DNA from: Thermoplasmata archaeon
GTDB lineage: Archaea; Thermoplasmatota; Thermoplasmata; Thermoplasmatales; Thermoplasmataceae
NCBI GenBank assembly: GCA_021846395.1
Contig: JAJZXB010000005.1
Span: 62,001 to 126,000, forward strand
Reading direction: 5' to 3'
DNA length: 64,000 nucleotides
Part shown: positions 1-64,000 of the stretch, piece after piece
Position numbering within the stretch: position 1 is the stretch's first letter
How the letters are laid out: every line of letters starts with the position of its first letter
Position numbers and translations under genes: made by a program
The notes under the pieces: generated by a model
Told to the model about the DNA's origin: nothing
What the model saw: the letters and a program-made list of their open reading frames with translations, nothing else
Database searches by the model: none

Positions 1-806
1 TTTTTATAATCATCTTTGGATTCATTTGGCAATAAGGGAACCTTGCCGAATGGCCTGTCTGATAGCCTCATTGTATCACTTGAAGAGCCTATTGCCCTTA
101 TTTTAACGGGGTTTTTGCACAGGCTTTTTGCCCTCTCTTCCGATGCAAGGATAACACAGGCAGCACCATCTGACATCAAGCTTATATCCAGCATTGTCAG
201 TGGAGTTGCAACCATCGGTGATTTTAAAACATCATCAACTGTAATTTTCATAGGACTCTGTGCAAATGGGTTGTGCATTGCATTTCCATGATTTTTTACG
301 GAAACCATGGCCATCTGCTCGGGGGTTGTGCCAAACTCATGCATGTGTCTTGTTGCCATCAAGGCATAATATGCGGTATAAAATCCACCAAGTGGATAAT
401 CAAAGTTTGAGTCGCTTCCTAAGGCGATAACATCATTGCCCTTCCATGTGTTTAAATGAGACATGCTTTCGAAGCCATAAACGGCACAAGTTTCCATATT
501 TCCAGATGCTATTTCCTCATAGCCGGCCTGAAATGCCAGCCCTCCTGTGGCACCTCCACCTTCTATTCTTTTAGATGGCTTTGTTGCCAGCCCTATATAA
601 TCATTTGTCATTGCACCTGCTATTAGCTGTCCCTGTATATGGTCAGAAAAATATGCTGATACAGAACCGTCCATATCCTTATGTGTAATATCTGCATCAT
701 TCAGGGCATAATCAAAAGCCCTTTTTACCATCAGGCGAAAATCCTCATCATAGTTGTGTTTTCTGAATTTCGTCATGCCAGCTGAAACAATATAAACATC
801 ATTCAA
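1..806 (-). CDS. Thiolase-like protein (SCP-x/Ltp type), 3' end cut by window
   Basis: Reading from 806 towards 1 gives an open frame beginning LNDVYIVSAGMTKFRK, the usual N-terminus of archaeal thiolase-domain proteins. That match favours the TTG at 806, which overlaps the stop of the acyl-CoA dehydrogenase gene upstream, over the ATG at 776. The family condenses or cleaves acyl-CoAs and often works with a DUF35 partner. Oddly, where thiolases carry the nucleophilic cysteine (CASGG) this protein reads EGGGATGGLAF, with glycine in the cysteine position by eye. It may therefore be an Ltp-like aldolase or thiolase relative rather than a classical thiolase. About 268 codons are visible and the C-terminal His/Cys region lies outside the window. 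Confidence 0.85.
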   Translation of the reverse strand, partial: MNDVYIVSAGMTKFRKHNYDEDFRLMVKRAFDYALNDADITHKDMDGSVSAYFSDHIQGQLIAGAMTNDYIGLATKPSKRIEGGGATGGLAFQAGYEEIASGNMETCAVYGFESMSHLNTWKGNDVIALGSDSNFDYPLGGFYTAYYALMATRHMHEFGTTPEQMAMVSVKNHGNAMHNPFAQSPMKITVDDVLKSPMVATPLTMLDISLMSDGAACVILASEERAKSLCKNPVKIRAIGSSSDTMRLSDRPFGKVPLLPNESKDDYK

Positions 807-1942
807 AGTTTACCACCATTTTCCCTGTATTTCCTTATCAACGCCTCAGAAATAATTTTTTTCCTTATTTCATTTGTTCCTGCCCCTATGGTTAAAAGTA
901 GGGAATCCCTGAATAACCTTTCTATTTCAAAGTCCTTTATATAGCTATAGCCACCAAATATCTGCATTGCCTCTCTTGCTATATATTCACATGATTCGGA
1001 TGCATACAAAATTGATGAGGCAGCATCTAGTGAATTCATTTTATTGCTATTCACACGATTGAGGGCTTCATAGGCAAAAACCCTTGAAGATTCAAATTTT
1101 GTATACATATATGCAAGTTTTTCCTGTATGAGTTCAAATTCATGTATGGGCCTGTTGAACTGCTTTCTTTCGATGGAGTAATTTACTGCAAGGTCAAGCG
1201 CCCTTCTTGCAATGCCTATTGAATTGAATGACAGTATTGACCTTTCCATATTTAAACCTGAAAACATTACATTTTTTCCATTGTTAAGTGAGCCCACAAT
1301 GCGACTCTCATCCAGTGGGATATTATTGAAATATATTTCCCCAGTTGGAGATCCCCTCATGCCAAATTTATCAAATTCAGGGCCTCTGGAAAAGCCATCA
1401 TCGGATGATAAAACCACAAAGGGTGTTATATCCTTTCCAGTTCTGGCATAAACAAGAAATATATCTGCATAAGGTGCATTCGTTATGAATGTTTTGCTGC
1501 CATTTAATATGCATTTATTGCCTGTAAATTCAGCATGGGTTTTCATTGACAGTGCATCACTTCCAGATGAGGGCTCTGTCATTCCCAGTGACCCTATGCT
1601 TTTTCCATTGGCCAGAGAGGCAACATAATTTTCCCTTATAAATTCGGATCCATTTCTATAGAGGTTGTCGAGGCATAGATTGCTGTGGGCACCATAGGAT
1701 AATCCCATAGATCCGGATGCATAGCTGATTTCCTCTTCTATTATTGCCTGTGATACATAATCTGATCCTGATCCCCCATATTCCACGGGAATGGTAACGC
1801 CAAGATACCCAAGAGATCCCATTTTTCTGAATAAATCCACTGGAAAATAATTTTCATAATCAATTTTTTTCGCCAGTGGAGAAATCTCTTTTTCCGAAAA
1901 CTGCCTGGCACTTTCCCTTAAAATATCATATTCATCATTCAA
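803..1942 (-). CDS. Acyl-CoA dehydrogenase
   Basis: A 379-residue flavoprotein of the usual acyl-CoA dehydrogenase length. It should oxidise acyl-CoA to 2-enoyl-CoA with FAD and pass electrons to an ETF. The N-terminal helical domain, the middle beta domain (GSLGMTEPSSGSDA near residue 120; FITNAPYADIF) and the C-terminal helical domain (YSIERKQFNRPIHEF; QIFGGYSYIKDFEIERLFRD) are all present. The IGAGTNEIRK motif near the C-terminus contacts FAD. The stop overlaps the TTG start of the thiolase-like gene, so the two are probably translated together. They may serve fatty-acid or branched acyl-CoA breakdown; the substrate cannot be read from the sequence. Confidence 0.93.
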   Translation of the reverse strand: MNDEYDILRESARQFSEKEISPLAKKIDYENYFPVDLFRKMGSLGYLGVTIPVEYGGSGSDYVSQAIIEEEISYASGSMGLSYGAHSNLCLDNLYRNGSEFIRENYVASLANGKSIGSLGMTEPSSGSDALSMKTHAEFTGNKCILNGSKTFITNAPYADIFLVYARTGKDITPFVVLSSDDGFSRGPEFDKFGMRGSPTGEIYFNNIPLDESRIVGSLNNGKNVMFSGLNMERSILSFNSIGIARRALDLAVNYSIERKQFNRPIHEFELIQEKLAYMYTKFESSRVFAYEALNRVNSNKMNSLDAASSILYASESCEYIAREAMQIFGGYSYIKDFEIERLFRDSLLLTIGAGTNEIRKKIISEALIRKYRENGGKL

Positions 1943-2043
1943 ATTATCACTCTTTATAATTCAGGTGGAATATTTAAATTCTTATAATGAGAAATAATAT
2001 TGCCATTAAAAGAATATTTATTCATGATAGCAATGATATCCTT

Positions 2044-3249
2044 ATGTTGTCATTTGACGATGTACTTGAAGCTGAGAATATTATAAGGGACAAACTGCAT
2101 AGAACACCAATATTTCATTCGGAAACATTCAGTGATATGTTCAATGCAGATGTGTATTTTAAAATGGAAACATTCCAGAAAACAGGTTCCTTTAAAACAA
2201 GAGGTGCCCTTGTTAAATTTGCATCCCTTACCCATGAGGAAAAAAAGAATGGGGTAATAACAGCCAGTGCAGGGAATCATGCACAGGGTGTTGCCTATGC
2301 AGGCCATTATTACAATGTTGATGCCAAAATTGTGATGCCTGAAGCTACAACTCCAGCAAAAATAAACGCTGTTGAGTATTATGGTGGGCATGCCATTCTT
2401 CATGGAAAAAGCTACGATGAGGCACATGATTATGCAGTAAAGCTTGGGAAAAAGGAGAAAAGGACATTCATAGAAGCATATAATGATGAAAGGGTCATTG
2501 CAGGGCAATCAACAATAGGAAAGGAGATAATGGATGACCTGAATCCGGATATTATCGTTGTTCCAATTGGAGGTGGTGGCTTAATATCTGGAGTGGCATT
2601 TGCTGCAAAAAATATGGATAATAATGTAAAAATAATTGGAGTTGAATCTGAAAAGGCAAATTCAATGGATTTATCTATAAGGGAAAACAGGATAGTTCCA
2701 TACACAAGCAATGATACAATAGCAGATGGAATGGCAGTAAAATATCCTGGAGATATAACATTCAGTTATGTGAAAAAATATGTTGACAATATCGTTACAG
2801 TTTCAGATGAAAACATTGCATATGCATTATTCAAAATTCTGGAAAGGGAAAAGGTCCTGGTTGAGCCATCGGGTGCAACTGGACTGGCAGCATTGATGGA
2901 AAATAAGATAGATGTTAAAAATAAAAAGGTTGTAATTGTATTGTCCGGTGGCAATATCAACTTTTTATTGCTTTCAAATATTATATACAAATCCCTTGAG
3001 CGGGAGGATAAATTGATACGAATACAGTTTAAATTGCCGGACCATCCAGGCATAATGGTAAAAATTGTGAATGCCATATCGAGTGTTGGAGCAAACATTT
3101 ACCATGCTGAGGTTGACAACCTTAAGAAGGATACAGAAATTGGATATCAGAATTTATTATTTACAATAAATATCGTTGATAAAGAAAGAATAAACGACCT
3201 GCTAAACTCCATAAACAAGCTTGGCTACAAATACAGCATTATAGATTGA
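2044..3249 (+). CDS. ilvA: Threonine ammonia-lyase (threonine dehydratase) with ACT domain
   Basis: PLP enzyme converting threonine to 2-oxobutanoate and ammonia, the entry to isoleucine synthesis or threonine catabolism. The PLP lysine lies in TGSFKTRGA (residue 51 from this start), the phosphate loop is VPIGGGGLISG, and a C-terminal ACT domain follows (IQFKLPDHPGIMVKIVN onwards). An in-frame ATG also exists at 1987. I prefer 2044 because a TATA-like stretch at 2013-2020 lies about 26 bases upstream, which fits a leaderless transcript, and because the family fold begins near SFDDVLEAENII. It is divergent from the acyl-CoA dehydrogenase gene. Serine dehydratase activity is possible. Confidence 0.9.
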   Translation: MLSFDDVLEAENIIRDKLHRTPIFHSETFSDMFNADVYFKMETFQKTGSFKTRGALVKFASLTHEEKKNGVITASAGNHAQGVAYAGHYYNVDAKIVMPEATTPAKINAVEYYGGHAILHGKSYDEAHDYAVKLGKKEKRTFIEAYNDERVIAGQSTIGKEIMDDLNPDIIVVPIGGGGLISGVAFAAKNMDNNVKIIGVESEKANSMDLSIRENRIVPYTSNDTIADGMAVKYPGDITFSYVKKYVDNIVTVSDENIAYALFKILEREKVLVEPSGATGLAALMENKIDVKNKKVVIVLSGGNINFLLLSNIIYKSLEREDKLIRIQFKLPDHPGIMVKIVNAISSVGANIYHAEVDNLKKDTEIGYQNLLFTINIVDKERINDLLNSINKLGYKYSIID

Positions 3250-3252
3250 TGC

Positions 3253-3582
3253 CTATAATGCGAGGTACCATGGAGTTACTGAATTTGCCTGAATATACAG
3301 GCCATCCACATACTTTCCATGAACAAGAACGTGAGTCCCCACAGCGGGTGTGCTTCCATTATAGGCAACGGCAACGTTTGAACCGCTATCATTCACGCTT
3401 ATCAATGATTTTCCATTAAATGATATTATTCCAATAATATTCCCATAAATATAATATGTTTTTCCGGAATGCATATTTGCTGGTGCAGTATTAACAACCG
3501 GAGGAATCAAGCTGTAAATTAGCAGGGAAGCTATTATGACGATAACCACCGATGCAATAATCTTCTTTCTTCCGCTTTTCAT
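3253..3582 (-). CDS. Membrane-anchored OB-fold protein, CcmE-like, lacking the haem-binding tail
   Basis: A 109-residue protein with one N-terminal membrane segment (about residues 8-27) and a small beta-rich outside domain. The stretch VAVAYNGSTPAVGTHVLVHG followed by YVDGLYIQANSV resembles the core of cytochrome c maturation protein CcmE. CcmE normally continues into a haem-binding H/C-x-x-x-Y motif, but here the protein stops at TPWYLAL with no histidine or cysteine there. It could be a CcmE relative that does not carry haem, or simply an OB-fold surface protein. No other cytochrome c maturation gene lies nearby. It converges on the threonine ammonia-lyase gene with a gap of 3 bases. Confidence 0.55.
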   Translation of the reverse strand: MKSGRKKIIASVVIVIIASLLIYSLIPPVVNTAPANMHSGKTYYIYGNIIGIISFNGKSLISVNDSGSNVAVAYNGSTPAVGTHVLVHGKYVDGLYIQANSVTPWYLAL

Positions 3583-3612
3583 GGAACTAAATATACATTT
3601 GCCTATTTAAAA

Positions 3613-3906
3613 CTATCTTATGACAAAATCATAAAAATCACACTCGGCTATTGCCTTTTTCTCATATCTTTCTATCCTTGAACCGGGAATTCTCAGGGAA
3701 TAATTGATAACGATGCCAATGCTCCTTTCATCCCCGCAGAAAATGGCCTCCACAGAGCCATCAGGCAGATTTTTCACCCATCCAGTCAGGGAATAATCCA
3801 TTGCTTTTCTTTTTATATGTGCCCTGAATCCTATGCCCTGGACAATGCCATAATATTTTATATTTACACAGTACATAACTTTCTTTCCTTCATTCAATTG
3901 GGCCAT
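3613..3906 (-). CDS. acyP: Acylphosphatase
   Basis: A 97-residue protein with both acylphosphatase signatures: YGIVQGIGFRAHIKRKA, whose arginine binds phosphate, and GWVKNLPDGSVEAIF, whose asparagine positions the attacking water. It hydrolyses carboxyl-phosphate bonds in the cytoplasm. The family is usually about 90 residues, so the ten residues before MYCVNIKYYG may be extra and an internal ATG at 3876 is an alternative start. The next minus-strand gene begins 30 bases downstream, so both may be cotranscribed. Confidence 0.92.
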   Translation of the reverse strand: MAQLNEGKKVMYCVNIKYYGIVQGIGFRAHIKRKAMDYSLTGWVKNLPDGSVEAIFCGDERSIGIVINYSLRIPGSRIERYEKKAIAECDFYDFVIR

Positions 3907-4214
3907 AATATTTCTATTATAGATTCCATTATTTAGGTTAATATAATAATTTCATATATAAAAATATATTTTAAAAATTTACCGGATATATTGGTAGATG
4001 ATAGGTTGTCTCAATTTTGTCACGTGAAGGATATATTGTATTCTGTGATAAAACCATTTCAGCCTATTTCTTGAATTCCGATTTCAAAAATTTTTCCGCA
4101 ATACTATTGTTAAAATTTCAATTATTTATCCATATGATATCAAATTTGGTTAAACTTTTATCGATCCCGCTCATGCCATCAGTTAGTCTTCTTAGGCTTC
4201 CTCCTTGAAAATGG
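3907..4214. other. Gene-free stretch, about 300 bases
   Basis: Very AT-rich DNA between the acylphosphatase promoter and the end of the exported-protein gene. The part nearest 3907 would hold the acyP promoter (TATA-like tctataatag on the minus strand). I see no convincing gene, RNA or repeat in the rest. Confidence 0.4.
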
Positions 4215-4778
4215 TTATTGGTTGATAAGTATAGGATATGCATATACAATCATAACACCCGACGGCAATTCATACTGAAGGTAAATTTTTCCCGTTTCTT
4301 TTGAAAGAGCGGTTACCGAGAAACCAAGGTACATGTCCGGTGATCCCGGTTTGAGACTTATCCTGTTACCAAGGGTATATGCACTCAAAAGGATCGACGA
4401 AGTTCCATTACATAGAGTAACTCCAGATGGAAGAGTTCCATTTATCCATAGATATACAGTATTGGTAGAAGTGTCATTTATTTCCAGAACTGCTCCTGAA
4501 GAGGTGGTTGTATTAACATAGACCGGTGTGCCGTTCACCACATTAAGAGGGTGTCCCGCTACTTCAACATAAAAATTTCCTAATAACTGCTCATTAGCAT
4601 AGGATGGACCTAAACCGAGATAAACGGACGGTGCAGTGGGATGTGTAGCCATTGGATACTCATAGACAACGGCGACAGAAGATGCAGGGGAAAGAAAGAG
4701 AGAGAAAATAAATAAAAATACAACCACAACTGCCATACCACGTCGGAGAAATATGGTATTGGATTTCCGGTCAATCAT
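4215..4778 (-). CDS. Exported or membrane-anchored surface protein, paralogue of the next gene upstream
   Basis: A 187-residue protein with a basic N-terminus and a hydrophobic segment (about residues 14-36) acting as signal or anchor. A beta-rich, threonine/serine/asparagine-rich domain follows, with no cysteine pairs and no catalytic motif. The phrase TNTVYLWINGTLPSGVTL closely matches VYVYINGTLPTNITI in the neighbouring protein encoded at 4789-5372, and both share a similar order of segments, so they arose by duplication. The family is unknown to me. Size, signal and composition suggest a cell-surface subunit; Thermoplasmatales lack a rigid wall and display such proteins on the membrane. 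The upstream paralogue's stop lies 10 bases before this gene, so they are probably one operon. Confidence 0.7.
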   Translation of the reverse strand: MIDRKSNTIFLRRGMAVVVVFLFIFSLFLSPASSVAVVYEYPMATHPTAPSVYLGLGPSYANEQLLGNFYVEVAGHPLNVVNGTPVYVNTTTSSGAVLEINDTSTNTVYLWINGTLPSGVTLCNGTSSILLSAYTLGNRISLKPGSPDMYLGFSVTALSKETGKIYLQYELPSGVMIVYAYPILINQ

Positions 4779-4788
4779 TACATACCAC

Positions 4789-5372
4789 TTATCCTGATAC
4801 TTGGATGTCTAATTTTCCATTACCGGATACATTCCCCTTTATCCAAAATGATATGTAAGCTGTATGGTTGGAAGTTAGGGGAATTTTCATGCTGAACCCT
4901 GAACCACTTGCAGAAGTATTTCCTGCTCCACTTCCCTGTACCACAGAGTATGTTCCAATTGAGTTCCCACTGAATGTCATTTCCGTTGTGTTGTCTACGT
5001 ATATAGTAATATTTGTGGGTAGAGTACCGTTAATGTAAACATACACTGGACCCGTTACTCCAGTTGACGTGTTAGCTATCTTAAAAACATTCAGTAGATA
5101 CGTGGAACCGGCACCGCTCACTCCATTTACGCTTAATGATGTTCCATTAGTGATTTCAGTGTTACCCCCCCCCCTCCTGAAACCAATCCAAACGCCTTGG
5201 CCTGTAAATAACCAGGTCCTTCTTGCAATGAGATGGTAGCTGTTGCCGGAGTGGAAGAAGTAGGATACACAAAAACAATGAAAACGCTTGCACTTACGAC
5301 CATTGCAACAACAATAATTGCCATCACTGGTATACCGAAAATCTTTTTTTGGAAAATATCGGGAAGTTTCAT
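4789..5372 (-). CDS. Surface protein interrupted by a C10 homopolymer (possible phase-variable gene, currently out of frame)
   Basis: The start MKLPDIFQKKIFGIPVMAII at 5372 gives an anchor segment and the beginning of the outer domain, then runs into ten C bases at 5165-5174 (G10 in the coding sense). As read, the frame ends soon after at about 5133 (VTLKSLMEHH). The other frame after the tract continues with NTEITNGTSLSVNGVSG to a stop at 4789 and matches the downstream paralogue. Eleven or eight Gs would join the parts into one protein of about 194 residues, close to the 187 of its neighbour. Either this is a contingency gene switched off in this sequence, or the tract length was misread. 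Confidence 0.65.
5165..5174. repeat. Homopolymer of ten C
   Basis: An unbroken run of ten C inside the coding region of the 5372-4789 surface-protein gene. Such a run is very improbable by chance in DNA this AT-rich. Slippage by one base would toggle the reading frame. Confidence 0.95.
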
Positions 5373-5579
5373 TAATATCGATAATTATATTTGGAGAAAG
5401 TATAAAAAAGTTTCTATTTTGTTGAATATTTTCTCCATCTTTATATAATAACAATTAGAGGTTGTAATTCAAATATTTATACAATTTGCTTAAAAAACTA
5501 TTTTTTGTTTATACATTTGTTCAATACAGCAGTAGTTCTACCTTTTAGAAAGTTTTACAATTAATTACGTTGTTAATTT

Positions 5580-6662
5580 TTAATATTTGCTTATGAGTGT
5601 TATAACATCCTCATCATTTACAGCATAATCCAGGCCAACACGCAATTCAATTTTCCTGCTTGGCCCTATTATGATTGCATACCTGAATGATGGTATCATT
5701 TCCCTGCTTATTTTCCTGCAAACATCACGCACGGTTGAGCCGAGGCTCAGAATCAAAGGGCGTTCATAATCCACATCGCCCGCCTTATTTTTCATGTAAA
5801 TCCTCACAAGATCCAGAGACCTATATATCATTGCCTTCATATTTTCAATGTTGTGGCCAGTTGTTGCAGATACTTCCATGTAATTGTCAAATTTCGATAA
5901 TTTCTCCTTTAATTTCTTTTCATCGTGCGGCATATCAATTTTGTTGACGACCAAAAATGATTTAATATATACTATATTTCCCTTAAAAAAATCAATTAAA
6001 TCATCCATATCCACTTTTTCCCTTATGTATATATCACCATTTACAACCCTGAATTCCTTCGCTATATCCCTGATATCCCCTTCATTTATATTGACCTTTC
6101 TGGGCTTGTGTATTTTTAATCCACCGTAATTTGTTTTTTTGAATGAAATATCCTTTCTTTTTTTATTTAAAACAATTCCGGATTTGTAAAGCTCAGAAAT
6201 TATTCGATCAAGACCCTTTGCATCGACATCGGTAACCATAACAATGAGCTCAACATTCCTGATTGTGCTAATTATCTCCCTGCCCCTTCCTGCACCTATG
6301 GCAGCATTGTCAATAATTCCGGGAAGATCAAGTATCTGAATCTGTGCCCCATTGTAATTGAGAGTACCCGGTATGACGGTGAGGGTTGTAAATGCAAAAT
6401 TGCCAACAATGCTTTTTTTGTTTGTGAGTGAGTTTAAAAGTGAGCTTTTTCCAACATTGGGATAACCCACAAGAGCTATGGTGGCATCCCCACTCTTTGA
6501 AACTGAAAAACCATAACCAGATGATTTCTTATGGGATTCCTCTTCAATCTCCAGCTTTGACATTCTGGCTTTTAAGATGCCAATATGCTTCTCCGTTGCC
6601 TTATTTTTCTGTGTTTTCTTTATTTCGTCCTCAATTTCCTTGATCTTCTCTTCTATAGTCAT
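5580..6662 (-). CDS. Drg/Rbg family GTPase with TGS domain
   Basis: A 360-residue OBG-class GTPase with an N-terminal basic helix-turn-helix region (residues 1-55). The GTPase domain has G1 GYPNVGKSSLLN, a switch region with TTLTVIPG, G3 DLPG and G4 NKID. A C-terminal TGS domain begins near residue 290 (RPLILSLGSTVRDVCRKI). Archaeal and eukaryotic Drg proteins bind translating ribosomes and are thought to help stalled elongation. The ATG overlaps the TGA of the upstream methyltransferase gene (ATGA), and the gene closes the long nurA-to-drg operon. Confidence 0.93.
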   Translation of the reverse strand: MTIEEKIKEIEDEIKKTQKNKATEKHIGILKARMSKLEIEEESHKKSSGYGFSVSKSGDATIALVGYPNVGKSSLLNSLTNKKSIVGNFAFTTLTVIPGTLNYNGAQIQILDLPGIIDNAAIGAGRGREIISTIRNVELIVMVTDVDAKGLDRIISELYKSGIVLNKKRKDISFKKTNYGGLKIHKPRKVNINEGDIRDIAKEFRVVNGDIYIREKVDMDDLIDFFKGNIVYIKSFLVVNKIDMPHDEKKLKEKLSKFDNYMEVSATTGHNIENMKAMIYRSLDLVRIYMKNKAGDVDYERPLILSLGSTVRDVCRKISREMIPSFRYAIIIGPSRKIELRVGLDYAVNDEDVITLISKY

Positions 6663-7201
6663 GTTCTCACTTTAAGCCTGTATAAAATAATTGATTCAAA
6701 ATCAAAATGTTCACATTTAACCCTTTCAAATGTGTATATCCTGTATTTTTCAATGAACTTTTCTACATTGGTTAAATCGGATAATATTATGTATATATTT
6801 CCATTTTTATTCAGATATTTATAAGCACTGTCAAGAAATTTTCCGGTAGTCCCAAAACCATCCTTTCCACCTGACCACTGAAGGCTTTCATTTTCAACCG
6901 GCAGATATGGGGGGTTGAAAATTATTGTATCATATATGCCATGAATATTTTCAAATAGGTTTGATTTAATTATATCCAAATTGGCGTGATTTTTTTTCGC
7001 ATTTTTCCCAATCAGGTCTATTGAATGCTCAGATATATCGGATGATGTTACATCGTATCCCTTTAACGCAAAAAAAATTGATATTATGCCGGTTCCAGCA
7101 CCTATTTCTAGGATCTTTCCTTCCGGTATAACATTATCGATAATTAAATATGTATCCTCCGCAGGTTTATAGACATTATCTGAATAATCTATATCCATCA
7201 T
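6659..7201 (-). CDS. HemK/Mtq2-like class I methyltransferase (probable release factor glutamine methyltransferase)
   Basis: A 180-residue SAM-dependent methyltransferase. The SAM loop is ILEIGAGTGIISIFFA and the catalytic motif is FNPPYLP, the NPPY signature of N5-glutamine methyltransferases. The opening VYKPAEDTYLIIDNV is typical of the archaeal/eukaryotic Mtq2 type, which methylates the GGQ glutamine of release factor aRF1 with help from Trm112. No Trm112 gene is in this window. The neighbouring translational GTPase supports a translation-related role. An ATG-ATG pair at 7201 leaves the start uncertain by one codon. Confidence 0.85.
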   Translation of the reverse strand: MMDIDYSDNVYKPAEDTYLIIDNVIPEGKILEIGAGTGIISIFFALKGYDVTSSDISEHSIDLIGKNAKKNHANLDIIKSNLFENIHGIYDTIIFNPPYLPVENESLQWSGGKDGFGTTGKFLDSAYKYLNKNGNIYIILSDLTNVEKFIEKYRIYTFERVKCEHFDFESIILYRLKVRT

Positions 7202-7245
7202 TCTGATAATAATGTTACATCCATATTTTATGTTTATGACTGCAG

Positions 7246-9918
7246 TTATATTGAAATAACCCTTGAACTTCCATCCGTTTTAATAACTTCATATGAAATG
7301 TCCGCAACTGAAGTCAGCTCACTATGATGCGTTATCATTATCATCTGTGGTATTATATTTTCACCCTTTAGGGAATACTGAATTATGTCCTTTAAATTAT
7401 TTCTTCTATCCTCATCAAGGAAATTTGTTGGCTCATCCATTATTATTGCGCTTATTCTGTCAAGGACATAATTTGCAACGGACAGCCTCAAAGCTATTGC
7501 CAGGGCAGTTTTTTCACCTCCACTGAGGGATTCTATAAACTGTTCCATGGAATTTTGCGTGACCTTAATATCAAAATTTTCATCAATGGATATATCATCA
7601 AAATCAAGATTGAATGATGTTAAGTATTTTCTTGCCATATTTGTTATTGACACCGAAGCATCCTTTCTGATCATTGACTGTATGCCATTAACATCATATG
7701 ATTCCCTTATCTTGTCCAGCTTCCTTATTGCATCGGCAATTTTATTGTAGTTCTCAACATCGTTATTCAGGTTTTTTATTTTTTTATCGTGTTCATTTAT
7801 TGTTTCATTATTCTGGTTTATTGTGACTTCCTTTCTGATCCTTTCTTGACGCTTCTGATCCATCTCCTCCTTCAATTTTTCATATTCCTGTTCCATGCCG
7901 TCAAACTCCGAAAGCCGGGTTTTATAAGATTCTATTTCATTTCCCAGAGCCTCGATGCTTTTATTTAAATTATTTATCTGTTCGTCAATATTTGCCAGTT
8001 TTTCCCTTAAACCTATGGCTATTTCCTGCCCCTTTTTCAGCTCATTGATTCTCTCTGATATTTTATAAACGTTATTGAATTTTGATTCCTCTGGAATTAT
8101 TCCTGTGGACTTCTCAATATTGCCCAGCTTTGCATTGTTATTTTTAATTTCATTATCAAGGTCCGCCTGCTTTTTTTCCAGCCCATCGATATCTATTTCC
8201 GAAACTATATGTGAATATTTTGTATATTTTAATTCGTATGGCTCAATTTCCCTTAGAATTTTTTCCATTTTCTCATTTTCATCGCTCAGGGCAAGATATC
8301 TGTCATGGTCATTTTTGATAAGGTTTAGCCTTTCACTGATTTCATTTTTTTCCGATTCAAGTGATTTGCTTTCCCTTAAATCCGCAATATACTGTTCAAT
8401 GGCATCTGAGTTCAACAGAGCGTATTCCTCACCGTATTTTTTTATATTATCATCATTCTCTGCTTTTTTCACTTTCAATTTCTCTATCTGGCCTATTATT
8501 TCCTTTATGTTATTACTGTATTCACCCTCAATTTTTTTTAAATGCTCTGGGCTGAGTGTTTCTCCACACAGGGGGCATTGGCTTTTCCCATTCAGCGTTT
8601 CCATGTTTAAACGGTATTCATTCATTTTTGAATTGAGCTGTGCAACCTGGGATTTTATGAACGCATTTCCGGAATTAGATTCCTGTATATGTGTCTGTAT
8701 GTTTTCTTTCTGTTCTCTTAAATTATTTATATCTGGGAACTGACCTTTGTATTTTTTAATGTTTTCTGATTTTTTCACCAGAATTTCATTGATTGCTTTT
8801 AGCCTCATATCTTTCTGGTTATATTCATTGTAGGCACTGTTGTATTTTTTAATTTCCATGGAATTGCTGTCATATAACTTTTTGGCACTGTGGTATTTTT
8901 CATGATATTCCGTGAGATTATTTTTGTTGTTTAAATTTGATTTATAGTTTGATATATTTTTATTCAGCTCATCAAGACTTTTTTCAAGAGTTCCGTTTTC
9001 TCTCTTAATGCTGAAATATTCATTTATTATGTCCCTGTTTGTATAATATATATTTGACTCCAGTTCATCAAGTATTTTTTTATTGGCTGAATATGATATT
9101 AAGTCTTTCTCTATTGTTTCTCTGTTTTTTTCAAGGGATTTAATATTGCCTTCATTTCTTTGCATCTCATCCTGCCGTGCTTTCATGGTATTTTCATACT
9201 GTATCTTGGTTTTTATATTTTTGTCAAGACCCATTAACCTTTGCTGGTATTCACTTTCCATTTCTTCAAGAAGTTTTTTTTCCTCAGACAGTTCTTCATT
9301 TTTGCCCTTAAGTTTTTCTGTATCTTCTTTGAGTTCATCCATCTTTTCCTTTGAATTCTGCAGTAGCAGGGATTCTGCCTTCAATCTATTTATTATTTCC
9401 CTGAGTTTATCGGCATTTTTTGAAAGTGATGTCAAGCCTATTATATCACTGAAGATCTGCTTCCTTTCCTTTGGAGTTCCAGAGATCAATGAATCCATCT
9501 GGCCCTGCTCTACAAATACTGAATTTTTAAAGATTTCCCTTGAAACACCCAGAATTTTTGATATTTCCTGTGTTATTCCCTCATATGTTTCAGCTATTAT
9601 TACAGAATTCTTTTTGATATACGCCAGCCTTTCAGCATTTTTTGCAGATTTTATACCAAAATGCCGGTATACCTCATATTCATCACCATTGACATTGAAC
9701 CTTAAATATATGTCAAAGAAATGTTTGCCTTTTTTAATAAGCTCATTGTTTTTTTCGGAATTCCTTGATTCTGCAAATAATGCAAATTTTATTGCGTCCA
9801 GTATGCTTGTTTTACCTGCCCCATTTTTGCCCGTGATGATGTTAATCCCATTTTCAAAAACGATATTTGTTTTCTCATGCGAGAGGAAATTTGTCATTTC
9901 AAGAGATTCTATAATCAT
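7246..9918 (-). CDS. rad50: DNA double-strand break repair ATPase Rad50
   Basis: An 890-residue SMC-like ATPase. The N-terminal head has Walker A (GKNGAGKTSILDAIKFAL) and a Q-loop region (VFVEQGQMDSLI). A long, lysine/glutamate/asparagine-rich coiled coil is broken in the middle by the zinc hook CPLCGE, through which two Rad50 molecules join. The C-terminal head has the ABC signature ESLSGGEKTALAIAL and Walker B IIMDEPTNFLDE. With Mre11 it binds and opens broken DNA ends. Its ATG overlaps the last codon and stop of mre11 by 4 bases. Confidence 0.97.
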   Translation of the reverse strand: MIIESLEMTNFLSHEKTNIVFENGINIITGKNGAGKTSILDAIKFALFAESRNSEKNNELIKKGKHFFDIYLRFNVNGDEYEVYRHFGIKSAKNAERLAYIKKNSVIIAETYEGITQEISKILGVSREIFKNSVFVEQGQMDSLISGTPKERKQIFSDIIGLTSLSKNADKLREIINRLKAESLLLQNSKEKMDELKEDTEKLKGKNEELSEEKKLLEEMESEYQQRLMGLDKNIKTKIQYENTMKARQDEMQRNEGNIKSLEKNRETIEKDLISYSANKKILDELESNIYYTNRDIINEYFSIKRENGTLEKSLDELNKNISNYKSNLNNKNNLTEYHEKYHSAKKLYDSNSMEIKKYNSAYNEYNQKDMRLKAINEILVKKSENIKKYKGQFPDINNLREQKENIQTHIQESNSGNAFIKSQVAQLNSKMNEYRLNMETLNGKSQCPLCGETLSPEHLKKIEGEYSNNIKEIIGQIEKLKVKKAENDDNIKKYGEEYALLNSDAIEQYIADLRESKSLESEKNEISERLNLIKNDHDRYLALSDENEKMEKILREIEPYELKYTKYSHIVSEIDIDGLEKKQADLDNEIKNNNAKLGNIEKSTGIIPEESKFNNVYKISERINELKKGQEIAIGLREKLANIDEQINNLNKSIEALGNEIESYKTRLSEFDGMEQEYEKLKEEMDQKRQERIRKEVTINQNNETINEHDKKIKNLNNDVENYNKIADAIRKLDKIRESYDVNGIQSMIRKDASVSITNMARKYLTSFNLDFDDISIDENFDIKVTQNSMEQFIESLSGGEKTALAIALRLSVANYVLDRISAIIMDEPTNFLDEDRRNNLKDIIQYSLKGENIIPQMIMITHHSELTSVADISYEVIKTDGSSRVISI

Positions 9919-11042
9919 TTTTCCACCATGCCAAACAGATTTTTTATAAGGTTGTATGATGTATTCACATCCTCATTTTTAATTGTTTCATAAATGTTAC
10001 TGGCCAGCGCTGAAAGATCGCTATCGTTGAAATATGCCTGAAAATAGTCAATGAGTTTGGAGAGATTTGGTTTCTCTGATATTCTTTTTATTTCATTTTC
10101 AAATACAGGGCCCTTAATCAAAACATTCTGTATTTCCCTTATTTTTTTTCTTATTTCATCCCTGTCAACATCACCGTGTATTGTTATCAACAGCAATGGA
10201 TCCTTTTCATTGTCCATCCTCCGACCAACTATTTCATCTATATCCTTCATATAATTTCTGTAATCAGATTTTATCTCGGCCTGGTATCTTGTTGTCTTCA
10301 GCTTAATTTGCTGGGCATTGACAGTGCCATTTTCAATATCCACAAGGTTAACCGATTTTTTATTTTTTGCAAAGTGTTTCAGCTCGTTGGAACTGTTTAT
10401 ATCAGTTGATCCAGCATAGGAAAAAACGGGATATCTGTCATCTATGAGATGCGAATCATGAACATGGCCAAATGCTAAATATTTATAATTCAATGGCAAA
10501 TCCTTTGAATCGACCTCACATGCCTCTTTTATTAAATATGGATATACACCCTGGTGCGACATTAAAATTGAATTTTTATATTCCTTTGCTGCAATATCAC
10601 CCTTTCGGTATTCTTCGGTGATATTATCCTTTCTCAAGCCCTTCATATTGGATAATCCAGAAATCAATAAATCCTCATTATTGTAATTAAGAACAATATT
10701 TTCAATGTTGTTCACACCAAGTAACTTTACGCCAAGAAAGTCGAAGATCCTTGATGCAATTTCATCGGTTCTTTTTGGCCTGTCATGATCTCCCATTATC
10801 AGATACATTGTTTTATTTTTGCTGTACAATTTCAATGCGGCCTTTTTGAATTCATTCAAGGCTCTATTTGATGGAGACCATGTATCAAACAGGTCTCCTG
10901 TATGAACAAAAAAATCCACATTTTCTTCAAGCCCTATGTCGATAGCCTCATTGAATGATTCGTAAAAATCATTTTCCCTCAAATCCATCATGTATTCCTT
11001 ATAACCAAGATGGGTATCTGACAGGTGCAGGAATCTTGCCAT
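9915..11042 (-). CDS. mre11: DNA double-strand break repair nuclease Mre11
   Basis: A 375-residue metallophosphoesterase nuclease. Metal ligands are visible in order: HLSDTHLG at the N-terminus, HTGDLFD, MGDHDRP, MSHQGVYPY and FGHVHDSHLI. The capping domain and a C-terminal Rad50-binding segment follow. It resects DNA ends together with Rad50, HerA and NurA, all encoded in the same operon. The start shares one base with the herA stop (TAATG), which sets the ATG at 11042. Confidence 0.97.
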   Translation of the reverse strand: MARFLHLSDTHLGYKEYMMDLRENDFYESFNEAIDIGLEENVDFFVHTGDLFDTWSPSNRALNEFKKAALKLYSKNKTMYLIMGDHDRPKRTDEIASRIFDFLGVKLLGVNNIENIVLNYNNEDLLISGLSNMKGLRKDNITEEYRKGDIAAKEYKNSILMSHQGVYPYLIKEACEVDSKDLPLNYKYLAFGHVHDSHLIDDRYPVFSYAGSTDINSSNELKHFAKNKKSVNLVDIENGTVNAQQIKLKTTRYQAEIKSDYRNYMKDIDEIVGRRMDNEKDPLLLITIHGDVDRDEIRKKIREIQNVLIKGPVFENEIKRISEKPNLSKLIDYFQAYFNDSDLSALASNIYETIKNEDVNTSYNLIKNLFGMVEK

Positions 11043-12595
11043 TATAAATCACCAAGAAGGCTCCTGTTCTTTTTCTTGATCTCATCTGGATCGTTCATTT
11101 TTCTCAGTTCTTCTCGTGCCTCACTCAGTAATCCTATGAGATCTATATCTGAACCTCCTGCCATTGTTTCCCTATCCCTTATTTTAATTATAACTGGCAT
11201 TTTGACAATTTCGCCGACAATTATTGCCTCACCGATATCCAGAGACGGAAGGTCTTCCATGAGGTACTGGGTGATATTTTCACTGCTTTCAAGGATAGCG
11301 TTCTGGTCAGATGGGTTGGTTACCCTTAAAATGATCTGTGAATTGCACTGGCTCAAAACATCTGAGTCTATTTTTCCTGGCCTCTGTGTAATCACAACAA
11401 GGAATATGCCAAATTTTCTTCCCTCGCCAGCTATTTTCTTTATCATTCCAGCTATTCCTGAATTTCTCCTTGGAGGCACAAAGTTATGCGCTTCCTCCAC
11501 AAAAACAAATACTGGGTACCTGAATTCCATTGAAAGCTTTGAATCATAAATTTCACTCAGAACCCTGAATGAAAAGTAATTTGCCAGAAACTGGTCCATT
11601 CCGGATAAATCCATTACTGACATTTTTCCAGGTGATAGATAGTCCTTTATTCCAGTGCTGTAATCCTCAAAAATACTCTTTATTTTATTCAAAAATGTTA
11701 GCCTTCCCTTTATTTTTTTATAATCTTCTACAGGTAGTTTTTCAGCGGTTTCAAGAAAGTCTGCCAGATCTTTTTTGCCCTTCATTTTCTTGTAGATATC
11801 ATCAACAATGGAGTTTAAATTTGTATAATTTTCCCTTATATCCATTATGCCCTTTATATCATCAGAACTCAGATCCTGAAATCTTATAGTGAAATTATTT
11901 ATAATTCCTATATCATCCTTTGTGTATCTTCCCGTGCTCAATGGTGTTCTGAATACGCCAACATTATTGGAATATATTTTGCCATCAGTTTTCTTTTTCA
12001 TGAAAACATAATCTGCATGTGGATCCAGAACTATAATTGAAGCCCCTTTTTTCAGAAGCTCTTCCATAATAACAGATGCTGTATGACTTTTTCCCGCTCC
12101 AGTCTGTGCAAGAATTGCAAGATGCCTTCGCAGGCCATTTATATTTACTGACACCCTGACATTATTATCGGGCAAATAGCCTATATTCAGTGATTCTTCC
12201 TCATTATACGAAAATATTTTATTCAATAATTCCTCGTCTGCCTTAAACACTGAAATTCCTGGCTTTATTATTTCCCTTGACTGGATCAAATTGTTTCCAT
12301 CAAATTTTCCCAGCACTGTTGATAAGCATATATTAACAAAATCATTTATATTGTTGTCTGTGTATTTTTTTATGCTTTCATAATCCATATTGTTGTTCAG
12401 CAAATCACTTTTTGATACTATCTCCTCAATTCTTCCGACTATTGTTTCACCGTTTATCTTTAAATAAACATATTCCCATTTCCTTATGCCCATATTGTCG
12501 GATATTACAAATTGAAACTTATTCGATGAGTTCTCTCCACTCGTATATCCTATTTCATACCCTGATTCTAACACGTCTTTCACCCCTTGTTTCAT
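11042..12595 (-). CDS. herA: DNA end-resection helicase/translocase HerA
   Basis: A 517-residue hexameric FtsK/HerA-type ATPase. An N-terminal HAS-barrel (roughly residues 10-110) precedes the motor domain with Walker A LAQTGAGKSHTASVI and Walker B VFVFVEEAHNFVPP. The arginine-finger region follows (GEGRKFGIFLVVITQRPGKI). It drives DNA into NurA for 5' strand resection. The start lies 41 bases inside the end of nurA in another frame, implying coupled translation. The first ATG is chosen because little sequence precedes the HAS-barrel. Confidence 0.96.
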   Translation of the reverse strand: MKQGVKDVLESGYEIGYTSGENSSNKFQFVISDNMGIRKWEYVYLKINGETIVGRIEEIVSKSDLLNNNMDYESIKKYTDNNINDFVNICLSTVLGKFDGNNLIQSREIIKPGISVFKADEELLNKIFSYNEEESLNIGYLPDNNVRVSVNINGLRRHLAILAQTGAGKSHTASVIMEELLKKGASIIVLDPHADYVFMKKKTDGKIYSNNVGVFRTPLSTGRYTKDDIGIINNFTIRFQDLSSDDIKGIMDIRENYTNLNSIVDDIYKKMKGKKDLADFLETAEKLPVEDYKKIKGRLTFLNKIKSIFEDYSTGIKDYLSPGKMSVMDLSGMDQFLANYFSFRVLSEIYDSKLSMEFRYPVFVFVEEAHNFVPPRRNSGIAGMIKKIAGEGRKFGIFLVVITQRPGKIDSDVLSQCNSQIILRVTNPSDQNAILESSENITQYLMEDLPSLDIGEAIIVGEIVKMPVIIKIRDRETMAGGSDIDLIGLLSEAREELRKMNDPDEIKKKNRSLLGDL

Positions 12596-13598
12596 AGAAT
12601 GTTATTCCTGTTGCCTTTTCGAAGGCTTTCATATAAACATTTTCCATTTCCTTTGACCTGAGCTTTACCTTTTTGTCAACATCCACAAGCCAGAGATTAT
12701 AAACCCGATAACTTGTATATCCATAGAATATCAAATTTATTATGCCCTCGTCAATGTTATATGGTGACTTGTTAGATGTCTCCTTCTGGAAATCCCTGTC
12801 AAGAATGTGTACCATCATTGGCAAATCCTCAACTTTCGGCAAAACATCAAATGATACGTAATTAACATCAAAACCCTCCAGTGTTTTTTTATACATAACT
12901 GGTGTTGTATATCCTTTTGAATGTGCCATGGATTTTATGATTGCATGATCATTTGGATATATTTTAATTTCCTTTTTTACTGATTCTGAGTTTAAATACT
13001 CTGGCCTGATTGAATTCAGCAAATAGTCTTTGAATTTATCAGAAAAACTGCTTTTTGCAATGAATATAAGCCTGATATTTTTATCGAATGCTTTTTTAAT
13101 CATTTCCCTTAAGGTTCTGAAATATTCTCCCATGAATGCCTGGTAATTATCTATTTTAAGGGTCTCGGTACTGTGTGAAAGTCTCCCCTCCAGAGAGCCA
13201 TCAACGAAGATATATTCTGGACTGTGTTTATCAAGAAGGTTTATTATTGATCTGTGCTCTGAGTATTCCATCAAGAGGATTGTGAATTTCATAAGTTCCT
13301 CAGGATTCACTGCAACCATATCAGTTTTAAAATGAGAGAATGTTTCATTTTTATATACGGTATATGCCCTGACAATTACAATATTTTTCCCAATATAAAG
13401 CATTCTTACAAATTCTGAGCTGTCCGTTGAGGCCACATCTATTCTTCCAGGGTCATGTGGGTTAAATTCATGAAAATTTCGATTGAATGCATCTTTAAGC
13501 AGCAGGTATATATCTGATTTTTCATCCATCTTCATTGATTTTCTTATCATTTCACGATTTTTATTCAGATAATCCATAAAATCCGAGAACGTATCCAT
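12555..13598 (-). CDS. nurA: 5'-3' nuclease NurA
   Basis: An RNase H-like nuclease of 347 residues from the ATG at 13598 (MDTFSDFMDYLNKNRE). The frame stays open upstream to 13706, but that part is a hydrophobic, low-complexity translation of promoter-like DNA, so the shorter start is preferred. The NurA metal-binding start motif is visible as IFVDGSLEGRL, and the late motif is in YNLWLVDVDKKVK. NurA acts with HerA, whose gene overlaps its 3' end. This gene heads the operon nurA-herA-mre11-rad50. Confidence 0.92.
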   Translation of the reverse strand: MDTFSDFMDYLNKNREMIRKSMKMDEKSDIYLLLKDAFNRNFHEFNPHDPGRIDVASTDSSEFVRMLYIGKNIVIVRAYTVYKNETFSHFKTDMVAVNPEELMKFTILLMEYSEHRSIINLLDKHSPEYIFVDGSLEGRLSHSTETLKIDNYQAFMGEYFRTLREMIKKAFDKNIRLIFIAKSSFSDKFKDYLLNSIRPEYLNSESVKKEIKIYPNDHAIIKSMAHSKGYTTPVMYKKTLEGFDVNYVSFDVLPKVEDLPMMVHILDRDFQKETSNKSPYNIDEGIINLIFYGYTSYRVYNLWLVDVDKKVKLRSKEMENVYMKAFEKATGITFYETRGERRVRIRV

Positions 13599-13768
13599 TT
13601 TTAAAGATAATATGGATTTAAAAATAAATCTTTCTATGAGAATTAATAATAAACAAAATACGGTATATAAATCAAAAAGATTTAAAAACAGTAATATATT
13701 ATACATCTATTAAATTTGGTAAAGATATATTGTCCCATATAGCTATGAGGTGTATATTTTAATGCATT

Positions 13769-14860
13769 ATGGTGTTAATGATGTTCCCAACAGTTAAGGT
13801 CGAGAATGAAAACCTGAATAACGTTGTAGATACGGTAAAACAACATTTAAACTATTATGAAGTAAATGTAAATCCAATGAGCATAAAATTTCTTTTTTTC
13901 GATAGTGACAATCCAAATATTGATGAAAATTTTGATGAAATAAGAAAAATACTGGTACCTGAAGGCTACATACCATTTTTATTTAGGGATGGAGAGCATT
14001 ATATTGAAGTATCAATAAGGCCTGATGAAAATTACAGGACAAATAAGGTAAACTTTGTAATGCTCATCCTGACAGTAATATCAACAATTTATGTTGGCTC
14101 AATATACGCAAGTAGTTTTGTAACACCAGGGCCCTATTCCGAAATGTACAAATTATTGTATGGATTTGTATTTTTTTCATTGCCGCTGATGGTTATTCTG
14201 GGAGTTCACGAAACAGCCCATTACATTGTTGCAAAAAAATACCATGTGAATGCTTCACTGCCCTTCTTCATACCTTTTCCGTATATGATAGGAACTTTTG
14301 GTGCATTTGTTTCCCTGAGAGATCCAATACCAAATAGAAAGGTAATGGCAGAAATAGGGGCAGCTGGGCCAATAGCAGGATTTGTGGTGGCAATACCCTT
14401 GTTATTTTTAGCACAGTACTTCGAGACAATATTCCAACCTGTTGGAACATACATCCCATTTGAGCTGAATTACCCAATTATATACACACTGTTCGGTATT
14501 ATTGAACCCACAAGAGTGCCAATTTTTCCAATGGTTTTTGCCGTCTGGGTTGGCATGTTTGCAACAGCAATGAACCTGATACCTTCAGGACAGCTTGATG
14601 GTGGACATATAGCCAGAGGCATTCTGGGGAAAAATGCATATATTTTAAGCTATGCATTTTTGGGATTTTTATTTTATTTAACAATTAGATATAACTATTT
14701 GGGCTGGCTATTCCTCGGTTTATTTGTGATGTTCATGGGACTTGTGCATCCACCTGCCTTAAATGATTATGAAAAAATAAAAACTAGGGACATTTTAATA
14801 GGTATATTTGCTTTAATAATGTTTGTACTAACATTCGCACCATTGCCCATAAAACCATAA
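13769..14860 (+). CDS. Site-2-protease-like intramembrane metalloprotease (M50 family)
   Basis: A 363-residue multi-spanning membrane protease. Zinc ligands are visible as VHETAHYIVAKK (HExxH) and, farther on, NLIPSGQLDGGHI (the LDG motif). An N-terminal soluble domain of about 95 residues comes before the first membrane segment, and roughly seven hydrophobic segments follow. Proteases of this type cut membrane-bound regulators or signal peptides within the membrane; the substrate is unknown. Several ATGs lie close together (13769, 13778, 13781), so the exact start is uncertain by a few codons. It is divergent from the nurA operon across about 170 bases. Confidence 0.92.
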   Translation: MVLMMFPTVKVENENLNNVVDTVKQHLNYYEVNVNPMSIKFLFFDSDNPNIDENFDEIRKILVPEGYIPFLFRDGEHYIEVSIRPDENYRTNKVNFVMLILTVISTIYVGSIYASSFVTPGPYSEMYKLLYGFVFFSLPLMVILGVHETAHYIVAKKYHVNASLPFFIPFPYMIGTFGAFVSLRDPIPNRKVMAEIGAAGPIAGFVVAIPLLFLAQYFETIFQPVGTYIPFELNYPIIYTLFGIIEPTRVPIFPMVFAVWVGMFATAMNLIPSGQLDGGHIARGILGKNAYILSYAFLGFLFYLTIRYNYLGWLFLGLFVMFMGLVHPPALNDYEKIKTRDILIGIFALIMFVLTFAPLPIKP

Positions 14861-14875
14861 ATTTATTTAAGGTTA

Positions 14876-14888
14876 AATACTTTTAAAT
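14876..14888 (+). promoter_or_regulatory. TATA box of the tRNA-Val gene
   Basis: A TATA-like stretch (tacttttaaatca) ends about 15-25 bases before the mature tRNA 5' end at 14903, the normal archaeal spacing. Confidence 0.55.
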
Positions 14889-14902
14889 CATACTGAAGCA
14901 GG

Positions 14903-14975
14903 GGGCTTGTAGTCCAGTGGTTATGACGTCTCCCTCACACGGAGAAGATCGCCGGTCCGAATCCGGCCAGGCCCA
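14903..14975 (+). tRNA. tRNA-Val (anticodon CAC)
   Basis: A full cloverleaf of 73 bases without intron and without encoded CCA. The acceptor GGGCTTG pairs with CAGGCCC, with one G-T wobble. The D stem is GTC/GAC. The anticodon stem TCTCC/GGAGA closes the loop CTCACAC, giving anticodon CAC. The T stem GCCGG/CCGGC closes the loop TCCGAAT. That T loop has C where position 55 is nearly always T (normally TTCGAAT), which is unusual. Confidence 0.93.
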
Positions 14976-15175
14976 TTTACAATTATAAGCAAATCCTAAG
15001 ATTATTGACACACTTACGAATTTAAACAAGCCCCATAATAAAAATACAGCTAATCTGTAATTGATTTAAACATTCCAGTATGATAATCTAAATGTGCATA
15101 AAGGGAAATGGAATTGACAGTACAACCGAAATGGGCAAAATAGATATAAGTGATACCTTTGCAAATGATTTAAGC

Positions 15176-15411
15176 ACGAAAGCCACTGAGCTTGTGATGT
15201 GGATGGAGTTCGAAATTTTATATTATAATAAATCTTTCTGAATATATGGATATACCACAGCCAATAAAGCCTATAGGTCATTTTATTGGTAAATATTCGT
15301 CTGTGGGTGAAATAAAACTGGAAACAGTAAATAAACATATCGGGGAACAGAAACATGTCTGAGAAATCAGATAAAAAGCCCGGATCAGAATTTCCAAACA
15401 TTCATGTATAA
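15176..15411 (+). mobile_element. Relic of an IS200/IS605-type element (shrunken tnpA plus start of tnpB)
   Basis: The left part (15176-15207) is nearly identical to the left end of the intact element at 20838-20806: both contain AAAGCCACTGAGCTTG followed by GATGTGGATG. Seventy bases on, a 38-codon frame (15246-15362) starts MDIPQPIKPIGHF and ends KYSSVGEIKLETVNKHIGEQ, matching the first and last parts of the intact TnpA with about 100 residues deleted in frame. The catalytic tyrosine is replaced by histidine. A tnpB start (MSEKSDKKPG, 15355) overlaps it exactly as in the intact copy and stops at 15411. No right end is recognisable. Confidence 0.8.
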
Positions 15412-15438
15412 ACCTATCTGAATCTAAAATTATAAATA

Positions 15439-15675
15439 ATGATTAACAATATTTTCAAGTTGAGATTTAATCTTGCAGTTCATAATGGAAATAGGGATAT
15501 GGAAATATTTTCCGATCACATCGATATCTTCACAAACAAACCAAGAGAGAGGAATCAGGCAAATTATGATATTATCAAACAGCTATCAAGGCGGTTTAAT
15601 GTCAATCAATCCTGCATAAAAATCGTATCGGGTGCAACCTCAAGGCACAAAGTTATTGAAATAATTGAGGGGTAA
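15439..15675 (+). CDS. DUF167 (YggU) family protein
   Basis: A 78-residue protein matching the small DUF167 fold. The conserved second half reads NKPRERNQANYDIIKQLSRR, then CIKIVSGATSRHKVIEIIEG, the family's I-V-S-G-x-T-S-R-x-K signature. The molecular function is not established. It stands alone, just after the IS relic; the element's decay has not touched it. Confidence 0.85.
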   Translation: MINNIFKLRFNLAVHNGNRDMEIFSDHIDIFTNKPRERNQANYDIIKQLSRRFNVNQSCIKIVSGATSRHKVIEIIEG

Positions 15676-15711
15676 TTTTAAACGTGAATATACAAAATTG
15701 AATAATTGAAA

Positions 15712-16158
15712 TTAAGATTTTATTTTTGAAAGTTCAAATACATACATAAACTGAAGCAGGAATACTAAAACAAATGAAACCGCCATCATAAATGAATAAA
15801 TATTATTTTCATTAAACAGAAATAAAAAACCAGATAATCCCGCAATCAATACAAAAAAGAATGAAACGAATGATTCTATTATTAAATTTTTATTGTTTAT
15901 TCTCAGTGATAGGAATAGCATGATAAATGATGCGAATAAAATTAAAAACGCCAAAGTTATGTGCATCACTATTGAAAAGTATGGCATCATTCCGATTCCC
16001 ATCCCAAAACCTGTTCTGAAACCCATTCCAAACGAGTTTGAAAATACTGGTGGAAATGCAACATATAGATTTATATAAATGCCAAGTAAAAACTGAATAG
16101 CAAGAAGGCTTACCATAATTAATGACCCATAATAAGCATATTCAATTTTTTGATCCAT
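15712..16158 (-). CDS. Small four-helix membrane protein of unknown function
   Basis: A 148-residue protein with four hydrophobic segments (about 10-33, 60-82, 90-112 and 118-142). A glycine/methionine-rich stretch (FGMGFRTGFGMGIGMMPYF) before the second helix ends near a single histidine (MHITLAF). I do not recognise the family, and no signal peptide or catalytic motif is apparent. A near-perfect palindrome covers its promoter (16166-16193), so it may be under repressor control. Confidence 0.6.
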   Translation of the reverse strand: MDQKIEYAYYGSLIMVSLLAIQFLLGIYINLYVAFPPVFSNSFGMGFRTGFGMGIGMMPYFSIVMHITLAFLILFASFIMLFLSLRINNKNLIIESFVSFFFVLIAGLSGFLFLFNENNIYSFMMAVSFVLVFLLQFMYVFELSKIKS

Positions 16159-16165
16159 CCTCTAA

Positions 16166-16193
16166 AATAATTAATATGTATATATTAATTATT
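16166..16193. promoter_or_regulatory. Palindrome over the promoter of the four-helix membrane protein
   Basis: Eleven-base arms AATAATTAATA (16166-16176) and TATTAATTATT (16183-16193) are perfect inverted repeats around a 6-base spacer. The centre is about 21 bases before the ATG at 16158, where the TATA box of a leaderless gene would lie. It may be an operator, or only a symmetric AT-rich TATA region. Confidence 0.4.
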
Positions 16194-16343
16194 ATTGAGG
16201 AAATAGAAAATAATATTCCAACATAATTAAAATTTTGTGGGCCATCTAATTTATATATTAAAAATATTTAACATATCACGGTTGACCCTGATTTAAAAAT
16301 GTCAATATAAACGTTATCATCGCAGAAATTGGACTATACAAAA

Positions 16344-17189
16344 ATGAAGGCCAATGATATACGGAAGATGATGGATGAATCTGCAACCAGCACCATCACA
16401 CAAAAATTAAGATAAAGAATGTTATAGACCTTACAGAGAAATTTAAAAACCAGGTTTTAGAGATTCTGAATCAGATAAAATAACCATATATTTCCATGGT
16501 GGGGGCTTTGTTTTTGGGAATATGGAAACACATGATGGCCTCTGTAGACGCATGGCAAAGGCTTCAAAAATTAAGATTGTTTCTGTGGATTATAGACTGG
16601 CTTCCGAAAACAAATTTCTTAATGCCGTGAATGATGCACACGATTCGTTCAGGTATGTATACAGTAATAGCAATGCATTCGCATAAACAAAAAATTCATA
16701 TCAGTTTCTAGTGGCAGTGCCGGAAAAAATCTTGCCGCAGCAATGTGCATGATGGCAAGGGACAATAGGGAAGCTATGCCTGCACTGGATGTTCTTTTTT
16801 ATCCTTCACTGCCCCCTGATATTTTCTCTAAATTCTTTGGTGAATGTTCAGAGATCCATTTCTTAAATGAGGATGAGATTATGTGGTTTGCCAATCAGTA
16901 TTCAAAATCTGTGGATAGTTTGATAAACCCGTATTTTTCGTCTCTTGTTGCGAAAGATTTTTCTGTGTCACCTCCTGCCATAGTTATTACCGGTGAATAT
17001 GACCCGCTGAGTGATCCTGCAGAAACATTTGTTAAAAAGCTGAGAAGAGCAGGTGCCAATGCCGTGGGCATAAGGGCATCGGGTATTATTCATGGCTTTG
17101 CAGCAGGTTTTAAAATTTCATATGCTGCAAAAAATATTGTAAAAATGATTTATTCCATAATTCCTGATATGATGCGGGAACAGAATTAA
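16344..17189 (+). pseudogene. Broken alpha/beta-hydrolase (HSL/esterase family)
   Basis: Pieces of a carboxylesterase lie in order but in different frames. The N-terminus is MKANDIRKMMDESA, then the oxyanion motif YFHGGGFVFGNM (about 16490-16530), then VSVDYRLASENKF. A stop follows at about 16683. Next come the nucleophile region SSGSAGKNLAAA (normally GDSAGGN) and a long C-terminal frame from 16743 with VITGEYDPLSDPAE and GIIHGFA, carrying the acid and histidine. At least two frameshifts or stops separate the parts, so the gene is probably dead. Sequencing error is less likely with several lesions. Confidence 0.8.
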
Positions 17190-17381
17190 TTTTACCAAAC
17201 ATGCCTTTTCCCAATGCCATCTTTATGCCCATATCTAAATTTCCTATTTTTAATAAAAAAAATCACATTTCCTGAAGTATGTCAATACTTTATAGTGAAT
17301 AAAATATATAAATCAATTGAAAATGTTATCGCTATTTATTTTATTAATGCCCATTGTAAAATAAAGTTCCTAATGAAGGCA

Positions 17382-18245
17382 TTACATATTATTTTTCATT
17401 ATATTATCAACCTCCATTTTAAGTTCATGGAATTTTTCATCGTTGATTTTTAAAAATGGAGCTCTTGGTTCGCCTGCATCAATTCCAGTAAGTATCCTTA
17501 CTATGTCATATATAGAAGATATCACACCGTACTTTCCTGATAGTGATATTAATCTGTTTAAAATTAACTGATATTTATCCCCCTCTTTATTTAAATGGTT
17601 TTCAGATATTTTTTTGATAATATCATATCCATAATTGGCAGCACCAGCTACAAAACCGTCAAGATTTTCCCTGTAAGACGAGAGCACATATTGCCCGGGT
17701 CCTGTATAAACATTTATATTATCAACATTGTATTTTACTGACAGAATATCGCTCATATTTGGGGTTGTTTCCTTTATTCCTATGATGTTCCCACCGAGTT
17801 TTTTAATATCGTTTATAATGTCATAGGTGATATTGTATCCCGTGGTGGCTGGATAGTTATATATTATCGTGGGATAAATTTCTGATATTTTAAGGAAATA
17901 GTTCAGTATCCATTCCCTTTTTAAATCGGTGAAATAATACGGAGGTAATACACCTATAGCACATATTTTTGATTTTTTTGCCGATCTTGCAAGATCCATT
18001 GATTCTTCCATGTTCAATGAGCCACACTGAAGTATAATTTTATTTGGAATATACGAGAATGCATCCATAATTTTTTCTCTTTCACTCATGGATAGTGTGG
18101 GGCCAAGACCAGTTGTTCCAGCAAGAAAAAGGTAATCAATACCATTTTTCAGGAGATTGTTCCCATGATTTATCATTTTTTCCGTGTCCAGCTTATTTGA
18201 TTTAAATGAAGTCAGCAGTGGTACAATGGATGTTTTATTACTCAT
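17382..18245 (-). CDS. kdgA: 2-keto-3-deoxygluconate aldolase (DHDPS/KdgA family)
   Basis: A 287-residue TIM-barrel class I aldolase closest in pattern to archaeal KdgA. Visible features are TTGLGPTLS near residue 45, the tyrosine motif YNYPATTGYN and the Schiff-base lysine in GIKETTPN. The C-terminal GEPRAPFLKI resembles the YPRPP segment of Sulfolobus KdgA. It would cleave 2-keto-3-deoxygluconate to pyruvate and glyceraldehyde in the non-phosphorylative Entner-Doudoroff pathway known from Thermoplasmatales. A TATA-like stretch about 25 bases before the ATG suggests a leaderless message. Another DHDPS-family role is possible. Confidence 0.85.
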   Translation of the reverse strand: MSNKTSIVPLLTSFKSNKLDTEKMINHGNNLLKNGIDYLFLAGTTGLGPTLSMSEREKIMDAFSYIPNKIILQCGSLNMEESMDLARSAKKSKICAIGVLPPYYFTDLKREWILNYFLKISEIYPTIIYNYPATTGYNITYDIINDIKKLGGNIIGIKETTPNMSDILSVKYNVDNINVYTGPGQYVLSSYRENLDGFVAGAANYGYDIIKKISENHLNKEGDKYQLILNRLISLSGKYGVISSIYDIVRILTGIDAGEPRAPFLKINDEKFHELKMEVDNIMKNNM

Positions 18246-18323
18246 ATTACGATAAATTCATTTTATATTTAGATTTTTCCACATTATTCTTCATTGAAAA
18301 ATAAAATTATTAAAATAATGACT

Positions 18324-19037
18324 TTAAAACTCAATATCCTGATCAGAACATAACATATTATTTACAGGATTATTTCTTATGTAATTTTCTGTATCTTTAG
18401 TTAAATGTACTGGAACAAGATGTTTTGCCTTGCTTTCATTAAAAACATTTATGACACTGCTGTAAAAGGAGTGGCGCCAGTAATCTGCAATATTTTTATC
18501 CCCATCAGTGTACGTCATTTCGTGGAATAAATAATCCACATCTTCAGCCCCTTTAACAATACTGCCTGAATATGCTGTATCGCCACTGTAGAATATGGTT
18601 TTGCCGTTATATTCAACTCTATAACCGTTGTCGGGAATTATGTGGTTGCCCTTATATATTTCAATAAAATCAGTGCCTTTTTCAAGAAACTCAATGCTTT
18701 CAATGTCATCTTTAAACCATATTTCAGGAGTGTTAACTGACTTTAATAGGTCGAGTGTGTTTTCCTTAATTCCCTTCGTTCCAATTATAACAAGGGGCTC
18801 TTTTATTTTGTTTGTTGACCTGTACCATAAAAATTCAGGTAAACCAAGATAATGGTCAAGATGCATGTGGCTAATCAAAATATATTTTATTTTTTTTAGA
18901 TCTATATTTTTTTCAAGTATTGATTCCAGTGTGTGAGGGCCAAAGTCAAAAACAATGGTATCATCAAGAATGAATGAAACGTTTCTCTTTTTGACAATTA
19001 TATGTGAACTCCAGTTTCCCAGAAATTTTATTTTCAT
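18324..19037 (-). CDS. Metallo-beta-lactamase-fold hydrolase (RNase Z-like group)
   Basis: About 237 residues from the ATG at 19037; an in-frame GTG three codons earlier (19046) is the alternative. The fold's ligands are visible: ISHMHLDHYLGLPEF (HxHxDH), then FYSGDTAYSG, and late HLVPVHLT. The pattern resembles RNase Z or AHL-lactonase-like hydrolases, but the protein is shorter than a typical tRNase Z and substrate cannot be assigned. Its start is just behind the remains of the MFS gene stop (GAG TGA TAA AAA TG), so it was the second gene of a transporter operon before the IS event. Confidence 0.85.
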   Translation of the reverse strand: MKIKFLGNWSSHIIVKKRNVSFILDDTIVFDFGPHTLESILEKNIDLKKIKYILISHMHLDHYLGLPEFLWYRSTNKIKEPLVIIGTKGIKENTLDLLKSVNTPEIWFKDDIESIEFLEKGTDFIEIYKGNHIIPDNGYRVEYNGKTIFYSGDTAYSGSIVKGAEDVDYLFHEMTYTDGDKNIADYWRHSFYSSVINVFNESKAKHLVPVHLTKDTENYIRNNPVNNMLCSDQDIEF

Positions 19038-19042
19038 TTTTA

Positions 19043-19096
19043 TCACTCCGTTAGCTCTTCCAGACTTTTATCCTTTGTTTCCGGTGCCATTACCAC
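19043..19096 (-). pseudogene. C-terminal remnant of the MFS transporter gene
   Basis: Directly outside the right end of the IS element, the minus strand reads VVMAPETKDKSLEELTE then stop at 19043. PETK-x-KSLEEL is the classic C-terminal tail of sugar-porter type MFS transporters. This is the lost tail of the gene whose first part lies at 20839-21824. Confidence 0.75.
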
Positions 19097-19106
19097 TGTG
19101 AACTAC

Positions 19107-19126
19107 CTCACGCTAAAGCAGTGAAG
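19107..19126 (-). repeat. Right-end hairpin of the IS element
   Basis: On the minus strand CTTCACTGC and GCGTGAG form a short stem with bulged T residues. This is the style of hairpin that TnpA binds at IS200/IS605 ends, and it overlaps the last codons of tnpB. In TnpB systems the guide RNA would run through here and take its guide from the flank just beyond. Confidence 0.6.
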
Positions 19127-20355
19127 CTTCCTATATCAACCACAAAGCTTGCCTTCACGCCTGGAATACTGTTCAGGTATTCCATCATGCAGGTATAGGT
19201 TTTTATGTCCATAGGCGTAAATTTCCTACGTTCCGTAGGTACCATATATTCTAATATATTTATTGATGCATTTAGATCCCGATCAATATAAAGGTTGCAT
19301 GATTCACAGTTGAATATTCTTTCTTTTAAAGGCATCTTCTGCCTGTGGCCACAAATTGAGCATACCTGTGATGTGGGTGTATATCTTGGAACAACCTTGG
19401 GAGTACGTGATTTTCTCTTTAAATCATCCATTATTCCTCCTATTGCTGATCCCTGAATCTTCCTTCCCCACAGTTTCATCCATCCTTTTATGGGATCATT
19501 CTGGAATGCAATTGTCTCAAAACTATTTGTTATAATATTAACTATCTTATTTCTAGCATCCTTCTTCTTCTGTGTTATATTATTATATTCTTTATTTAAT
19601 TTATTCAGTGTTTTATACCAGTTCTTCCCATACTGTTTTCTACGTGATAGTTCTTTATGAAGTTTTATAGCCTTCCCTGTTAGTGGTATATCTTCATTAA
19701 TGATTATTCCATTTGATAGTGTTAATGAACTTTTAATACCGAAATCAATACCAATACCATTATCAGAATATATTATATCCTTTGGTTTTGTAAATGTTGA
19801 TATATGGATAAAATAATCCCCATTTCTGGATTCAAGTGTTGCATTAGCTATATCAGCATCCCTTGGTATCTGTTCAATACCGGAAACCTTTAACTTGCCT
19901 ATCCTCTGGATTCTAACATATTTGCCTGAAATGTTGTATGTATTTCCATACTGTTTGAGTGGGATGGTCCTGATCCTTCTTTTGAAATGCAACCTTCCAA
20001 TCTTATTACCATTCTTCTTTGAATTTGAAAGACCCTTTATGCTATCCTTAGTTTTATCAATAATCTCCTGTTTCATCTGTGATGATAGTAATAGTATATC
20101 TCTATCTTCATAATGGTCCTTTACCTTTATCTTAACTTTATTAATCCTGTAATCCTGGTTATAGATATCATCTTCCGATAAGATATAATTATAAAACCAT
20201 TTTGCCTCAAGAAAGATACGGTGAAGATTCTTTACCTTTGTTTTGCCCAGATGGGATATATCTATTTTCAGTTCATAGGATCTGCATGTCTGTGATTTCC
20301 TTCGTTTCTTTGTCTCCGATATGGTCTTTCTGATTGCATCATTCTTCTCAGACAT
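19108..20355 (-). CDS. tnpB: TnpB RNA-guided nuclease (IS605 OrfB)
   Basis: A 415-residue TnpB of normal length. The RuvC-like acids are D204 in GIDFGIKSS, the second motif TIAFQNDPIKGW (residues 281-292) and the last DRDLNASINIL (D358/D360). The zinc finger reads CSICGH, then CESC. In the second motif the position usually held by glutamate (ED or QDE in relatives) reads QND, so the acid is aspartate at best. A basic N-terminal domain (FTKxKRRK-like, KTKKRRKSQ) precedes. TnpB proteins cut DNA guided by an RNA from the element's right end and favour element retention. Its ATG overlaps tnpA. Confidence 0.95.
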   Translation of the reverse strand: MSEKNDAIRKTISETKKRRKSQTCRSYELKIDISHLGKTKVKNLHRIFLEAKWFYNYILSEDDIYNQDYRINKVKIKVKDHYEDRDILLLSSQMKQEIIDKTKDSIKGLSNSKKNGNKIGRLHFKRRIRTIPLKQYGNTYNISGKYVRIQRIGKLKVSGIEQIPRDADIANATLESRNGDYFIHISTFTKPKDIIYSDNGIGIDFGIKSSLTLSNGIIINEDIPLTGKAIKLHKELSRRKQYGKNWYKTLNKLNKEYNNITQKKKDARNKIVNIITNSFETIAFQNDPIKGWMKLWGRKIQGSAIGGIMDDLKRKSRTPKVVPRYTPTSQVCSICGHRQKMPLKERIFNCESCNLYIDRDLNASINILEYMVPTERRKFTPMDIKTYTCMMEYLNSIPGVKASFVVDIGSFTALA

Positions 20356-20761
20356 GTTTCTGCTCCTCTATGTATTTCTGTACAACTTCCAGTGTTACTG
20401 TACCAACAGATGAAATGAATTTTGATCTTGTCCAGAGTGTTGGGATCCTCTTCTTTAGCCATGGGAACTCTTCCCGAAGTACATGGGATGTATAACCCTT
20501 GATGAGGTTTACAATTTGAGTTATGTTTCTCTCTGGTTCAACATCAATGAGAAGATGTACGTGGTCTGGCATGACTTCCATTTCCATTATACTATATCCA
20601 TACTCAGATTCCTTCTCCTTAAGAAGTTCCTTCAACCTGACATCTACACCGTCAATTAATACCTTTCTTCTATATTTCGGACAGAAGATCACATGATACT
20701 GACAACTGAATACCATGTGGTCGTATGACTTATAAGACTTATTCGGTTGTGTTATCTCCAT
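20348..20761 (-). CDS. tnpA: TnpA transposase (IS200 family Y1/HUH)
   Basis: A 137-residue single-strand transposase of normal size. The HUH motif is MPDHVHLLID (H67, H69) and the catalytic tyrosine is Y130 in VVQKYIEEQ. The N-terminal core YHVIFCPKYRRKVL is typical of the family. It cuts and joins single-stranded element ends at their hairpins. All catalytic residues are present, so this copy looks able to move. Confidence 0.96.
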   Translation of the reverse strand: MEITQPNKSYKSYDHMVFSCQYHVIFCPKYRRKVLIDGVDVRLKELLKEKESEYGYSIMEMEVMPDHVHLLIDVEPERNITQIVNLIKGYTSHVLREEFPWLKKRIPTLWTRSKFISSVGTVTLEVVQKYIEEQKHV

Positions 20762-20838
20762 ATACTAAAAAAGATATGCCATACATGTACATATACTTTC
20801 GCATTTCATCCACATCGCAAGCTCAGTGGCTTTCATGG

Positions 20839-21824
20839 TTTAAATTACTTGTAAATCCCAGAATAGTTACGGGTTTCCTGCCCCATTTATCAATGGTTAT
20901 TATGCATAAAACTCCACCTATTATGGCAACGGCTGAAAATAATGCTGAACCGAGTATTGATTGGGAGTGGGATAAACCTAGAATTACCAATATTGTTGGC
21001 GTGAATAGCCCTATTCCATAAAATGCGGCATCATAAAAAAACCACGTTATTCCAAAATAAAGTGAATTTTTTCTGTATTTCCTGTTGAACAGCGTTTTAA
21101 ATGATGTTTTTTCTTTATTAATTCTTAAATTATCTGATTTTCCAGCTATTAATTGTTCCACATTTTCTGCTTTATTTATCTCACCATTATTTGCAAGCCA
21201 TCTTGCTGATTCGGGAATATCCTTTCTCAATACAAATATTATAACAGCAGGAATTATTCCTATTGCAAACATGTATCTCCATGCCTGTGTTCCAAATGGA
21301 AGCAATATATATCCTGTGAGGAATGCAAAGGCAGCTCCGACCCACCATGATAAACCATCACTAGCCAAAAACTTTCCTCTGGATTTTTTTGGAGTGAATT
21401 CAGATATTATTGTTGCACCTATTGCGTAGTCACCACCCAGTGCCAGACCAAGAATGAATCGGAATACAAATAGCGACCAGAAGTTAAAAGCCAATGTTAC
21501 CAGTACGGTGAATATTATAAATATCAACAGATCCCATTGATACATGAGTTTTCTTCCCTTTAAATCGGTAATATAGCCGATAATTATTGCTCCAAATAGC
21601 ATACCAATTGTTGTGGAGGCTGCCATTAAACCCTTTCCCATGGGAGTTGCCGCATACTTAAAAGGTCCTAAAACCGTTATTAATATCAGAGCAACTCCTA
21701 TGATAGAAATATCATACCCATCAAGAAATGTTCCAGCCACAGACAGCAAGGTTATTCTGTAATGTATGGGCTTTGTTTTAGCATCATCCAGTGCAGAATA
21801 ATTATCATTTTTTTCATTATCCAT
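20839..21824 (-). pseudogene. MFS transporter, truncated by IS insertion
   Basis: The start ATG at 21824 (MDNEKNDNYSALDD) opens a sugar/organic-acid type major facilitator. Its motifs include GTFLDGYDISIIGVAL in the first helix, DLKGRKLMYQWDLL after helix 2 and RFILGLALGGDYAIGA. About seven membrane segments are encoded up to DKWGRKPVTILGF, then the frame runs into the IS left end and stops at 20823. The family usually has 12 helices and about 450 residues. The frame upstream to 21917 is AT-rich promoter DNA. The transporter is presumably inactive. Confidence 0.85.
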
Positions 21825-21962
21825 TAGGAAAAATGTGTGGTGAATATAATAATATAACTTATATATAAAATATAGCGAATATAGAATATATAGAATGCAA
21901 AAATAAATGTATAACAATTAGGTTTCATAGTTGGATATAGGTGATAAAGCTCTTTTTAATTA

Positions 21963-22298
21963 ATGGCAAAAATAATTTTTTGGATTATGGCACTTTTAAA
22001 TGAAAGATTGGTAGATACAAAAGCTGATGAACCGGATAATTTATTTATAACCAATATGGAACTACTCAAAACTGAGAGTGATTTATATTTATTTCTAGAT
22101 GAAATACAGAATATAAAATACTTGGATAAATGGGTTATAAAGATTTACAATATGGAAAAATATTACATTGTAATAATTTGTCCATCATCAAAGTTATTAA
22201 GTTCTGAGATTTCCACTTCTCTGGCAGGAAGAAATATAACATATATAATTTATCCATTTTCATTTAAACAATATCTAAAAGCCCATGATGTTCCTTGA
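21963..22298 (+). pseudogene. Fragment of an AAA_14/DUF4143-type archaeal ATPase
   Basis: A 111-codon frame whose core reads LYLFLDEIQNIKYLDKWVIK, then SSKLLSSEISTSLAGRNITY and IYPFSFKQYLKAH. This is the Walker B to sensor region of the ATPases with a C-terminal DUF4143. The P-loop part is missing before it and the rest is missing after, since the frame stops where the protein should continue. It is best read as a deletion remnant of a gene of about 400 codons. Confidence 0.75.
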
Positions 22299-22645
22299 AA
22301 ACTGCAATTGTGGTAATTTTTGGTTGCAGATGCTTAAAAGCATGTAGAGAGATAGATAATGACGTTACATACACTATACATATCGATTATTGAATTTCAT
22401 TCTGAAACCTGTAAAACATCTAATAGATAAATAAATCAGATGTGATAATCCGTTGTTCGGCATATGGTTTTCTCTTTCTTACTGAAAGTAACTATAAGAT
22501 TGCAGAAATTAATGAAGTGAAAATTATGAAAAAATAGTAGATTTGCTGAAATTTGAATATAACTATATGCAGATAAATGTGAAATATTAAACACAGAAAT
22601 TCCTGATTGCCCTACAAAAAATTTAATAAGCATATTCACAATATT
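22299..22645. other. Gene-free stretch with the fbp promoter
   Basis: No convincing gene. The last part holds a TATA-like box (tttaataa at about 22622-22629), 26 bases before the FBP aldolase/phosphatase ATG. The remainder may be decayed sequence following the ATPase fragment. Confidence 0.4.
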
Positions 22646-22651
22646 ATGTTT

Positions 22652-23803
22652 ATGAAAGCAACAATTTCGCATATAAAGGCAGACATAGGAAGTCTTCCAG
22701 GTCACAGTATTGTATATAAACCTGTTGTAGATGAGGTAGAAAAATATGTAAAGGAGAAGGGACTTGAAACATCCTTAATTTCTGATTATAGAATATCACA
22801 TATAGGAGATGATGTTCAGATTACAATGGCACATGCGAGAGGTACAGATAATCCGGAAATCCATGAGTTGGCGTGGAATGCATTTAAGGCCGGTACTGAA
22901 GTGGCAAAAAAAGCAGGTCTTTACGGAGCCGGACAGGATCTTTTAAAGGATGCATTCTCTGGAAATATAAAGGGCATGGGGCCTGGAGTTGCAGAGCTTG
23001 AAATAACCCCGAGAAAGGCAGAACCGTTCATAGTGTATATGATGGATAAAACTGAACCTGGAGCATTCAACTATCCAATATACAAGATGTTTGCGGATCC
23101 ATTCAGCACACCTGGCCTTGTGATAGACCCAAACATGCATATGGGATTTAAATTTGAGGTTTGGGATATCTATAACGGAAAAAAGGTATATCTTTCATTG
23201 CCTGAAGACACATATGACCTTCTGGCATTAATCGGATCAAAGGGTAGATATGTAATTAAAAGGGTTTTCACGAAACCTGAACATGAGAAGTTACCGGATG
23301 AAAACGTTGCAGTGATTACCACAGATAAACTGTCCTTCATAGCAGGGGAATATGTGGGAAAGGATGACCCAGCGGGAATAGTGAGGATACAGTCGGGACT
23401 TCCAGCTTCTGGAGAAGCTCTCGAACCGTTTGCAAATTCCTATCTTGTTTCAGGATGGATGAGGGGATCATTCAATGGGCCCATGATGCCGGTGGGCATG
23501 AACAATTCAATAATGTCCAGATTCGATGGGCCTCCAAGAGTTATGGCACTTGGCTTTGTTCTTAAGGATGGAAAATTGCATGGGCCTGAAGACATGTTCG
23601 CAGATGTTGCTTTTGATTTCGCAAGGAATGAAGCACTTCAGATGGCAAATTACATAAGGAGAATGGGCGTATTTGAACCGCACAGGTTGCCAGATGACGA
23701 TATGGAATACACCGCCCTGCCAAAAATACTTGAAAAACTTGCACCAAAATTTGAAAAAATCGAGGACATTGGCGAAGAGAAAGAAATAAAAATGCATAAG
23801 TAA
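22652..23803 (+). CDS. fbp: Fructose-1,6-bisphosphate aldolase/phosphatase
   Basis: A 383-residue archaeal type V FBPase, the bifunctional gluconeogenic enzyme that makes fructose-6-phosphate from triose phosphates. The N-terminus MKATISHIKADIGSLPGH is diagnostic, with the metal-binding ADIGS. Metal and substrate loops GAGQDLLKDAF and VFDPNMH-like VIDPNMHMGFKF follow. The aldolase tyrosine and Schiff-base lysine are in GRYVIKRVF, spaced Y-x-x-K as in Sulfolobus. The ATG at 22652 fits a TATA box 26 bases upstream; an ATG two codons earlier (22646) is the alternative, and a longer frame to 22607 crosses the TATA box. Confidence 0.95.
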   Translation: MKATISHIKADIGSLPGHSIVYKPVVDEVEKYVKEKGLETSLISDYRISHIGDDVQITMAHARGTDNPEIHELAWNAFKAGTEVAKKAGLYGAGQDLLKDAFSGNIKGMGPGVAELEITPRKAEPFIVYMMDKTEPGAFNYPIYKMFADPFSTPGLVIDPNMHMGFKFEVWDIYNGKKVYLSLPEDTYDLLALIGSKGRYVIKRVFTKPEHEKLPDENVAVITTDKLSFIAGEYVGKDDPAGIVRIQSGLPASGEALEPFANSYLVSGWMRGSFNGPMMPVGMNNSIMSRFDGPPRVMALGFVLKDGKLHGPEDMFADVAFDFARNEALQMANYIRRMGVFEPHRLPDDDMEYTALPKILEKLAPKFEKIEDIGEEKEIKMHK

Positions 23804-23825
23804 TTTTTTTATTTTTTTTAAAAAA
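23804..23825 (+). terminator. T-rich terminator after fbp
   Basis: Directly after the stop, runs of seven and eight or more T separated by single bases form a typical archaeal U-tract terminator. Confidence 0.6.
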
Positions 23826-23877
23826 TTCTTATAACAAAGTTAAAATATCCTTTTTAAATATTGATGAGTGAAATAAA

Positions 23878-24027
23878 ATGCCATTCCCAGAAGCTATAGA
23901 AAGAAGATTAAACAGAAAAATATGCATGCGATGCTATGCCAGAAATTCCATTCATGCACTGAAGTGCAGAAAGTGCGGTTACACCGGCTTGAGAGTAAAG
24001 TCAAAGGAGAGAAAAAGTGCAAAGTGA
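23878..24027 (+). CDS. rpl40e: 50S ribosomal protein L40e
   Basis: A 49-residue zinc-ribbon ribosomal protein: it starts [19 protein letters not shown], continues [19 protein letters not shown] and ends KERKSAK. The two CxxC pairs (CMRC and CRKC) bind zinc, and the length matches archaeal L40e. It is short and easily missed. The last 11 bases overlap the GTG start of purQ. Confidence 0.95.
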
Positions 24028-24802
24028 TTTAAAGGCTGCAGTCCTTCGAATGGAAGGAACAAACAACGAGGAGGAGGGTTTTTACTCGTTGAAAAGATCC
24101 GGTTTTGTTCCGGATTATGTCCATATTTCTGAACTTACATCAGAAAAAAAACACTTAAATGACTATGATTTGATTTTTATTCCAGGTGGGTTTTCATCAG
24201 GGGATTATGTCAGGGCCGGAGCTTTATTTGCAGCCAGGCTTAAGCCTTTCCTAAAGGATGTGGAAAAATTCAATGATTCAAAAAAATTAATTATCGGTGT
24301 ATGCAATGGCTTTCAGGTTTTAAGCGAACTGGGCTTATTGCCAGATACTGACAACACAAAAGAGAGAACAATGGTTCTTGCAACAAATGAATCTGATAAA
24401 TTTGAATGTAGATACACATATATAAAATACACATCAAAAAATAAAATATTCAAAAAATATTTTGAAAATAAAATAATTCAGGTTCCTGTGGCACATTTGG
24501 AAGGAAGGGTTTTGTTTAAAAATGATAAAATTCTGGAAGAAATCACAGAAAATGATCAGATATTATTTAAATACTCCAATTACAATGATACTGATTCATC
24601 ATATCCATGGAATCCAAATGGCTCGGTGATGGATATATCGTCATTGACAAATAAAAACGGCAATATAATAGGCCTGATGCCCCACCCTGAAAGAGTATAC
24701 TATAATTATCAAATGTCTCCGGATGGCAGTATGCATGAGATGGGAACTGGAGAATACTTTTTTAGATCTTTATATGAATACACAAGGCGTCTGGTTGATT
24801 GA
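24017..24802 (+). CDS. purQ: Phosphoribosylformylglycinamidine synthase, glutaminase subunit PurQ
   Basis: A 261-residue class I glutamine amidotransferase of purine synthesis, supplying ammonia to PurL. The catalytic cysteine is in [13 protein letters not shown], the histidine/glutamate pair in [12 protein letters not shown]. The N-terminal [12 protein letters not shown] is the PurQ pattern. The GTG at 24017 lies inside the end of rpl40e and gives an N-terminus of the right length; the next ATG would cut into the first strand. PurL and PurS are not in the window. Confidence 0.94.
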
Positions 24803-24870
24803 GCAATAAAGAAATATTGCATTTACATTCTTAAAAAATTAAACTATTCACTATTTTATCTAAAATAAGG

Positions 24871-25434
24871 CTAGCTGATTAGCTGACTTTTAATTTCATT
24901 ATGCCTTGATATGATATCATTCAACAAAATTCTGGCATTTTCATGGTATTCTTCCAGTGATGTGTCGTTAACAATCATGTAGTCCGCAAGGGAAATAACC
25001 TTTCCTATTCCCCAGTTTAATTCCCTGTTGTCCCTTTTTTTCAATTCATCTTCACTGTGGACATCATCTTCCCTGTCCCTTTTCAGAACTCTGTAAAGCC
25101 TGTCGCTTTCATTTGCAAAAACAGCAATTACTATCACATTTTTATAATTGTTTTTAAAATATTCCAGTTCCTCAAAATTTCTTAGGCCGTCAACAATGGT
25201 TATGTCCGAATTCGCTATATATCTGGATGTTCTTTGAGCCCATATGCCCATTCCATATCTTTCCCTTTCCCCTGAAGCATATAACCCTATTGATGAATCG
25301 TCAAAATTGATGCTGTTTTCACTGGCATATCCCTTAACAGTATTCCCCATATGAACATCAACGAATCCAAGAGACTTTGCCACCCTGACAAATTCATCTT
25401 TTCCTGAACCCGGCATGCCTGTGATAATTATCAT
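24871..25434 (-). CDS. UPF0200-type P-loop nucleotide kinase
   Basis: A 187-residue kinase-fold protein. P-loop GMPGSGKDEFVRVAK is at the N-terminus, then FVDVHMGNTVKGYA, TIVDGLRNFEELEYF, and a lid rich in charged residues (LKRDREDDVHSEDE). The archaeal UPF0200 family resembles dephospho-CoA and adenylate kinases, but its substrate is not established as far as I know. It follows the small gene at 25438-25737 with a 3-base gap, so the two are one transcription unit. Confidence 0.8.
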   Translation of the reverse strand: MIIITGMPGSGKDEFVRVAKSLGFVDVHMGNTVKGYASENSINFDDSSIGLYASGERERYGMGIWAQRTSRYIANSDITIVDGLRNFEELEYFKNNYKNVIVIAVFANESDRLYRVLKRDREDDVHSEDELKKRDNRELNWGIGKVISLADYMIVNDTSLEEYHENARILLNDIISRHNEIKSQLIS

Positions 25435-25437
25435 TGT

Positions 25438-25737
25438 TCATCCGAATATAAAGCCCATGCCTTCCTTGGAACTGTTTTCTTCATTCTTTATTTTTTCATA
25501 TATTTTCTGTGACTTTTTATCGCCAAGCTCCTTAAGTGCTGATCCAAAAATTTCACCAACCCTTTTAAAAATATCTTCAGATCCCTCTATAATAACAATA
25601 TAGGACGAAGGATAACCATAATCTTCACCATTTTTGTACTGTATTGATTGCCTGCCAAGAATATCATCATTCAAAAGCTGGTCAAGCAGTTTATTTTCAG
25701 TTTTTTCCAATTCATATACTTTGAACATTAATTGCAT
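25438..25737 (-). CDS. Small conserved archaeal protein, possibly UPF0201-like
   Basis: A 99-residue acidic, cytoplasmic protein without cysteine pairs or membrane segments. The segment SSYIVIIEGSEDIFKRVGEI, followed by FGSALKELGDKKSQKIYEKI, suggests a small alpha/beta ferredoxin-like fold. The companionship with a UPF0200 kinase is familiar in archaea, which made me think of UPF0201 or exosome-linked proteins; this is a guess. It sits between cdc6 and the kinase in a tight minus-strand cluster. Confidence 0.6.
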   Translation of the reverse strand: MQLMFKVYELEKTENKLLDQLLNDDILGRQSIQYKNGEDYGYPSSYIVIIEGSEDIFKRVGEIFGSALKELGDKKSQKIYEKIKNEENSSKEGMGFIFG

Positions 25738-25762
25738 ATTGTTCTATTTTATTAAACATTTT

Positions 25763-27010
25763 TTATTCCTTATAGTCAAAATATTCATCAAAATTTGTTC
25801 TCAACTTTGTCTGTTTAACTATCTTTGAACCTTGAAAATTGCTGAATTCTGAATCTTCCATAATATACGACTTTATGTTTTCAATGGATCCCATGACCTT
25901 TATGAATTTTGTTCTTCCATATCTCCCCAAGCTTCTTGTATTGGTAGATATTAAGCCAAGGTCTTCCAGATCATTCAGTAAATCTGATATTCTCCTCATT
26001 GTCAGTGGCTGAAAGCCAAGTTCAAGGCTTATATTTTTGTAATTCTCATAAATTTCGCCGGTTACTGTAAGTTCTGTATCTGTTTCCTGTGTCAGTGATA
26101 CACTCAATAATACCATTTTTGAATGTATGGGTAGAGTTTTTATTGATTCCTTTAATATATTCATTTCAAATTTATCCCTGGCGTGGAAAACGTCATCAGC
26201 AGTGACTTTATTTTTCTGCTCACGCAAAACACTGTCTATTGCTATTCTCAAAAGGTCTATTGACTTTCTTGCATCACCGTGCTCCTGTGCTCCAAGGGCT
26301 GCGCACAGATTAATTGCTGAATCGTCTATGAATCCCCTTTTAATGACCCCATCTATCCTGAAGTTCAGTATATCCTTCAATTCTATTGCGTTATACGGTG
26401 GGAATATGACACTTTCCTGATTCAAGCGGCTCTGCACCCTTGCATCCAGCCTGTTTATAAAAGATGCTTCATTTGTTATACCAATTATTGATGAATTTGA
26501 GTCTGCAACTATCTTTAAATTAACATAAAGTGCATCGCTTCCGCTTTTCTGAATCAATTTATCTATTTCATCAAGAATTATTATTGTATATTTATTTGAT
26601 TTTTTTAATCTCCTTATAAGCTCAAAATATATTCTGTCCATTGGAAGCCCAAGTGCGGGAATTTGAGGCTCGCCAACATTGATTGAGTTTATTATGTATA
26701 CCAGTATGGAATACTGGGAATCGTAAATCTGGCAGTTGATATATATTGAATTTAACTTGCCAGAAACGGCCTCTGATAGCATATTCGTTACGTGGATAAT
26801 GGAAGATGTTTTTCCTGAACCGGATTTTCCGTAAAGCAATATGTTTGAGGCTATGCCACCATTTATTATGGATCCAAGAATTTTGGCTATTGAATTTATC
26901 TGGTTTTCTCTATGTGGAAAGGTATCTGGTATATAGGAACTGCTCAATTTCTTGAGATCGCCTATGACGTAATCATTATTTTTACTGTATTTTAGAAAGG
27001 GATTGTCCAT
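25763..27010 (-). CDS. cdc6: Orc1/Cdc6 replication initiator
   Basis: A 415-residue initiator ATPase from the ATG at 27010 (MDNPFLKYSKNNDYVIGDL). Walker A is YGKSGSGKTSSIIHV, Walker B is IIILDEIDKLI, sensor 1 is SSIIGITNEASF and the arginine finger region is NRLDARVQSRL. A C-terminal winged helix follows, ending LGLISTNTRSLGRYGRTKFI. It binds origin repeats and loads the replicative helicase. Archaeal origins often lie next to this gene, but the 84-base gap upstream shows no convincing repeat set. Confidence 0.95.
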   Translation of the reverse strand: MDNPFLKYSKNNDYVIGDLKKLSSSYIPDTFPHRENQINSIAKILGSIINGGIASNILLYGKSGSGKTSSIIHVTNMLSEAVSGKLNSIYINCQIYDSQYSILVYIINSINVGEPQIPALGLPMDRIYFELIRRLKKSNKYTIIILDEIDKLIQKSGSDALYVNLKIVADSNSSIIGITNEASFINRLDARVQSRLNQESVIFPPYNAIELKDILNFRIDGVIKRGFIDDSAINLCAALGAQEHGDARKSIDLLRIAIDSVLREQKNKVTADDVFHARDKFEMNILKESIKTLPIHSKMVLLSVSLTQETDTELTVTGEIYENYKNISLELGFQPLTMRRISDLLNDLEDLGLISTNTRSLGRYGRTKFIKVMGSIENIKSYIMEDSEFSNFQGSKIVKQTKLRTNFDEYFDYKE

Positions 27011-27094
27011 AATCATCAGATAATAAATAGCTATGTAACCCATATACTAAAATATTTTTTAACTGACTTTTTTACTGACTGTTTTACCGATAAT

Positions 27095-28378
27095 TTAATT
27101 AACATCATAGGGCATTACCTTCTTTCCAATATGGTTTTCAAGCAAGCCGACAAGGTACATTGAGCCTGTCACCAGAATACAGGACGACCTTTTGATGCCA
27201 TATTCATATGCTTCTATGGGGTCATTTATTATTTTTATTTCCCTGAACATAGTATATACCAGTTTCTTAATTTCCTCTGGTTTCATTGCACGCTCAGGAT
27301 CATTTGGTGTGGTAATTATAACCTCATCCGATAATTCACTTATGATTGAAAAGTATGAATAAACATCCTTATCTGAAAGCATTCCAACAATCAACAGTGG
27401 CTTTTTGTTTACTGTATTTTTGAATGAATTCACCAGTGCATGTGCAGCCGGAGGATTATGTGCAGAATCCATTACCACAAGAGGATCCGTGGATATCACG
27501 TCAAATCTTCCTGGCCATCTTGTTTCCTTAATTCCATCTATTATCATGGACTTATCAATATCGTCATTCAATACTTCTATGGAACTTATGGCAGTTGCAA
27601 TATTTTTTATCTGATATAAACCGGTATTTTTTGCCTCTATTTCATATTCATCTTTCTCCGTCTTCATTTTGAATCTGATACTTTTTATATCGTAGTTTAT
27701 GTCGGATATTTTACAGTAATCCTCAATTCTAATCAATTTTGAATTCCTTATTTCGCATAATTTTTTTATCTCCTTAACAACCTCTGGCTTATTATCAAGC
27801 AACACCACAGGCTTCTCATTCTTGATGATTCCTCCCTTTTCATATGCTATTGATGTTAAAGAGCAGCCAAGCTGCTGAAAATGTTCATAGCCTATCTGGG
27901 CTATTACACTTACCTCTGGATTTATTATATTCGTTGAATCAAGCCTTCCACCAAGACCCACTTCTATTGATGCGTAATCAGCTTTTTTGTCAGAAAAATA
28001 TTTAAATGCCATTACAGTTGTTGCTTCAAAAAATGTTGGATTTCTTCCTGTCTTTTCAAGATTTCTGATATAATCCATATTTTCTTCCATGAATTTTACT
28101 ATGTATCCATCATCTATCATTTCCCTATTGTATACTATTCTCTCATTGAAATTTATCAGATGCGGAGAAGTATATAATCCCGTTTTGTATTTCTGCCTTA
28201 AAATGCCATATATATAGGAGGATATTGAGCCCTTTCCATTGGTTCCAGCCACATGGATGTTCCTGAAATTATTCTGTGGATTGCCAAGATGAGCTGCAAA
28301 GTGTTTTGTTGCCGAAAGGTCAAGCTTTATGCCGAATCTTTTCATGCTGTATAAATAATTTAGAGTATCGTCTATCAT
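27095..28378 (-). CDS. folC: Folylpolyglutamate/dihydrofolate synthase (FolC, Mur-ligase family)
   Basis: A 427-residue Mur-ligase-type ATPase. The P-loop AGTNGKGSISSYIYG, the central VGLGGRLDSTNII and the C-terminal VMDSAHNPPAAHALV are FolC hallmarks. It adds glutamates to folate-like cofactors (a pterin cofactor in archaea). The next gene downstream is cdc6, with tenA upstream, all on the minus strand with short gaps; functional linkage is not obvious. Confidence 0.93.
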   Translation of the reverse strand: MIDDTLNYLYSMKRFGIKLDLSATKHFAAHLGNPQNNFRNIHVAGTNGKGSISSYIYGILRQKYKTGLYTSPHLINFNERIVYNREMIDDGYIVKFMEENMDYIRNLEKTGRNPTFFEATTVMAFKYFSDKKADYASIEVGLGGRLDSTNIINPEVSVIAQIGYEHFQQLGCSLTSIAYEKGGIIKNEKPVVLLDNKPEVVKEIKKLCEIRNSKLIRIEDYCKISDINYDIKSIRFKMKTEKDEYEIEAKNTGLYQIKNIATAISSIEVLNDDIDKSMIIDGIKETRWPGRFDVISTDPLVVMDSAHNPPAAHALVNSFKNTVNKKPLLIVGMLSDKDVYSYFSIISELSDEVIITTPNDPERAMKPEEIKKLVYTMFREIKIINDPIEAYEYGIKRSSCILVTGSMYLVGLLENHIGKKVMPYDVN

Positions 28379-28403
28379 TTACATGCCTATATTAATCCAA
28401 TAT

Positions 28404-29015
28404 TTATAGTAAGTTATAGCAGAATATCCAGTAATTCAACTCATATAAAAGGCCAAATTTGAATGTGTTCCTTTCCTCAAAATATAGCTCCTTATTTTTT
28501 AGGATGTTAAAGTATTTTTCCGTAATGTCCGTATAACCTTTGGATTTATAAAAATCAAACCAGAATTTGAATTTATCATCATCTGCATCGGAATTTTTCG
28601 CTATATATTCATATGACCACTGGCATGGAAACATTGAGATCATGCCCATATATTCACTTTCTCTGGCCCATCTTATCAAATGGTTAACGTATGAATATGT
28701 TGTGTAATTCATCATGTCATCATTTATATCATCTTTTTTAATTTTATACATTTCAAGCATGTCCCTGTGAAATATGGGTTCCTCACTGCCGATCATTTCA
28801 AACAGTGATTTTATGTACTCATTTTTTGCATTTGTTTTAATTGTATTTCCCGCTTTTTTATAATATTTTAAATATATGTCATCCTGTATCAGATAATGCT
28901 TGAATTTTTCATCGCTTAGTTCCCCTGTTTCCATTTCTTTTATAAATTCTGTATCCATGATGCTTTTTATTATGCTCTGAATTTCATCTGTTTCTATATA
29001 TTCCTGAATATTCAT
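28404..29015 (-). CDS. tenA: TenA/thiaminase II family protein
   Basis: About 203 residues from the ATG at 29015, which sits 26 bases after a TATA-like aaatatataata on the minus strand; a TTG five codons earlier is the alternative. The all-helical TenA pattern is clear: FKHYLIQDDIYLKYYKKAG, SEEPIFHRDMLE, and FPCQWSYEYIA with the cysteine of the active site region. TenA enzymes salvage pyrimidine fragments of degraded thiamine. No thiamine synthesis genes or TPP riboswitch are visible nearby. Confidence 0.88.
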   Translation of the reverse strand: MNIQEYIETDEIQSIIKSIMDTEFIKEMETGELSDEKFKHYLIQDDIYLKYYKKAGNTIKTNAKNEYIKSLFEMIGSEEPIFHRDMLEMYKIKKDDINDDMMNYTTYSYVNHLIRWARESEYMGMISMFPCQWSYEYIAKNSDADDDKFKFWFDFYKSKGYTDITEKYFNILKNKELYFEERNTFKFGLLYELNYWIFCYNLL

Positions 29016-29328
29016 ATTTTGCAAATTCAAAAATATTATATATTTTTATTCCCTGTAATTCTTATCTCTGGTTCAATTATCAGGAAATATTTTTATGCAA
29101 CAGTATATCTGTGATGCCGCTTTTAAATTTGCATTGCCAGAAGAAGATGTGGCGAATTTAGCAGATTCATCAGTGCCCTTAATCACACAATTGCATTTTA
29201 AAAAATTATGCAGCATGAATGGTACTACATTTTCAAATGATTTCATGTGTATATCAGGCATAAAATTTTTCAAAGAATTCACAACATAAAATTGCTATAG
29301 GGTTAAAATTAAAATTTATAATCAAAAT
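29016..29328. other. Gene-free stretch between tenA and the ABC exporter genes
   Basis: Contains the tenA promoter near 29035-29045. A 65-codon open frame occurs on the plus strand (29095-29289) and a 69-codon one on the minus strand (29282-29073). They oppose each other, match nothing I recognise and have no clear promoter, so neither is called. It may be the decayed end of an old gene. Confidence 0.35.
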
Positions 29329-30237
29329 TTATTTTTCTCCAAGAATGGATATATATGCTTCCTCCAGGTCAGAACCGGATGATTCGTATGATATTACAGG
29401 AGCGATATTCATCACGTTTTTTAGTATATCTGCCCTCTCATCCTCCTTTCCTGAATATTTTATTGTTGCTGTTCTGTCCTTCACACCAATAATGCTGTAA
29501 TTTGATTTTAACTGTTTCAGCATATTGCTATCAATGTCCTTTATGAATTCAATTTTGACAGCGTTGGTATTGAATTCCCTCGTTATCTCATCTACCTTTC
29601 CTGACTTTAATACCTTTCCCCTATTGAGAAATATTACATCATCGCATGTTTCTGATACCTCTGTCAGTATATGTGAGGAAAAGAATACAAGCTTATCTTT
29701 CTTAAGTTTTAATATAAAATCTCTGAAAATTTTTCTTTCAAATGGGTCAAGGCCACTTGTTGGCTCATCCAGTATGACTATATCTGGATCTGGAATCAAT
29801 ACCGCAGCAAAGACAACTCTCTGCCTCTGGCCCTTTGACAGCTTTCCAATTTTGTTTTCCAGTGGTGGCAGTTTCAATGCATCAAAATACTCATCTATTT
29901 TCCTATTTATTGTGCTTTTATCAACACCTCTTAGCTCACCTATAAATTGCAAGGCATCTCTGACCTTTAAATAAGGATAGGGAAGTGGAGTTTCAATCAT
30001 GGAACCAACACCCATCAATGCTTTTTTCGGATGCTTATTTACATTTATGCCATTCAATTCAACCGTTCCATTCGAAGGCCTGAGCAAATTTGTCATGACC
30101 TTTAAAGTGGTTGTTTTTCCTGCACCGTTTGGACCGAGATACCCTATTGCCTCCGGTTTATTGTAATCAAATGATACCCTGTCCAGAGCCTTGAATTTGC
30201 TATAATTTTTAGTTACATCATTAAATGATATTTCCAT
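29329..30237 (-). CDS. ABC transporter ATP-binding protein (ABC-2 exporter type)
   Basis: A 302-residue ATPase. Walker A is YLGPNGAGKTTTLKVM, the signature is GKLSKGQRQRVVFA, Walker B with D-loop is IVILDEPTSGLDPFER, and the switch histidine is in FFSSHILTEV. A C-terminal extension of about 80 residues is typical of drug or membrane-protein exporters. The membrane partner is encoded immediately upstream, 2 bases away. The substrate is unknown. Confidence 0.95.
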   Translation of the reverse strand: MEISFNDVTKNYSKFKALDRVSFDYNKPEAIGYLGPNGAGKTTTLKVMTNLLRPSNGTVELNGINVNKHPKKALMGVGSMIETPLPYPYLKVRDALQFIGELRGVDKSTINRKIDEYFDALKLPPLENKIGKLSKGQRQRVVFAAVLIPDPDIVILDEPTSGLDPFERKIFRDFILKLKKDKLVFFSSHILTEVSETCDDVIFLNRGKVLKSGKVDEITREFNTNAVKIEFIKDIDSNMLKQLKSNYSIIGVKDRTATIKYSGKEDERADILKNVMNIAPVISYESSGSDLEEAYISILGEK

Positions 30238-30239
30238 AT

Positions 30240-31064
30240 TTATCCCTCTATTTGCCTCCTTGAATATATTAAAATTGCCAGAATGCCGAAAATTAGTAGA
30301 TATAATAATGCTACTTCTATACCCTGGTAAAATGTTGGGTTGAATGAGTATGTTTTTATGCTGGTTGTTATGTGTGTCACAACCTTCGCTGCTGGGTATG
30401 GTTTTTGGAAAACAAGATAGGATGCTGATCCTGCAAATGTTATCAGGAAATATGGGTCTATTCCATTAAGGGAACTCAGAACATTTGAAATAAGAGGAAA
30501 AACAATCAGCAAAATCGATATTGATGATATTATTCCAACAGTTGAACTTTTAAAAACAGAGCTTAAAAATCCTGACAGCATCAGTGTTCCTGCCATAAAT
30601 AACAATGTCATCAGCAGGCTTTTTCCAGCCAGGTTTGTTAGATTTCCATATAAATAAAACGATCCAATGTATCCCACAAGAACATAAAGGAATATAATAA
30701 TGAATGATGATATCAATGCTGCCGTGTATTTGCCCATGAATAGCACTGATCTTTTTACTGGCTGAACAAGGATATAATATGCAGAATTTGTACCTGTATC
30801 GGTGGATATAAGATCACCACCAAAGAATGCTGCAACAACCACAACTATTGTGCTAAATAATATAGATAGGTAATTATACATATATATAGCGGAATTCTCA
30901 CTTTTTAAAAAGCTATATTCATAATGAAAGGTTAAAGTAGTTTCTATTATTGAAATAGCAAGTGAAAAAATTACAAGCCCTATAAATCTCTTTGTCCTCA
31001 TATAGGAAAGCAGTTGATACTTAAAAGATATGGCAAATTGATTAATGTCTCTGTCTTTTTCCAT
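30240..31064 (-). CDS. ABC-2 type permease subunit
   Basis: A 274-residue membrane protein with six hydrophobic segments, the first near residues 28-48. It has the ABC-2 pattern of a cytoplasmic start, an early DLISTDTGTNSAYYILVQP loop and helices 2-6. It pairs with the ATPase gene directly downstream. Export of a drug, lipid or surface component is likely but cannot be specified. Confidence 0.88.
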   Translation of the reverse strand: MEKDRDINQFAISFKYQLLSYMRTKRFIGLVIFSLAISIIETTLTFHYEYSFLKSENSAIYMYNYLSILFSTIVVVVAAFFGGDLISTDTGTNSAYYILVQPVKRSVLFMGKYTAALISSFIIIFLYVLVGYIGSFYLYGNLTNLAGKSLLMTLLFMAGTLMLSGFLSSVFKSSTVGIISSISILLIVFPLISNVLSSLNGIDPYFLITFAGSASYLVFQKPYPAAKVVTHITTSIKTYSFNPTFYQGIEVALLYLLIFGILAILIYSRRQIEG

Positions 31065-31175
31065 ATAATAGCAATAAATGTGTTGTATATAAACTTTGGT
31101 TATATAATTTATTTCAGTAAATATTTCTATTTCCTTAATAACAATAAATTATAAACATTTAATGCATTGTTGATT

Positions 31176-31814
31176 ATGGAAAGCAGTGTTTACATTTTTG
31201 ATGGAATGGATTATATGAAGGTTTTAAATTTTCAAAGGCATTTAAATGAGCTTAGAAACAATGATAAAATAGGCGATTCATTTATCATTTTAGAGCACGA
31301 TGATGTTTACACATCAGGAGTTCATTATAAGGGCAATACCAAGGGCATAATAAAAACTGAAAGGGGAGGGTATTTAACATATCACGGCCCCGGGCAACTT
31401 GTAACATACTTTATTGTCAATTTAAAAGAAAGAAAAATGAATGCCATGGATATTATAATAAAGATTCAGAACACGATTATGGAGCTTCTGGAAAAATATG
31501 GCATAGAAGCTCATGCAGAATTTAATGAAAAAACAGGTGTCTGGGTGGGCAATAAGAAGATATGCTCCATTGGCCTGGCAATAAAGGGATTTTCAACACT
31601 TCATGGCATGGCACTTAACGTGAATACCGACCTGAATAAATTCTTAAAAATAAATCCCTGTAATTTTAATCCCGATATAATGACGTCGATGGAAAATATT
31701 CTCGGAAACAGATTGAATTATGGGAAAATAAAAGGTGAATATTTAAAAATATTACTGAAGGATTTCAACATAGAAAAATACAGTATAATAAAAAGCATTG
31801 AAAATAATTATTGA
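31176..31814 (+). CDS. lipB: Octanoyl-/lipoyl-transferase LipB
   Basis: About 212 residues from the ATG at 31176, which lies 26 bases after a TATA-like stretch (31146-31155); TTG codons at 31167 and 31170 are alternatives. LipB moves octanoate from acyl carrier protein to lipoyl domains. The motifs are ERGGYLTYHGPGQLVTYF, NKKICSIGLAIKGFSTLHG with the lysine, and NPCNFNPDIM with the catalytic cysteine. Archaea often use LplA instead, so a LipB is worth noting. Lipoylated 2-oxoacid dehydrogenases are known in Thermoplasmatales. It converges on and overlaps by 7 bases the aminotransferase gene. Confidence 0.9.
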   Translation: MESSVYIFDGMDYMKVLNFQRHLNELRNNDKIGDSFIILEHDDVYTSGVHYKGNTKGIIKTERGGYLTYHGPGQLVTYFIVNLKERKMNAMDIIIKIQNTIMELLEKYGIEAHAEFNEKTGVWVGNKKICSIGLAIKGFSTLHGMALNVNTDLNKFLKINPCNFNPDIMTSMENILGNRLNYGKIKGEYLKILLKDFNIEKYSIIKSIENNY

Positions 31815-32953
31815 TGCATAAAATATTCCTGTGCGGCTTCCACTCCTGATGGAACCTTTTTTCCCATTTCATTCAACGTTTTTTCTATAACCGATACAGT
31901 TGAAATTGCATCATTTGCATTCACATTGCCCATATGCCCTATCCTTATGTATTTTCCGGCATATTCTGGTACTATACCAGTACCCATCTCAACATTTGAC
32001 TTTAAACATTTATTCAAAAATGTATTCATATCAAGGCCATCAAGCATCATTGCTGTAACTGTATGGCTCGCAAAACCCTTTTCTGCCATGATCTTCATGT
32101 CCATTCCGTTCAAACCAGCACCTATTATGCCTGAAACCAGTGTGTGCCTTTTTATTCTGTTTTCCATCGTTTCATTTTTTATGAGTTCAAAGGATTTTTC
32201 CAGTGAAAATACTGTATGGACTGGAAGTGTTGTATAATAGCCTGATTTTCCACTCTGGAAATTTTTCATTACATTGATCCATTTGCTCAAATCTGTGTAA
32301 TATCCTGAAATTGAATCTTCCCTTATATTCTCAACAGCTTTTGGTGATAAAACCATAAGGGCTGCACCTGGCGGGGTTGCTATTGCCTTCTGACTTCCGG
32401 TCAGGCATACATCAATGCCCCAATCCTGAACCATGAGTTCCTCGGCGGATGCACTGGCAACGGCATCAACCACGATTAAATCTACCCTGTCCCTTATTTT
32501 TTTAACCAGAGACTTTACGGGATATAAAACACCGGTGCTTGTTTCTACTTGAGTTACTGTAACCATTCTGTACTTTTCTCTGGATAGCTCATCAAGAACC
32601 TGATCTTCAGGAATGGCTTTTCCTGGTTCTGCCCTCAATAATTTATATTTTACATCATACCTTGAAAATATTTCCTTCCAGCGGTCCCCAAAAACTCCGG
32701 AACTGACTATCAGGATTTTATCATCCTTCTTTAGAAGTGATGTCACGCTCTCCATGCCCATTGTTCCACTCCCAGGCATTATGAATGGCTGGTAATATTC
32801 TGCATTCATCACGTATTTCAGACCATTCAGGGCATTTTTCATTGATGTGACAAATTCCGGAGAGGCAAAACCGGAATTATCCTTAACTCCTGCCAGTAAA
32901 ACATCATCATCTATCATTACAGGCCCAACATGCATCAATAATTTTCTGCTCAT
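31808..32953 (-). CDS. Class V aminotransferase (alanine/serine-glyoxylate aminotransferase type)
   Basis: A PLP aminotransferase of 381 residues from the ATG at 32953 (MSRKLLMHVGPVMIDDDV); a longer frame starts at 32974. The PLP lysine is in LTGSQKAIATPPGAA and the aspartate motif is VVDAVASASAEEL. C-terminal RIGHMGNVNANDAISTVSVI is typical of the AGXT group. It transfers amino groups between alanine or serine and glyoxylate or pyruvate. Substrate preference is uncertain. Confidence 0.9.
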   Translation of the reverse strand: MSRKLLMHVGPVMIDDDVLLAGVKDNSGFASPEFVTSMKNALNGLKYVMNAEYYQPFIMPGSGTMGMESVTSLLKKDDKILIVSSGVFGDRWKEIFSRYDVKYKLLRAEPGKAIPEDQVLDELSREKYRMVTVTQVETSTGVLYPVKSLVKKIRDRVDLIVVDAVASASAEELMVQDWGIDVCLTGSQKAIATPPGAALMVLSPKAVENIREDSISGYYTDLSKWINVMKNFQSGKSGYYTTLPVHTVFSLEKSFELIKNETMENRIKRHTLVSGIIGAGLNGMDMKIMAEKGFASHTVTAMMLDGLDMNTFLNKCLKSNVEMGTGIVPEYAGKYIRIGHMGNVNANDAISTVSVIEKTLNEMGKKVPSGVEAAQEYFMHQ

Positions 32954-33064
32954 AATTATAAAATGAATTATCAAATATAAAGCTATCTCCGTTTATGATA
33001 TAATTTATCTCTTCCAATCCTAAGGCTAATTTTAAACTGATCATAACCGGCATTTTACTACCAC

Positions 33065-33262
33065 AATGGGAAAGCTTCGTTCATATAAGGAGTTATCTGG
33101 CATGCAGGTAAAGTGTAAAATAATCAATATCATGAAGAAATTCGCAGGAAGATTCATAATTGTTACAGATACGGATCTGTACGTGTCGAAACAGTGAAAG
33201 GTTACATGGACCTCTGGAAGATAGAAAGAATAGAAGCCCACGTGTTTGTATATCAGAAGTGA
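33065..33262 (+). pseudogene. Relic of an IS4/IS1634-type transposase
   Basis: The frame from 33065 ends with KKFAGRFIIVTDTDLYVSKQ and stop. One frame over, VKGYMDLWKIERIEAHVFVY continues. Together they match the end of the DDE domain of IS1634-like transposases (GRFILVTDTDL, then YKDLWxIER, then AHVFV), with a frameshift and an internal deletion. The surrounding 33000-33400 sequence is likely remaining element DNA, but no ends are visible. Confidence 0.65.
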
Positions 33263-33414
33263 ATTATTCGCAAGTTACCCTCTGAAAGCCAAATTTAAAT
33301 TGACAAGATTCAGAGATAAAACATCGATATTCAAAAAATATAAAGGGCTTGGAACCTTTGCTTGATCTGTGCTGGAAATTTTAAATTCTTATCTAAATAA
33401 AATTCGATTTAAGA

Positions 33415-35163
33415 TCAATATAGAGAAACTATAACTATGATTGAAATAAAAGCAATTATCATGTATATCATGTATGTGCTTATTGAGCTGTTCATAATTT
33501 TATAACTTATGTACTTTGTTAATTTTCTGTAGGATGAGGCGATTCTTATCATGAAATACCAGAATATATCTACTGTCTCAAGATCACTTTTTCCACTGTT
33601 TGTTTTCAGTATTTTTTTCAGCATCAATCTTATATTGCTTGAGTATGTGAATGAATTGTATGTTTCATTGTTTTCTATACCGGTATTCCAGCGTTTAACA
33701 GTTCTTGTTTTTGGCTTTCCAAAGACAAGGTATGCAAGCAATGTGAAAAAAAGGGTTATAAGTACAACATATATTGGAGATAGCAATCCAAAATCAGCTG
33801 GGCCGAATCTTGATTCTATCATAAATCCATTGAAAATAAGAACATTTGGTATACCGGAAATATATTCTTTGCCTATCAATAAAAATGATATTGAGAATAG
33901 AAAAACAAGCATTACACCGGTTGAAAAAATTGTATATGTTTCCAGATTGTTTTTATTATTTTTTTTACTGTGATTATCCGTGAAATAATAAACTTTAAAC
34001 ATTGCTGCAGTGGCAAATCCCTCCCCCATTGCAAGTAATGATCCTCCAATTATTGAAGATATTCCTATTGCCCCCTGAATAAATGCCCCCATGAAGAATG
34101 ATTCAAGAATCATCCATGTCCCAAGGCCGCCAATACCTGGAAATAAGCCAGATAATGATGATAATATGAAGAATTTTCCCATTCTGGCTAGAAGTCCTTT
34201 ATTATCTGAAATGCCGCTGAAATATTCTGTCCCTGTATTGCCGATAGTTAAGAAAAGGCCTGTTTTTGCTATTGAATGAGACATTGCAAATATTAAAATT
34301 GATATCAAAACAAATGCCCTAAATATACCATCATTTATTGCAATATATAAGCCAAGAGCGGATAATAAGGTTCCATTGTTTTCTATAGTGCTGAACCCTC
34401 CCAGGGATTTCATATTTTCAGATATATATGCATACAGGGATCCAAACATAACAGAAATTATTCCTATTGCAATGAATAATATTCCAATTACTTCTGACAC
34501 CGGAGATAGCAAAGCAAGCTTTGTGATGCCATAAACACCCATTAGGGTCATCGTTGCACTGAATATGGCTGATGAATTTGCAGGTGCACTTCCATGGGCT
34601 ATTGGAAGCCATTCACTTATCATGAATGGAGTTAATCCCATCTTTGACATCGCCCCGAGGGTAAATATCAGTAAAACATAATCGTTGTTTATTTTATTGA
34701 ATCCAAAAGTTCCAGTGTAATAATATGATAATACAGCAGATACCATTATCAAAACGGTTGAAATTTCGGAAAAGAACATGAAAACATAGGCTTCTATGTC
34801 ATTTTTTTTATTTATTGCCACAGTTAAATACGCGGGTATTGACATTATTTCCCAGCCAGCTATGAATACCAGAAAATTGTTTGCATATAGTATTGTCATC
34901 ATTCCTGCAATGGTTAAAATAAATAGAGGAGCCAGCCATTTACCATAATTTTTGCCATATGATAATGAGTATATCGATGTTATTGTCCACACTATTCCTG
35001 CTATTAAATAAAAATATGTTATGTAATCAAATGTTCGATAGGTGAATGCTATGAAAATTATTGATGATACTGCGGATAATATATAACCCCAATTCCTGTA
35101 TTTTATTGATATTATGACAGAAACAAATATTAAAATTAATGGAAGGTAATATATGATATTCAT
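33415..35163 (-). CDS. Proton-translocating antiporter-like subunit (HyfB/NuoL-NuoN type)
   Basis: A 582-residue membrane protein with about 14-16 hydrophobic segments, last gene of the hydrogenase-related operon. The conserved core includes the glutamate in FIAGWEIMSIPAYL and the lysine-bearing LGAMSKMGLTPFMISEWLP. The HSIAKTG histidine/lysine motif near the middle belongs to the ion channel of Mrp-type antiporter subunits. A poorly conserved C-terminal extension follows. It would pump protons or sodium when the soluble arm passes electrons. Its ATG overlaps the end of the small-subunit gene by 4 bases. Confidence 0.88.
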   Translation of the reverse strand: MNIIYYLPLILIFVSVIISIKYRNWGYILSAVSSIIFIAFTYRTFDYITYFYLIAGIVWTITSIYSLSYGKNYGKWLAPLFILTIAGMMTILYANNFLVFIAGWEIMSIPAYLTVAINKKNDIEAYVFMFFSEISTVLIMVSAVLSYYYTGTFGFNKINNDYVLLIFTLGAMSKMGLTPFMISEWLPIAHGSAPANSSAIFSATMTLMGVYGITKLALLSPVSEVIGILFIAIGIISVMFGSLYAYISENMKSLGGFSTIENNGTLLSALGLYIAINDGIFRAFVLISILIFAMSHSIAKTGLFLTIGNTGTEYFSGISDNKGLLARMGKFFILSSLSGLFPGIGGLGTWMILESFFMGAFIQGAIGISSIIGGSLLAMGEGFATAAMFKVYYFTDNHSKKNNKNNLETYTIFSTGVMLVFLFSISFLLIGKEYISGIPNVLIFNGFMIESRFGPADFGLLSPIYVVLITLFFTLLAYLVFGKPKTRTVKRWNTGIENNETYNSFTYSSNIRLMLKKILKTNSGKSDLETVDIFWYFMIRIASSYRKLTKYISYKIMNSSISTYMIYMIIAFISIIVIVSLY

Positions 35164-35771
35164 TTAACACCACCCTTATATTTTAAAATTGCAGATATTA
35201 TGGTGTAGGGATCTGGCGGGCATCCGGCTATTTCAACATTGAATTTTTCATTTATTGAGGAGCCCAGTATGCCCCCAGATAATGCACATGAGCCGAAACC
35301 TATGATTATCTTTGGATCTGGCATTGCATCAAGGGCATCTATCATAACATCATGCATTTTCTCCGTGTAAACACCCATGAGCAAAAGAGCATCGGCATGC
35401 CTTGGTGTATTTGACAGAAATATATTGAATCTGTTTGCATCATACTGTGGGTAAAATATTGAATTGAATTCTGCATTGCAGGCACCGCATGTCCCTGAAT
35501 CCAGAGGATATATGTAAAGTGATTTTTTGAACATTTTGGGCAATTTATCATTTATTTTATATATTTTTTCATCCTTTGTGGGTTTTAAATCACATTTGCC
35601 GCAGTAAATACATTTGTTTTCATCCCATTCACCATTTTTTATGGCATTCACCGGACAATTGTAACCACTTTTGCCTTCCAGTCTTGATGGATAATCAGGC
35701 TTGAATTTATCATCAAAATTTTTCTCAGTTTTTATGCCTTTTTTTATGCCTTTCAAAAACCACTGGCTCAT
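35160..35771 (-). CDS. Small (NuoB/HyfI-like) subunit fused to an N-terminal 4Fe-4S ferredoxin-like segment
   Basis: A 203-residue iron-sulfur protein. The C-terminal two thirds form the small subunit of NiFe-hydrogenase/complex I relatives: SGTCGACNAEF (C95, C98), GFGSCALSGG (C162) and AGCPPDPYTII (C184) bind the proximal cluster. Before it, residues 37-62 carry YNCPVNAI (C39) and NKCIYCGKCDLKP (C54, C57, C60), enough for one more 4Fe-4S cluster. In Hyf and Ech complexes the ferredoxin-like subunit is separate (HyfH), so this looks like a fusion replacing it. It overlaps both neighbours by 4 bases. Confidence 0.88.
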   Translation of the reverse strand: MSQWFLKGIKKGIKTEKNFDDKFKPDYPSRLEGKSGYNCPVNAIKNGEWDENKCIYCGKCDLKPTKDEKIYKINDKLPKMFKKSLYIYPLDSGTCGACNAEFNSIFYPQYDANRFNIFLSNTPRHADALLLMGVYTEKMHDVMIDALDAMPDPKIIIGFGSCALSGGILGSSINEKFNVEIAGCPPDPYTIISAILKYKGGVK

Positions 35772-36922
35772 ATGAAATTCACCTCCTTTTCAGATATCCA
35801 GATGCCAAAGCTCTCCCATACGAAAAAAAAGTCCGTGAATATATTTCCAGGCATTGCCTTTTCGAACAGTTTAATGTTCAAATACGATGGTGATACCATT
35901 AAGATATCATTTATTCTTCCATCTTTTATATCTACATGATAAAATAAATCTCCCTGGGGCGATTCTATCCTTGCATATCCTGTGCCACTTTTATTCAGGT
36001 CATATTTATTTTTACTTTCATTTTCTTTTATTTCTGTGTTTTCTATCAATTCAATTGAGGAAAAAACCTCATCAGACCTTACCATGAACCTTGAAAATAC
36101 ATCGCCAGAGCTCCCTGTGAATATTTTATAAGATTCATAATATAATGAGCTGGAATCAAGCCTTGCATCATAATTATATCCTGATGCCCTTGCCGCTGGA
36201 CCGGTTGAATTCATATCCCTTACCGTACCATTTTCCTGTAACCTATCCATGAATATCTTTGATGTAAGCAGATCCTGATATATCACCATGAATTCATTTT
36301 TAATCTTCAGAATGCTTTCATTTAGATTATTGAAGTTGCCGTTGACATCATTTATATAATTTGCACCAAAGAAATATCTGTGCTTAAAAACTGTTGATAT
36401 TATCCTTGAAACGTCTTCGATCAAATATGACAGTTGTTTCTCCGGAATTGAAAATCCAGCGGATTCTGCCAGACATTTTATTACATGAAGGTTTGACCTT
36501 ATTCTTTCAAGCTCAATTTCAATTATCCTTTTATTGTTCGATTCACCGTTTTCTATATTCAATGCATTTTCCACCGCAAGCAAAAAGCATATTGAATTAG
36601 ATGCACTGTGATATCCATTGATTCTCTCTACTTTCAATAAAGCGGAATCCACGCTGTCATTCAATATTTTAATATTTCTTCTCTTAAATGATGAATCAAC
36701 CCTGACTGAATTTATTCTTTCCCCAGGTGTTATTATATTAAAATTCACGGATTCTTCCAGGCCGCCTGCAGAGGGGCCATAGTTGAATGTTATTTCCCCA
36801 GGAAGTTTTTTATTTATATCCTCTTTATTTTCCTCTGATATCCTTACTATTTCATTTGAATAAACATCGTAATTTTTATATCTGCCGATATATCTTCCAG
36901 TTTTTTTATTAAAGGATTGCAT
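35768..36922 (-). CDS. Large (HyfG/NuoD-like) subunit without the nickel ligands
   Basis: A 384-residue protein aligned by eye with group 4 hydrogenase large subunits and complex I NuoD. Visible markers are FNYGPSAGGLEESVNFNI, IEIELERIRSNLHVIKCLAE, STGPAARASGYNYDARLD, RIESPQGDLFYHVDI and MVSPSYLN. Where hydrogenases have ERICGIC it reads ERINGYH (residues 99-105), and where they have SFDPCxxC it reads SFGIWISE (371-378). All four Ni-Fe cysteines are gone, so it cannot be a NiFe hydrogenase. This matches hydrogenase-related (Ehr-like) complexes or a complex I-like quinone site. It overlaps HyfF-like by 14 bases. Confidence 0.87.
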   Translation of the reverse strand: MQSFNKKTGRYIGRYKNYDVYSNEIVRISEENKEDINKKLPGEITFNYGPSAGGLEESVNFNIITPGERINSVRVDSSFKRRNIKILNDSVDSALLKVERINGYHSASNSICFLLAVENALNIENGESNNKRIIEIELERIRSNLHVIKCLAESAGFSIPEKQLSYLIEDVSRIISTVFKHRYFFGANYINDVNGNFNNLNESILKIKNEFMVIYQDLLTSKIFMDRLQENGTVRDMNSTGPAARASGYNYDARLDSSSLYYESYKIFTGSSGDVFSRFMVRSDEVFSSIELIENTEIKENESKNKYDLNKSGTGYARIESPQGDLFYHVDIKDGRINDILMVSPSYLNIKLFEKAMPGNIFTDFFFVWESFGIWISEKEVNFI

Positions 36923-38234
36923 TTATCACCACCAGAAATATTATGCCTGTTGCTATTGATATTATACCGGAAATTAAGGATATAATTGATCCTGAACTTT
37001 TATTATATTCATATTTTCCACGGAATATCATTCTTGAAACATTCAAATTTATTGAAACAAAAGCTATGAATAATGAAAATACAATTATTATGAACTGGGC
37101 ATAGAAATGTATGCTCAAAACAGAATATAAAATCAAAAATTCACCAAAAAATGTCCCGTATGGTGGGGTCCCCGTTACGGCAAATGAGGATAACAGCAAT
37201 GAAGCGGATATCCTTTTATTCTCTATAAATCCCGATATTGCATTAATTTCCTTTGTTCCAGATATGTGCAGTATGTCCCCTGCTGTATAGAATGCACCTG
37301 CTTTACCAAAGCTATGAGACAGTAAAAGCAACAGAGAGCCAATCAGGCCTATTTCTGTTCCGGTGCCCATGCCTATCAATGCAATATTCATGTTTTCCAT
37401 TGTTGAATACGCAAACATTCTCTTGTAATTGTGCTGATAGCTCAAAAATATGGCTGCAAATAATACTGATACTGTTCCTGCCCATACAAATATCATTCTC
37501 ATTGGAAATATTTCATATATCCTGTATAAAACATAAAGCGCTGTTGGCAGTAAAACACCTGAAAACATGGCACTTACTGGTGCAGGCCCCTCACTGTGTG
37601 CATCTGGCAACCATGTATGCACTGGAAATATGCCTACTTTAGTTCCGAAACCTACGAGGGCTATGCCAACAGCGAGTCTTACCGTCAGTGTATTGGAAAT
37701 TTTCTCTGCAAGTATTGTGGTAACAGTTAAGGTACCAAATGAATAATAAATTAAAATTACCGATATAAATGCAAATGTCACACCGGCAGAAACTATTATG
37801 ATATAACGCCATGTTGCTTCTAAAGAGGTATCGGATTTTTCCGTTATTAACAGCAATGCTGATGATATTGTCGTCGTTTCTATGCCAACCCACATGAAGC
37901 CATAATTATTTACCATTAGTGCAAATTCCATGGCAACATAAAAGAAATTCATTAAAAGATAATACATATTCTCTGAAATTCCCCTATTTTTAATATCACG
38001 CACATATTTTCTTGAATACAGTACGGACAGCAAATATATTGAACTAACCATTAAAACAAAGATGAATGTAACAGTGTCTATATAAAAAAACCCCCTGTAT
38101 GGATTCAATAAATATAATGGAATGAGCATAAAAATCTCTATTATCGCGCCAATCGCGGAAGAATTTTTTATATTTTTATAGAATATTGACGCAATTAAGG
38201 GTATAATCAGTATAATTAAAGGGATTATGATCAT
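36909..38234 (-). CDS. Antiporter-like membrane subunit (HyfF/NuoN type)
   Basis: A 441-residue protein with about 13 membrane segments. Key residues of the ion channel are visible: the glutamate in WVGIETTTISSALL and the lysine and histidine in GFGTKVGIFPVHTWLPDAHS. The HSFGKAGAFYTAG histidine/lysine comes later, and the late segment ends GTPPYGTFFGEFLIL. This is the HyfF/EhrD-like partner of the proton pump. It overlaps the HyfE-like gene by 4 bases. Confidence 0.88.
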   Translation of the reverse strand: MIIIPLIILIIPLIASIFYKNIKNSSAIGAIIEIFMLIPLYLLNPYRGFFYIDTVTFIFVLMVSSIYLLSVLYSRKYVRDIKNRGISENMYYLLMNFFYVAMEFALMVNNYGFMWVGIETTTISSALLLITEKSDTSLEATWRYIIIVSAGVTFAFISVILIYYSFGTLTVTTILAEKISNTLTVRLAVGIALVGFGTKVGIFPVHTWLPDAHSEGPAPVSAMFSGVLLPTALYVLYRIYEIFPMRMIFVWAGTVSVLFAAIFLSYQHNYKRMFAYSTMENMNIALIGMGTGTEIGLIGSLLLLLSHSFGKAGAFYTAGDILHISGTKEINAISGFIENKRISASLLLSSFAVTGTPPYGTFFGEFLILYSVLSIHFYAQFIIIVFSLFIAFVSINLNVSRMIFRGKYEYNKSSGSIISLISGIISIATGIIFLVVINAIL

Positions 38235-38872
38235 CCTCTCAACTCCTCCATTTTTTCATGCACATTCTTTTCTATGCTTATTACCGAAAATATCACCACT
38301 AAAATCAAAACGTCAAGAAAAACACTGCTTTCTATAATTATTGGGACGGGCAACAAAAATACTCCAAGAATTATCAGGGAATTTTCCTCCTCAACATATC
38401 CAAGAACCTGGGCTATTGTTCTTTTTCTTGAGGCTATTAAAAATAATCCCTGGAAAAATAACAGTAATGGAAATAATAAAATATTCTTTACAGGGTATGT
38501 TATCGTAACAATATGTATAAATGATATTGAATAAACAATGAATATTGATATTATAATGAATATAAAATCAAGTATTAACATATATGTTGTACTAACCTTA
38601 GATTCATAGACATAACTCAAACTTCTTGGTATTTTATTTATGAGGAAATATGTTACTAAAATAACCCTTAAAAATATTACAAGAATTCCTAAAATAATAA
38701 ATGTATAGCTGTCTAAAATGATTCCAAAAATAAATGATATTAAGGCAATCATTGAAGATTGAATGGCAAGCCCTAAAACCATTGACCTTAGATATTTTTC
38801 TGATTGAATGTGGAATCCAGTTATTGCCAGAAATGCAGCAATTAAATAAATAATAGTATACATTATATTCAT
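38231..38872 (-). CDS. HyfE/MnhC-NuoK-like membrane subunit
   Basis: A 213-residue protein with about seven hydrophobic segments. RKRTIAQVLGYVEEENSLII is the recognisable HyfE pattern (a QLxGxLxxENG-like segment), where the glutamates are expected to lie within the membrane and take part in proton movement. The end of the preceding HyfC-like gene overlaps its start by 4 bases. Confidence 0.8.
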   Translation of the reverse strand: MNIMYTIIYLIAAFLAITGFHIQSEKYLRSMVLGLAIQSSMIALISFIFGIILDSYTFIILGILVIFLRVILVTYFLINKIPRSLSYVYESKVSTTYMLILDFIFIIISIFIVYSISFIHIVTITYPVKNILLFPLLLFFQGLFLIASRKRTIAQVLGYVEEENSLIILGVFLLPVPIIIESSVFLDVLILVVIFSVISIEKNVHEKMEELRG

Positions 38873-39810
38873 GAAATCACCTCAGTGAGTATTAAAAACA
38901 GTATTGAAAATATGAATGCAACCGCCAAATAATCTATAACCTTAAATAATCTGAGTTTAGCCATTGACGTATCAATTATTAAAACTATAAAGATCAAAAA
39001 TAACCATTTTAAAACCATAACTGGAATATTTAATAAAAATCCTGGAAATGTATTTGTTATTCCCCATGGAATTAAGAAAACATTTAAAAGAACCGATCCT
39101 AAAAGATATTGTTTCATATAGGATGACCATTTGTTTATCCCCAGAAGTTTCCCGCTGTATTCATAATCTATGCCTGAATCTATCATGCCCATTTCCTGCT
39201 TTCCCTCACTCTGTGTTGGTATTTTTCCAGTTTCGTATAAAAATATCATGAAGAATGCAAATATTGCAAATAAATGAACCAGGCTCAAATTGGATAATGG
39301 GTGGCTTATTAAATAATTATTTGTTGCATATGGATTGTCAGTTCCCGTTATTAATGCAACGGCAAAAAATACAGTTATCAATGCACCCTCGCTGAAAAAA
39401 TTGAATGACAGTAACCTTGATACACCCATTGAAGAAAAATTACTCCCTGAATCCATTGTTCCTGCTATTTTTATAAATGCTGCTAAAGAAAATAAAATTG
39501 CACCCGCAAAGAAATCACCAGATGCGGTAAAAATTATGGGTTTTGACATGAATACTGGAATTATAAGGGCAATTAATGAATAAACACCAAAAGCTGCATA
39601 TGGTGCTATTATAAACATTTTTGATGAATTTTCCGTAATCAATGTTTCTTTTTTTAATAATTTAAAAAGGTCATAATATGGCTGAAATATACTTGACCCA
39701 TGCCTTGATTCCACATTTGCCTTTAATCTTTCAAAAATCCCTATAAAGAGTGGTGAAACGAAAACCACAAAGAGATACTGAGATAATGTCTCCACAATCA
39801 ATTCAAGCAT
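38869..39810 (-). CDS. HyfC/NuoH-like membrane anchor subunit
   Basis: A 313-residue protein with about eight hydrophobic segments. It is the first gene of the operon. The conserved loop ETGKIPTQSEGKQEMGMIDS, followed by GIDYEYSGK, corresponds to the NuoH/EchB loop that contacts the soluble arm. RLKANVESRHGSSIFQPYYD near the N-terminus is the usual opening loop. In the whole operon no NuoE, F or G-like NADH module is found. Confidence 0.88.
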   Translation of the reverse strand: MLELIVETLSQYLFVVFVSPLFIGIFERLKANVESRHGSSIFQPYYDLFKLLKKETLITENSSKMFIIAPYAAFGVYSLIALIIPVFMSKPIIFTASGDFFAGAILFSLAAFIKIAGTMDSGSNFSSMGVSRLLSFNFFSEGALITVFFAVALITGTDNPYATNNYLISHPLSNLSLVHLFAIFAFFMIFLYETGKIPTQSEGKQEMGMIDSGIDYEYSGKLLGINKWSSYMKQYLLGSVLLNVFLIPWGITNTFPGFLLNIPVMVLKWLFLIFIVLIIDTSMAKLRLFKVIDYLAVAFIFSILFLILTEVIS

Positions 39811-40297
39811 AATCCTACCTTTTATGTTTTGTAGACGTCATCATCTCCGATGAGCATTGTGGAGACGTCATTCCTTTATCGTATATTGTATAACATTATT
39901 TAAATTTTATTTTCATTTATTAAGATTTTAAAACGGATTTAATTATAATATTTAAAATATAAAATCTCAAATAACAAAATAATGACAATACTTTTGCATT
40001 TATCGGAAAAATGATCCCGTTTTGTATATTTTTTGTGGTGAATATAAACTGTGAATGAGATTCCCGAGTGTATAGGCACCACTTTTCAATTCTGCCATGA
40101 AATTGATTATAACCAGTTCAAAATTGCATAAACAATGGAGAATGATATATCAATGCCAGATATGCAGGAATCGGGTGTAACCTAATAATTATTTCTATAG
40201 GGGTAATTTTACAAACTATTGCAATGATTTATTTACCTTATAAAATTCATTATATGGCAAAGTTATAAATATTTGTTGAGTATAAAGTATTATACTT
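39811..40297. other. Intergenic region before two divergent genes
   Basis: About 490 bases. The left part holds the promoter of the hydrogenase-related operon with twin AGACGTCAT boxes. The middle (40020-40200) is less AT-rich and may be old coding sequence, but no frame longer than about 30 codons can be read. The right end holds the promoter of the ATPase gene (about 40265-40280, tataaatatttg). Confidence 0.5.
39833..39871. promoter_or_regulatory. Twin AGACGTCAT boxes upstream of the hydrogenase-related operon
   Basis: AGACGTCAT occurs at 39833-39841 and again at 39863-39871, exactly 30 bases apart (about three helical turns), in the same direction. Each has a palindromic GACGTC core. The nearer one is about 23 bases from the start codon of the first gene (39810), where a TATA box or repressor site would be. 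It is a candidate operator for a factor binding the same DNA face twice. Confidence 0.45.
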
Positions 40298-41722
40298 ATG
40301 TCTCAACTAAAATTCATTGATAGGGAAGACGAGATAAAAATGCTTGAAAATATTTATTCAAAACAAGGTTCCTCATTATTTATTATATATGGAAGGAGAA
40401 GAATAGGCAAAACGGAACTTATAAACAAATTCATTGAAAATAAAGGAATTTATTTTCTTGCCACAACAGAAGGGGATGTTCAGAATATAAAAAGTTTCAT
40501 ATCTTTGGTTTCAGAATTTTTTGATTATCCGCTTTTAAATATGAATCTCACTGACTGGAATTCTGTTTTTTCCGTGCTTGCATCAAGCAATTTATTTCGC
40601 AAAAAAATAAACGAATCAAAAATTATAATTGCAATAGATGAATTTCCGTATTTAATCGAGGGAAATAAAAATATCCCATCAATATTTCAAAAAATATATG
40701 ATACAATTTTAAAATATTTGAACATTATGCTTATATTATCGGGTTCTTCTATGAGTATTATGGAAAATGAAGTTCTTTCATATAGGAGTCCATTATATGG
40801 CAGAAGATCGGGACAGATCGAATTGAAACCCTTAAAATTCAAATATATTAAGGAATTTTTAAATGTAAATTTTGAATACCGGTGCAATATTTATTTTATT
40901 CTTGGTGGCATTCCCGAATACCTTTTAAAAATTGAGGGTGGAGTTGATTTCTGGAAAAATATTGAAAAAAACATTCTTTCAAGGGGAGCGTTTCTGTACC
41001 AGGAGGCGGAGTTTCTTCTGAGAACTGAGTTTAGGGAACCACGGAATTATATGCTTATTTTAAGATCTATAGCTTATTCAAAGCATACTTTAGGTGAAAT
41101 AAGCGATTATACACATATGGATAAAAGCATGGTGTCAAAATACCTTGATGTCATGATGTCAATGGGTTTAATATATTTTGAAAAGCCATTTGGTTCAGAC
41201 GACAAATACCGGAAAAAATTTTACTGGATAACTGATAATTACCTTAAATTCTGGTTCAGATATATTTTGCCAAATAATGGAAGAATAGAAAGTTCACATA
41301 TAAATGAGGCACTTATGGATATAAAAAATAATTTTCCTACATTTGCAGGAGAGCAATTTGAAAACTTAATGAAAGAATTGATTCTTGATGGAATTCTGGA
41401 AAAAAGTTTTGATAACGTATCCAGATGGTGGGGGAAGGATAAGAATAATAAATCTGGGAAAGACATTAAGGAAATAGACATTATTGCGGCTTCATATGTT
41501 AGGAAAGAAATTATTTTCTGTGAATGTAAATGGTCAAATAAACCTGTATCATCAAAAATTCTTAAAGAACTCCGAGAAAAATCCATAATTATAAAAGAGA
41601 AATATCCTGATTATACGTTTAAATACGCTATTTTTTCAAAAAGTGGTTTTAGGGGTAATTTAAATGAAAATGATGCCATTCTCATGGATTTAAATGATAT
41701 TGAAAGATCATTGGTGAAATAA
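40298..41722 (+). CDS. Archaeal AAA ATPase with C-terminal DUF234 domain
   Basis: A 474-residue ATPase of the expanded archaeal (PF01637-type) family. P-loop is YGRRRIGKTELINKFI, Walker B is IIIAIDEFPYLI, and sensor I is LILSGSSMSIM. A winged helix around residues 260-300 (TLGEISDYTHMDKSMVSKYL) is followed by the DUF234 region with a nuclease-like core (EIDIIAA, then IIFCECKW). It has the D-x-x, then E-x-K pattern of PD-(D/E)XK folds. These proteins are numerous, often mobile, and of uncertain function. It stands alone with its own leaderless promoter. Confidence 0.88.
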   Translation: MSQLKFIDREDEIKMLENIYSKQGSSLFIIYGRRRIGKTELINKFIENKGIYFLATTEGDVQNIKSFISLVSEFFDYPLLNMNLTDWNSVFSVLASSNLFRKKINESKIIIAIDEFPYLIEGNKNIPSIFQKIYDTILKYLNIMLILSGSSMSIMENEVLSYRSPLYGRRSGQIELKPLKFKYIKEFLNVNFEYRCNIYFILGGIPEYLLKIEGGVDFWKNIEKNILSRGAFLYQEAEFLLRTEFREPRNYMLILRSIAYSKHTLGEISDYTHMDKSMVSKYLDVMMSMGLIYFEKPFGSDDKYRKKFYWITDNYLKFWFRYILPNNGRIESSHINEALMDIKNNFPTFAGEQFENLMKELILDGILEKSFDNVSRWWGKDKNNKSGKDIKEIDIIAASYVRKEIIFCECKWSNKPVSSKILKELREKSIIIKEKYPDYTFKYAIFSKSGFRGNLNENDAILMDLNDIERSLVK

Positions 41723-41899
41723 TTCTATAAATTGAAAATAAATACTATTAGTTATATATGGTGAAATCCTTGGTTATGAATAAATTGCCCTATATGTGGT
41801 AATTATTAGATACAATAACAACACCACATACAAAAAAAATCTACAATGCCAATGAGTGAAAATCCATCAAAATTCTAACTCTCAATGTGTGGCATATCG

Positions 41900-43795
41900 C
41901 TATATTTTTTTGATTTCAATTTCATAATTGTCCATATTCTTATTCACATTGACTTTCTTACCATCAAATTCAATGCTTACTTCCTCATTGTTTAAATAAA
42001 ATCCAAATTTACCTGTGCCATAAATCATTATCTTATTTTGATATACAATGCATGAATTATTTTTTATGTATAATGGATATTTTTCATCTGTTTTTATCCG
42101 TGTTTTTCCCTTTATCAGGGAATTGTCCCAGAAATTTATCCATTCTCCTTCAGGCAAGTATAGGTATCTGAAATCATTATGTTTATTTATTTGCGGAGCA
42201 TACATTATATTATCCATAATATACTGGTCATTAACATAATATGTATTTTCATCATCAGGATAATCATATGGCAATGGTGTTATTACAGGGACGCCATACC
42301 TGTGTGCCTTGTAAATAGCAGAATAAATGTAATCAATGAAATCATACCTCAAATCCACTGTTTCAATTATGTCATTTTTGATATTATCCGGCATTAAAAA
42401 TACTTCTTGATCGGCATTATCAATGTTTTTATGATTCCTGTAAAATGGGAACAGCAATGCCATTTTATAATACGCTGATAAGAGTTCGGGTGATGATTCT
42501 CCAAAGAACCCTCCGAGATCGCATCCTGCTACAGCTACACCTGAAATGGACAGGCTGGTTACCATTGATATCTGAAGCTTTAAATCGTCCCATGAGGGGG
42601 TATTATCTCCAGTCCATATTGCAGCATATTTCTGTATTCCTGAATATCCAGACCTTGATAAAATAAATGGTTCTTTATTTATCTCTGTTAATGCATTGTA
42701 AGTTGCCATGCACTGCATATATGGATATAAATTCCTTACATTTCCATGTTTTATTTTTGTTCCATCATCAAGTTTGTGAAGGACGTTCTCTGGAATTAAA
42801 TGGCTTTCTGTAAGCACTGTTGGCTCATTCATATCAAGCCATATTCCATCTATTCCCTGCATTGACCAGGATTTTATTAGTTTTTTCCAGTAATCTCTGC
42901 CTTTTTTATTGAAAAAATCAGGAAATACAGAATCGCCTGGCCACATGACCTCGTTATAAATACTGCTGTCATCTTTTTCCATATAATTCCCCATACCCTC
43001 CTTAAATACATCATAATTCTGATCAAGCTTTATGGTCGGATCTATTATCGTTACAATTTTTACATTGCTCTCGTGTGCTTTTTTAATAAATTCACTGCCA
43101 TCGCCGAATCTTTCTTTATCCCAGGTAAATAATCTGTAAGCATCCATGTAATGAATGTCCAGATAAATTGAATCAACTGGCATTGTGTTTTTATAGTCAT
43201 TTATTATATTTAATGCAGTTTCCGAGGGGTAATACGAATATCTGGATATTCCATGGCCTATACTCCATTTTGGAGGCATAAAGGTTTTTCCTGTCAATGT
43301 AATGTATGAATTGACTGTTTTTTTAAGATCATCCGATTTAAAAATATAAAATTCAAATGAATTATTTTTAACAAGTATTGTGGTTTTGTTATATTCTGAA
43401 ACACCAAAATCAAATGATATGTATCCCGGGTAATTTATAAATAATCCTAGGGACTTCCCATGATTTACATTTATAAAAAACGGTATTGACAGATAGAGTG
43501 GATCGGTATTTCTTGCATATCCTATCTGATCGGTATTCAATGAAACCATTACCTTCCTCTTTTTATCTATATTTGTTGCTTTTTCACCAAGGCCCAGAAT
43601 GTGGGAAGAGACGTTCAGTTCAAGCTTTATTTTCACCCAATTTTCTGCTTCTTTGAGCTCCATCTTATTTTTTAATAATATCTCTGGAATTTTATCTAAT
43701 TTTTTTTCATTATTTTTTTTAAAGTCTATTAAAGGGTTATAATTATTAACTGAAATTCTATAATAATCATCCGATTCAAAATATGTAACCTGCAT
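41900..43795 (-). CDS. Alpha-glucosidase, glycoside hydrolase family 31
   Basis: A 631-residue GH31 enzyme, close to the length of archaeal MalA. The nucleophile aspartate is in GIWLDMNEPTVL, and the acid/base region is AAIWTGDNTPSWDDLKLQ with the GDN aspartate. Also visible are IYLDIHYMDAYRLFTWD, LSRSGYSGIQKYA and YYKMALLFPFYRNH. No signal peptide is present, so it probably acts inside the cell on maltose, isomaltose or xylose-type alpha-glycosides. It faces the maltose-type ABC importer operon across 604 bases, which suggests a joint function. Confidence 0.92.
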   Translation of the reverse strand: MQVTYFESDDYYRISVNNYNPLIDFKKNNEKKLDKIPEILLKNKMELKEAENWVKIKLELNVSSHILGLGEKATNIDKKRKVMVSLNTDQIGYARNTDPLYLSIPFFINVNHGKSLGLFINYPGYISFDFGVSEYNKTTILVKNNSFEFYIFKSDDLKKTVNSYITLTGKTFMPPKWSIGHGISRYSYYPSETALNIINDYKNTMPVDSIYLDIHYMDAYRLFTWDKERFGDGSEFIKKAHESNVKIVTIIDPTIKLDQNYDVFKEGMGNYMEKDDSSIYNEVMWPGDSVFPDFFNKKGRDYWKKLIKSWSMQGIDGIWLDMNEPTVLTESHLIPENVLHKLDDGTKIKHGNVRNLYPYMQCMATYNALTEINKEPFILSRSGYSGIQKYAAIWTGDNTPSWDDLKLQISMVTSLSISGVAVAGCDLGGFFGESSPELLSAYYKMALLFPFYRNHKNIDNADQEVFLMPDNIKNDIIETVDLRYDFIDYIYSAIYKAHRYGVPVITPLPYDYPDDENTYYVNDQYIMDNIMYAPQINKHNDFRYLYLPEGEWINFWDNSLIKGKTRIKTDEKYPLYIKNNSCIVYQNKIMIYGTGKFGFYLNNEEVSIEFDGKKVNVNKNMDNYEIEIKKI

Positions 43796-43913
43796 TTTTT
43801 CAAAATACGGTATTTTATATAAAATTTTTGATAGTCACATTATATCTATTCTTAAATTTTACCTTTGCAAATTGGTCATTTCAACAGTATTTGTATAATA
43901 ATTTACCAGTTTA

Positions 43914-43933
43914 TAACCGGTAATAACGGGTTA
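43914..43933. promoter_or_regulatory. Imperfect palindrome upstream of alpha-glucosidase
   Basis: TAACC at 43914-43918 and GGTTA at 43929-43933 frame GGTAATAACG, making a 20-base near-palindrome that is richer in G+C than its surroundings. It lies about 120 bases before the alpha-glucosidase start. A regulator site is plausible but not shown. Confidence 0.3.
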
Positions 43934-44279
43934 CATCTATGTTAATCCGATTATATGCTCTTCTGGGATTAAAATTTAATGCTGAAAGTTATGACATTGC
44001 AGTGTATTTACGTATATTGAAATTTATAAATCCATGGAATATTAAAAACATCCAGAACGATGGAAAATTTGAGTGGGGAAATTTAATATAGGGATGATAA
44101 AATAAACATTTTCATAAAATAATTTACTATATAGGGCAATAAATTAAATGGATTTTGACATAAATGAGTAATGTGAAATGCTAAGAAAATATATTAATAT
44201 ATAGACCATTCAATATTGTAAGAATTGTTTTATAAATATAGCAATAAGTATATAATATATTGAATTATTTTTTTATTGT

Positions 44280-44383
44280 TGTATCATTTAATGTTATATT
44301 TTATGATAAAGTATTACATCATTATTTTAAAAAAACACTTAATGTACTTATAGTAACATTTAAATAAAGTGATACATTTAAAG
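44280..44383. promoter_or_regulatory. Promoter region of the ABC importer operon with inverted TGTATCA/TGATACA elements
   Basis: TGTATCATTTA (44280-44290) and TGATACATTTA (44370-44380) contain complementary 7-base cores and the same ATTTA tail. A related GTAACATTTA lies at 44353-44362. The last two overlap TATA-like boxes 20-40 bases before the substrate-binding-protein ATG, so a sugar-responsive regulator could act here. Confidence 0.4.
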
Positions 44384-44399
44384 TTCAAGGCGATTTTTA

Positions 44400-45938
44400 A
44401 TGACAGAAAATGATCCGAATATAAAACCAAAGAATAAGCTACTTGTTTATGTAGTAATTATAGTTATGATATTGGCTGCGGTAGGTGGGATAGCTGCTTT
44501 CCACTACCTTTATAAGCCTGCAAAGAAGGTTGAAACAATAACTATTGCGGCACCAGTATATTATACCTCATCAGCAACATGGACAAACTATCTTAATAAT
44601 GTATCAAAAGCTTGGGAAGCAAGCCATCCAAATGTGAAAATTAAATTTGTGGGTCCTTCCAGTGCTAGCTCTGAAAGCCAGTATTATTCCAAATTAAATC
44701 TTTTAACTTCGTCAAAGTCAACAGCTCCAACTGTTATGTTAGAAGATATGTTTTATACTGCAACGTATAGCCATTCGGGAGTTCTGGCTCCATTAAATTC
44801 ATATGTAAATAGCTCATATACATCCAATATACAATCCTCAGCATTAGGCCAAATGACAATAAACCATACAATATATGGTTTACCCGCCACGGTTACGGAC
44901 ACTCTTATATATTATAATACTTCCATATTAAAAGAGGCGGGAATACACACACCGTGGAACCCGAAAAATTGGACGGACATAATAAATGCTGCCGAGAAAA
45001 TAAACAATACCCTGGGCAGTAAGGGAGTTGTACCTTTAAATATATATCAGGGAGTAAAAGCGGATGAGGCCTCTTCATTCACCGGCTTTGAAACAATGCT
45101 GTATGGAACTGGACACGGCCTTTATAACTTCTCTAATAGTAAATGGTATGGCAATAACCCTGGTTTAAATGCAACGCTTGGCTTTTATAAAACTGTCTTC
45201 AGTAAAGGTTATGCCCAGGCATCAATAAGCCATACACCTTACGTTACCGTGGGACAATATATGAAACAAGGCAAACTTGGAATAGCAATAGACGGTTCAT
45301 GGATGTATGGATATCAGTGGGCTCCTCACGGACAGAATCCCATATCCAATTTCAGCAAATATATAGGGGTAACGGCAGTTCCTACGGAATTTGGACAGGC
45401 TCCATATAATACAACCATGGTTGGTGGCTGGGGATGGGCTATGTATAATGGCATACCAAATTCTGAAAAGCCAATAGTGGCATCATTTATGAAAACACTT
45501 GATAATACAACAAATCAGATAATCATTAACCTTCCAGGAGGGGCACTTGCGGGTGGCCTACCACCAGCAAAAAATGCAGTTAACAATTCACTATTTACAA
45601 AGTTAATGCCCACAGATCCATCTCTTGACACATTCTTTGCTGGCCTATTGAAAAATGGGCATTACAGACCACCAGTAGCGACATATCCAAAAATTTCCTA
45701 TATATTACAGAAAGCGATGAGCAATGTAGTGGGTGGAGGAGATTCAGTTTCAACTGCTTTAACAATTTACAGTAAGGACATTAATACAACTCTTGGTAGC
45801 GGGAGTGTGTCACCTTCAATAGCTGCTTTAAATGCTCAGAATTTAAATTATAAACAGTATAACGGCAATAGCTTTGCACTCATGTCAGCACTGGAAACAT
45901 ATGTAAATTATAACCTGTATAATTTATTATTATGGTAA
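44400..45938 (+). CDS. ABC importer substrate-binding protein (sugar type)
   Basis: A 512-residue family 1 extracellular binding protein. A short basic start (residues 1-13) is followed by one membrane segment (about 14-36) without a lipobox cysteine, so the protein is anchored by an uncut helix. The periplasmic-binding fold follows: KAWEASHPNVKIKFVGPSSA, APTVMLEDMFYTATYSHSG, TDTLIYYNTSILKEAGI, TPWNPKNWTDIINAAEK, and the ligand-side GKLGIAIDGSWMYGYQW. High serine, threonine, asparagine and tyrosine content is usual for exported proteins of acidophiles. With the downstream permeases and the neighbouring alpha-glucosidase it probably binds a malto- or other alpha-oligosaccharide. Confidence 0.92.
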   Translation: MTENDPNIKPKNKLLVYVVIIVMILAAVGGIAAFHYLYKPAKKVETITIAAPVYYTSSATWTNYLNNVSKAWEASHPNVKIKFVGPSSASSESQYYSKLNLLTSSKSTAPTVMLEDMFYTATYSHSGVLAPLNSYVNSSYTSNIQSSALGQMTINHTIYGLPATVTDTLIYYNTSILKEAGIHTPWNPKNWTDIINAAEKINNTLGSKGVVPLNIYQGVKADEASSFTGFETMLYGTGHGLYNFSNSKWYGNNPGLNATLGFYKTVFSKGYAQASISHTPYVTVGQYMKQGKLGIAIDGSWMYGYQWAPHGQNPISNFSKYIGVTAVPTEFGQAPYNTTMVGGWGWAMYNGIPNSEKPIVASFMKTLDNTTNQIIINLPGGALAGGLPPAKNAVNNSLFTKLMPTDPSLDTFFAGLLKNGHYRPPVATYPKISYILQKAMSNVVGGGDSVSTALTIYSKDINTTLGSGSVSPSIAALNAQNLNYKQYNGNSFALMSALETYVNYNLYNLLLW

Positions 45939-45971
45939 TATTTATATATCTTACAAATATGGTGATAAGTA

Positions 45972-46859
45972 ATGCTTAATACTAGAAAAATAAAATTTAA
46001 CATGCAAAATATTATTTATTTGATTTTTGTACCAACATTTGTTTATCTTGGAATTTTTTTCTTATATCCTATATATATTTCGATTAAATATTCGTTTACC
46101 AACATTTCACTAACTGATATTTTAAACTATACATACATAGGTTTTTCTAATTACCATAGCCTGTTAACAAGTGGATCGTTTATAGGCTCCATTTACACAA
46201 CCATAATATTCCTTGTATTATCTGCAATCATTGGGCAGATGTTTCTCGGTATCGTGGTTGCATATTTATTATCGGTGACACAAAAATATTTCAGGTTAAT
46301 AATAACTTCAATAATCCTCGTTGCTTGGGCTACCCCACAGGTAACTGCCGGAATTATGTGGTACAGTACGCTCAGTTATATTCCTTCAGGAACCGTAAAC
46401 GTATTTCTGAATTATTTTGGAATACATTCTATAAATTTTTTATCCCTGCATCTGGCATTAATATCCATAATAATTGCAAATGTCTGGTTGGGACTCGGTT
46501 TTTCTGTATTGATATTTTCCTCAGGCATTAGTGGAATAAGCCCAAGTATAATAAAAGCATCCAGAATAGATGGTGCAAATCCATTTACAAGATTTTTTAA
46601 GATTATTTTACCATTATTGAAGAAAAGTATCATAACCGATTTATTGCTTATAACATTATTCACATTGGGTGCATTTACACTTGTTTTTGTAATGACCGGT
46701 GGTGGTCCGGTAAATGCCACAGATATTATGACTATATATCAATATAGGGCGGGCTTTTCACTATTTTCTCTGGGAATAGCAAATGCGGTTGGTGTCATAA
46801 TAATAGTACTGGCCATATCAATATCCATACTATATCTAATATCATTAAAAGGTGATTAA
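45972..46859 (+). CDS. ABC sugar permease, MalF-like
   Basis: A 295-residue permease with six membrane segments. The EAA loop that meets the ATPase reads KASRIDGANPFTRFFKIILP, a good match to the carbohydrate-importer consensus. It follows the binding-protein gene by 33 bases and overlaps the second permease gene by 8 bases. Confidence 0.92.
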   Translation: MLNTRKIKFNMQNIIYLIFVPTFVYLGIFFLYPIYISIKYSFTNISLTDILNYTYIGFSNYHSLLTSGSFIGSIYTTIIFLVLSAIIGQMFLGIVVAYLLSVTQKYFRLIITSIILVAWATPQVTAGIMWYSTLSYIPSGTVNVFLNYFGIHSINFLSLHLALISIIIANVWLGLGFSVLIFSSGISGISPSIIKASRIDGANPFTRFFKIILPLLKKSIITDLLLITLFTLGAFTLVFVMTGGGPVNATDIMTIYQYRAGFSLFSLGIANAVGVIIIVLAISISILYLISLKGD

Positions 46860-47667
46860 AATTAAATTGAGATTTGTTGTTGTTTATCTTGTATTGACAC
46901 TGTTGGCTCTGGCATTTTTAATTCCATTTATATGGCTGTTTGTTGAAAGTTTCAGCCCATTAAACAATGTTGGTTTTACAATTCCGAACAGGTTTACTCT
47001 GGATCCTTTCAGAAATGTTTTAACGAATGGTACATTTATAAGATCAATATATATGGGCTTGATACAATCTCTGGGCGCTACATTTTTATCTGTAATGTTT
47101 GCCATTGGCCCAGCGTATGTATTTTCCAGAAAATCATTTAAACTAAAAACACCACTAATGCTTGGTGTATTGCTATTGACTGGATTTCCAGTATTTTCTT
47201 TACTGGTACCCACATTCATATTTTTTATAGATATAGGTCTTTATAACACAGTAATAGGTGTGATACTTTTCCTAGGTGTTTTGAATTTGCCTATAGATAT
47301 ATGGATTATGAAAAATTCATTTGACCAAATACCAAAAAGCATCGAAAGAGCATCCATTGTCGATGGGGCTGGCACATTAAAATCACTATTTTACGTTTTT
47401 ATCCCATTAACTCTCCCCATAATGGCGGTTTTAATAATTTTAAATTTTGTTATAAACTGGGGAAATTTTTATGTTCCATTTATATTATTATCATCAAGCC
47501 ACTTGCTTCCAATTTCTGTGCGTATATATAGCTTTTTTGGGGCGTTCAGTGTCAGATACAATGAACTTGCTGCACTTTCAATAATTTATACTGTGCCCGC
47601 TGTGATTTTGTATATTTTTGCTCAAAAATATATGATAAAAGCTCTGTCGGGAGGAATAAAAGGGTGA
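46852..47667 (+). CDS. ABC sugar permease, MalG-like
   Basis: A 271-residue permease with six membrane segments, starting with GTG inside the end of the preceding gene. The EAA loop is ERASIVDGAGTLKSLFYVFI, followed by PLTLPIM. Together with the MalF-like protein it forms the channel of a sugar importer. Confidence 0.92.
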   Translation: MIKIKLRFVVVYLVLTLLALAFLIPFIWLFVESFSPLNNVGFTIPNRFTLDPFRNVLTNGTFIRSIYMGLIQSLGATFLSVMFAIGPAYVFSRKSFKLKTPLMLGVLLLTGFPVFSLLVPTFIFFIDIGLYNTVIGVILFLGVLNLPIDIWIMKNSFDQIPKSIERASIVDGAGTLKSLFYVFIPLTLPIMAVLIILNFVINWGNFYVPFILLSSSHLLPISVRIYSFFGAFSVRYNELAALSIIYTVPAVILYIFAQKYMIKALSGGIKG

Positions 47668-47671
47668 AAAT

Positions 47672-48730
47672 ATGTCTTCTGTAGAATTAAAAAATATAAA
47701 CAAAATGTACGATAAAGTGACAGTTTTAAAGGATCTAAATTTGAAAATAGAGGATCAGGAATTCTTTGTTTTACTTGGGCCATCGGGTTCCGGTAAAAGC
47801 ACTACATTGAATACAATGGCAGGATTGGATGTCCCTACGTCAGGAAACATTCTTTTCGATAGTGAAGATGTAACATACTTTGATCCAAATAAGAGAGGAG
47901 TTGCTATGGTATTTCAGGATTATGCATTATATCCACATATGAATGTGTATAAAAATATGGCATTTCCTTTAAAAATGAAAAGATATAAAAATGAGTATAT
48001 AGATAAAAAAATAAATGAAGTTGCAAATATTCTTGGAATAAAAGAGCTCTTAAAACGTTTGCCAAGGGAGTTGTCCGGTGGACAGGCACAAAGGGTTGCA
48101 CTTGGCAGAGCCCTGGTAAGAGACCCTAAAATATTTCTTCTTGATGAGCCTCTCAGCAACCTTGATGCAAAAATAAGATCGCAGATCAGAAATGAATTAA
48201 AACTTATTCATAGTGACCTTAAAAAGACCTTTGTTTATGTAACTCATGATCAGCAGGAAGCCATGTATCTTGGTGACCGTGTTGGAATATTGAATGAGGG
48301 AGTGATACAGCAGATTGGAACACCGCAGGAAGTATATAAGCATCCAAAAAATATTTTTGTTGCAAAATTCCTTGGCGAGCCGGAAATAAATATTTTTGAG
48401 CTTGACAAAAATGATGGTGGATTTAAAATTGGTGATGCTCCTGTTGATGGTTCTAATTTGGATGCACTTAATAAGCTTACTCTGGGCATTAGGCCGGAAA
48501 ACATCCTGTTAAAGAAGAGATCAGAAAAGGATATACCATTAAAAATAGTTATAAGAGCAAAGGAATTCACTGGCTCTGGCTTTATTTTAATTGCGTCAAC
48601 AGAAAGTGGGAAGGAGATCAGAATAATCTCAGATCAGGCAAATATGGAAATAGATGAACCAATAACAGCGTATATTGATTATGAAAATTCAATCCTATTT
48701 GATGAACACGGTGACAGCATCAATAAATAA
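47672..48730 (+). CDS. ABC sugar importer ATPase, MalK/MsmX-like
   Basis: A 352-residue ATPase. Walker A is LLGPSGSGKSTTLNTM, Q-loop MVFQDYALYPHMNVYKN, signature RELSGGQAQRVALGRAL, Walker B IFLLDEPLSNLDAKIR and the switch histidine YVTHDQQEAM. A C-terminal regulatory OB (TOBE-like) domain from about residue 240 (GEPEINIFELD, then LGIRPENILLKKR) is typical of MalK-type proteins. It powers the importer and is the last gene of the operon. It overlaps the convergent gene at 48720 by 11 bases. Confidence 0.94.
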   Translation: MSSVELKNINKMYDKVTVLKDLNLKIEDQEFFVLLGPSGSGKSTTLNTMAGLDVPTSGNILFDSEDVTYFDPNKRGVAMVFQDYALYPHMNVYKNMAFPLKMKRYKNEYIDKKINEVANILGIKELLKRLPRELSGGQAQRVALGRALVRDPKIFLLDEPLSNLDAKIRSQIRNELKLIHSDLKKTFVYVTHDQQEAMYLGDRVGILNEGVIQQIGTPQEVYKHPKNIFVAKFLGEPEINIFELDKNDGGFKIGDAPVDGSNLDALNKLTLGIRPENILLKKRSEKDIPLKIVIRAKEFTGSGFILIASTESGKEIRIISDQANMEIDEPITAYIDYENSILFDEHGDSINK

Positions 48731-49169
48731 CGCTCACAGGAACTTTTCCCACTATATGCAAAACCAGGTTTCCATTATATTTATTAATTGGAGATTCAAT
48801 ATAGAGTGTAAGGATTCCCTTGTAATCCATGATTGATCCGACAAATCCACCACTATTATTCATATTTTTAACATAATTTCCGTATTCGTACTTCCATTTA
48901 GTTATTTTGAATCCTAGAGTAGTTATATATACAGAGGTTAATGTAATATTTTTATTGAATGTTATATTTATTGTAAATACTGAGTGGGTGTTGACTTTTT
49001 TGGGAAAATTTACCGTATAATTATTAATAACCGTTCCAGCTGAACCAAGCTCCACTCCAGTAATATTGTCATGACCAGCTGGTTGATTTTTATGCAAAAC
49101 TATGATTAAGGATGAAATTAATACCAGTATTACTGCTATTATTACAATAATTTTCATTTTTTCATTCAT
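48720..49169 (-). CDS. Membrane-anchored exported protein of unknown function
   Basis: A 149-residue protein with one N-terminal membrane segment (about residues 6-26) and a beta-rich outer domain with many asparagines and threonines (SVFTINITFNKNITLTSVYI). No family is recognised, although a small immunoglobulin-like fold is conceivable. It converges on the ABC ATPase gene, with the two stops overlapping. Confidence 0.65.
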   Translation of the reverse strand: MNEKMKIIVIIAVILVLISSLIIVLHKNQPAGHDNITGVELGSAGTVINNYTVNFPKKVNTHSVFTINITFNKNITLTSVYITTLGFKITKWKYEYGNYVKNMNNSGGFVGSIMDYKGILTLYIESPINKYNGNLVLHIVGKVPVSVIY

Positions 49170-49591
49170 TTTAATCTTATCCCGCCGGCATATTTCATAT
49201 TTTCTATTTCAAATTTATGCCCAGTTATGAAGTTTCTTCCTCAACTTATGAAACTATGGTACCAGAAAAATGAAACTGCAGTAAACATATAAATTTTATG
49301 TTCATAAAGATGGGGTTAGGTGAATAATATATGTATACTATTTCTAATCTGATAATGGATTGTGGCCATTCCACATGAATACATTAATGAAAATAACCAT
49401 TGCATACTCTCACCACCTTTTTGTGGCTTTCCCATCACTGTTTTTAGCTTCAAAAAATGGCATTATCTATTGATTTTATGGATTGTGCACCTTTTTATTT
49501 GTTTCATCCACATCACAGGATCAGCGGCTTTAATGATTCTAACCCCATGTCAAAATGCAATTTCGTATCCAGCCATTTTTGCATTATAAAA
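49170..49591. other. Gene-free stretch with an IS-end relic
   Basis: About 420 bases. No gene is called. At 49503-49533 it holds a diverged copy of the IS200/IS605 left-end motif; the DNA on its left, where tnpA would lie, does not read as transposase. Confidence 0.5.
49503..49533 (-). repeat. Diverged solo copy of the IS200/IS605 left-end motif
   Basis: TCATCCACATCACAGGATCAG, continuing CGGCTTT, matches the left end at 20807-20833 at most positions, in the same orientation. It is probably the footprint of an element that has decayed or left. Confidence 0.5.
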
Positions 49592-50593
49592 TTACATTAA
49601 TGTTATCTCATCCAGATATTTCATATCCTCCATATTCAAATTTATATTCAATGCATCAAGATTTTCCTCAACATACGAGAACTTTGTTATGCCAAGCAAG
49701 GGGATTATTGGAATTTTTTCCATCTCTGATCTTTTCAAAAGCCATGCAAGTGCCAGTTGCGTTCCGGATATTTCTTTTTCCTTGGAAAATTCAAGGAGTT
49801 TTTCAATTTTATTTCTATATTCATCATTCATGTTTAACAGTTCTGGAACATATTCTGATCTCCCATTATTTGATTTTAGGTATTTTCCTGAAAGTAAGCC
49901 CTGAGCCAGTGGAACATATGCCAGAATGCCAAGGTTGTATTTTTTGGCAATTTTTAACTTGTCTTTTTCAATATCTCTCTGAAGTATATTGTATGGTTCT
50001 TGCAATGTTACTATATCGTGAAGATTGTAAATTTCCGAATCATGCATGAATTCCTCGATATCAATAGCATCATGATTGCTCTCTCCAATATATCTCACAA
50101 GATCAATATCTATTAAATGGCTGAGTGTTCTCACTGTTTCCTTAACTGGAGTGTTTTTATCCATCCAGTGAGCCTGATACAGATCTACATAATCAATATC
50201 CAGCCTTTTCAGTGATTCCCTTATCTGCCACATTATGTGTTTTCGGGATAATCCTTCTGAATTTGGGAAGGTGTCCATTGGGCCCCTGACCTTTGTTGCT
50301 ATTACCAGTGATTCTCTTTCAATACCCTTTATTGCCCTTCCAAGCACTCTTTCAGAATTTCCTGTTTCTGGTATATGTCTCTCATTTTCTTCAACCCTTC
50401 CATGGTATATATTTGAAGTATCATAAAAATTTATTCCAAGATCATAGCATTTCTTGAAGATTCTATTGAATTCCTCCTCATCAACATTCTCTACATTGTT
50501 TTCATTGTAATTTCCTTTGCCAGGCAAGTGCCATGTTCCAAGAGCAATGGATGATACGACTGTGCCAGAATTTCCAAGTTTTGTATATTTCAT
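49592..50593 (-). CDS. Aldo/keto reductase
   Basis: A 333-residue TIM-barrel NAD(P)H oxidoreductase. The tetrad is visible: the aspartate and tyrosine in NFYDTSNIYHGRVEE, the lysine in VIATKVRGP and the histidine in DLYQAHWMDKN. NADPH-binding residues follow in LGILAYVPLAQGLLSGKYL. The pattern resembles the YajO/Kv-beta type. The substrate, an aldehyde or sugar, is unknown. No partner gene is adjacent. Confidence 0.92.
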   Translation of the reverse strand: MKYTKLGNSGTVVSSIALGTWHLPGKGNYNENNVENVDEEEFNRIFKKCYDLGINFYDTSNIYHGRVEENERHIPETGNSERVLGRAIKGIERESLVIATKVRGPMDTFPNSEGLSRKHIMWQIRESLKRLDIDYVDLYQAHWMDKNTPVKETVRTLSHLIDIDLVRYIGESNHDAIDIEEFMHDSEIYNLHDIVTLQEPYNILQRDIEKDKLKIAKKYNLGILAYVPLAQGLLSGKYLKSNNGRSEYVPELLNMNDEYRNKIEKLLEFSKEKEISGTQLALAWLLKRSEMEKIPIIPLLGITKFSYVEENLDALNINLNMEDMKYLDEITLM

Positions 50594-50954
50594 GCAATAA
50601 GATGACTTTATGCAATTTATTTTTTGCCGTTAAATAATCATTTTAGACTAAAATTATGCAAGAAATAATCCAATTATTATGCTAATATTGGGTATTTAGC
50701 CACGTTGGTAATGATATACCATATCATTCGTTTAAAAATAAACCTTTTATATTTTAATTTATTGTAACTGATAAATTTTACCTTATTCCGATTATTTTTT
50801 TTACTATTTGATAGCATGAATAAATATAAAAAATACAATAATTTGAAATTGGATATCACAAAAAAAACTGAGAGATACAGTATTTTCAGGTATTTTTTTG
50901 ATTTTATAAAAATACTTAAATATGACCTATTTATCTTGTAGATTGTGATATCTT
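50594..50954. other. Intergenic region between aldo/keto reductase and permease
   Basis: About 360 bases of very AT-rich DNA. It holds the divergent promoters; a TATA-like box (cttaaatat, about 50912-50922) precedes the permease. No RNA gene or repeat is seen. Confidence 0.45.
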
Positions 50955-52313
50955 ATGACCGATATCGATATAAAAAATAGTAAATCAAATAGCGAGCTAA
51001 AAAGAGAATTATCATTTAGAGATATATTTTTCATGTCTCTTGGTGGTCAGGCACCTTTTCTTTCAATGTTAACATATGCAACGGCGGTTCTTTTGTTATC
51101 ACTTTATTTCTCACCCCTGGTTGTTATAATAGGAACTATGGTTGTACTTTTGAATGGTATAGTCGTTTTCTTTCTGTCAAAGAAGCATACAGAAACCGGC
51201 GGGTATTTCAATTATGCAATAAAGGAATTGTCAAGATGGTTCGGTTTTGAAACCGGATGGATGTACATATTTTACTCAATATTATATGGTGCGGGGTATT
51301 TGGCAGGATCAGCATTTATACTGTCATATGTTCTGGGAATAAATCCCATATTCTCACTGTTAATAGCATTCGTCCCCGCTTCAATATTCCTTTTACTGGG
51401 CATAAAGCCTTCAGCAAGGTATGCAATATTTGCAGCAGGAATAGAAATAATAGTGTTGATTTCCGTGATAGTCGTATCTCTGGATATAGCACATTTTACA
51501 TTTTATAATCCTGTAAGAGTTATTCCATCTGGAACTAGCCTATTTCTTGGAATTTTATTTGCAATAGGCATTCCCACTGGATATGGTGCAATAACCCCGG
51601 TATCGGGAGAGGTTAAAAATGCAGAGAAAAGCGTTGGAAAAGCTGTTATACTTGTAATAGTGATAGGAGGATTGCTGGAGGCTCTTGTTTTATATGGAGT
51701 TGTTGATGCGGCTATTCAGTTGGGGAATTTATCAACAATTACTTCAAACAGCATTCCGGTAATATATTTACTGAAATCTTTTCTGGGCCCCTATTCAGAA
51801 TATTTATTATTATTTGCTGGAATAAACGACGGCATTCTTGGATCACTGGCATTCTTCACTGCAACTACAAGAAATGTATATGCAATGTCAAAAAGAAAGC
51901 TTTTGCCAGAATTTATATCCAGAATAAATAAAAAAACGGGGACGCCATTCATAGCAGGAATCATGACAATTACCATAGCTGCATTCATCTTATTTCCAGC
52001 AATTGGTACATTTGGGGCATTTGCAACATTTTTAGCCCTTGGAACGCTTGCCGGTTTGGGAAATTTGACAATACATTTAGCGGCAAATTTCTCAATGCTT
52101 CAGAGTTTAAAACACACAATAAGAAAAAAAATATCACAGGAATTGATCGTGTTAATGGCAATAGGGATATCCGGGTTTATTGTCATATATTCTCTTTCAA
52201 CTTCAGTAACATATGTTATCATGATATTTTTTGGATATATGGTAATAGGTTTCATTGCTGTTGAATCAATATATGGGCATGTAGAAAATAAAAATAATCC
52301 ACAGAAAAATTAA
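50955..52313 (+). CDS. APC-family amino acid permease
   Basis: A 452-residue membrane transporter with about 12 hydrophobic segments. The family pattern is clear: the broken first helix FRDIFFMSLGGQAPFLSML, the glycine-rich GGYFNYAIKELSRWFGFETG in helix 3 and PTGYGAITPVSGEVKNAEKS near the middle. It takes up an amino acid or amine by proton coupling. The substrate cannot be given. Confidence 0.93.
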   Translation: MTDIDIKNSKSNSELKRELSFRDIFFMSLGGQAPFLSMLTYATAVLLLSLYFSPLVVIIGTMVVLLNGIVVFFLSKKHTETGGYFNYAIKELSRWFGFETGWMYIFYSILYGAGYLAGSAFILSYVLGINPIFSLLIAFVPASIFLLLGIKPSARYAIFAAGIEIIVLISVIVVSLDIAHFTFYNPVRVIPSGTSLFLGILFAIGIPTGYGAITPVSGEVKNAEKSVGKAVILVIVIGGLLEALVLYGVVDAAIQLGNLSTITSNSIPVIYLLKSFLGPYSEYLLLFAGINDGILGSLAFFTATTRNVYAMSKRKLLPEFISRINKKTGTPFIAGIMTITIAAFILFPAIGTFGAFATFLALGTLAGLGNLTIHLAANFSMLQSLKHTIRKKISQELIVLMAIGISGFIVIYSLSTSVTYVIMIFFGYMVIGFIAVESIYGHVENKNNPQKN

Positions 52314-52583
52314 TTTTTATATTTTTTAAAATTACATTTCATGAGGGGGATATTTTTAATGTTATTGTCTTTGAGTGTTTCCATAAGTGTAATTGTCTTT
52401 TGAAGTTTATGATTTTTTCAAAAATATGCCTTTGCCTGTTATAATAATGGAATTGGGCACACTGAATTGAAAATTGTTTTTAAGCACACAGGCAAAAAAT
52501 TGCAACCTATGATCAAATTAATTTAAATAGTAAATTCAATGGCCTGGCATGGCAGATAAACAAGAGATTAAAAAGACTGGAAG

Positions 52584-52977
52584 ATGAAAAATAATACAAA
52601 AATAGCAGATTTGAGTGGAAGATTTTTAATTTACATTATTTGTTGGGACATTTATACTTTTATTTTCATCGAATATATTGGAAACAGGTTTAATAGCATC
52701 ATTAAATGGTGGTCCCCACGGTTTTAACTTATTTTTAAGATTTACATTGCCACAGTTATTTCCAGAAACAATGGGATATGTATTAGGACTTGTGATAGCA
52801 CTGATAATTACAGATATTATGTTATCGTATCTGCAATCCATGATAAGAAATGAAAATTCCGATTATTTCTTCAATAGGTCAAAAGGTCTTACTAAAATTG
52901 CATGCTACAGTTTTATTTTATCAATTTTGATGCTCATTACAGGTGCATTAATTGAAACTTCCCCTGGGTTTTTTTAA
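52584..52977 (+). pseudogene. Small membrane protein gene with apparent frameshift
   Basis: From ATG 52584 the frame reads MKNNTKIADLSGRFLI and then loses sense. After the run of T at 52622-52626 another frame gives TLFVGTFILLFSSNILETGL and continues to FNLFLRFTLPQLFPETMGYV, then a helix and the stop at 52977. Joined, the parts would form a protein of about 130 residues with three membrane segments. The family is unknown to me. An alternative is a shorter intact gene starting at TTG 52678 (99 residues). Confidence 0.45.
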
Positions 52978-53061
52978 TTTTTTTCCTATCACACATAAAA
53001 AATAATTTCATAAATTTGAAATTATCATAAAACATTTTATAGAAAAATACACTTTACTTTT

Positions 53062-56000
53062 ATGAAGTTTGCTGTACTTATCGGCTGGAATGGTTCGGTA
53101 ATCAAATCATTTTTAAGGGCAGGAAAGGAAACAGGCAACGAAATTAAAATTAAATATCCCCGGCTTGACCCCATAGATGGGGATTTTATCAAATTTATAG
53201 AAGAATCAGATGCCCTATTCATACACCATTTCTCTGGTGAAAATATATATAGCGATATACTGGAAAGGATTGAGAAGATAATAACAAATAAAAAATGTGT
53301 CATTGCAATAGATCCCATATTGAGCAAATACTCAAATGCCGATAAAAGTGTTATAGAAAAGGTCAGCAATTATTATTTCTATGGTGGATATGAAAATATA
53401 AAGAATATGGTGCTTTATATACAAAGCTTATTTGAAAATGTAAACTTTGAGGGGCCAAAAGAATTGCCATTTTCAGGCATATATACTCCGGAGAAAAAAT
53501 ATAAAACCCATAATAAGAAAGTTGGAATATTGTTTTACAGAACTGCATGGGTTGACAGTGACACAAAGATTGTCGATTATATAATGGATGAATTAAATAA
53601 ATATGGCATATCTGCAATACCCGTATTCACCAATGGCTTTGGCGATAAATCAAAAAACGTTAAAAGCGCTGAGGAATGCATTAATGAATATTTCCATGAA
53701 AACGGAGAAACAGGTGTTGATGCAATAATAAACCTATTGTCATTTTCCCTTATTAAAACAGAAAGCAAGGAAACACTGATTAACCTGAATGTCCCTGTGT
53801 TTCAAGGTCTGATTTATTATTATAAGGAATACAATGAATGGAGAGATTCCTCTGGGCTTGATGTTGTTAGCTCCATAATGAGCGTAATGCTCCCTGAAAT
53901 AGATGGAACAATTGAACCAGTTCTTGTTGGCGTGATCAGAAAAATATATGAGGATAATACGGTGTACAGGGAATTATACCCTGTCAAGGAACAGATAGAA
54001 TATATGATATCGAGAATAAATAAATGGATAAATTTAAAATATAAAAATAACAAGGATAAAAAAATAGCTATAATACTGCACTCAGGGTCTTCCTTCAAGG
54101 ATTTGGAAGCAAATATAGGCACTGCCACCGGACTGGATACATTGAATTCCGTTGCAAACATCATGAAAATGCTTGAGAAGAATGACTACAGCCTGGATTT
54201 TATACCGGAGGATGGAGAAGCCTTAATAAAAAGAATCATGGAGAAAAAAGCCCTGCCGGAAGGGAGATGGACATCCATTGAAAATATAATAGAAAAAAAG
54301 GGATATGTTGATAAAATCAATTATGGAGATTATAAAGAAATACTGGATGAAATTCCACAGGATTCATTAAGCATGATTAAAAATAAATGGGGTGAACTCA
54401 ATTTAAAAAGGGATTACATGCTTTTAAATAACGAATTCTATATTCCAGGAATATTATCAGGCAATGTATTCATTGGAGTCCAGCCCAAAAGAATAACGTT
54501 TTCAGATGATGACAATTCAATAAGAACCATACATGATTCCGAAACTCCCATTACATATTACTGGCTTGCATTTTACAAATGGATTGAGAGAATATTCAAT
54601 GCTGATGCAATAATTCATGTTGGAACTCATGGTACTTTGGAATTCACCCCAGGCAAGGGCCTTGGATTGTCAAAATCGTGCTTTCCAGAAATCTCAATAG
54701 GAGATATGCCGAATATATATCTATATTCAACAAACGTTCCTGGTGAAGGGATAATAGCAAAGAGAAGGAGCTATGCTTTACTTCTGGATTATATAACACC
54801 ACCCACATCATATGATGATGTTCCCGAAGATATAAATAAACTGGAGGATCTAATAGATGACTATGAGGAATCAGAAAAAGCTGAAAATAAAGCAAGAGAA
54901 TCATTGATACTCAAGGACATAAAGGAATTATCAGATAAAATAGGATTGAGCATAGATTTCAATGATCCCCATAAGGGTACGCATGAAATAGAACACAGAT
55001 TGAATTTGTTCAAGGATTCAGTTATTTCAAAAGGGCTTTATATCTTTGGAAAAAATATAGATGATTCCGATATATCTGATTATGTCCTGACGTCAACGAG
55101 ATTTGACAATTCTCTTGCAAATAAATATGGAAAGATAAAAGCTTCCCAAATGATAAATGATTATTTAAAAAATAAAAATGATATACCTGAGTTTGAAAAG
55201 AATATAATAAAAAATTTAAGATATTCACCACTAAATGAAGAAAAGAATTTATTGAGGTCATTGAATGGAGAATTCATAGAATCCGCCATTTCTGGATCCT
55301 TGGCAAGAGGAAGGTATGATGTTTTGCCATCTGGAAGGAATTTCTATTCAGTTGATCCGTTTAAAATACCCAGCCATTCGGCATGGCAGGTTGGTGTTAT
55401 ACTTGGAAATAAACTGATAGAAAATGAATATAAAAAGAATGACCGGTTCCCTGAAACAATAGGCTTTGTATTGTGGTCAACAGACGCCTACCGGTCAGAT
55501 GGGGAACTGATATCACAGATATTATTTACCCTTGGTGTTGAACCGGTATGGCAGGAAGGATCAAAAAAGGTCATTGATGTTAAGGTAATCCCCCTGAATG
55601 AATTGAAAAGGCCAAGAATAGATGTGGTCATAGAATCAAGCGGGATAGTCAGGGATAACCTGTTTAATATAATTGAACTGATTGATAATGCAATAAATAA
55701 GGTTGCAATGCTTGATGAGGATAATGGGGAGAACTACATAAAAAAGCATTATAATGAATATCATCATTTACACAGAATATTTTCATCCAAACCGGGATCA
55801 TATGGTTCTGGCGTTAGCAATGCAGTAGAATCTTCAAAATGGAAAAACCATGAAGATTTAAGCAATGTATTCATTGAATGGATGGGTTATTCATATGGAA
55901 AAAATAACTTTGGAACTGAATCAAAAAATGAATTGAAATCGGTATCAAAGGATATTGGAACAATAATACATAAAAGGGAAATAGATGAAATAGATATAAA

Positions 56001-56478
56001 TGATGACTCATGCAATTACTCATATGCAGGGGGATTTTATTTAATGGCAAAGAAATTCGGCGCCAATCCAAATTTAATGTTTGAAGATACATTTAATCCA
56101 AATAATCCAAAAGTAAGGACAATGAGGGAAGAAATAGAAAGAACTGCAATAGGTAAATTACTGAATGAAAAATGGATAAATTCACAGAAGAATTTTGGAT
56201 ACAGAGGGGCAACGGAAATGCTTAAAAAAATTGAACATCTGTATGGATGGGGTTCCACCACAGGAATGGTAAATGATAACATATTCAATAATATTTCTGA
56301 AAAATTCATTTTAAATGAAGAAATGAGGGAATGGTTCAAAAAGGAAAACCCCTGGGCTTTAAGTGAAATAACATCAAGGATGATAGAAGCATATAAAAGA
56401 GGAATATGGCATCCTGAGAATGATATTAAGGAAAAACTTGAGGAATCATATTTGGAAATAGAAGGTGAGAATGAATGA
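53062..56478 (+). CDS. cobN: CobN/BchH-type metal chelatase large subunit
   Basis: An 1138-residue chelatase, a little shorter than many CobN proteins (about 1200-1300). Conserved stretches are ADAIIHVGTHGTLEFTPGKG, then LGLSKSCFPEISIGDMPNIY (with family histidines) and SVDPFKIPSHSAWQVGVI. The C-terminus has SYSYAGGF-like NYSYAGGFYLMAKKFGANPN and LYGWGSTTGMVN. Such enzymes insert cobalt or magnesium into a tetrapyrrole with help from AAA partners, which are encoded immediately downstream with a 4-base overlap. No corrin or chlorin genes lie in this window. The ATG fits a TATA box 25 bases upstream. Confidence 0.93.
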   Translation: MKFAVLIGWNGSVIKSFLRAGKETGNEIKIKYPRLDPIDGDFIKFIEESDALFIHHFSGENIYSDILERIEKIITNKKCVIAIDPILSKYSNADKSVIEKVSNYYFYGGYENIKNMVLYIQSLFENVNFEGPKELPFSGIYTPEKKYKTHNKKVGILFYRTAWVDSDTKIVDYIMDELNKYGISAIPVFTNGFGDKSKNVKSAEECINEYFHENGETGVDAIINLLSFSLIKTESKETLINLNVPVFQGLIYYYKEYNEWRDSSGLDVVSSIMSVMLPEIDGTIEPVLVGVIRKIYEDNTVYRELYPVKEQIEYMISRINKWINLKYKNNKDKKIAIILHSGSSFKDLEANIGTATGLDTLNSVANIMKMLEKNDYSLDFIPEDGEALIKRIMEKKALPEGRWTSIENIIEKKGYVDKINYGDYKEILDEIPQDSLSMIKNKWGELNLKRDYMLLNNEFYIPGILSGNVFIGVQPKRITFSDDDNSIRTIHDSETPITYYWLAFYKWIERIFNADAIIHVGTHGTLEFTPGKGLGLSKSCFPEISIGDMPNIYLYSTNVPGEGIIAKRRSYALLLDYITPPTSYDDVPEDINKLEDLIDDYEESEKAENKARESLILKDIKELSDKIGLSIDFNDPHKGTHEIEHRLNLFKDSVISKGLYIFGKNIDDSDISDYVLTSTRFDNSLANKYGKIKASQMINDYLKNKNDIPEFEKNIIKNLRYSPLNEEKNLLRSLNGEFIESAISGSLARGRYDVLPSGRNFYSVDPFKIPSHSAWQVGVILGNKLIENEYKKNDRFPETIGFVLWSTDAYRSDGELISQILFTLGVEPVWQEGSKKVIDVKVIPLNELKRPRIDVVIESSGIVRDNLFNIIELIDNAINKVAMLDEDNGENYIKKHYNEYHHLHRIFSSKPGSYGSGVSNAVESSKWKNHEDLSNVFIEWMGYSYGKNNFGTESKNELKSVSKDIGTIIHKREIDEIDINDDSCNYSYAGGFYLMAKKFGANPNLMFEDTFNPNNPKVRTMREEIERTAIGKLLNEKWINSQKNFGYRGATEMLKKIEHLYGWGSTTGMVNDNIFNNISEKFILNEEMREWFKKENPWALSEITSRMIEAYKRGIWHPENDIKEKLEESYLEIEGENE

Positions 56479-58340
56479 AGATAAAATACTTTCCCTTTTC
56501 TGGAATTTTGGGAAATGACGATATTAAATTGGGCTTGATAATAAATTCAATTGACCCTAAAATCGGAGGATTATTGATTACAGGGCCTAAAGGAATAGGC
56601 AAATCAACAATAGTAAGATCTTTATCGAGGGTATTGCCAGAAATGGATTCAATAAAAGGATGTAAATTCAATTGCACTTTAGATTCTGAGAATTTATGTG
56701 ATGAATGTTCAGAAAAGGCAAAAAATAAAAATTATGAAATAATAAAAAAGAACGTAAATGTTATTACACTGCCCATAAGTTCAACCCTGGACAGAGTTGT
56801 AGGATCTTTAGATATAGGGTCATCATTATCGGGAAAAATAAAATTAAATGAGGGGCTTTTAGGCGAATCAAACAATGGAATTTTATATATAGACGAAGTC
56901 AATTTGCTTGATGATTCAATATCTGATTCAATTTTAGATTCATCATCATCAGGAATAAATATAATAGAAAGAGATGGAATATCTTACGTTCACCCTGCAA
57001 GATTTATTCTTGTTGGAACAATGAACCCGGAGGAGGGGGAATTAAGGCCACAATTGCTTGATAGGTTTGGAATATCCAGTGAGGGAAAAATGCCCGATAA
57101 TCCTGAAGATTTAATAGAAATATCAAGAAGAATCGAGGAATTTGATAATAATCCTGATAAATTCATTAAAAAATATAAAAAATTGGATGAAGAGATCGAA
57201 AAAGATATAATTGAGGCAAAATCAATTTTAAAAGAGGTAGGGATAAGTAATGAAATAATGATGTTTATTTCTAAAATAATTTTGAAGTATAAATTGAGCA
57301 ACAGGGCTATGATATCTGCAGTTAAAGCTGCAAAGGCCATTGCCGCATACAACAAAAGAAAAAATGTTACAATGGAAGATGGAAAAAAGGGTTTAGAATT
57401 CAGTATAAGGCACAGAATTAACGAAAACGATAAAAAGGAAATGGAAAATGATTTAAAAAATAATAATGAAAATCAAAAAGAGGATAATAAAAACTCTGAG
57501 AACCAAGAAAATGGAAATGATGATGGCAATCAAAATAATAAAAACTGGAATAATAATGAAAATCAAAATGAGGATAATAAAAACTCTGAGAACCAAGAAA
57601 ATGGAAATGATGATGAAAATTACAATATAAATAATATAAATGTAGATATTAAATTAAGGAAAAAATACATGTCAAAAACCACAGGAAAAACATCAATTTC
57701 AAATAATTTTAGATATCTGGATAAGAAAAATGGAACCCGTCTTGATATGTATTCCTCTTTAGTAAATATGAAAATAAATAATCGTGATAAAATTGATAAA
57801 TCCGATCTTGTACTTAGAAATACAAAATCAAGGGGTTCTATTCCAATAATAATCGGAATAGATTCGAGTACTTCCATGGGGTTCAATAAAAGAATAAAAA
57901 ATTCAATGTATATTTCAGAACTTTTATTAAAAAAATCCTATCTGCTTAGAAGCATGGTTGCTCTGGTTTCTTTTTCTGGAACTGATTCAAAGGTTTTAAT
58001 GAATTTTTCAAGGAATTTTCCAAAATTAAATCAAAAATTAAGATCGTTAAAAAGCGGAGGAAAAACACCTCTCTCCTCAGGCCTCAATCTTATGTATAAA
58101 TTATCTTTATATTCAAAGGAAAGGACTTTATCATTTCTATTCACAGATGGAAGGGGAAATGTATCTATTTCTGGGAATAATAAAATGGACATTATAAAGT
58201 ATTCATCTCTTTTAGGCAAATATTCTGATGTTTACATAATAAATGAAGAAAAGGGATTTTTACCCACATTTAATGATAAAATAATTGAATATTCAAAGGG
58301 CAAAATGATAAATGATGTAAAAAATATAAAAATTAGTTAA
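56475..58340 (+). CDS. Chelatase AAA/VWA subunit (ChlI-ChlD fusion)
   Basis: A 621-residue protein combining a MoxR/ChlI-like AAA+ ATPase (residues 1-300) and a C-terminal VWA domain (about 450-621). P-loop is TGPKGIGKSTIVRSLSRV, and Walker B ILYIDEVNLLDDS. Sensor I is RFILVGTMNPEEG and the finger RPQLLDRFG. The VWA MIDAS motif is GIDSSTSMGF. A CKFNC, then CDEC cysteine set lies near residue 65. Between domains is a 60-residue low-complexity Asn/Glu/Asp linker built of two 30-residue repeats. It powers the CobN-like chelatase. Confidence 0.93.
   Translation: MKIKYFPFSGILGNDDIKLGLIINSIDPKIGGLLITGPKGIGKSTIVRSLSRVLPEMDSIKGCKFNCTLDSENLCDECSEKAKNKNYEIIKKNVNVITLPISSTLDRVVGSLDIGSSLSGKIKLNEGLLGESNNGILYIDEVNLLDDSISDSILDSSSSGINIIERDGISYVHPARFILVGTMNPEEGELRPQLLDRFGISSEGKMPDNPEDLIEISRRIEEFDNNPDKFIKKYKKLDEEIEKDIIEAKSILKEVGISNEIMMFISKIILKYKLSNRAMISAVKAAKAIAAYNKRKNVTMEDGKKGLEFSIRHRINENDKKEMENDLKNNNENQKEDNKNSENQENGNDDGNQNNKNWNNNENQNEDNKNSENQENGNDDENYNINNINVDIKLRKKYMSKTTGKTSISNNFRYLDKKNGTRLDMYSSLVNMKINNRDKIDKSDLVLRNTKSRGSIPIIIGIDSSTSMGFNKRIKNSMYISELLLKKSYLLRSMVALVSFSGTDSKVLMNFSRNFPKLNQKLRSLKSGGKTPLSSGLNLMYKLSLYSKERTLSFLFTDGRGNVSISGNNKMDIIKYSSLLGKYSDVYIINEEKGFLPTFNDKIIEYSKGKMINDVKNIKIS
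57462..57615 (+). repeat. Two 64-base direct repeats, 90-base period, in the chelatase linker
   Basis: Units at 57462-57525 and 57552-57615 differ at a single base by eye. They encode the repeated linker NENQxEDNKNSENQENGND. The near identity indicates a recent duplication, and slippage could change the linker length. Confidence 0.85.
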
Positions 58341-58361
58341 ATATAAAAATAAATAAGATAA

Positions 58362-59414
58362 ATGGATAGTGTAACTATGACAGATGAAATTCCAGAAAAA
58401 AGGACGGAACATCCATATTTTATGTATGAAATGATAAAAGATATACCAAACGGTTTAGAAAAAACAAAAAAGGCCATGGAAGAATTTGACTATTCATTTA
58501 TTCAAGGCCCATTGACTTTTACAGGTAATGGCACAGCATATCATTCTGAATATATTGGTTCACAATTTTTAAGTAAAACTGGGCTTGATTATAAGGTTAT
58601 TCAATCTTACGAACTTTTGAATTATTCTACCCCATCTTTCGGAACCGTTGTTGGTGTGTCCCATAGCGGAAAAACAAAATCAACAATGGATTCATTAAAA
58701 TATATGAAAAAATATGCCTTTGTCCTGGGCATAACCCATTATAAAGGCACTCCAATTGAGAAAATTTCTGATAAATCAATAATCATAGATTCTGAAGATA
58801 AATCCTTATGCAATACAAAGGCCTTTTTTGATGGTGCAATAGCGTCCATGTATATATCCCAATATTATTCTGGAATAAATATAGATATTAATGAGATAAT
58901 AAATAAAATTGGTGATAATGTTAAAAAAATGGAAAATAGTGTGAAAGAAATAGCTTCTAATTTAGGATGTGTCAATAATATATTTGTTCTTGGGTCTGGC
59001 CCAAACCATGCTGTGGCAAGGGAAGTTGCCCAGAAATTAAAAGAGGCAACACATGTTCACAGTGAAGGCATTGAATTGGAAGAATTCAATCATGGATGCA
59101 CCTCCATTATAGATGACAAATCATTATTAATTTTGATAAATGATGGATATAACAATGAAAGATCGGATGAAATTGTAAAAGCATGTAAATTCACTGGCAC
59201 AAAAACATTTACCCTAAACGGCAATGGAGATTACAATATAGATATGGATTCTTTGGGTGATTTATACTTGGACCCAATACTAAATGTTGTGCCTTTGTAT
59301 TATTTTTCTTATTTTATGTCTCTGGAAAAAGGTGTAAATCCCGATTTATTGAGATTCGACGATAAAAAATATCTTAATTTCGACAATACAATATTTCCAC
59401 CAGGGTCCCATTGA
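58362..59414 (+). CDS. Double-SIS phosphosugar isomerase-like protein (GlmS C-terminal type)
   Basis: A 350-residue protein with two sugar isomerase (SIS) domains. The first has FTGNGTAYHSEYIGSQFL and the phosphate-binding VGVSHSGKTKSTMDSL. The second has VLGSGPNHAVAREVAQKLKE, followed by EGIELEEFNHG, like the glucosamine-6-phosphate synthase isomerase half. No glutaminase domain is present, so it may be an aldose-ketose isomerase or a deaminase of the AgaS/GlmD kind. The start may be 58362 or the ATG at 58377. It follows the chelatase genes by 21 bases on the same strand, an unexplained association. Confidence 0.88.
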   Translation: MDSVTMTDEIPEKRTEHPYFMYEMIKDIPNGLEKTKKAMEEFDYSFIQGPLTFTGNGTAYHSEYIGSQFLSKTGLDYKVIQSYELLNYSTPSFGTVVGVSHSGKTKSTMDSLKYMKKYAFVLGITHYKGTPIEKISDKSIIIDSEDKSLCNTKAFFDGAIASMYISQYYSGINIDINEIINKIGDNVKKMENSVKEIASNLGCVNNIFVLGSGPNHAVAREVAQKLKEATHVHSEGIELEEFNHGCTSIIDDKSLLILINDGYNNERSDEIVKACKFTGTKTFTLNGNGDYNIDMDSLGDLYLDPILNVVPLYYFSYFMSLEKGVNPDLLRFDDKKYLNFDNTIFPPGSH

Positions 59415-59590
59415 TATAAAATAATATAGTTCCTCAACTTTTGCAATGGCAACCATGGGATTTTATTTCCCAGATATCATGAAAATCGGACATTAAAATT
59501 TTTGCAAAGAGGTGTGAAAAGATAAAATGTTTTTTAACAAATCACTCCCTTAATTTGATTGAATATAGATGGATCATTTCATTTGAAGTC

Positions 59591-60028
59591 CTAACTGGTT
59601 ATGAGTGATTTAACTGGGTGGCCAATGTACTCTTTCTTATTCATCTCGGATATATTAATCATAGAAAGTGTCTTGCTCGCTAATTCCCATCCATCGAGTC
59701 CCTCAAATTCCTTCAATATTTTATCCACTATTACACGGGTTTGGTTATCCAACTTTGGTACATTTTTTACACTCAGTACTCGTTGATTATTCTCAGACAC
59801 CTCATTATTTTTAATTAAATATAACAGTGCATTATAAACTTCAAAACTGAATACCCCGTAACTGTATATAATAAAATTCAGGTTTAATTGTCCATTTTTC
59901 CTAAGTTTTCTTTTAATAGGATCGTAGTGATCAATAAGAAAGGTTAATTTCATTAGTTTAAGCCTATCGGAACCGGGAGTATTCCCTATAATATATTTAA
60001 GAATATCAGAATTAATTTTTCCTTTCAT
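59591..60028 (-). CDS. Panacea/SocA-like (DUF4065-type) protein, possible antitoxin
   Basis: A 145-residue protein. LKLMKLTFLIDHYDPIKRKL, then NFIIYSYGVFSFEVYNALLY resemble the Panacea (DUF4065) core, where KLLYLAD, then YGP and VY are conserved. The C-terminal LKEFEGLDGWELASKTL fits the family's LSAWELSELTH segment. Panacea proteins act as antitoxins against many unrelated toxins. A small nuclease-like gene lies just upstream on the same strand, with a 126-base gap. The assignment is by pattern only. Confidence 0.6.
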   Translation of the reverse strand: MKGKINSDILKYIIGNTPGSDRLKLMKLTFLIDHYDPIKRKLRKNGQLNLNFIIYSYGVFSFEVYNALLYLIKNNEVSENNQRVLSVKNVPKLDNQTRVIVDKILKEFEGLDGWELASKTLSMINISEMNKKEYIGHPVKSLITS

Positions 60029-60154
60029 AGCCTAGACCTCATTTATTCTCATAACTAAATTGTTAATAAGCGTTTGCAAAGAGTGAGTGCTGGTTTGGAA
60101 ACTGCCGATATAAAATTCAAAATGTTTTGGTATTGTTTTACCCTCCTTTAAAGC

Positions 60155-60442
60155 TTAAAACAAGCTTCTATATCCATTTACAGCCCAATTAAAATGATCC
60201 GTTTTGTATTGGTCTTCCTTTTTGAATATGAAAAACATTAAGACAGTATCTACTTCGTTTGTCGTGTTTGGATATTTTTTACTTGTTTCTTCAATATAGT
60301 TATAAATCTGTCCACTCGTAACTATTCTTTTAACTTCAAGTGCTAATTTTTTGTCGTAAAGGTATACATCGGCTAATTGCCCTGTTTTGAGTTTACGTTC
60401 CGAGTAAGATTTAATCCCTTTTCCATTTAAGTATTCTTCCAA
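60155..60442 (-). CDS. Small PD-(D/E)XK nuclease-like protein
   Basis: A 95-residue protein starting at TTG 60442; a TGA lies three codons upstream in frame, so little extension is possible. GQLADVYLYDKKLALEVKRI has the D-x(n)-E-x-K catalytic signature of PD-(D/E)XK nucleases (D25, E36, K38), and the N-terminal helix with SERKL could supply the first glutamate. The family is usually longer, so it may be a minimal domain or a truncated gene. Neighbouring the Panacea-like gene, it is the likely toxin or effector if this pair is a module. Confidence 0.55.
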   Translation of the reverse strand: MEEYLNGKGIKSYSERKLKTGQLADVYLYDKKLALEVKRIVTSGQIYNYIEETSKKYPNTTNEVDTVLMFFIFKKEDQYKTDHFNWAVNGYRSLF

Positions 60443-60516
60443 GACATTTCAAGAACGCAATGTGAACAAGGTATATTACGCAAAATAAGAAATTGAGGAT
60501 TAAAATGAGTGTAAAT

Positions 60517-60540
60517 AATTGTAAAAATATATATACAATT
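60517..60540. promoter_or_regulatory. Operator-like inverted repeat over the vapB promoter
   Basis: AATTGTA (60517-60523) and TACAATT (60534-60540) are a perfect inverted repeat around a TATA-like aaatatata. The vapB ATG at 60557 is about 27 bases downstream, so the repeat covers the TATA box. VapB antitoxins of the ribbon-helix-helix type repress their own operon at such sites. Confidence 0.55.
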
Positions 60541-60556
60541 TTAATATTTGTAATAC

Positions 60557-60805
60557 ATGAGTGGAATTGTAAGCATTAGATTATCTGAAGATACTTTAAA
60601 TGTTATTAATGAGTTAATTTTATATAAAATCGTTAAAAATAAAACAGAGGCTGTTAATTATATAATGGAACATGGACTTAATTATGTTAATCAGAAAATT
60701 AAAAAGAAGAAAAAAACAGAAGAATTATTAAACATATACCTGCACAATGGTTTACCTGAATTGCCTGCAAACTTGTCAGATAGGTCAATAAAAGAGAGAG
60801 AATAA
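60557..60805 (+). CDS. vapB: VapB-type antitoxin, ribbon-helix-helix
   Basis: An 82-residue protein. The N-terminal SGIVSIRLSEDTLNVINELI is a ribbon-helix-helix DNA-binding start; the lysine-rich middle (NQKIKKKKKTEEL) and an extended C-terminus would wrap the toxin. The stop and the VapC start share a base (TAATG), the usual toxin-antitoxin layout. Confidence 0.85.
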   Translation: MSGIVSIRLSEDTLNVINELILYKIVKNKTEAVNYIMEHGLNYVNQKIKKKKKTEELLNIYLHNGLPELPANLSDRSIKERE

Positions 60806-61218
60806 TGGAATATATAGATACAAATATCCTAATTTCAATAATAGATAAGAATGACAAAAAATATGTCATGGCAAATAATTTAATAAAAAATTATCATAAT
60901 AAGGTTATTACGGAATTAAATTTGATGGAAATGAATAGTGTTTTGTCCAGAATAGATATAAGTCAAGAGGAAATAGAAGCTCTGATAAAATATTTATTTA
61001 TTAAAACGGATATAAAGCTTATTAGTTTGAATTTTAGTGAATCGTTGGGAAAAGCCGAAGAAATAGTGAATACAGTTAAATTAAAAACATTGGATTGTAT
61101 GCATATAGCTAATGCCATAATCCTGAATGCTTCAAAATTTATAACTTTTGATGAGGATTTTAAAAAAAAGAGAGCATCTATAAAAAAATATGGATTAGAA
61201 ATAATAAATCCAGTATAA
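60805..61218 (+). CDS. vapC: VapC-type PIN-domain toxin ribonuclease
   Basis: A 137-residue PIN protein. Acidic residues of the Mg site are visible: EYIDTNILISIID, ITELNLMEMNSVL, KTLDCMHIANAIIL and KFITFDEDFKKK. It would cleave RNA (tRNA or rRNA in known cases) when freed of VapB. All acids are present, so it is likely active. Confidence 0.9.
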   Translation: MEYIDTNILISIIDKNDKKYVMANNLIKNYHNKVITELNLMEMNSVLSRIDISQEEIEALIKYLFIKTDIKLISLNFSESLGKAEEIVNTVKLKTLDCMHIANAIILNASKFITFDEDFKKKRASIKKYGLEIINPV

Positions 61219-61337
61219 ATTATCCTATATCGGGTTTCATAAAATTTCCAGAAAATGGCTATAAACACAAAATATATTTTAATTATGATTTTTAATTCAA
61301 ATAAGTTATTTATATTAATAAATAATAAGGTAGTGTT

Positions 61338-61479
61338 GGAAGCATGGGGTAGTCAGGTATCCTAGAGGGCTCCAGTCAGTTTGTGATTAGCTAAAGGTCA
61401 TCTGATTTCATGATGAATGACTGGAACGATGAAACATGGAAGAGACCCTTAGATCTGGGTTCAAATCCCAGTGCTTCCA
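61338..61479 (+). tRNA. tRNA-Trp (anticodon CCA) with intron
   Basis: The acceptor GGAAGCA pairs with TGCTTCC, with discriminator A at 61479 and no encoded CCA. The anticodon stem GAGGG/CCCTT brackets the loop CTCCAG...A with anticodon CCA at 61372-61374. A 69-base intron (61376-61444) lies after position 37, the standard archaeal place. The T arm is CTGGG-TTCAAAT-CCCAG. The D arm is GGGG-based with a G-T closing pair. Confidence 0.93.
61376..61444 (+). ncRNA. tRNA-Trp intron with box C/D guide RNA architecture
   Basis: In order the intron holds GTGATTA (61383-61389, box C-like), a 12-base guide, CTGA (61402-61405, box D'), ATGATGA (61410-61416, box C'), a second 12-base guide, and ATGA (61429-61432, degenerate box D). 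By the box-plus-five rule the first guide points to position 39 (C at 61446; 8 of 9 pairs). The second points to the anticodon wobble base C34 (61372; TGACTGGA pairs perfectly with TCCAGTCA). Positions 34 and 39 are the known targets of the tRNA-Trp intron guide of Haloferax. Confidence 0.7.
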
Positions 61480-61488
61480 TCATTGACG

Positions 61489-61507
61489 GAAGCACTTTTT
61501 GTGCTTC
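61489..61507 (+). terminator. Hairpin after tRNA-Trp
   Basis: GAAGCAC (61489-61495), TTTTT and GTGCTTC (61501-61507) form a perfect hairpin with a T loop. The right arm repeats the 3' end of the tRNA (GTGCTTC at 61471-61477), so it might instead be the footprint of site-specific integration. Confidence 0.45.
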
Positions 61508-61518
61508 TATTTTCATTT

Positions 61519-62283
61519 CTAAACATCGTTAACATCACCTTCTTCATCATTGCCAGATTTTGTGGGGATTTGAACCCACTTCTTAACCCCTTTATTTTCA
61601 GCTGTTTCTGACTTAGGAAAAACATCATTTTCCATTGTGCTGTATAACTCGTTTATTTCCTTCTGAACTTCAGAACCCATCATATGCGTATACCTTGTAG
61701 TTGACGCTATGTCAGAGTGCCCTAAATGGATCTGGATTTTTCTTATGTCTATTCCTGACCGTAGGAGACGAGTTGCACAAAAATGACGCAATGCGTGGGG
61801 ATGTAGCTCTTTTAGGTCTGCCGCTATCCCAAGCTCCTTTATGTATTTTCTTACCATTGCCGGTGTAAGCCGTCCGTATTCTCCAGTAAACAATGTCCTT
61901 TATTTTTCCTGTAATTTGCAATATAAAAATGTATCATGTCAAGAGTACCGGTGGAAAGGGCAACAACCCTGTTCTTTTCCTTCTTGGAGACCTTATGAAT
62001 ATGCCTTTGTCAGATGCATCTGGAATGTTTATCATGACAAGTTCAGATACACGCATACCACCTTCTGCGAAAGCACGATTTCCAGCCTGAGGCTTTTCTT
62101 CATCCTTCCATTTTCAAGCTGTTTTGCGTAGTAATTGTAGATTTGCTGGGAATCTAAGTTAAACATGTCCCAGTCCCTAGATGAAAAACAAGTTATCCTC
62201 CTGGAAGTTCTTAACAGTGTTTCCCTTGAATATCTGTCAAGCATTTTTATTCTGAGGCCTTCCAATGATTGTTTAAGGTTCAT
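61519..62283 (-). pseudogene. Tyrosine recombinase/integrase, frameshifted
   Basis: Three frames together rebuild one recombinase. The N-terminal part from 62283 (MNLKQSLEGLRIKMLDRYSR) resembles a core-binding domain. The middle (62090-61930 in another frame) has AFAEGGMRVSELVMINI with the first catalytic arginine. The C-terminal part (61893-61519) has HPHALRHFCATRLL (H-x-x-R), IHLGHSDIASTT and RYTHM with the tyrosine. All catalytic residues survive but at least two frame breaks occur. It sits next to tRNA-Trp, a common target, pointing toward it. It is either a decayed integrase of a mobile element or an old XerA-like gene. Confidence 0.8.
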
Positions 62284-62422
62284 CTTTTCGCCTTTTTACA
62301 TCACGAACTAAGAAAAAGTTACTTTCACTTAAAATTCCAAGCCTATTATTCCAGTCTGTTAAAACTATTCCATTTCCTTCCATGTTATTATGAAGCCTAA
62401 CTGGACGCTCTGGCCGTAATAT

Positions 62423-62596
62423 CTACCTAGAAATGTCATAAATCAGCACCATTTCAACGCGGGTTTTGACTATCTTTATGACTCTTACAAGAAGGTAGTC
62501 ACCATGTTCTATTTTATATTGCTCTCTCAGTGCAAATGGAATTTGCGCCCTGCCCAGTGCTCCTATTCTTAGCGGAATTTCTATTTGTTGTTTAAT
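62423..62596 (-). CDS. AbrB/SpoVT-like small DNA-binding protein without a standard start codon
   Basis: The minus strand reads QIEIPLRIGALGRAQIPFAL, then REQYKIEHGDYLLVRVIKI, to a stop at 62423. This is the swapped-hairpin AbrB pattern (GxxGRxxIPxxxRxxxxxxxGD). No ATG, GTG or TTG precedes it in frame after the TAA at about 62605. The first possible codon is ATT at 62596, which lies near the expected transcription start for a TATA box at 62620-62630. Either an ATT start is used, or the gene lost its true start and is dead. It is divergent from the wHTH gene. Confidence 0.45.
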   Translation of the reverse strand: MKQQIEIPLRIGALGRAQIPFALREQYKIEHGDYLLVRVIKIVKTRVEMVLIYDISR

Positions 62597-62609
62597 GCAA
62601 TATTAACAA

Positions 62610-62650
62610 TTCAAAGTTGCATAAAAATGTTTGCCTATTTCAACTTTGAA
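62610..62650. promoter_or_regulatory. Inverted repeat between two divergent regulators
   Basis: TTCAAAGTTG (62610-62619) and CAACTTTGAA (62641-62650) are a perfect 10-base inverted repeat with a 21-base spacer. It overlaps the TATA of the AbrB-like gene. Just beyond, GTATGTTAATAGTTAATATAC (62659-62679) is a near-palindrome with repeated GTTAATA, over the TATA box of the wHTH gene. These look like operators for one or both regulators. Confidence 0.55.
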
Positions 62651-62699
62651 TGTTATATGTATGTTAATAGTTAATATACTTTGTTAATACCTTATTTCA

Positions 62700-62945
62700 A
62701 TGTTGAAAGATGATTTTTCATTTGATGCAAAATCTAAAATTATTTTGTATTTGCTTGAGAACGGTGAATCAAAGAAAACAGATCTTCTTGGCATAACAAC
62801 TATGCATACCATTGAAAAGAGTTTACGGGAACTTGAATCGAATGGTTATATAAAAGTTGATGAAATATTCCATAGTAGAAGAACTTATATTATTATCCTC
62901 ACGCAGAAAGGCAAGGCACTAGCTATCCAGTTAAGGAAAGTCTAG
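62700..62945 (+). CDS. Winged-helix DNA-binding protein
   Basis: An 81-residue winged helix: AKSKIILYLLENGESKKTDL, TTMHTIEKSLRELESNGYIK, then the wing RRTYIIILTQKGKALA. It resembles MarR/PadR-like or archaeal plasmid regulators. The ATG lies 26 bases after a TATA-like stretch (leaderless). It probably acts at the operators upstream, and at 62948 is followed closely by the zinc-ribbon gene. Confidence 0.82.
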   Translation: MLKDDFSFDAKSKIILYLLENGESKKTDLLGITTMHTIEKSLRELESNGYIKVDEIFHSRRTYIIILTQKGKALAIQLRKV

Positions 62946-62947
62946 GG

Positions 62948-63315
62948 GTGGCAGAAGGCAAAAATGCTGAGAACTCCCCTCCATTAGAGGATAACAATAA
63001 AAGAATTAAAAATATTAAAACGGTTTATGATGCTGATCCATTAAAGTGGCATGTTAAGGTTGAAGAAATTGACTCTGATCAACAAAAAAAGTGCTTAACA
63101 TTTATATTAAGAAAAACGGCAACGGTTATTCCAGGCTCTGGTATGAAATCGACAATTCATGTGACTGCTGGCATGTAAAAGCTTGCTGGATCGATTCGCA
63201 AGTGCAGAAAATGGTAATGGAATATAAAGGCAAAACCAAGATATACCCGTCTTGCGGATATGAAAATCCTGAGGATGATGTATATTGCATGAAATGCGGG
63301 GGGAAGTGGGAGTGA
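62948..63315 (+). pseudogene. Zinc-ribbon protein with a frameshift in a poly-A tract
   Basis: From GTG 62948 the frame reads MAEGKNAENSPPLEDNNKRI on to KVEEIDSDQQKK and then loses sense. After the A7 run at about 63085-63091 the next frame gives LNIYIKKNGNGYSRLWYEID, then NSCDCWHVKACWIDSQVQ and a final zinc-ribbon-like YPSCGYENPEDDVYCMKCGG. The first cysteine of that ribbon appears replaced by tyrosine. One base fewer in the A run would join the parts into about 122 residues. Error, programmed shift and decay are all possible. The family is unknown. Confidence 0.5.
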
Positions 63316-63574
63316 GAGTATTAAATCACATGGTGTTGGGTGTTAATATATGAAACATGATAAAAACCTAATAGTACTGTAAATAATTTATTGCAGTATT
63401 ATTGCAAATACTAACCCATCAATTAAAATATTTTGAGACATGCCGAGGGTCTAGAAAAGGAAAGAACTATAATAGGGGGATCATAAATATTTTCTGAAAT
63501 CGTTAAGTTATTATACAAAAAACAATATTGTTAATAGGATTCAACAAATTCAACAAAAAATGAGAGGAAAAATA

Positions 63575-64000
63575 ATGGATGAAAACTACGAAGAAAATAA
63601 TGTGAAGTTAATTGATATAGATGGATTGAAATTAAATCGTAAAAATTATAGGATATACTTTAACACGGGTATTACAGAGGAACAAGTTGTAAAAAAACTT
63701 TTTGATGAAGAAGGTATTGTTAAATTGGCGGAAAGTATAGTACAATACGGGGGACTTTACGCATATGAGAACATAATTGCAGTGAAAGAGGGGGATAAAA
63801 ACATTGTTCTTGAAGGAAATAGGAGAACACTTGCAATCCAATGTTTACTACACGACAATTTTGTTCCTGAAGATTATAAAAATCAATATTCAAAAATACG
63901 TAATAAAACAACTAAAGAAGGTTTAAATAAAATAAGGAGGGTACAAGTTTTTTTCGTAAAAAATAGAGAGGAGGCAATACCGTTGATAGCAAATAAACAT
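63575..64000 (+). CDS. ParB/sulfiredoxin-like domain protein, 3' end cut by window
   Basis: An open frame from ATG 63575 (MDENYEENNVKLIDIDG) runs to the window end in frame (142 codons). A GAGAGG ribosome-binding site lies 7-12 bases upstream; an ATG at 63560 in the same frame is the alternative. The core NIIAVKEGDKNIVLEGNRRT, followed by LAIQCLL, is the ParB N-terminal domain pattern (VxEGNRRxxAL). Such proteins are encoded by plasmids and defence islands as well as partition systems. The remainder lies outside the window, so role and completeness are unknown. Confidence 0.75.
   Translation, partial: MDENYEENNVKLIDIDGLKLNRKNYRIYFNTGITEEQVVKKLFDEEGIVKLAESIVQYGGLYAYENIIAVKEGDKNIVLEGNRRTLAIQCLLHDNFVPEDYKNQYSKIRNKTTKEGLNKIRRVQVFFVKNREEAIPLIANKH

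Follow-up and report, generated by a model that had tools for sequence, protein, structure and literature searches.

Does a run of ten identical bases switch a surface-protein gene on and off in an archaeon? Phase variation by slippage is textbook knowledge for host-associated bacteria, in which it is usually attributed to immune pressure. In the window (the whole 64,000-nucleotide stretch of DNA that was analysed), which belongs to the genome of an Acidiplasma species, a C10 homopolymer at positions 5165-5174 of the forward strand lies within a surface-protein gene on the reverse strand, as the first-pass annotation had claimed. The features of the locus are the following.

5373 to 5579, reverse strand: AT-rich upstream region (20% GC) with TATA-like sequences, the presumed promoter
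4789 to 5372, reverse strand: complete surface-protein gene, 193 or 194 amino acids with a tract of 8 or 11, respectively
5133 to 5372, reverse strand: start-frame open reading frame of 79 amino acids, the putative OFF product, with a hydrophobic N-terminal anchor, about 40 predicted extracellular residues, an out-of-frame tail and a stop
5165 to 5174, reverse strand: proposed slippage tract, a G10 homopolymer (C10 on the forward strand), codons 66-69 of the surface gene
4789 to 5163, reverse strand: second-frame remainder of the surface gene, 124 codons plus TAA, encoding the conserved beta-sandwich domain
4215 to 4778, reverse strand: intact tandem paralogue of 187 amino acids, beginning 10 nt past the stop of the tract gene

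The coding strand across the tract reads TCA GGA G10 T AAC ACT, and GGA-G(n)-T-AAC is in frame at n = 8, which gives 193 amino acids, or at n = 11, which gives 194; the earlier statement that a tract of either length would join the two frames is thus arithmetically correct. Two of its measurements needed revision, as the start frame had been said to stop about 15 bases past the tract and the continuing frame to run for 115 codons; the end of the stop codon is in fact some 30 bases beyond the tract, and the continuing frame comprises 124 codons (5163 to 4792) followed by TAA at 4789-4791. Both sides of the tract are otherwise intact, with a hydrophobic N-terminus on one side and 124 stop-free codons matching intact orthologues on the other, and the gene carries no further disabling change beside the frameshift at the tract. 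Since no damage is seen in the rest of the gene, which still matches intact orthologues, the frame break is either very recent or reversible.

Pattern searches of the 1.66-Mb genome counted 13 G/C runs with a length of exactly 7; lengths of 8 and 9 do not occur, and the tract at 5165-5174, with 10, is the only G/C run of at least 8. In the window, the next longest are G6 and C5. Because extrapolation from the decay of run-length counts gives about 0.2-0.3 expected G/C runs of at least 10 in the genome, the length of the tract taken alone is only mildly unusual and represents weak evidence. GGG accounts for 13% of the glycine codons, and the tract is the sole glycine stretch with repeated GGG.

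We consider it probable, if by no means firmly so, that the G10 tract is a slipped-strand contingency switch. During replication, the tract would gain or lose G units and thereby move the surface gene between an OFF and an ON state. At n = 9, 10, 12 and so on, the gene would be OFF and yield a membrane-anchored stub of 79 residues or a similar truncated product, and at n = 8 or 11 it would be ON and yield the surface protein of 193 or 194 residues, with its N-terminal anchor and beta-sandwich. The sequenced length of 10 would thus represent the OFF state, and the paralogue 10 nt downstream may either remain expressed or suffer polar effects. What the sequences show directly is the tract, the two frames, the intact remainder of the gene, its family, the lack of further frame breaks nearby and the similar tracts of relatives; slippage, its reversibility, and expression and surface exposure of the focal protein are what we infer from them.

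The tract gene is the first in a tandem two-gene unit, in which both products are predicted to be membrane-anchored beta-sandwich proteins, and the paralogue is probably cotranscribed with it. A TATA-like sequence (e.g., TTTTTTATA) was found about 37 nt upstream of the ATG of the surface gene. A sigma-70-type promoter scan returned background and a terminator scan near background, these models not being applicable to archaea. The first-pass annotation had the continuing frame match the intact downstream paralogue; the paralogue is indeed an intact relative (28% identity to the tract gene), but the direct match is weak (E 0.06-0.17), and it is one orthologue in the relative G020 that both genes match (1.9e-14 for the tract gene and 9.7e-19 for the paralogue). 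Intact orthologues of the surface gene were found in 14 of 60 relatives (29-41% identity; best E 1.7e-12), each being one open reading frame with an N-terminal hydrophobic segment. None of these 14 remote orthologues has a long G tract at the corresponding site, and no close orthologue for comparison was found in the genus. No copy of the surface gene was found in two genomes of that genus, and a scan of genome contigs with the domain found no relative.

The surface pair sits between genes encoding an OBG-type GTPase and an acylphosphatase, and the GTPase is 92% identical to that of the sister MAG. At the same site, the sister species carries two cytochrome-bd-like genes (window 3907-5579 versus 3424-6230 of L082), a label given from sequence appearance rather than from a family search, and homologs of these genes occupy the site in Ferroplasma relatives. 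As both the sister and Ferroplasma carry other genes here, the surface pair is a lineage-specific insertion or replacement; judged by the genomes compared, the GTPase-acylphosphatase interval is a variable site. A virus or plasmid origin of the surface genes was also considered and was rejected after zero matches among phage or plasmid records.

No family name could be given to the surface protein, as there was no NCBIfam match and no Pfam match above the cut-off; the sole Pfam match, to PA-IIL lectin, was sub-threshold. The modelled fold is an Ig/jelly-roll-like beta-sandwich. The glycine run aligns to a variable loop in the orthologues and lies between two strands in the read-through model, and with the run in a loop, four or five glycines should both be tolerated. 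A Foldseek search against the PDB gave zero matches at E <= 0.001. A second structural alignment retrieved generic beta-sandwiches, with 7UEG, the Pyrobaculum bundling pilus subunit AbpA, ranking first for the paralogue only (Z 8.5, rmsd 3.1, 115 aligned). Because 7UEG ranked merely 17 for the focal protein (Z 6.6), a pilin role for the modelled surface proteins is a lead only, and a sequence-profile search against solved structures found no pilin chain. The AbpA and TasA-like donor-strand pilins and the Sulfolobus thread (7PNB) have in common with the focal protein an N-terminal hydrophobic segment followed by a beta-sandwich; they differ from it in the lack of a sequence match, and any donor strand in the focal protein would be hypothetical.

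Comparable tracts were found among relatives by a search for G9 across 121 genomes, after which the sites were retrieved and read. In one taxonomic family of relatives (f5), a group of secreted proteins with TSP3-type repeats has a tract of G5-G11 directly after the signal-peptide core, in 12 copies from 8 genomes.

f5 loci: L132, L147, L133, L134, L135, L136, L138, L148, L141, L150, L155 and L160

Of the 12 copies, two are in frame (n = 8 and n = 11; offset 0). The other ten are not, seven having an offset of 1 and three an offset of 2; they include a truncated remnant in G055 (G9) and a copy in G111 that is cut by the contig end. Within the taxonomic family of the focal genome, G008 has a G9 at a signal-peptide end that is also out of frame (L168, G008:C35), the start frame ending after 32 amino acids and the alternative frame comprising 467 codons. 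The focal tract, unlike those of f5 at the signal-peptide end, lies one third into its gene, a point against slippage switching here.

Another arrangement was found upstream of genes. The seven G/C tracts of at least 9 in genus g3 all directly follow a TATA-like box and stand about 9-15 nt upstream of the start codon of a secreted-protein gene, often with TCACG a few bases 5' of the box.

Promoter-spacer tracts, G or C, 8-12 in length: L042, L043, L044, L045, L109, L110 and L111 in g3; also L038, L124 and L021

Among homologous promoters, the tract is C6 in one, interrupted in another, C9 in a third and C10 in two more, while further paralogous promoters range from G8 to G12. That either G or C can occupy the same promoter position speaks for selection on the tract as such. 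In G004, paralogous g3-family promoters (L221, L222) have an interrupted C tract and C6, as if tracts had been gained and lost. Across the taxonomic family, TTTAT-N(1-6)-G8 is confined to genera g3 and g13 and one GC-rich genome, in which a reversed control pattern is equally frequent; the promoter mode is therefore not general.

A census compared 45 tracts with 302 short-run controls from the same loci. The promoter-type secreted class comprised 9/45 tracts and 10/302 controls (Fisher P 1.6e-4) and the frame-break secreted class 4/45 and 6/302 (P 0.03), P values that ignore shared ancestry; many of the 45 tracts had neither context. Poly-G at contig starts in L019 (G116:C38:1-) and L031 (G098:C27:1-20), most likely sequencing artefacts, was left out.

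The first-pass proposal of a phase-variable surface gene therefore stands in part. The anatomy of the gene fits it, as do independent cases in the same order, with tract lengths differing between species and copies both in and out of frame, and the promoter-spacer tracts of relatives; the 14 remote orthologues without the tract represent half of what the annotation had named as speaking against it, namely orthologues with neither homopolymer nor switching. A single tract would be no proof by itself, but with comparable tracts in secreted-protein genes of relatives, slipped-strand phase variation is the best explanation for the focal tract. A broader reading, to which we give slightly better than even chances, is that phase variation of secreted or surface proteins by selected slippage is lineage-wide in Thermoplasmata and operates in two modes, through reading frame and through TATA-to-start spacing; tracts in open reading frames would typically lie at the signal-peptide end, and the Acidiplasma gene would be a mid-gene case. 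NucS was absent from the focal genome and most relatives. Two adjacent MutS_V-type open reading frames of about 500 amino acids were observed in the focal genome (L223, L224; G000:C21:87040-89012). The absence of NucS together with MutS-like open reading frames of only about 500 amino acids would suit poor correction of slippage, which is only suggestive.

The same frame break could have arisen if the tract slipped once and left a young pseudogene in which switching is not selected. This would agree with the tract missing from the orthologues and with the failure of the genus to keep the gene at this site, where the sister species has cytochrome-bd-like genes; however, a surface gene with no other disabling change and the recurrence of comparable tracts with on and off copies among relatives make such a one-off event unlikely. 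Somewhat less likely again is that the true tract is 8 or 11 in an intact gene and that the count of ten reflects an error of assembly or sequencing. Indel errors are likeliest at long G/C runs, and in G098 and G116 artefact-like poly-G is present where contigs end, but comparison of the focal and sister genomes over 11 orthologues and 3,918 codons (window 3-14857) revealed no second frame break, despite 27 A/T runs of at least 7 in the same 14.9 kb. This argues against an assembly generally prone to homopolymer errors, the A/T runs being a partial control only, as G/C runs are fewer and harder and leave room for a G-specific error.

A further alternative is programmed recoding, in which the G run would slip in translation or transcription, so that the out-of-frame gene yields a full-length protein. 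Homopolymers can slip in transcription or translation, and most f5 copies are out of frame, even those with tracts of 5-6, where DNA slippage should be slow. A programmed signal would, however, hold one offset, whereas f5 offsets vary (0, 1 and 2), and the orthologues of the focal gene, being in a single frame, need no recoding; recoding thus appears very improbable as an explanation of the focal tract, for which slipped-strand switching is preferred.

The nearest known parallels are the poly-G/C contingency genes of Campylobacter, Helicobacter and Neisseria, which share with the focal gene a long G/C tract inside a surface-protein open reading frame, frames that join at every third length and a gene that is otherwise intact. 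The focal case differs in its archaeal host, in having only one such tract in the genome and in a tract-length change that is proposed rather than observed. The locus works like a contingency locus, membership in this class being unproven because the tract is absent from orthologues and, with one genome per species, length variation was not observed. The promoter tracts, a likeness that concerns the g3 relatives and not the focal gene, resemble bacterial phase variation by homopolymers in the -35/-10 spacer in that the tracts occupy the spacer within promoters of surface genes; in g3, by contrast, this spacer runs from the archaeal TATA box to the start codon of what would be leaderless-type promoters.

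In a 2025 review (PMC11868660), archaea are mentioned only as a place for phase-variation work to turn to next, and a tract survey of 18 archaeal genomes mainly covered poly-A/T (PMC2831843). For Thermoplasmata, the open literature searched yielded no report of phase variation through poly-G/C tracts, subscription papers being mostly outside this search. The mechanism is established in bacteria, and the tracts of the focal gene and of relatives suggest that archaea use it as well. The promoter-spacer version would serve as a natural experiment on how the distance from TATA box to start codon matters in archaeal promoters. If surface switching does occur in these free-living, acid-loving archaea, viruses or neighbours would be the suggested source of the pressure.

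Follow-up and report, generated by a model that had tools for sequence, protein, structure and literature searches.

We report that an operon of the Thermoplasmata encodes a complex that, judged from its sequence, is of the Ehr type (energy-converting hydrogenase-related), within the superfamily of complex I and group 4 hydrogenases, and belongs to a derived branch from which both the nickel site and the 30-kDa domain are gone. We assign a probability of roughly 0.6 to its being an Ehr-type pump in which ferredoxin would supply electrons, by way of two [4Fe-4S] clusters, to an acceptor in the former nickel pocket, a transfer that would be coupled to proton movement. A first-pass annotation of the 64,000-nucleotide stretch of DNA analyzed here (the window) had described six overlapping HyfC-, HyfE-, HyfF-, HyfG-, HyfI- and HyfB-like genes in a compact operon, a description borne out by coordinates and family matches alike. 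The genes occupy positions 33415-39810 of the minus strand, with neighbors overlapping by 4 or 14 bases, and run from first to last in the order HyfC, HyfE, HyfF, large subunit (LSU), small subunit (SSU) and HyfB:

38869..39810 (-), HyfC/NuoH-like membrane subunit; open reading frame of 313 aa, first gene; PF00146 4e-32
38231..38872 (-), HyfE-like membrane subunit; 213 aa, 4-base overlap with HyfC; NCBIfam hydrogenase-4 membrane subunit 1.6e-8, under the cut-off
36909..38234 (-), HyfF-like antiporter-type pump subunit; 441 aa; PF00361 4e-47; NCBIfam hydrogenase 4 subunit F 574 bits, over the cut-off
35768..36922 (-), LSU (NuoD/HyfG/EhrL-like); 384 aa; PF00346 1.3e-20
35160..35771 (-), SSU (NuoB/HyfI-like); 203 aa; PF01058 1e-18; fused N-terminal one-cluster ferredoxin-like region
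33415..35163 (-), HyfB-like antiporter-type pump subunit; 582 aa, last gene; PF00361 1e-21; NCBIfam hydrogenase 4 subunit B 625 bits, over the cut-off

Comparison of loci showed that gene set and order are preserved across the Thermoplasmata, with the operon intact throughout the order. Measured against the nearest relative, dN/dS is about 0.07 and ranges from 0.006 to 0.084 across the six genes, which points to purifying selection on all of them; taken together with the recurrence of the operon, these low values argue for a maintained enzyme and not a decayed hydrogenase.

The LSU is predicted to fold as a 49-kDa/hydrogenase large subunit (AlphaFold2 model, pLDDT 92), its best fold match in the PDB being HycE of the E. 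coli formate hydrogenlyase (FHL; 7z0s_E). The conversion of ERICGIC to ERINGYH and of SFDPCxxC to SFGIWISE had been noted earlier, and both motifs read exactly so at the aligned positions:

36608..36628 (-), former L1 nickel motif, LSU residues 99-105, ERINGYH (ERxCGxC in hydrogenases)
35789..35812 (-), former L2 nickel motif, LSU residues 371-378, SFGIWISE (SxDPCxxC in hydrogenases)

The four nickel-cysteine positions are thereby occupied by N102, H105, W375 and E378. Among 37 close LSU homologues, none has cysteine at any of these positions, and the replacements themselves are nearly invariant: N102 and W375 are found in 37/37, and H105 and E378 in 35/37, with Asp in place of E378 in the other two. 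This yields a pocket signature for the Thermoplasmata branch (ERxNGxH / ESFGIWxSE), while in the wider branch the H105 position is Phe or Tyr and the W375 position varies. Asparagine at the N102 position is shared with the NuoD of the same genome, which belongs to a separate Nuo operon on another contig, for which no NuoF was found, and E378, at the last nickel-cysteine position, aligns with the Glu of the NuoD motif GEVDR.

A second LSU gene with intact cysteines had been named beforehand as an observation that would overturn this interpretation; PF00374 has no match at threshold genome-wide. The absence of hyp genes from the window extends to the genome, where HypC and HycI have no match and HypA is matched only in part and below threshold, at 20.2 bits where the cut-off is 28.9; no HypD match exceeds the cut-off in any of 77 genomes of the family. 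With the four cysteines gone, no maturation system found and no second cysteine-bearing LSU, the initial view that this is not a NiFe hydrogenase holds: on sequence grounds, the operon product is not a NiFe group 4 hydrogenase and is predicted to be unable to make H2 in the normal way.

Phylogenetic analysis of the LSU recovers a cysteine-free clade that also holds Ehr complexes from bacteria and archaea (100/100), the reference Ehr rows being assigned by motif and gene order and not from a curated Ehr set, and places this clade as sister to Hyf/Hyc (100/96). The same sequences remain one clade when the motif columns are removed, which rules out that cysteine loss alone draws them together. 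Placement inside standard Fpo/Nuo had been put forward as the outcome that would count against an Ehr-like complex; the AU test rejects a grouping with Nuo (p = 0.0004), in a tree that left out methanogen FpoD and any Mbs sequence. The alignment further reveals that the canonical quinone-binding His and Tyr of NuoD are both absent from the LSU, with Thermus Nqo4 His38 and Tyr87 aligning to E56, a variable position, and G103. On the AU test and the missing quinone residues, Nuo membership is rejected. The complex combines a Hyf-like membrane module with a soluble module without nickel cysteines, as in an Ehr complex. An N-terminal 30-kDa, NuoC-like domain (PF00329) is detected by Pfam search in the reference Ehr LSUs L074, L109 and L110, and below threshold in L102, but not in the window LSU; this domain is a feature of the references and not of a published definition. 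The suspicion of an Ehr-like complex raised in the first-pass annotation thus stands, to which the absent 30-kDa domain and the fused [4Fe-4S] region, not mentioned there, can now be added.

Eight conserved cysteines in the SSU form two predicted sets of ligands:

35592..35657 (-), predicted N-terminal [4Fe-4S] ligands C39, C54, C57 and C60 (CP...CIYCGKC), from conservation
35478..35489 (-), predicted proximal [4Fe-4S] ligands C95 and C98, with partners C162 at 35286-35288 and C184 at 35220-35222

Across 40 homologues, conservation of the N-terminal ligands is 90% or higher, within a region showing weak ferredoxin-type Pfam matches, and the proximal set is invariant in the homologue alignment (A3). 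The SSU model (AlphaFold2, pLDDT 89) has its best PDB match in FHL HycG (7z0s_G). In the membrane arm, the ion-pump residues are retained as originally proposed: alignment shows conservation of E119, K199, K271 and K311 in HyfF, of E105, K174 and K300 in HyfB, and of E163, E181 and D187 in HyfE, and the HyfC E-channel acids D47, D99, E141, E193, E206 and E217 are common to E. coli HyfC and Ehr. With these residues retained, the complex is a candidate for redox-driven ion translocation.

In the mechanism we propose, reduced ferredoxin from 2-oxoacid:ferredoxin oxidoreductases would feed the N-terminal cluster of the SSU, two POR-gamma-domain genes in the genome providing a candidate source. Electrons would continue to the proximal cluster and then to an acceptor in the pocket lined by N102, H105, W375 and E378, and their arrival would drive proton translocation through HyfC/HyfE and the antiporter-like HyfF and HyfB. 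In iron-oxidizing acidophiles the complex may also run in reverse, and an inward proton gradient could then reduce ferredoxin. The likeliest acceptor, in our view, is a membrane quinone whose mode of binding would differ from that in complex I; for this step alone we put the odds slightly below even. Against a quinone stand the loss of both canonical complex I quinone residues from the LSU, the presence in the genome of a Nuo complex for quinone reduction, and the occurrence of related Ehr genes (L073-L076) in lineages that we infer to be gut methanogens, taken as quinone-less. Gene neighborhood names no partner either: beyond lineage-specific genes, 20 loci share no conserved neighbor that would point to one, and formate dehydrogenase or another partner was rejected on this evidence.

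It is unlikely that the operon encodes a quinone-reducing relative of complex I (Nuo/Fpo) that lost its donor module and acts as a second complex I. The best Pfam family of the LSU is indeed the 49-kDa subunit, and both E378 and N102 have counterparts in NuoD, but the tree and AU test set the LSU apart from Nuo, the genome's own NuoD sits elsewhere, the quinone His and Tyr are missing, and HyfE is a Hyf/Ehr-type subunit. Near-invariance of the four pocket residues in the close clade, which a simple relay would not require, could instead indicate a different metal or cofactor in the pocket, with H105 and E378 as ligands, in an uncharacterized reaction; no gene for an accessory or insertion function is conserved beside the operon, however, and the wider branch departs from this pattern at H105 and W375, making this quite improbable. 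We likewise regard with considerable doubt the idea that these residues form a new catalytic center with its own metal or substrate, which, if true, would make the complex a redox-driven pump with chemistry new to the complex I superfamily.

Sulfur metabolism is common in the Thermoplasmatales, and an Mbs/Mbx-like pump might reduce sulfur compounds (polysulfide, sulfide-linked carriers) in place of quinone. Pyrococcus Mbx provides a precedent as a hydrogenase-related, ferredoxin-driven pump (PMC6349859), but the LSU is closer to Mbh (1e-15) than to Mbs (0.002) in a phmmer search of the PDB, Mbs being absent from the tree, and the operon has neither an Mrp-type antiporter set nor a partner gene nearby, so that we hold this reading to be very doubtful. 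Least credible by far is a decaying pseudo-hydrogenase whose sole remaining role is that of a proton leak or antiporter: it would account for the loss of all four catalytic cysteines, but was rejected on the dN/dS of all six genes, the intact cluster cysteines and the integrity of the operon throughout the order.

Set against known systems, the complex shares HyfB/C/E/F, LSU and SSU, the lack of nickel cysteines and a single LSU clade with the Ehr complexes of Rhizobium, Mycobacterium, Nitrospira, Sulfobacillus and ammonia-oxidizing archaea. HyfB comes first in Rhizobium and last here; a Mycobacterium plasmid operon matches the window in gene order, HyfB again coming at the end, and in a small subunit whose N-terminus is ferredoxin-like. 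The reference Ehr LSUs differ in carrying the 30-kDa domain, and the pocket signature is particular to the window branch. Hyf/Hyc (E. coli hydrogenase 4 and formate hydrogenlyase) offer the sister LSU clade, the same subunit types and the best fold match, but keep four nickel cysteines and separate polyferredoxin subunits, with hyp/hycI maturation genes neighboring Hyc. Pyrococcus Mbh/Mbs share the group 4 core fold, and Mbh, among the top solved relatives, retains its cysteines and has Mrp-type antiporter subunits, which the window operon lacks. Complex I (Nuo/Fpo) has a homologous core (NuoD, NuoB, NuoH, antiporters) and Glu at the last cysteine position; it differs in its separate clade and its quinone His/Tyr, and here HyfE replaces separate NuoJ and NuoK.

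Ehr complexes are known widely, and published accounts describe the loss of their CxxC motifs and assign them no function (PMC10284858, PMC10432482, PMC4378227). Yelton et al. 2013 (PMC3750248) described a putative group 4 hydrogenase devoid of both Ni-binding motifs in Ferroplasma acidarmanus and other AMD Thermoplasmatales. Theirs is very probably the same operon, and the LSU of the Fer1 operon is 58% identical to that of the window. The core point, that nickel motifs are missing from Thermoplasmatales "hydrogenases", is already published (PMC3750248), which the first-pass annotation did not mention; the main text of that study contains nothing on subunits, pocket, Fe-S clusters or an Ehr placement.

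Ehr complexes are intermediate between hydrogenases and respiratory complex I. The Thermoplasmata branch represents a stripped-down pump of six proteins, with no 30-kDa domain and a two-cluster wire. The branch is present in culturable acidophiles (Ferroplasma, Acidiplasma). Annotations such as "hydrogenase 4" or "putative hydrogenase" in such archaea should not be taken as hydrogen metabolism, and the identity of the acceptor would show what a nickel pocket can become and by what route quinone chemistry of the complex I kind could emerge.

The genome containing the operon is 1.66 Mb and Ferroplasmaceae-like, and the closest relatives of its large subunit (LSU) occur in a Thermoplasmata MAG (84-85%), Acidiplasma aeolicum (66%) and Ferroplasma acidarmanus (58%).

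39810 to 33415, minus strand: operon of HyfC, HyfE, HyfF, LSU, small subunit (SSU) and HyfB types, with successive overlaps of 4 or 14 bases

Pfam and NCBIfam return the subunit assignments of the first-pass annotation. The NCBIfam hydrogenase-4 F and B models score far over their cut-offs for HyfF and HyfB, so annotation pipelines will label this operon hydrogenase 4. Alignment of the LSU bears out the earlier claim that all four nickel cysteines are replaced, placing N102 and H105 (ERINGYH) and W375 and E378 (SFGIWISE) at those positions. N102 and W375 never vary among 37 close LSUs (34 distinct); H105 is retained in 35, and E378 in 35 with Asp in the other two. In the wider branch H105 changes to Phe or Tyr and W375 to Val, Tyr or others, Glu/Asp at position 378 being the steadiest of the four; isolated sequences carry single cysteines at former nickel positions, and the four-cysteine pattern is never seen. 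A PF00374 search for a second, cysteine-bearing large subunit, which the first-pass annotation had named as counterevidence, gave no match at threshold anywhere in the genome. The expected lack of hyp genes stands for HypC, which like HycI was not found genome-wide, and for HypD, with no match over cut-off in any of the family's 77 genomes, and is qualified by a partial, sub-threshold HypA match.

In a tree of 71 LSUs, the protein falls inside a clade of 60 cysteine-free sequences (support 100/100) that is sister to Hyf/Hyc (100/96). Within this clade, LSUs of the energy-converting hydrogenase-related (Ehr) type from bacteria and archaea branch deepest, and the Thermoplasmata set forms a derived branch, in agreement with the proposed Ehr-like identity; gene order and motif served to identify the reference Ehr LSUs, and the tree includes no curated Ehr set, Mbs/Mbx or methanogen Fpo. 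The clade holds together when motif columns are removed, which rules out that shared cysteine loss is what unites it. Placement within standard Nuo, the other outcome named as refuting, is rejected in this tree without methanogen Fpo, with a penalty of 88 log units (AU p = 0.0004) for constraining the Thermoplasmata LSUs to group with Nuo. One Thermoplasmata locus (L079, genome G304) encodes two large subunits within 13 kb (5521-7107, 12002-13084): one is Ehr-type, the other belongs to a distinct group 4 hydrogenase and clusters with cysteine-intact sequences.

Putative group 4 hydrogenases lacking both nickel-binding motifs, possibly indicating some other function, were described in acid-mine-drainage Thermoplasmatales (Yelton et al. 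2013, PMC3750248), and Ehr complexes without CxxC, of unknown function, in Sulfobacillus, comammox Nitrospira, ammonia-oxidising archaea and Cyanobacteria-sibling lineages (PMC4378227, PMC10284858, PMC10432482, PMC6349859). As far as these papers show, the Ehr-clade placement, lost 30-kDa domain, fused one-cluster SSU and conserved replacement signature are new.

Across all six genes dN/dS against the nearest relative is 0.006 to 0.084. HyfF, HyfB, HyfC and HyfE keep their pump residues, as the first reading had held, and share them with E. coli Hyf and bacterial Ehr; judged from sequence, the complex is a working enzyme. The LSU model is confident (pLDDT 92); among solved structures it best matches the E. 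coli formate hydrogenlyase (FHL) large subunit, and next complex I 49-kDa subunits and Pyrococcus Mbh. The SSU model (pLDDT 89) matches FHL and Mbh small subunits; the sequence match spans roughly the C-terminal two-thirds, leaving an extra N-terminal region (C39, C54, C57, C60) that looks like half a ferredoxin. In order-level relatives (L065, L069, L071; group f2) these ferredoxin-like cysteines are rearranged, e.g. KDCGFSCINSCMNGCE, and the cluster may be altered.

Reference Ehr LSUs carry a 30-kDa domain, whereas this LSU does not; HyfB comes first in Rhizobium and archaeal Ehr operons but last here. An Ehr-type operon on a Mycobacterium branderi plasmid shares the terminal HyfB and an SSU N-terminal cluster region of the same kind. 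That SSU (L110:9120-9914) keeps the N-terminal cysteines and has lost those of the proximal cluster (DTGSNGSDEW, GTDAISGG, PGAPASP), which seems to interrupt the usual path of electrons to the large subunit.

Gene order is identical in every complete relative examined within the Thermoplasmata branch. No neighbour gene is conserved among 20 loci, and hence no partner is suggested. In genus-level group g4 the operon is present in G075 only; its absence from G043, G082, G138 and G198 (estimated completeness 98-99%) indicates that it is dispensable in some lineages. Two genomes of the family carry both paralogous forms (G342, L043/L052; G276, L045/L049), which suggests two distinct roles.

The genome has two POR gamma domain genes, so reduced ferredoxin is probably available; its Nuo operon lies on another contig, and no accompanying NuoF was found in the genome. 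Electrons would pass from ferredoxin through the N-terminal SSU cluster to the proximal cluster and on to an acceptor in the former nickel pocket, with protons translocated via HyfC/HyfE/HyfF/HyfB. His38 and Tyr87 of Thermus Nqo4, which serve quinone binding in complex I, have E56 and G103 as their aligned counterparts. Our first guess at the acceptor is a quinone whose binding does without the usual His and Tyr; the other options are sulfur compounds and an unknown cofactor. A reverse mode is plausible in iron oxidisers, in which the large inward proton gradient would be spent to make reduced ferredoxin.
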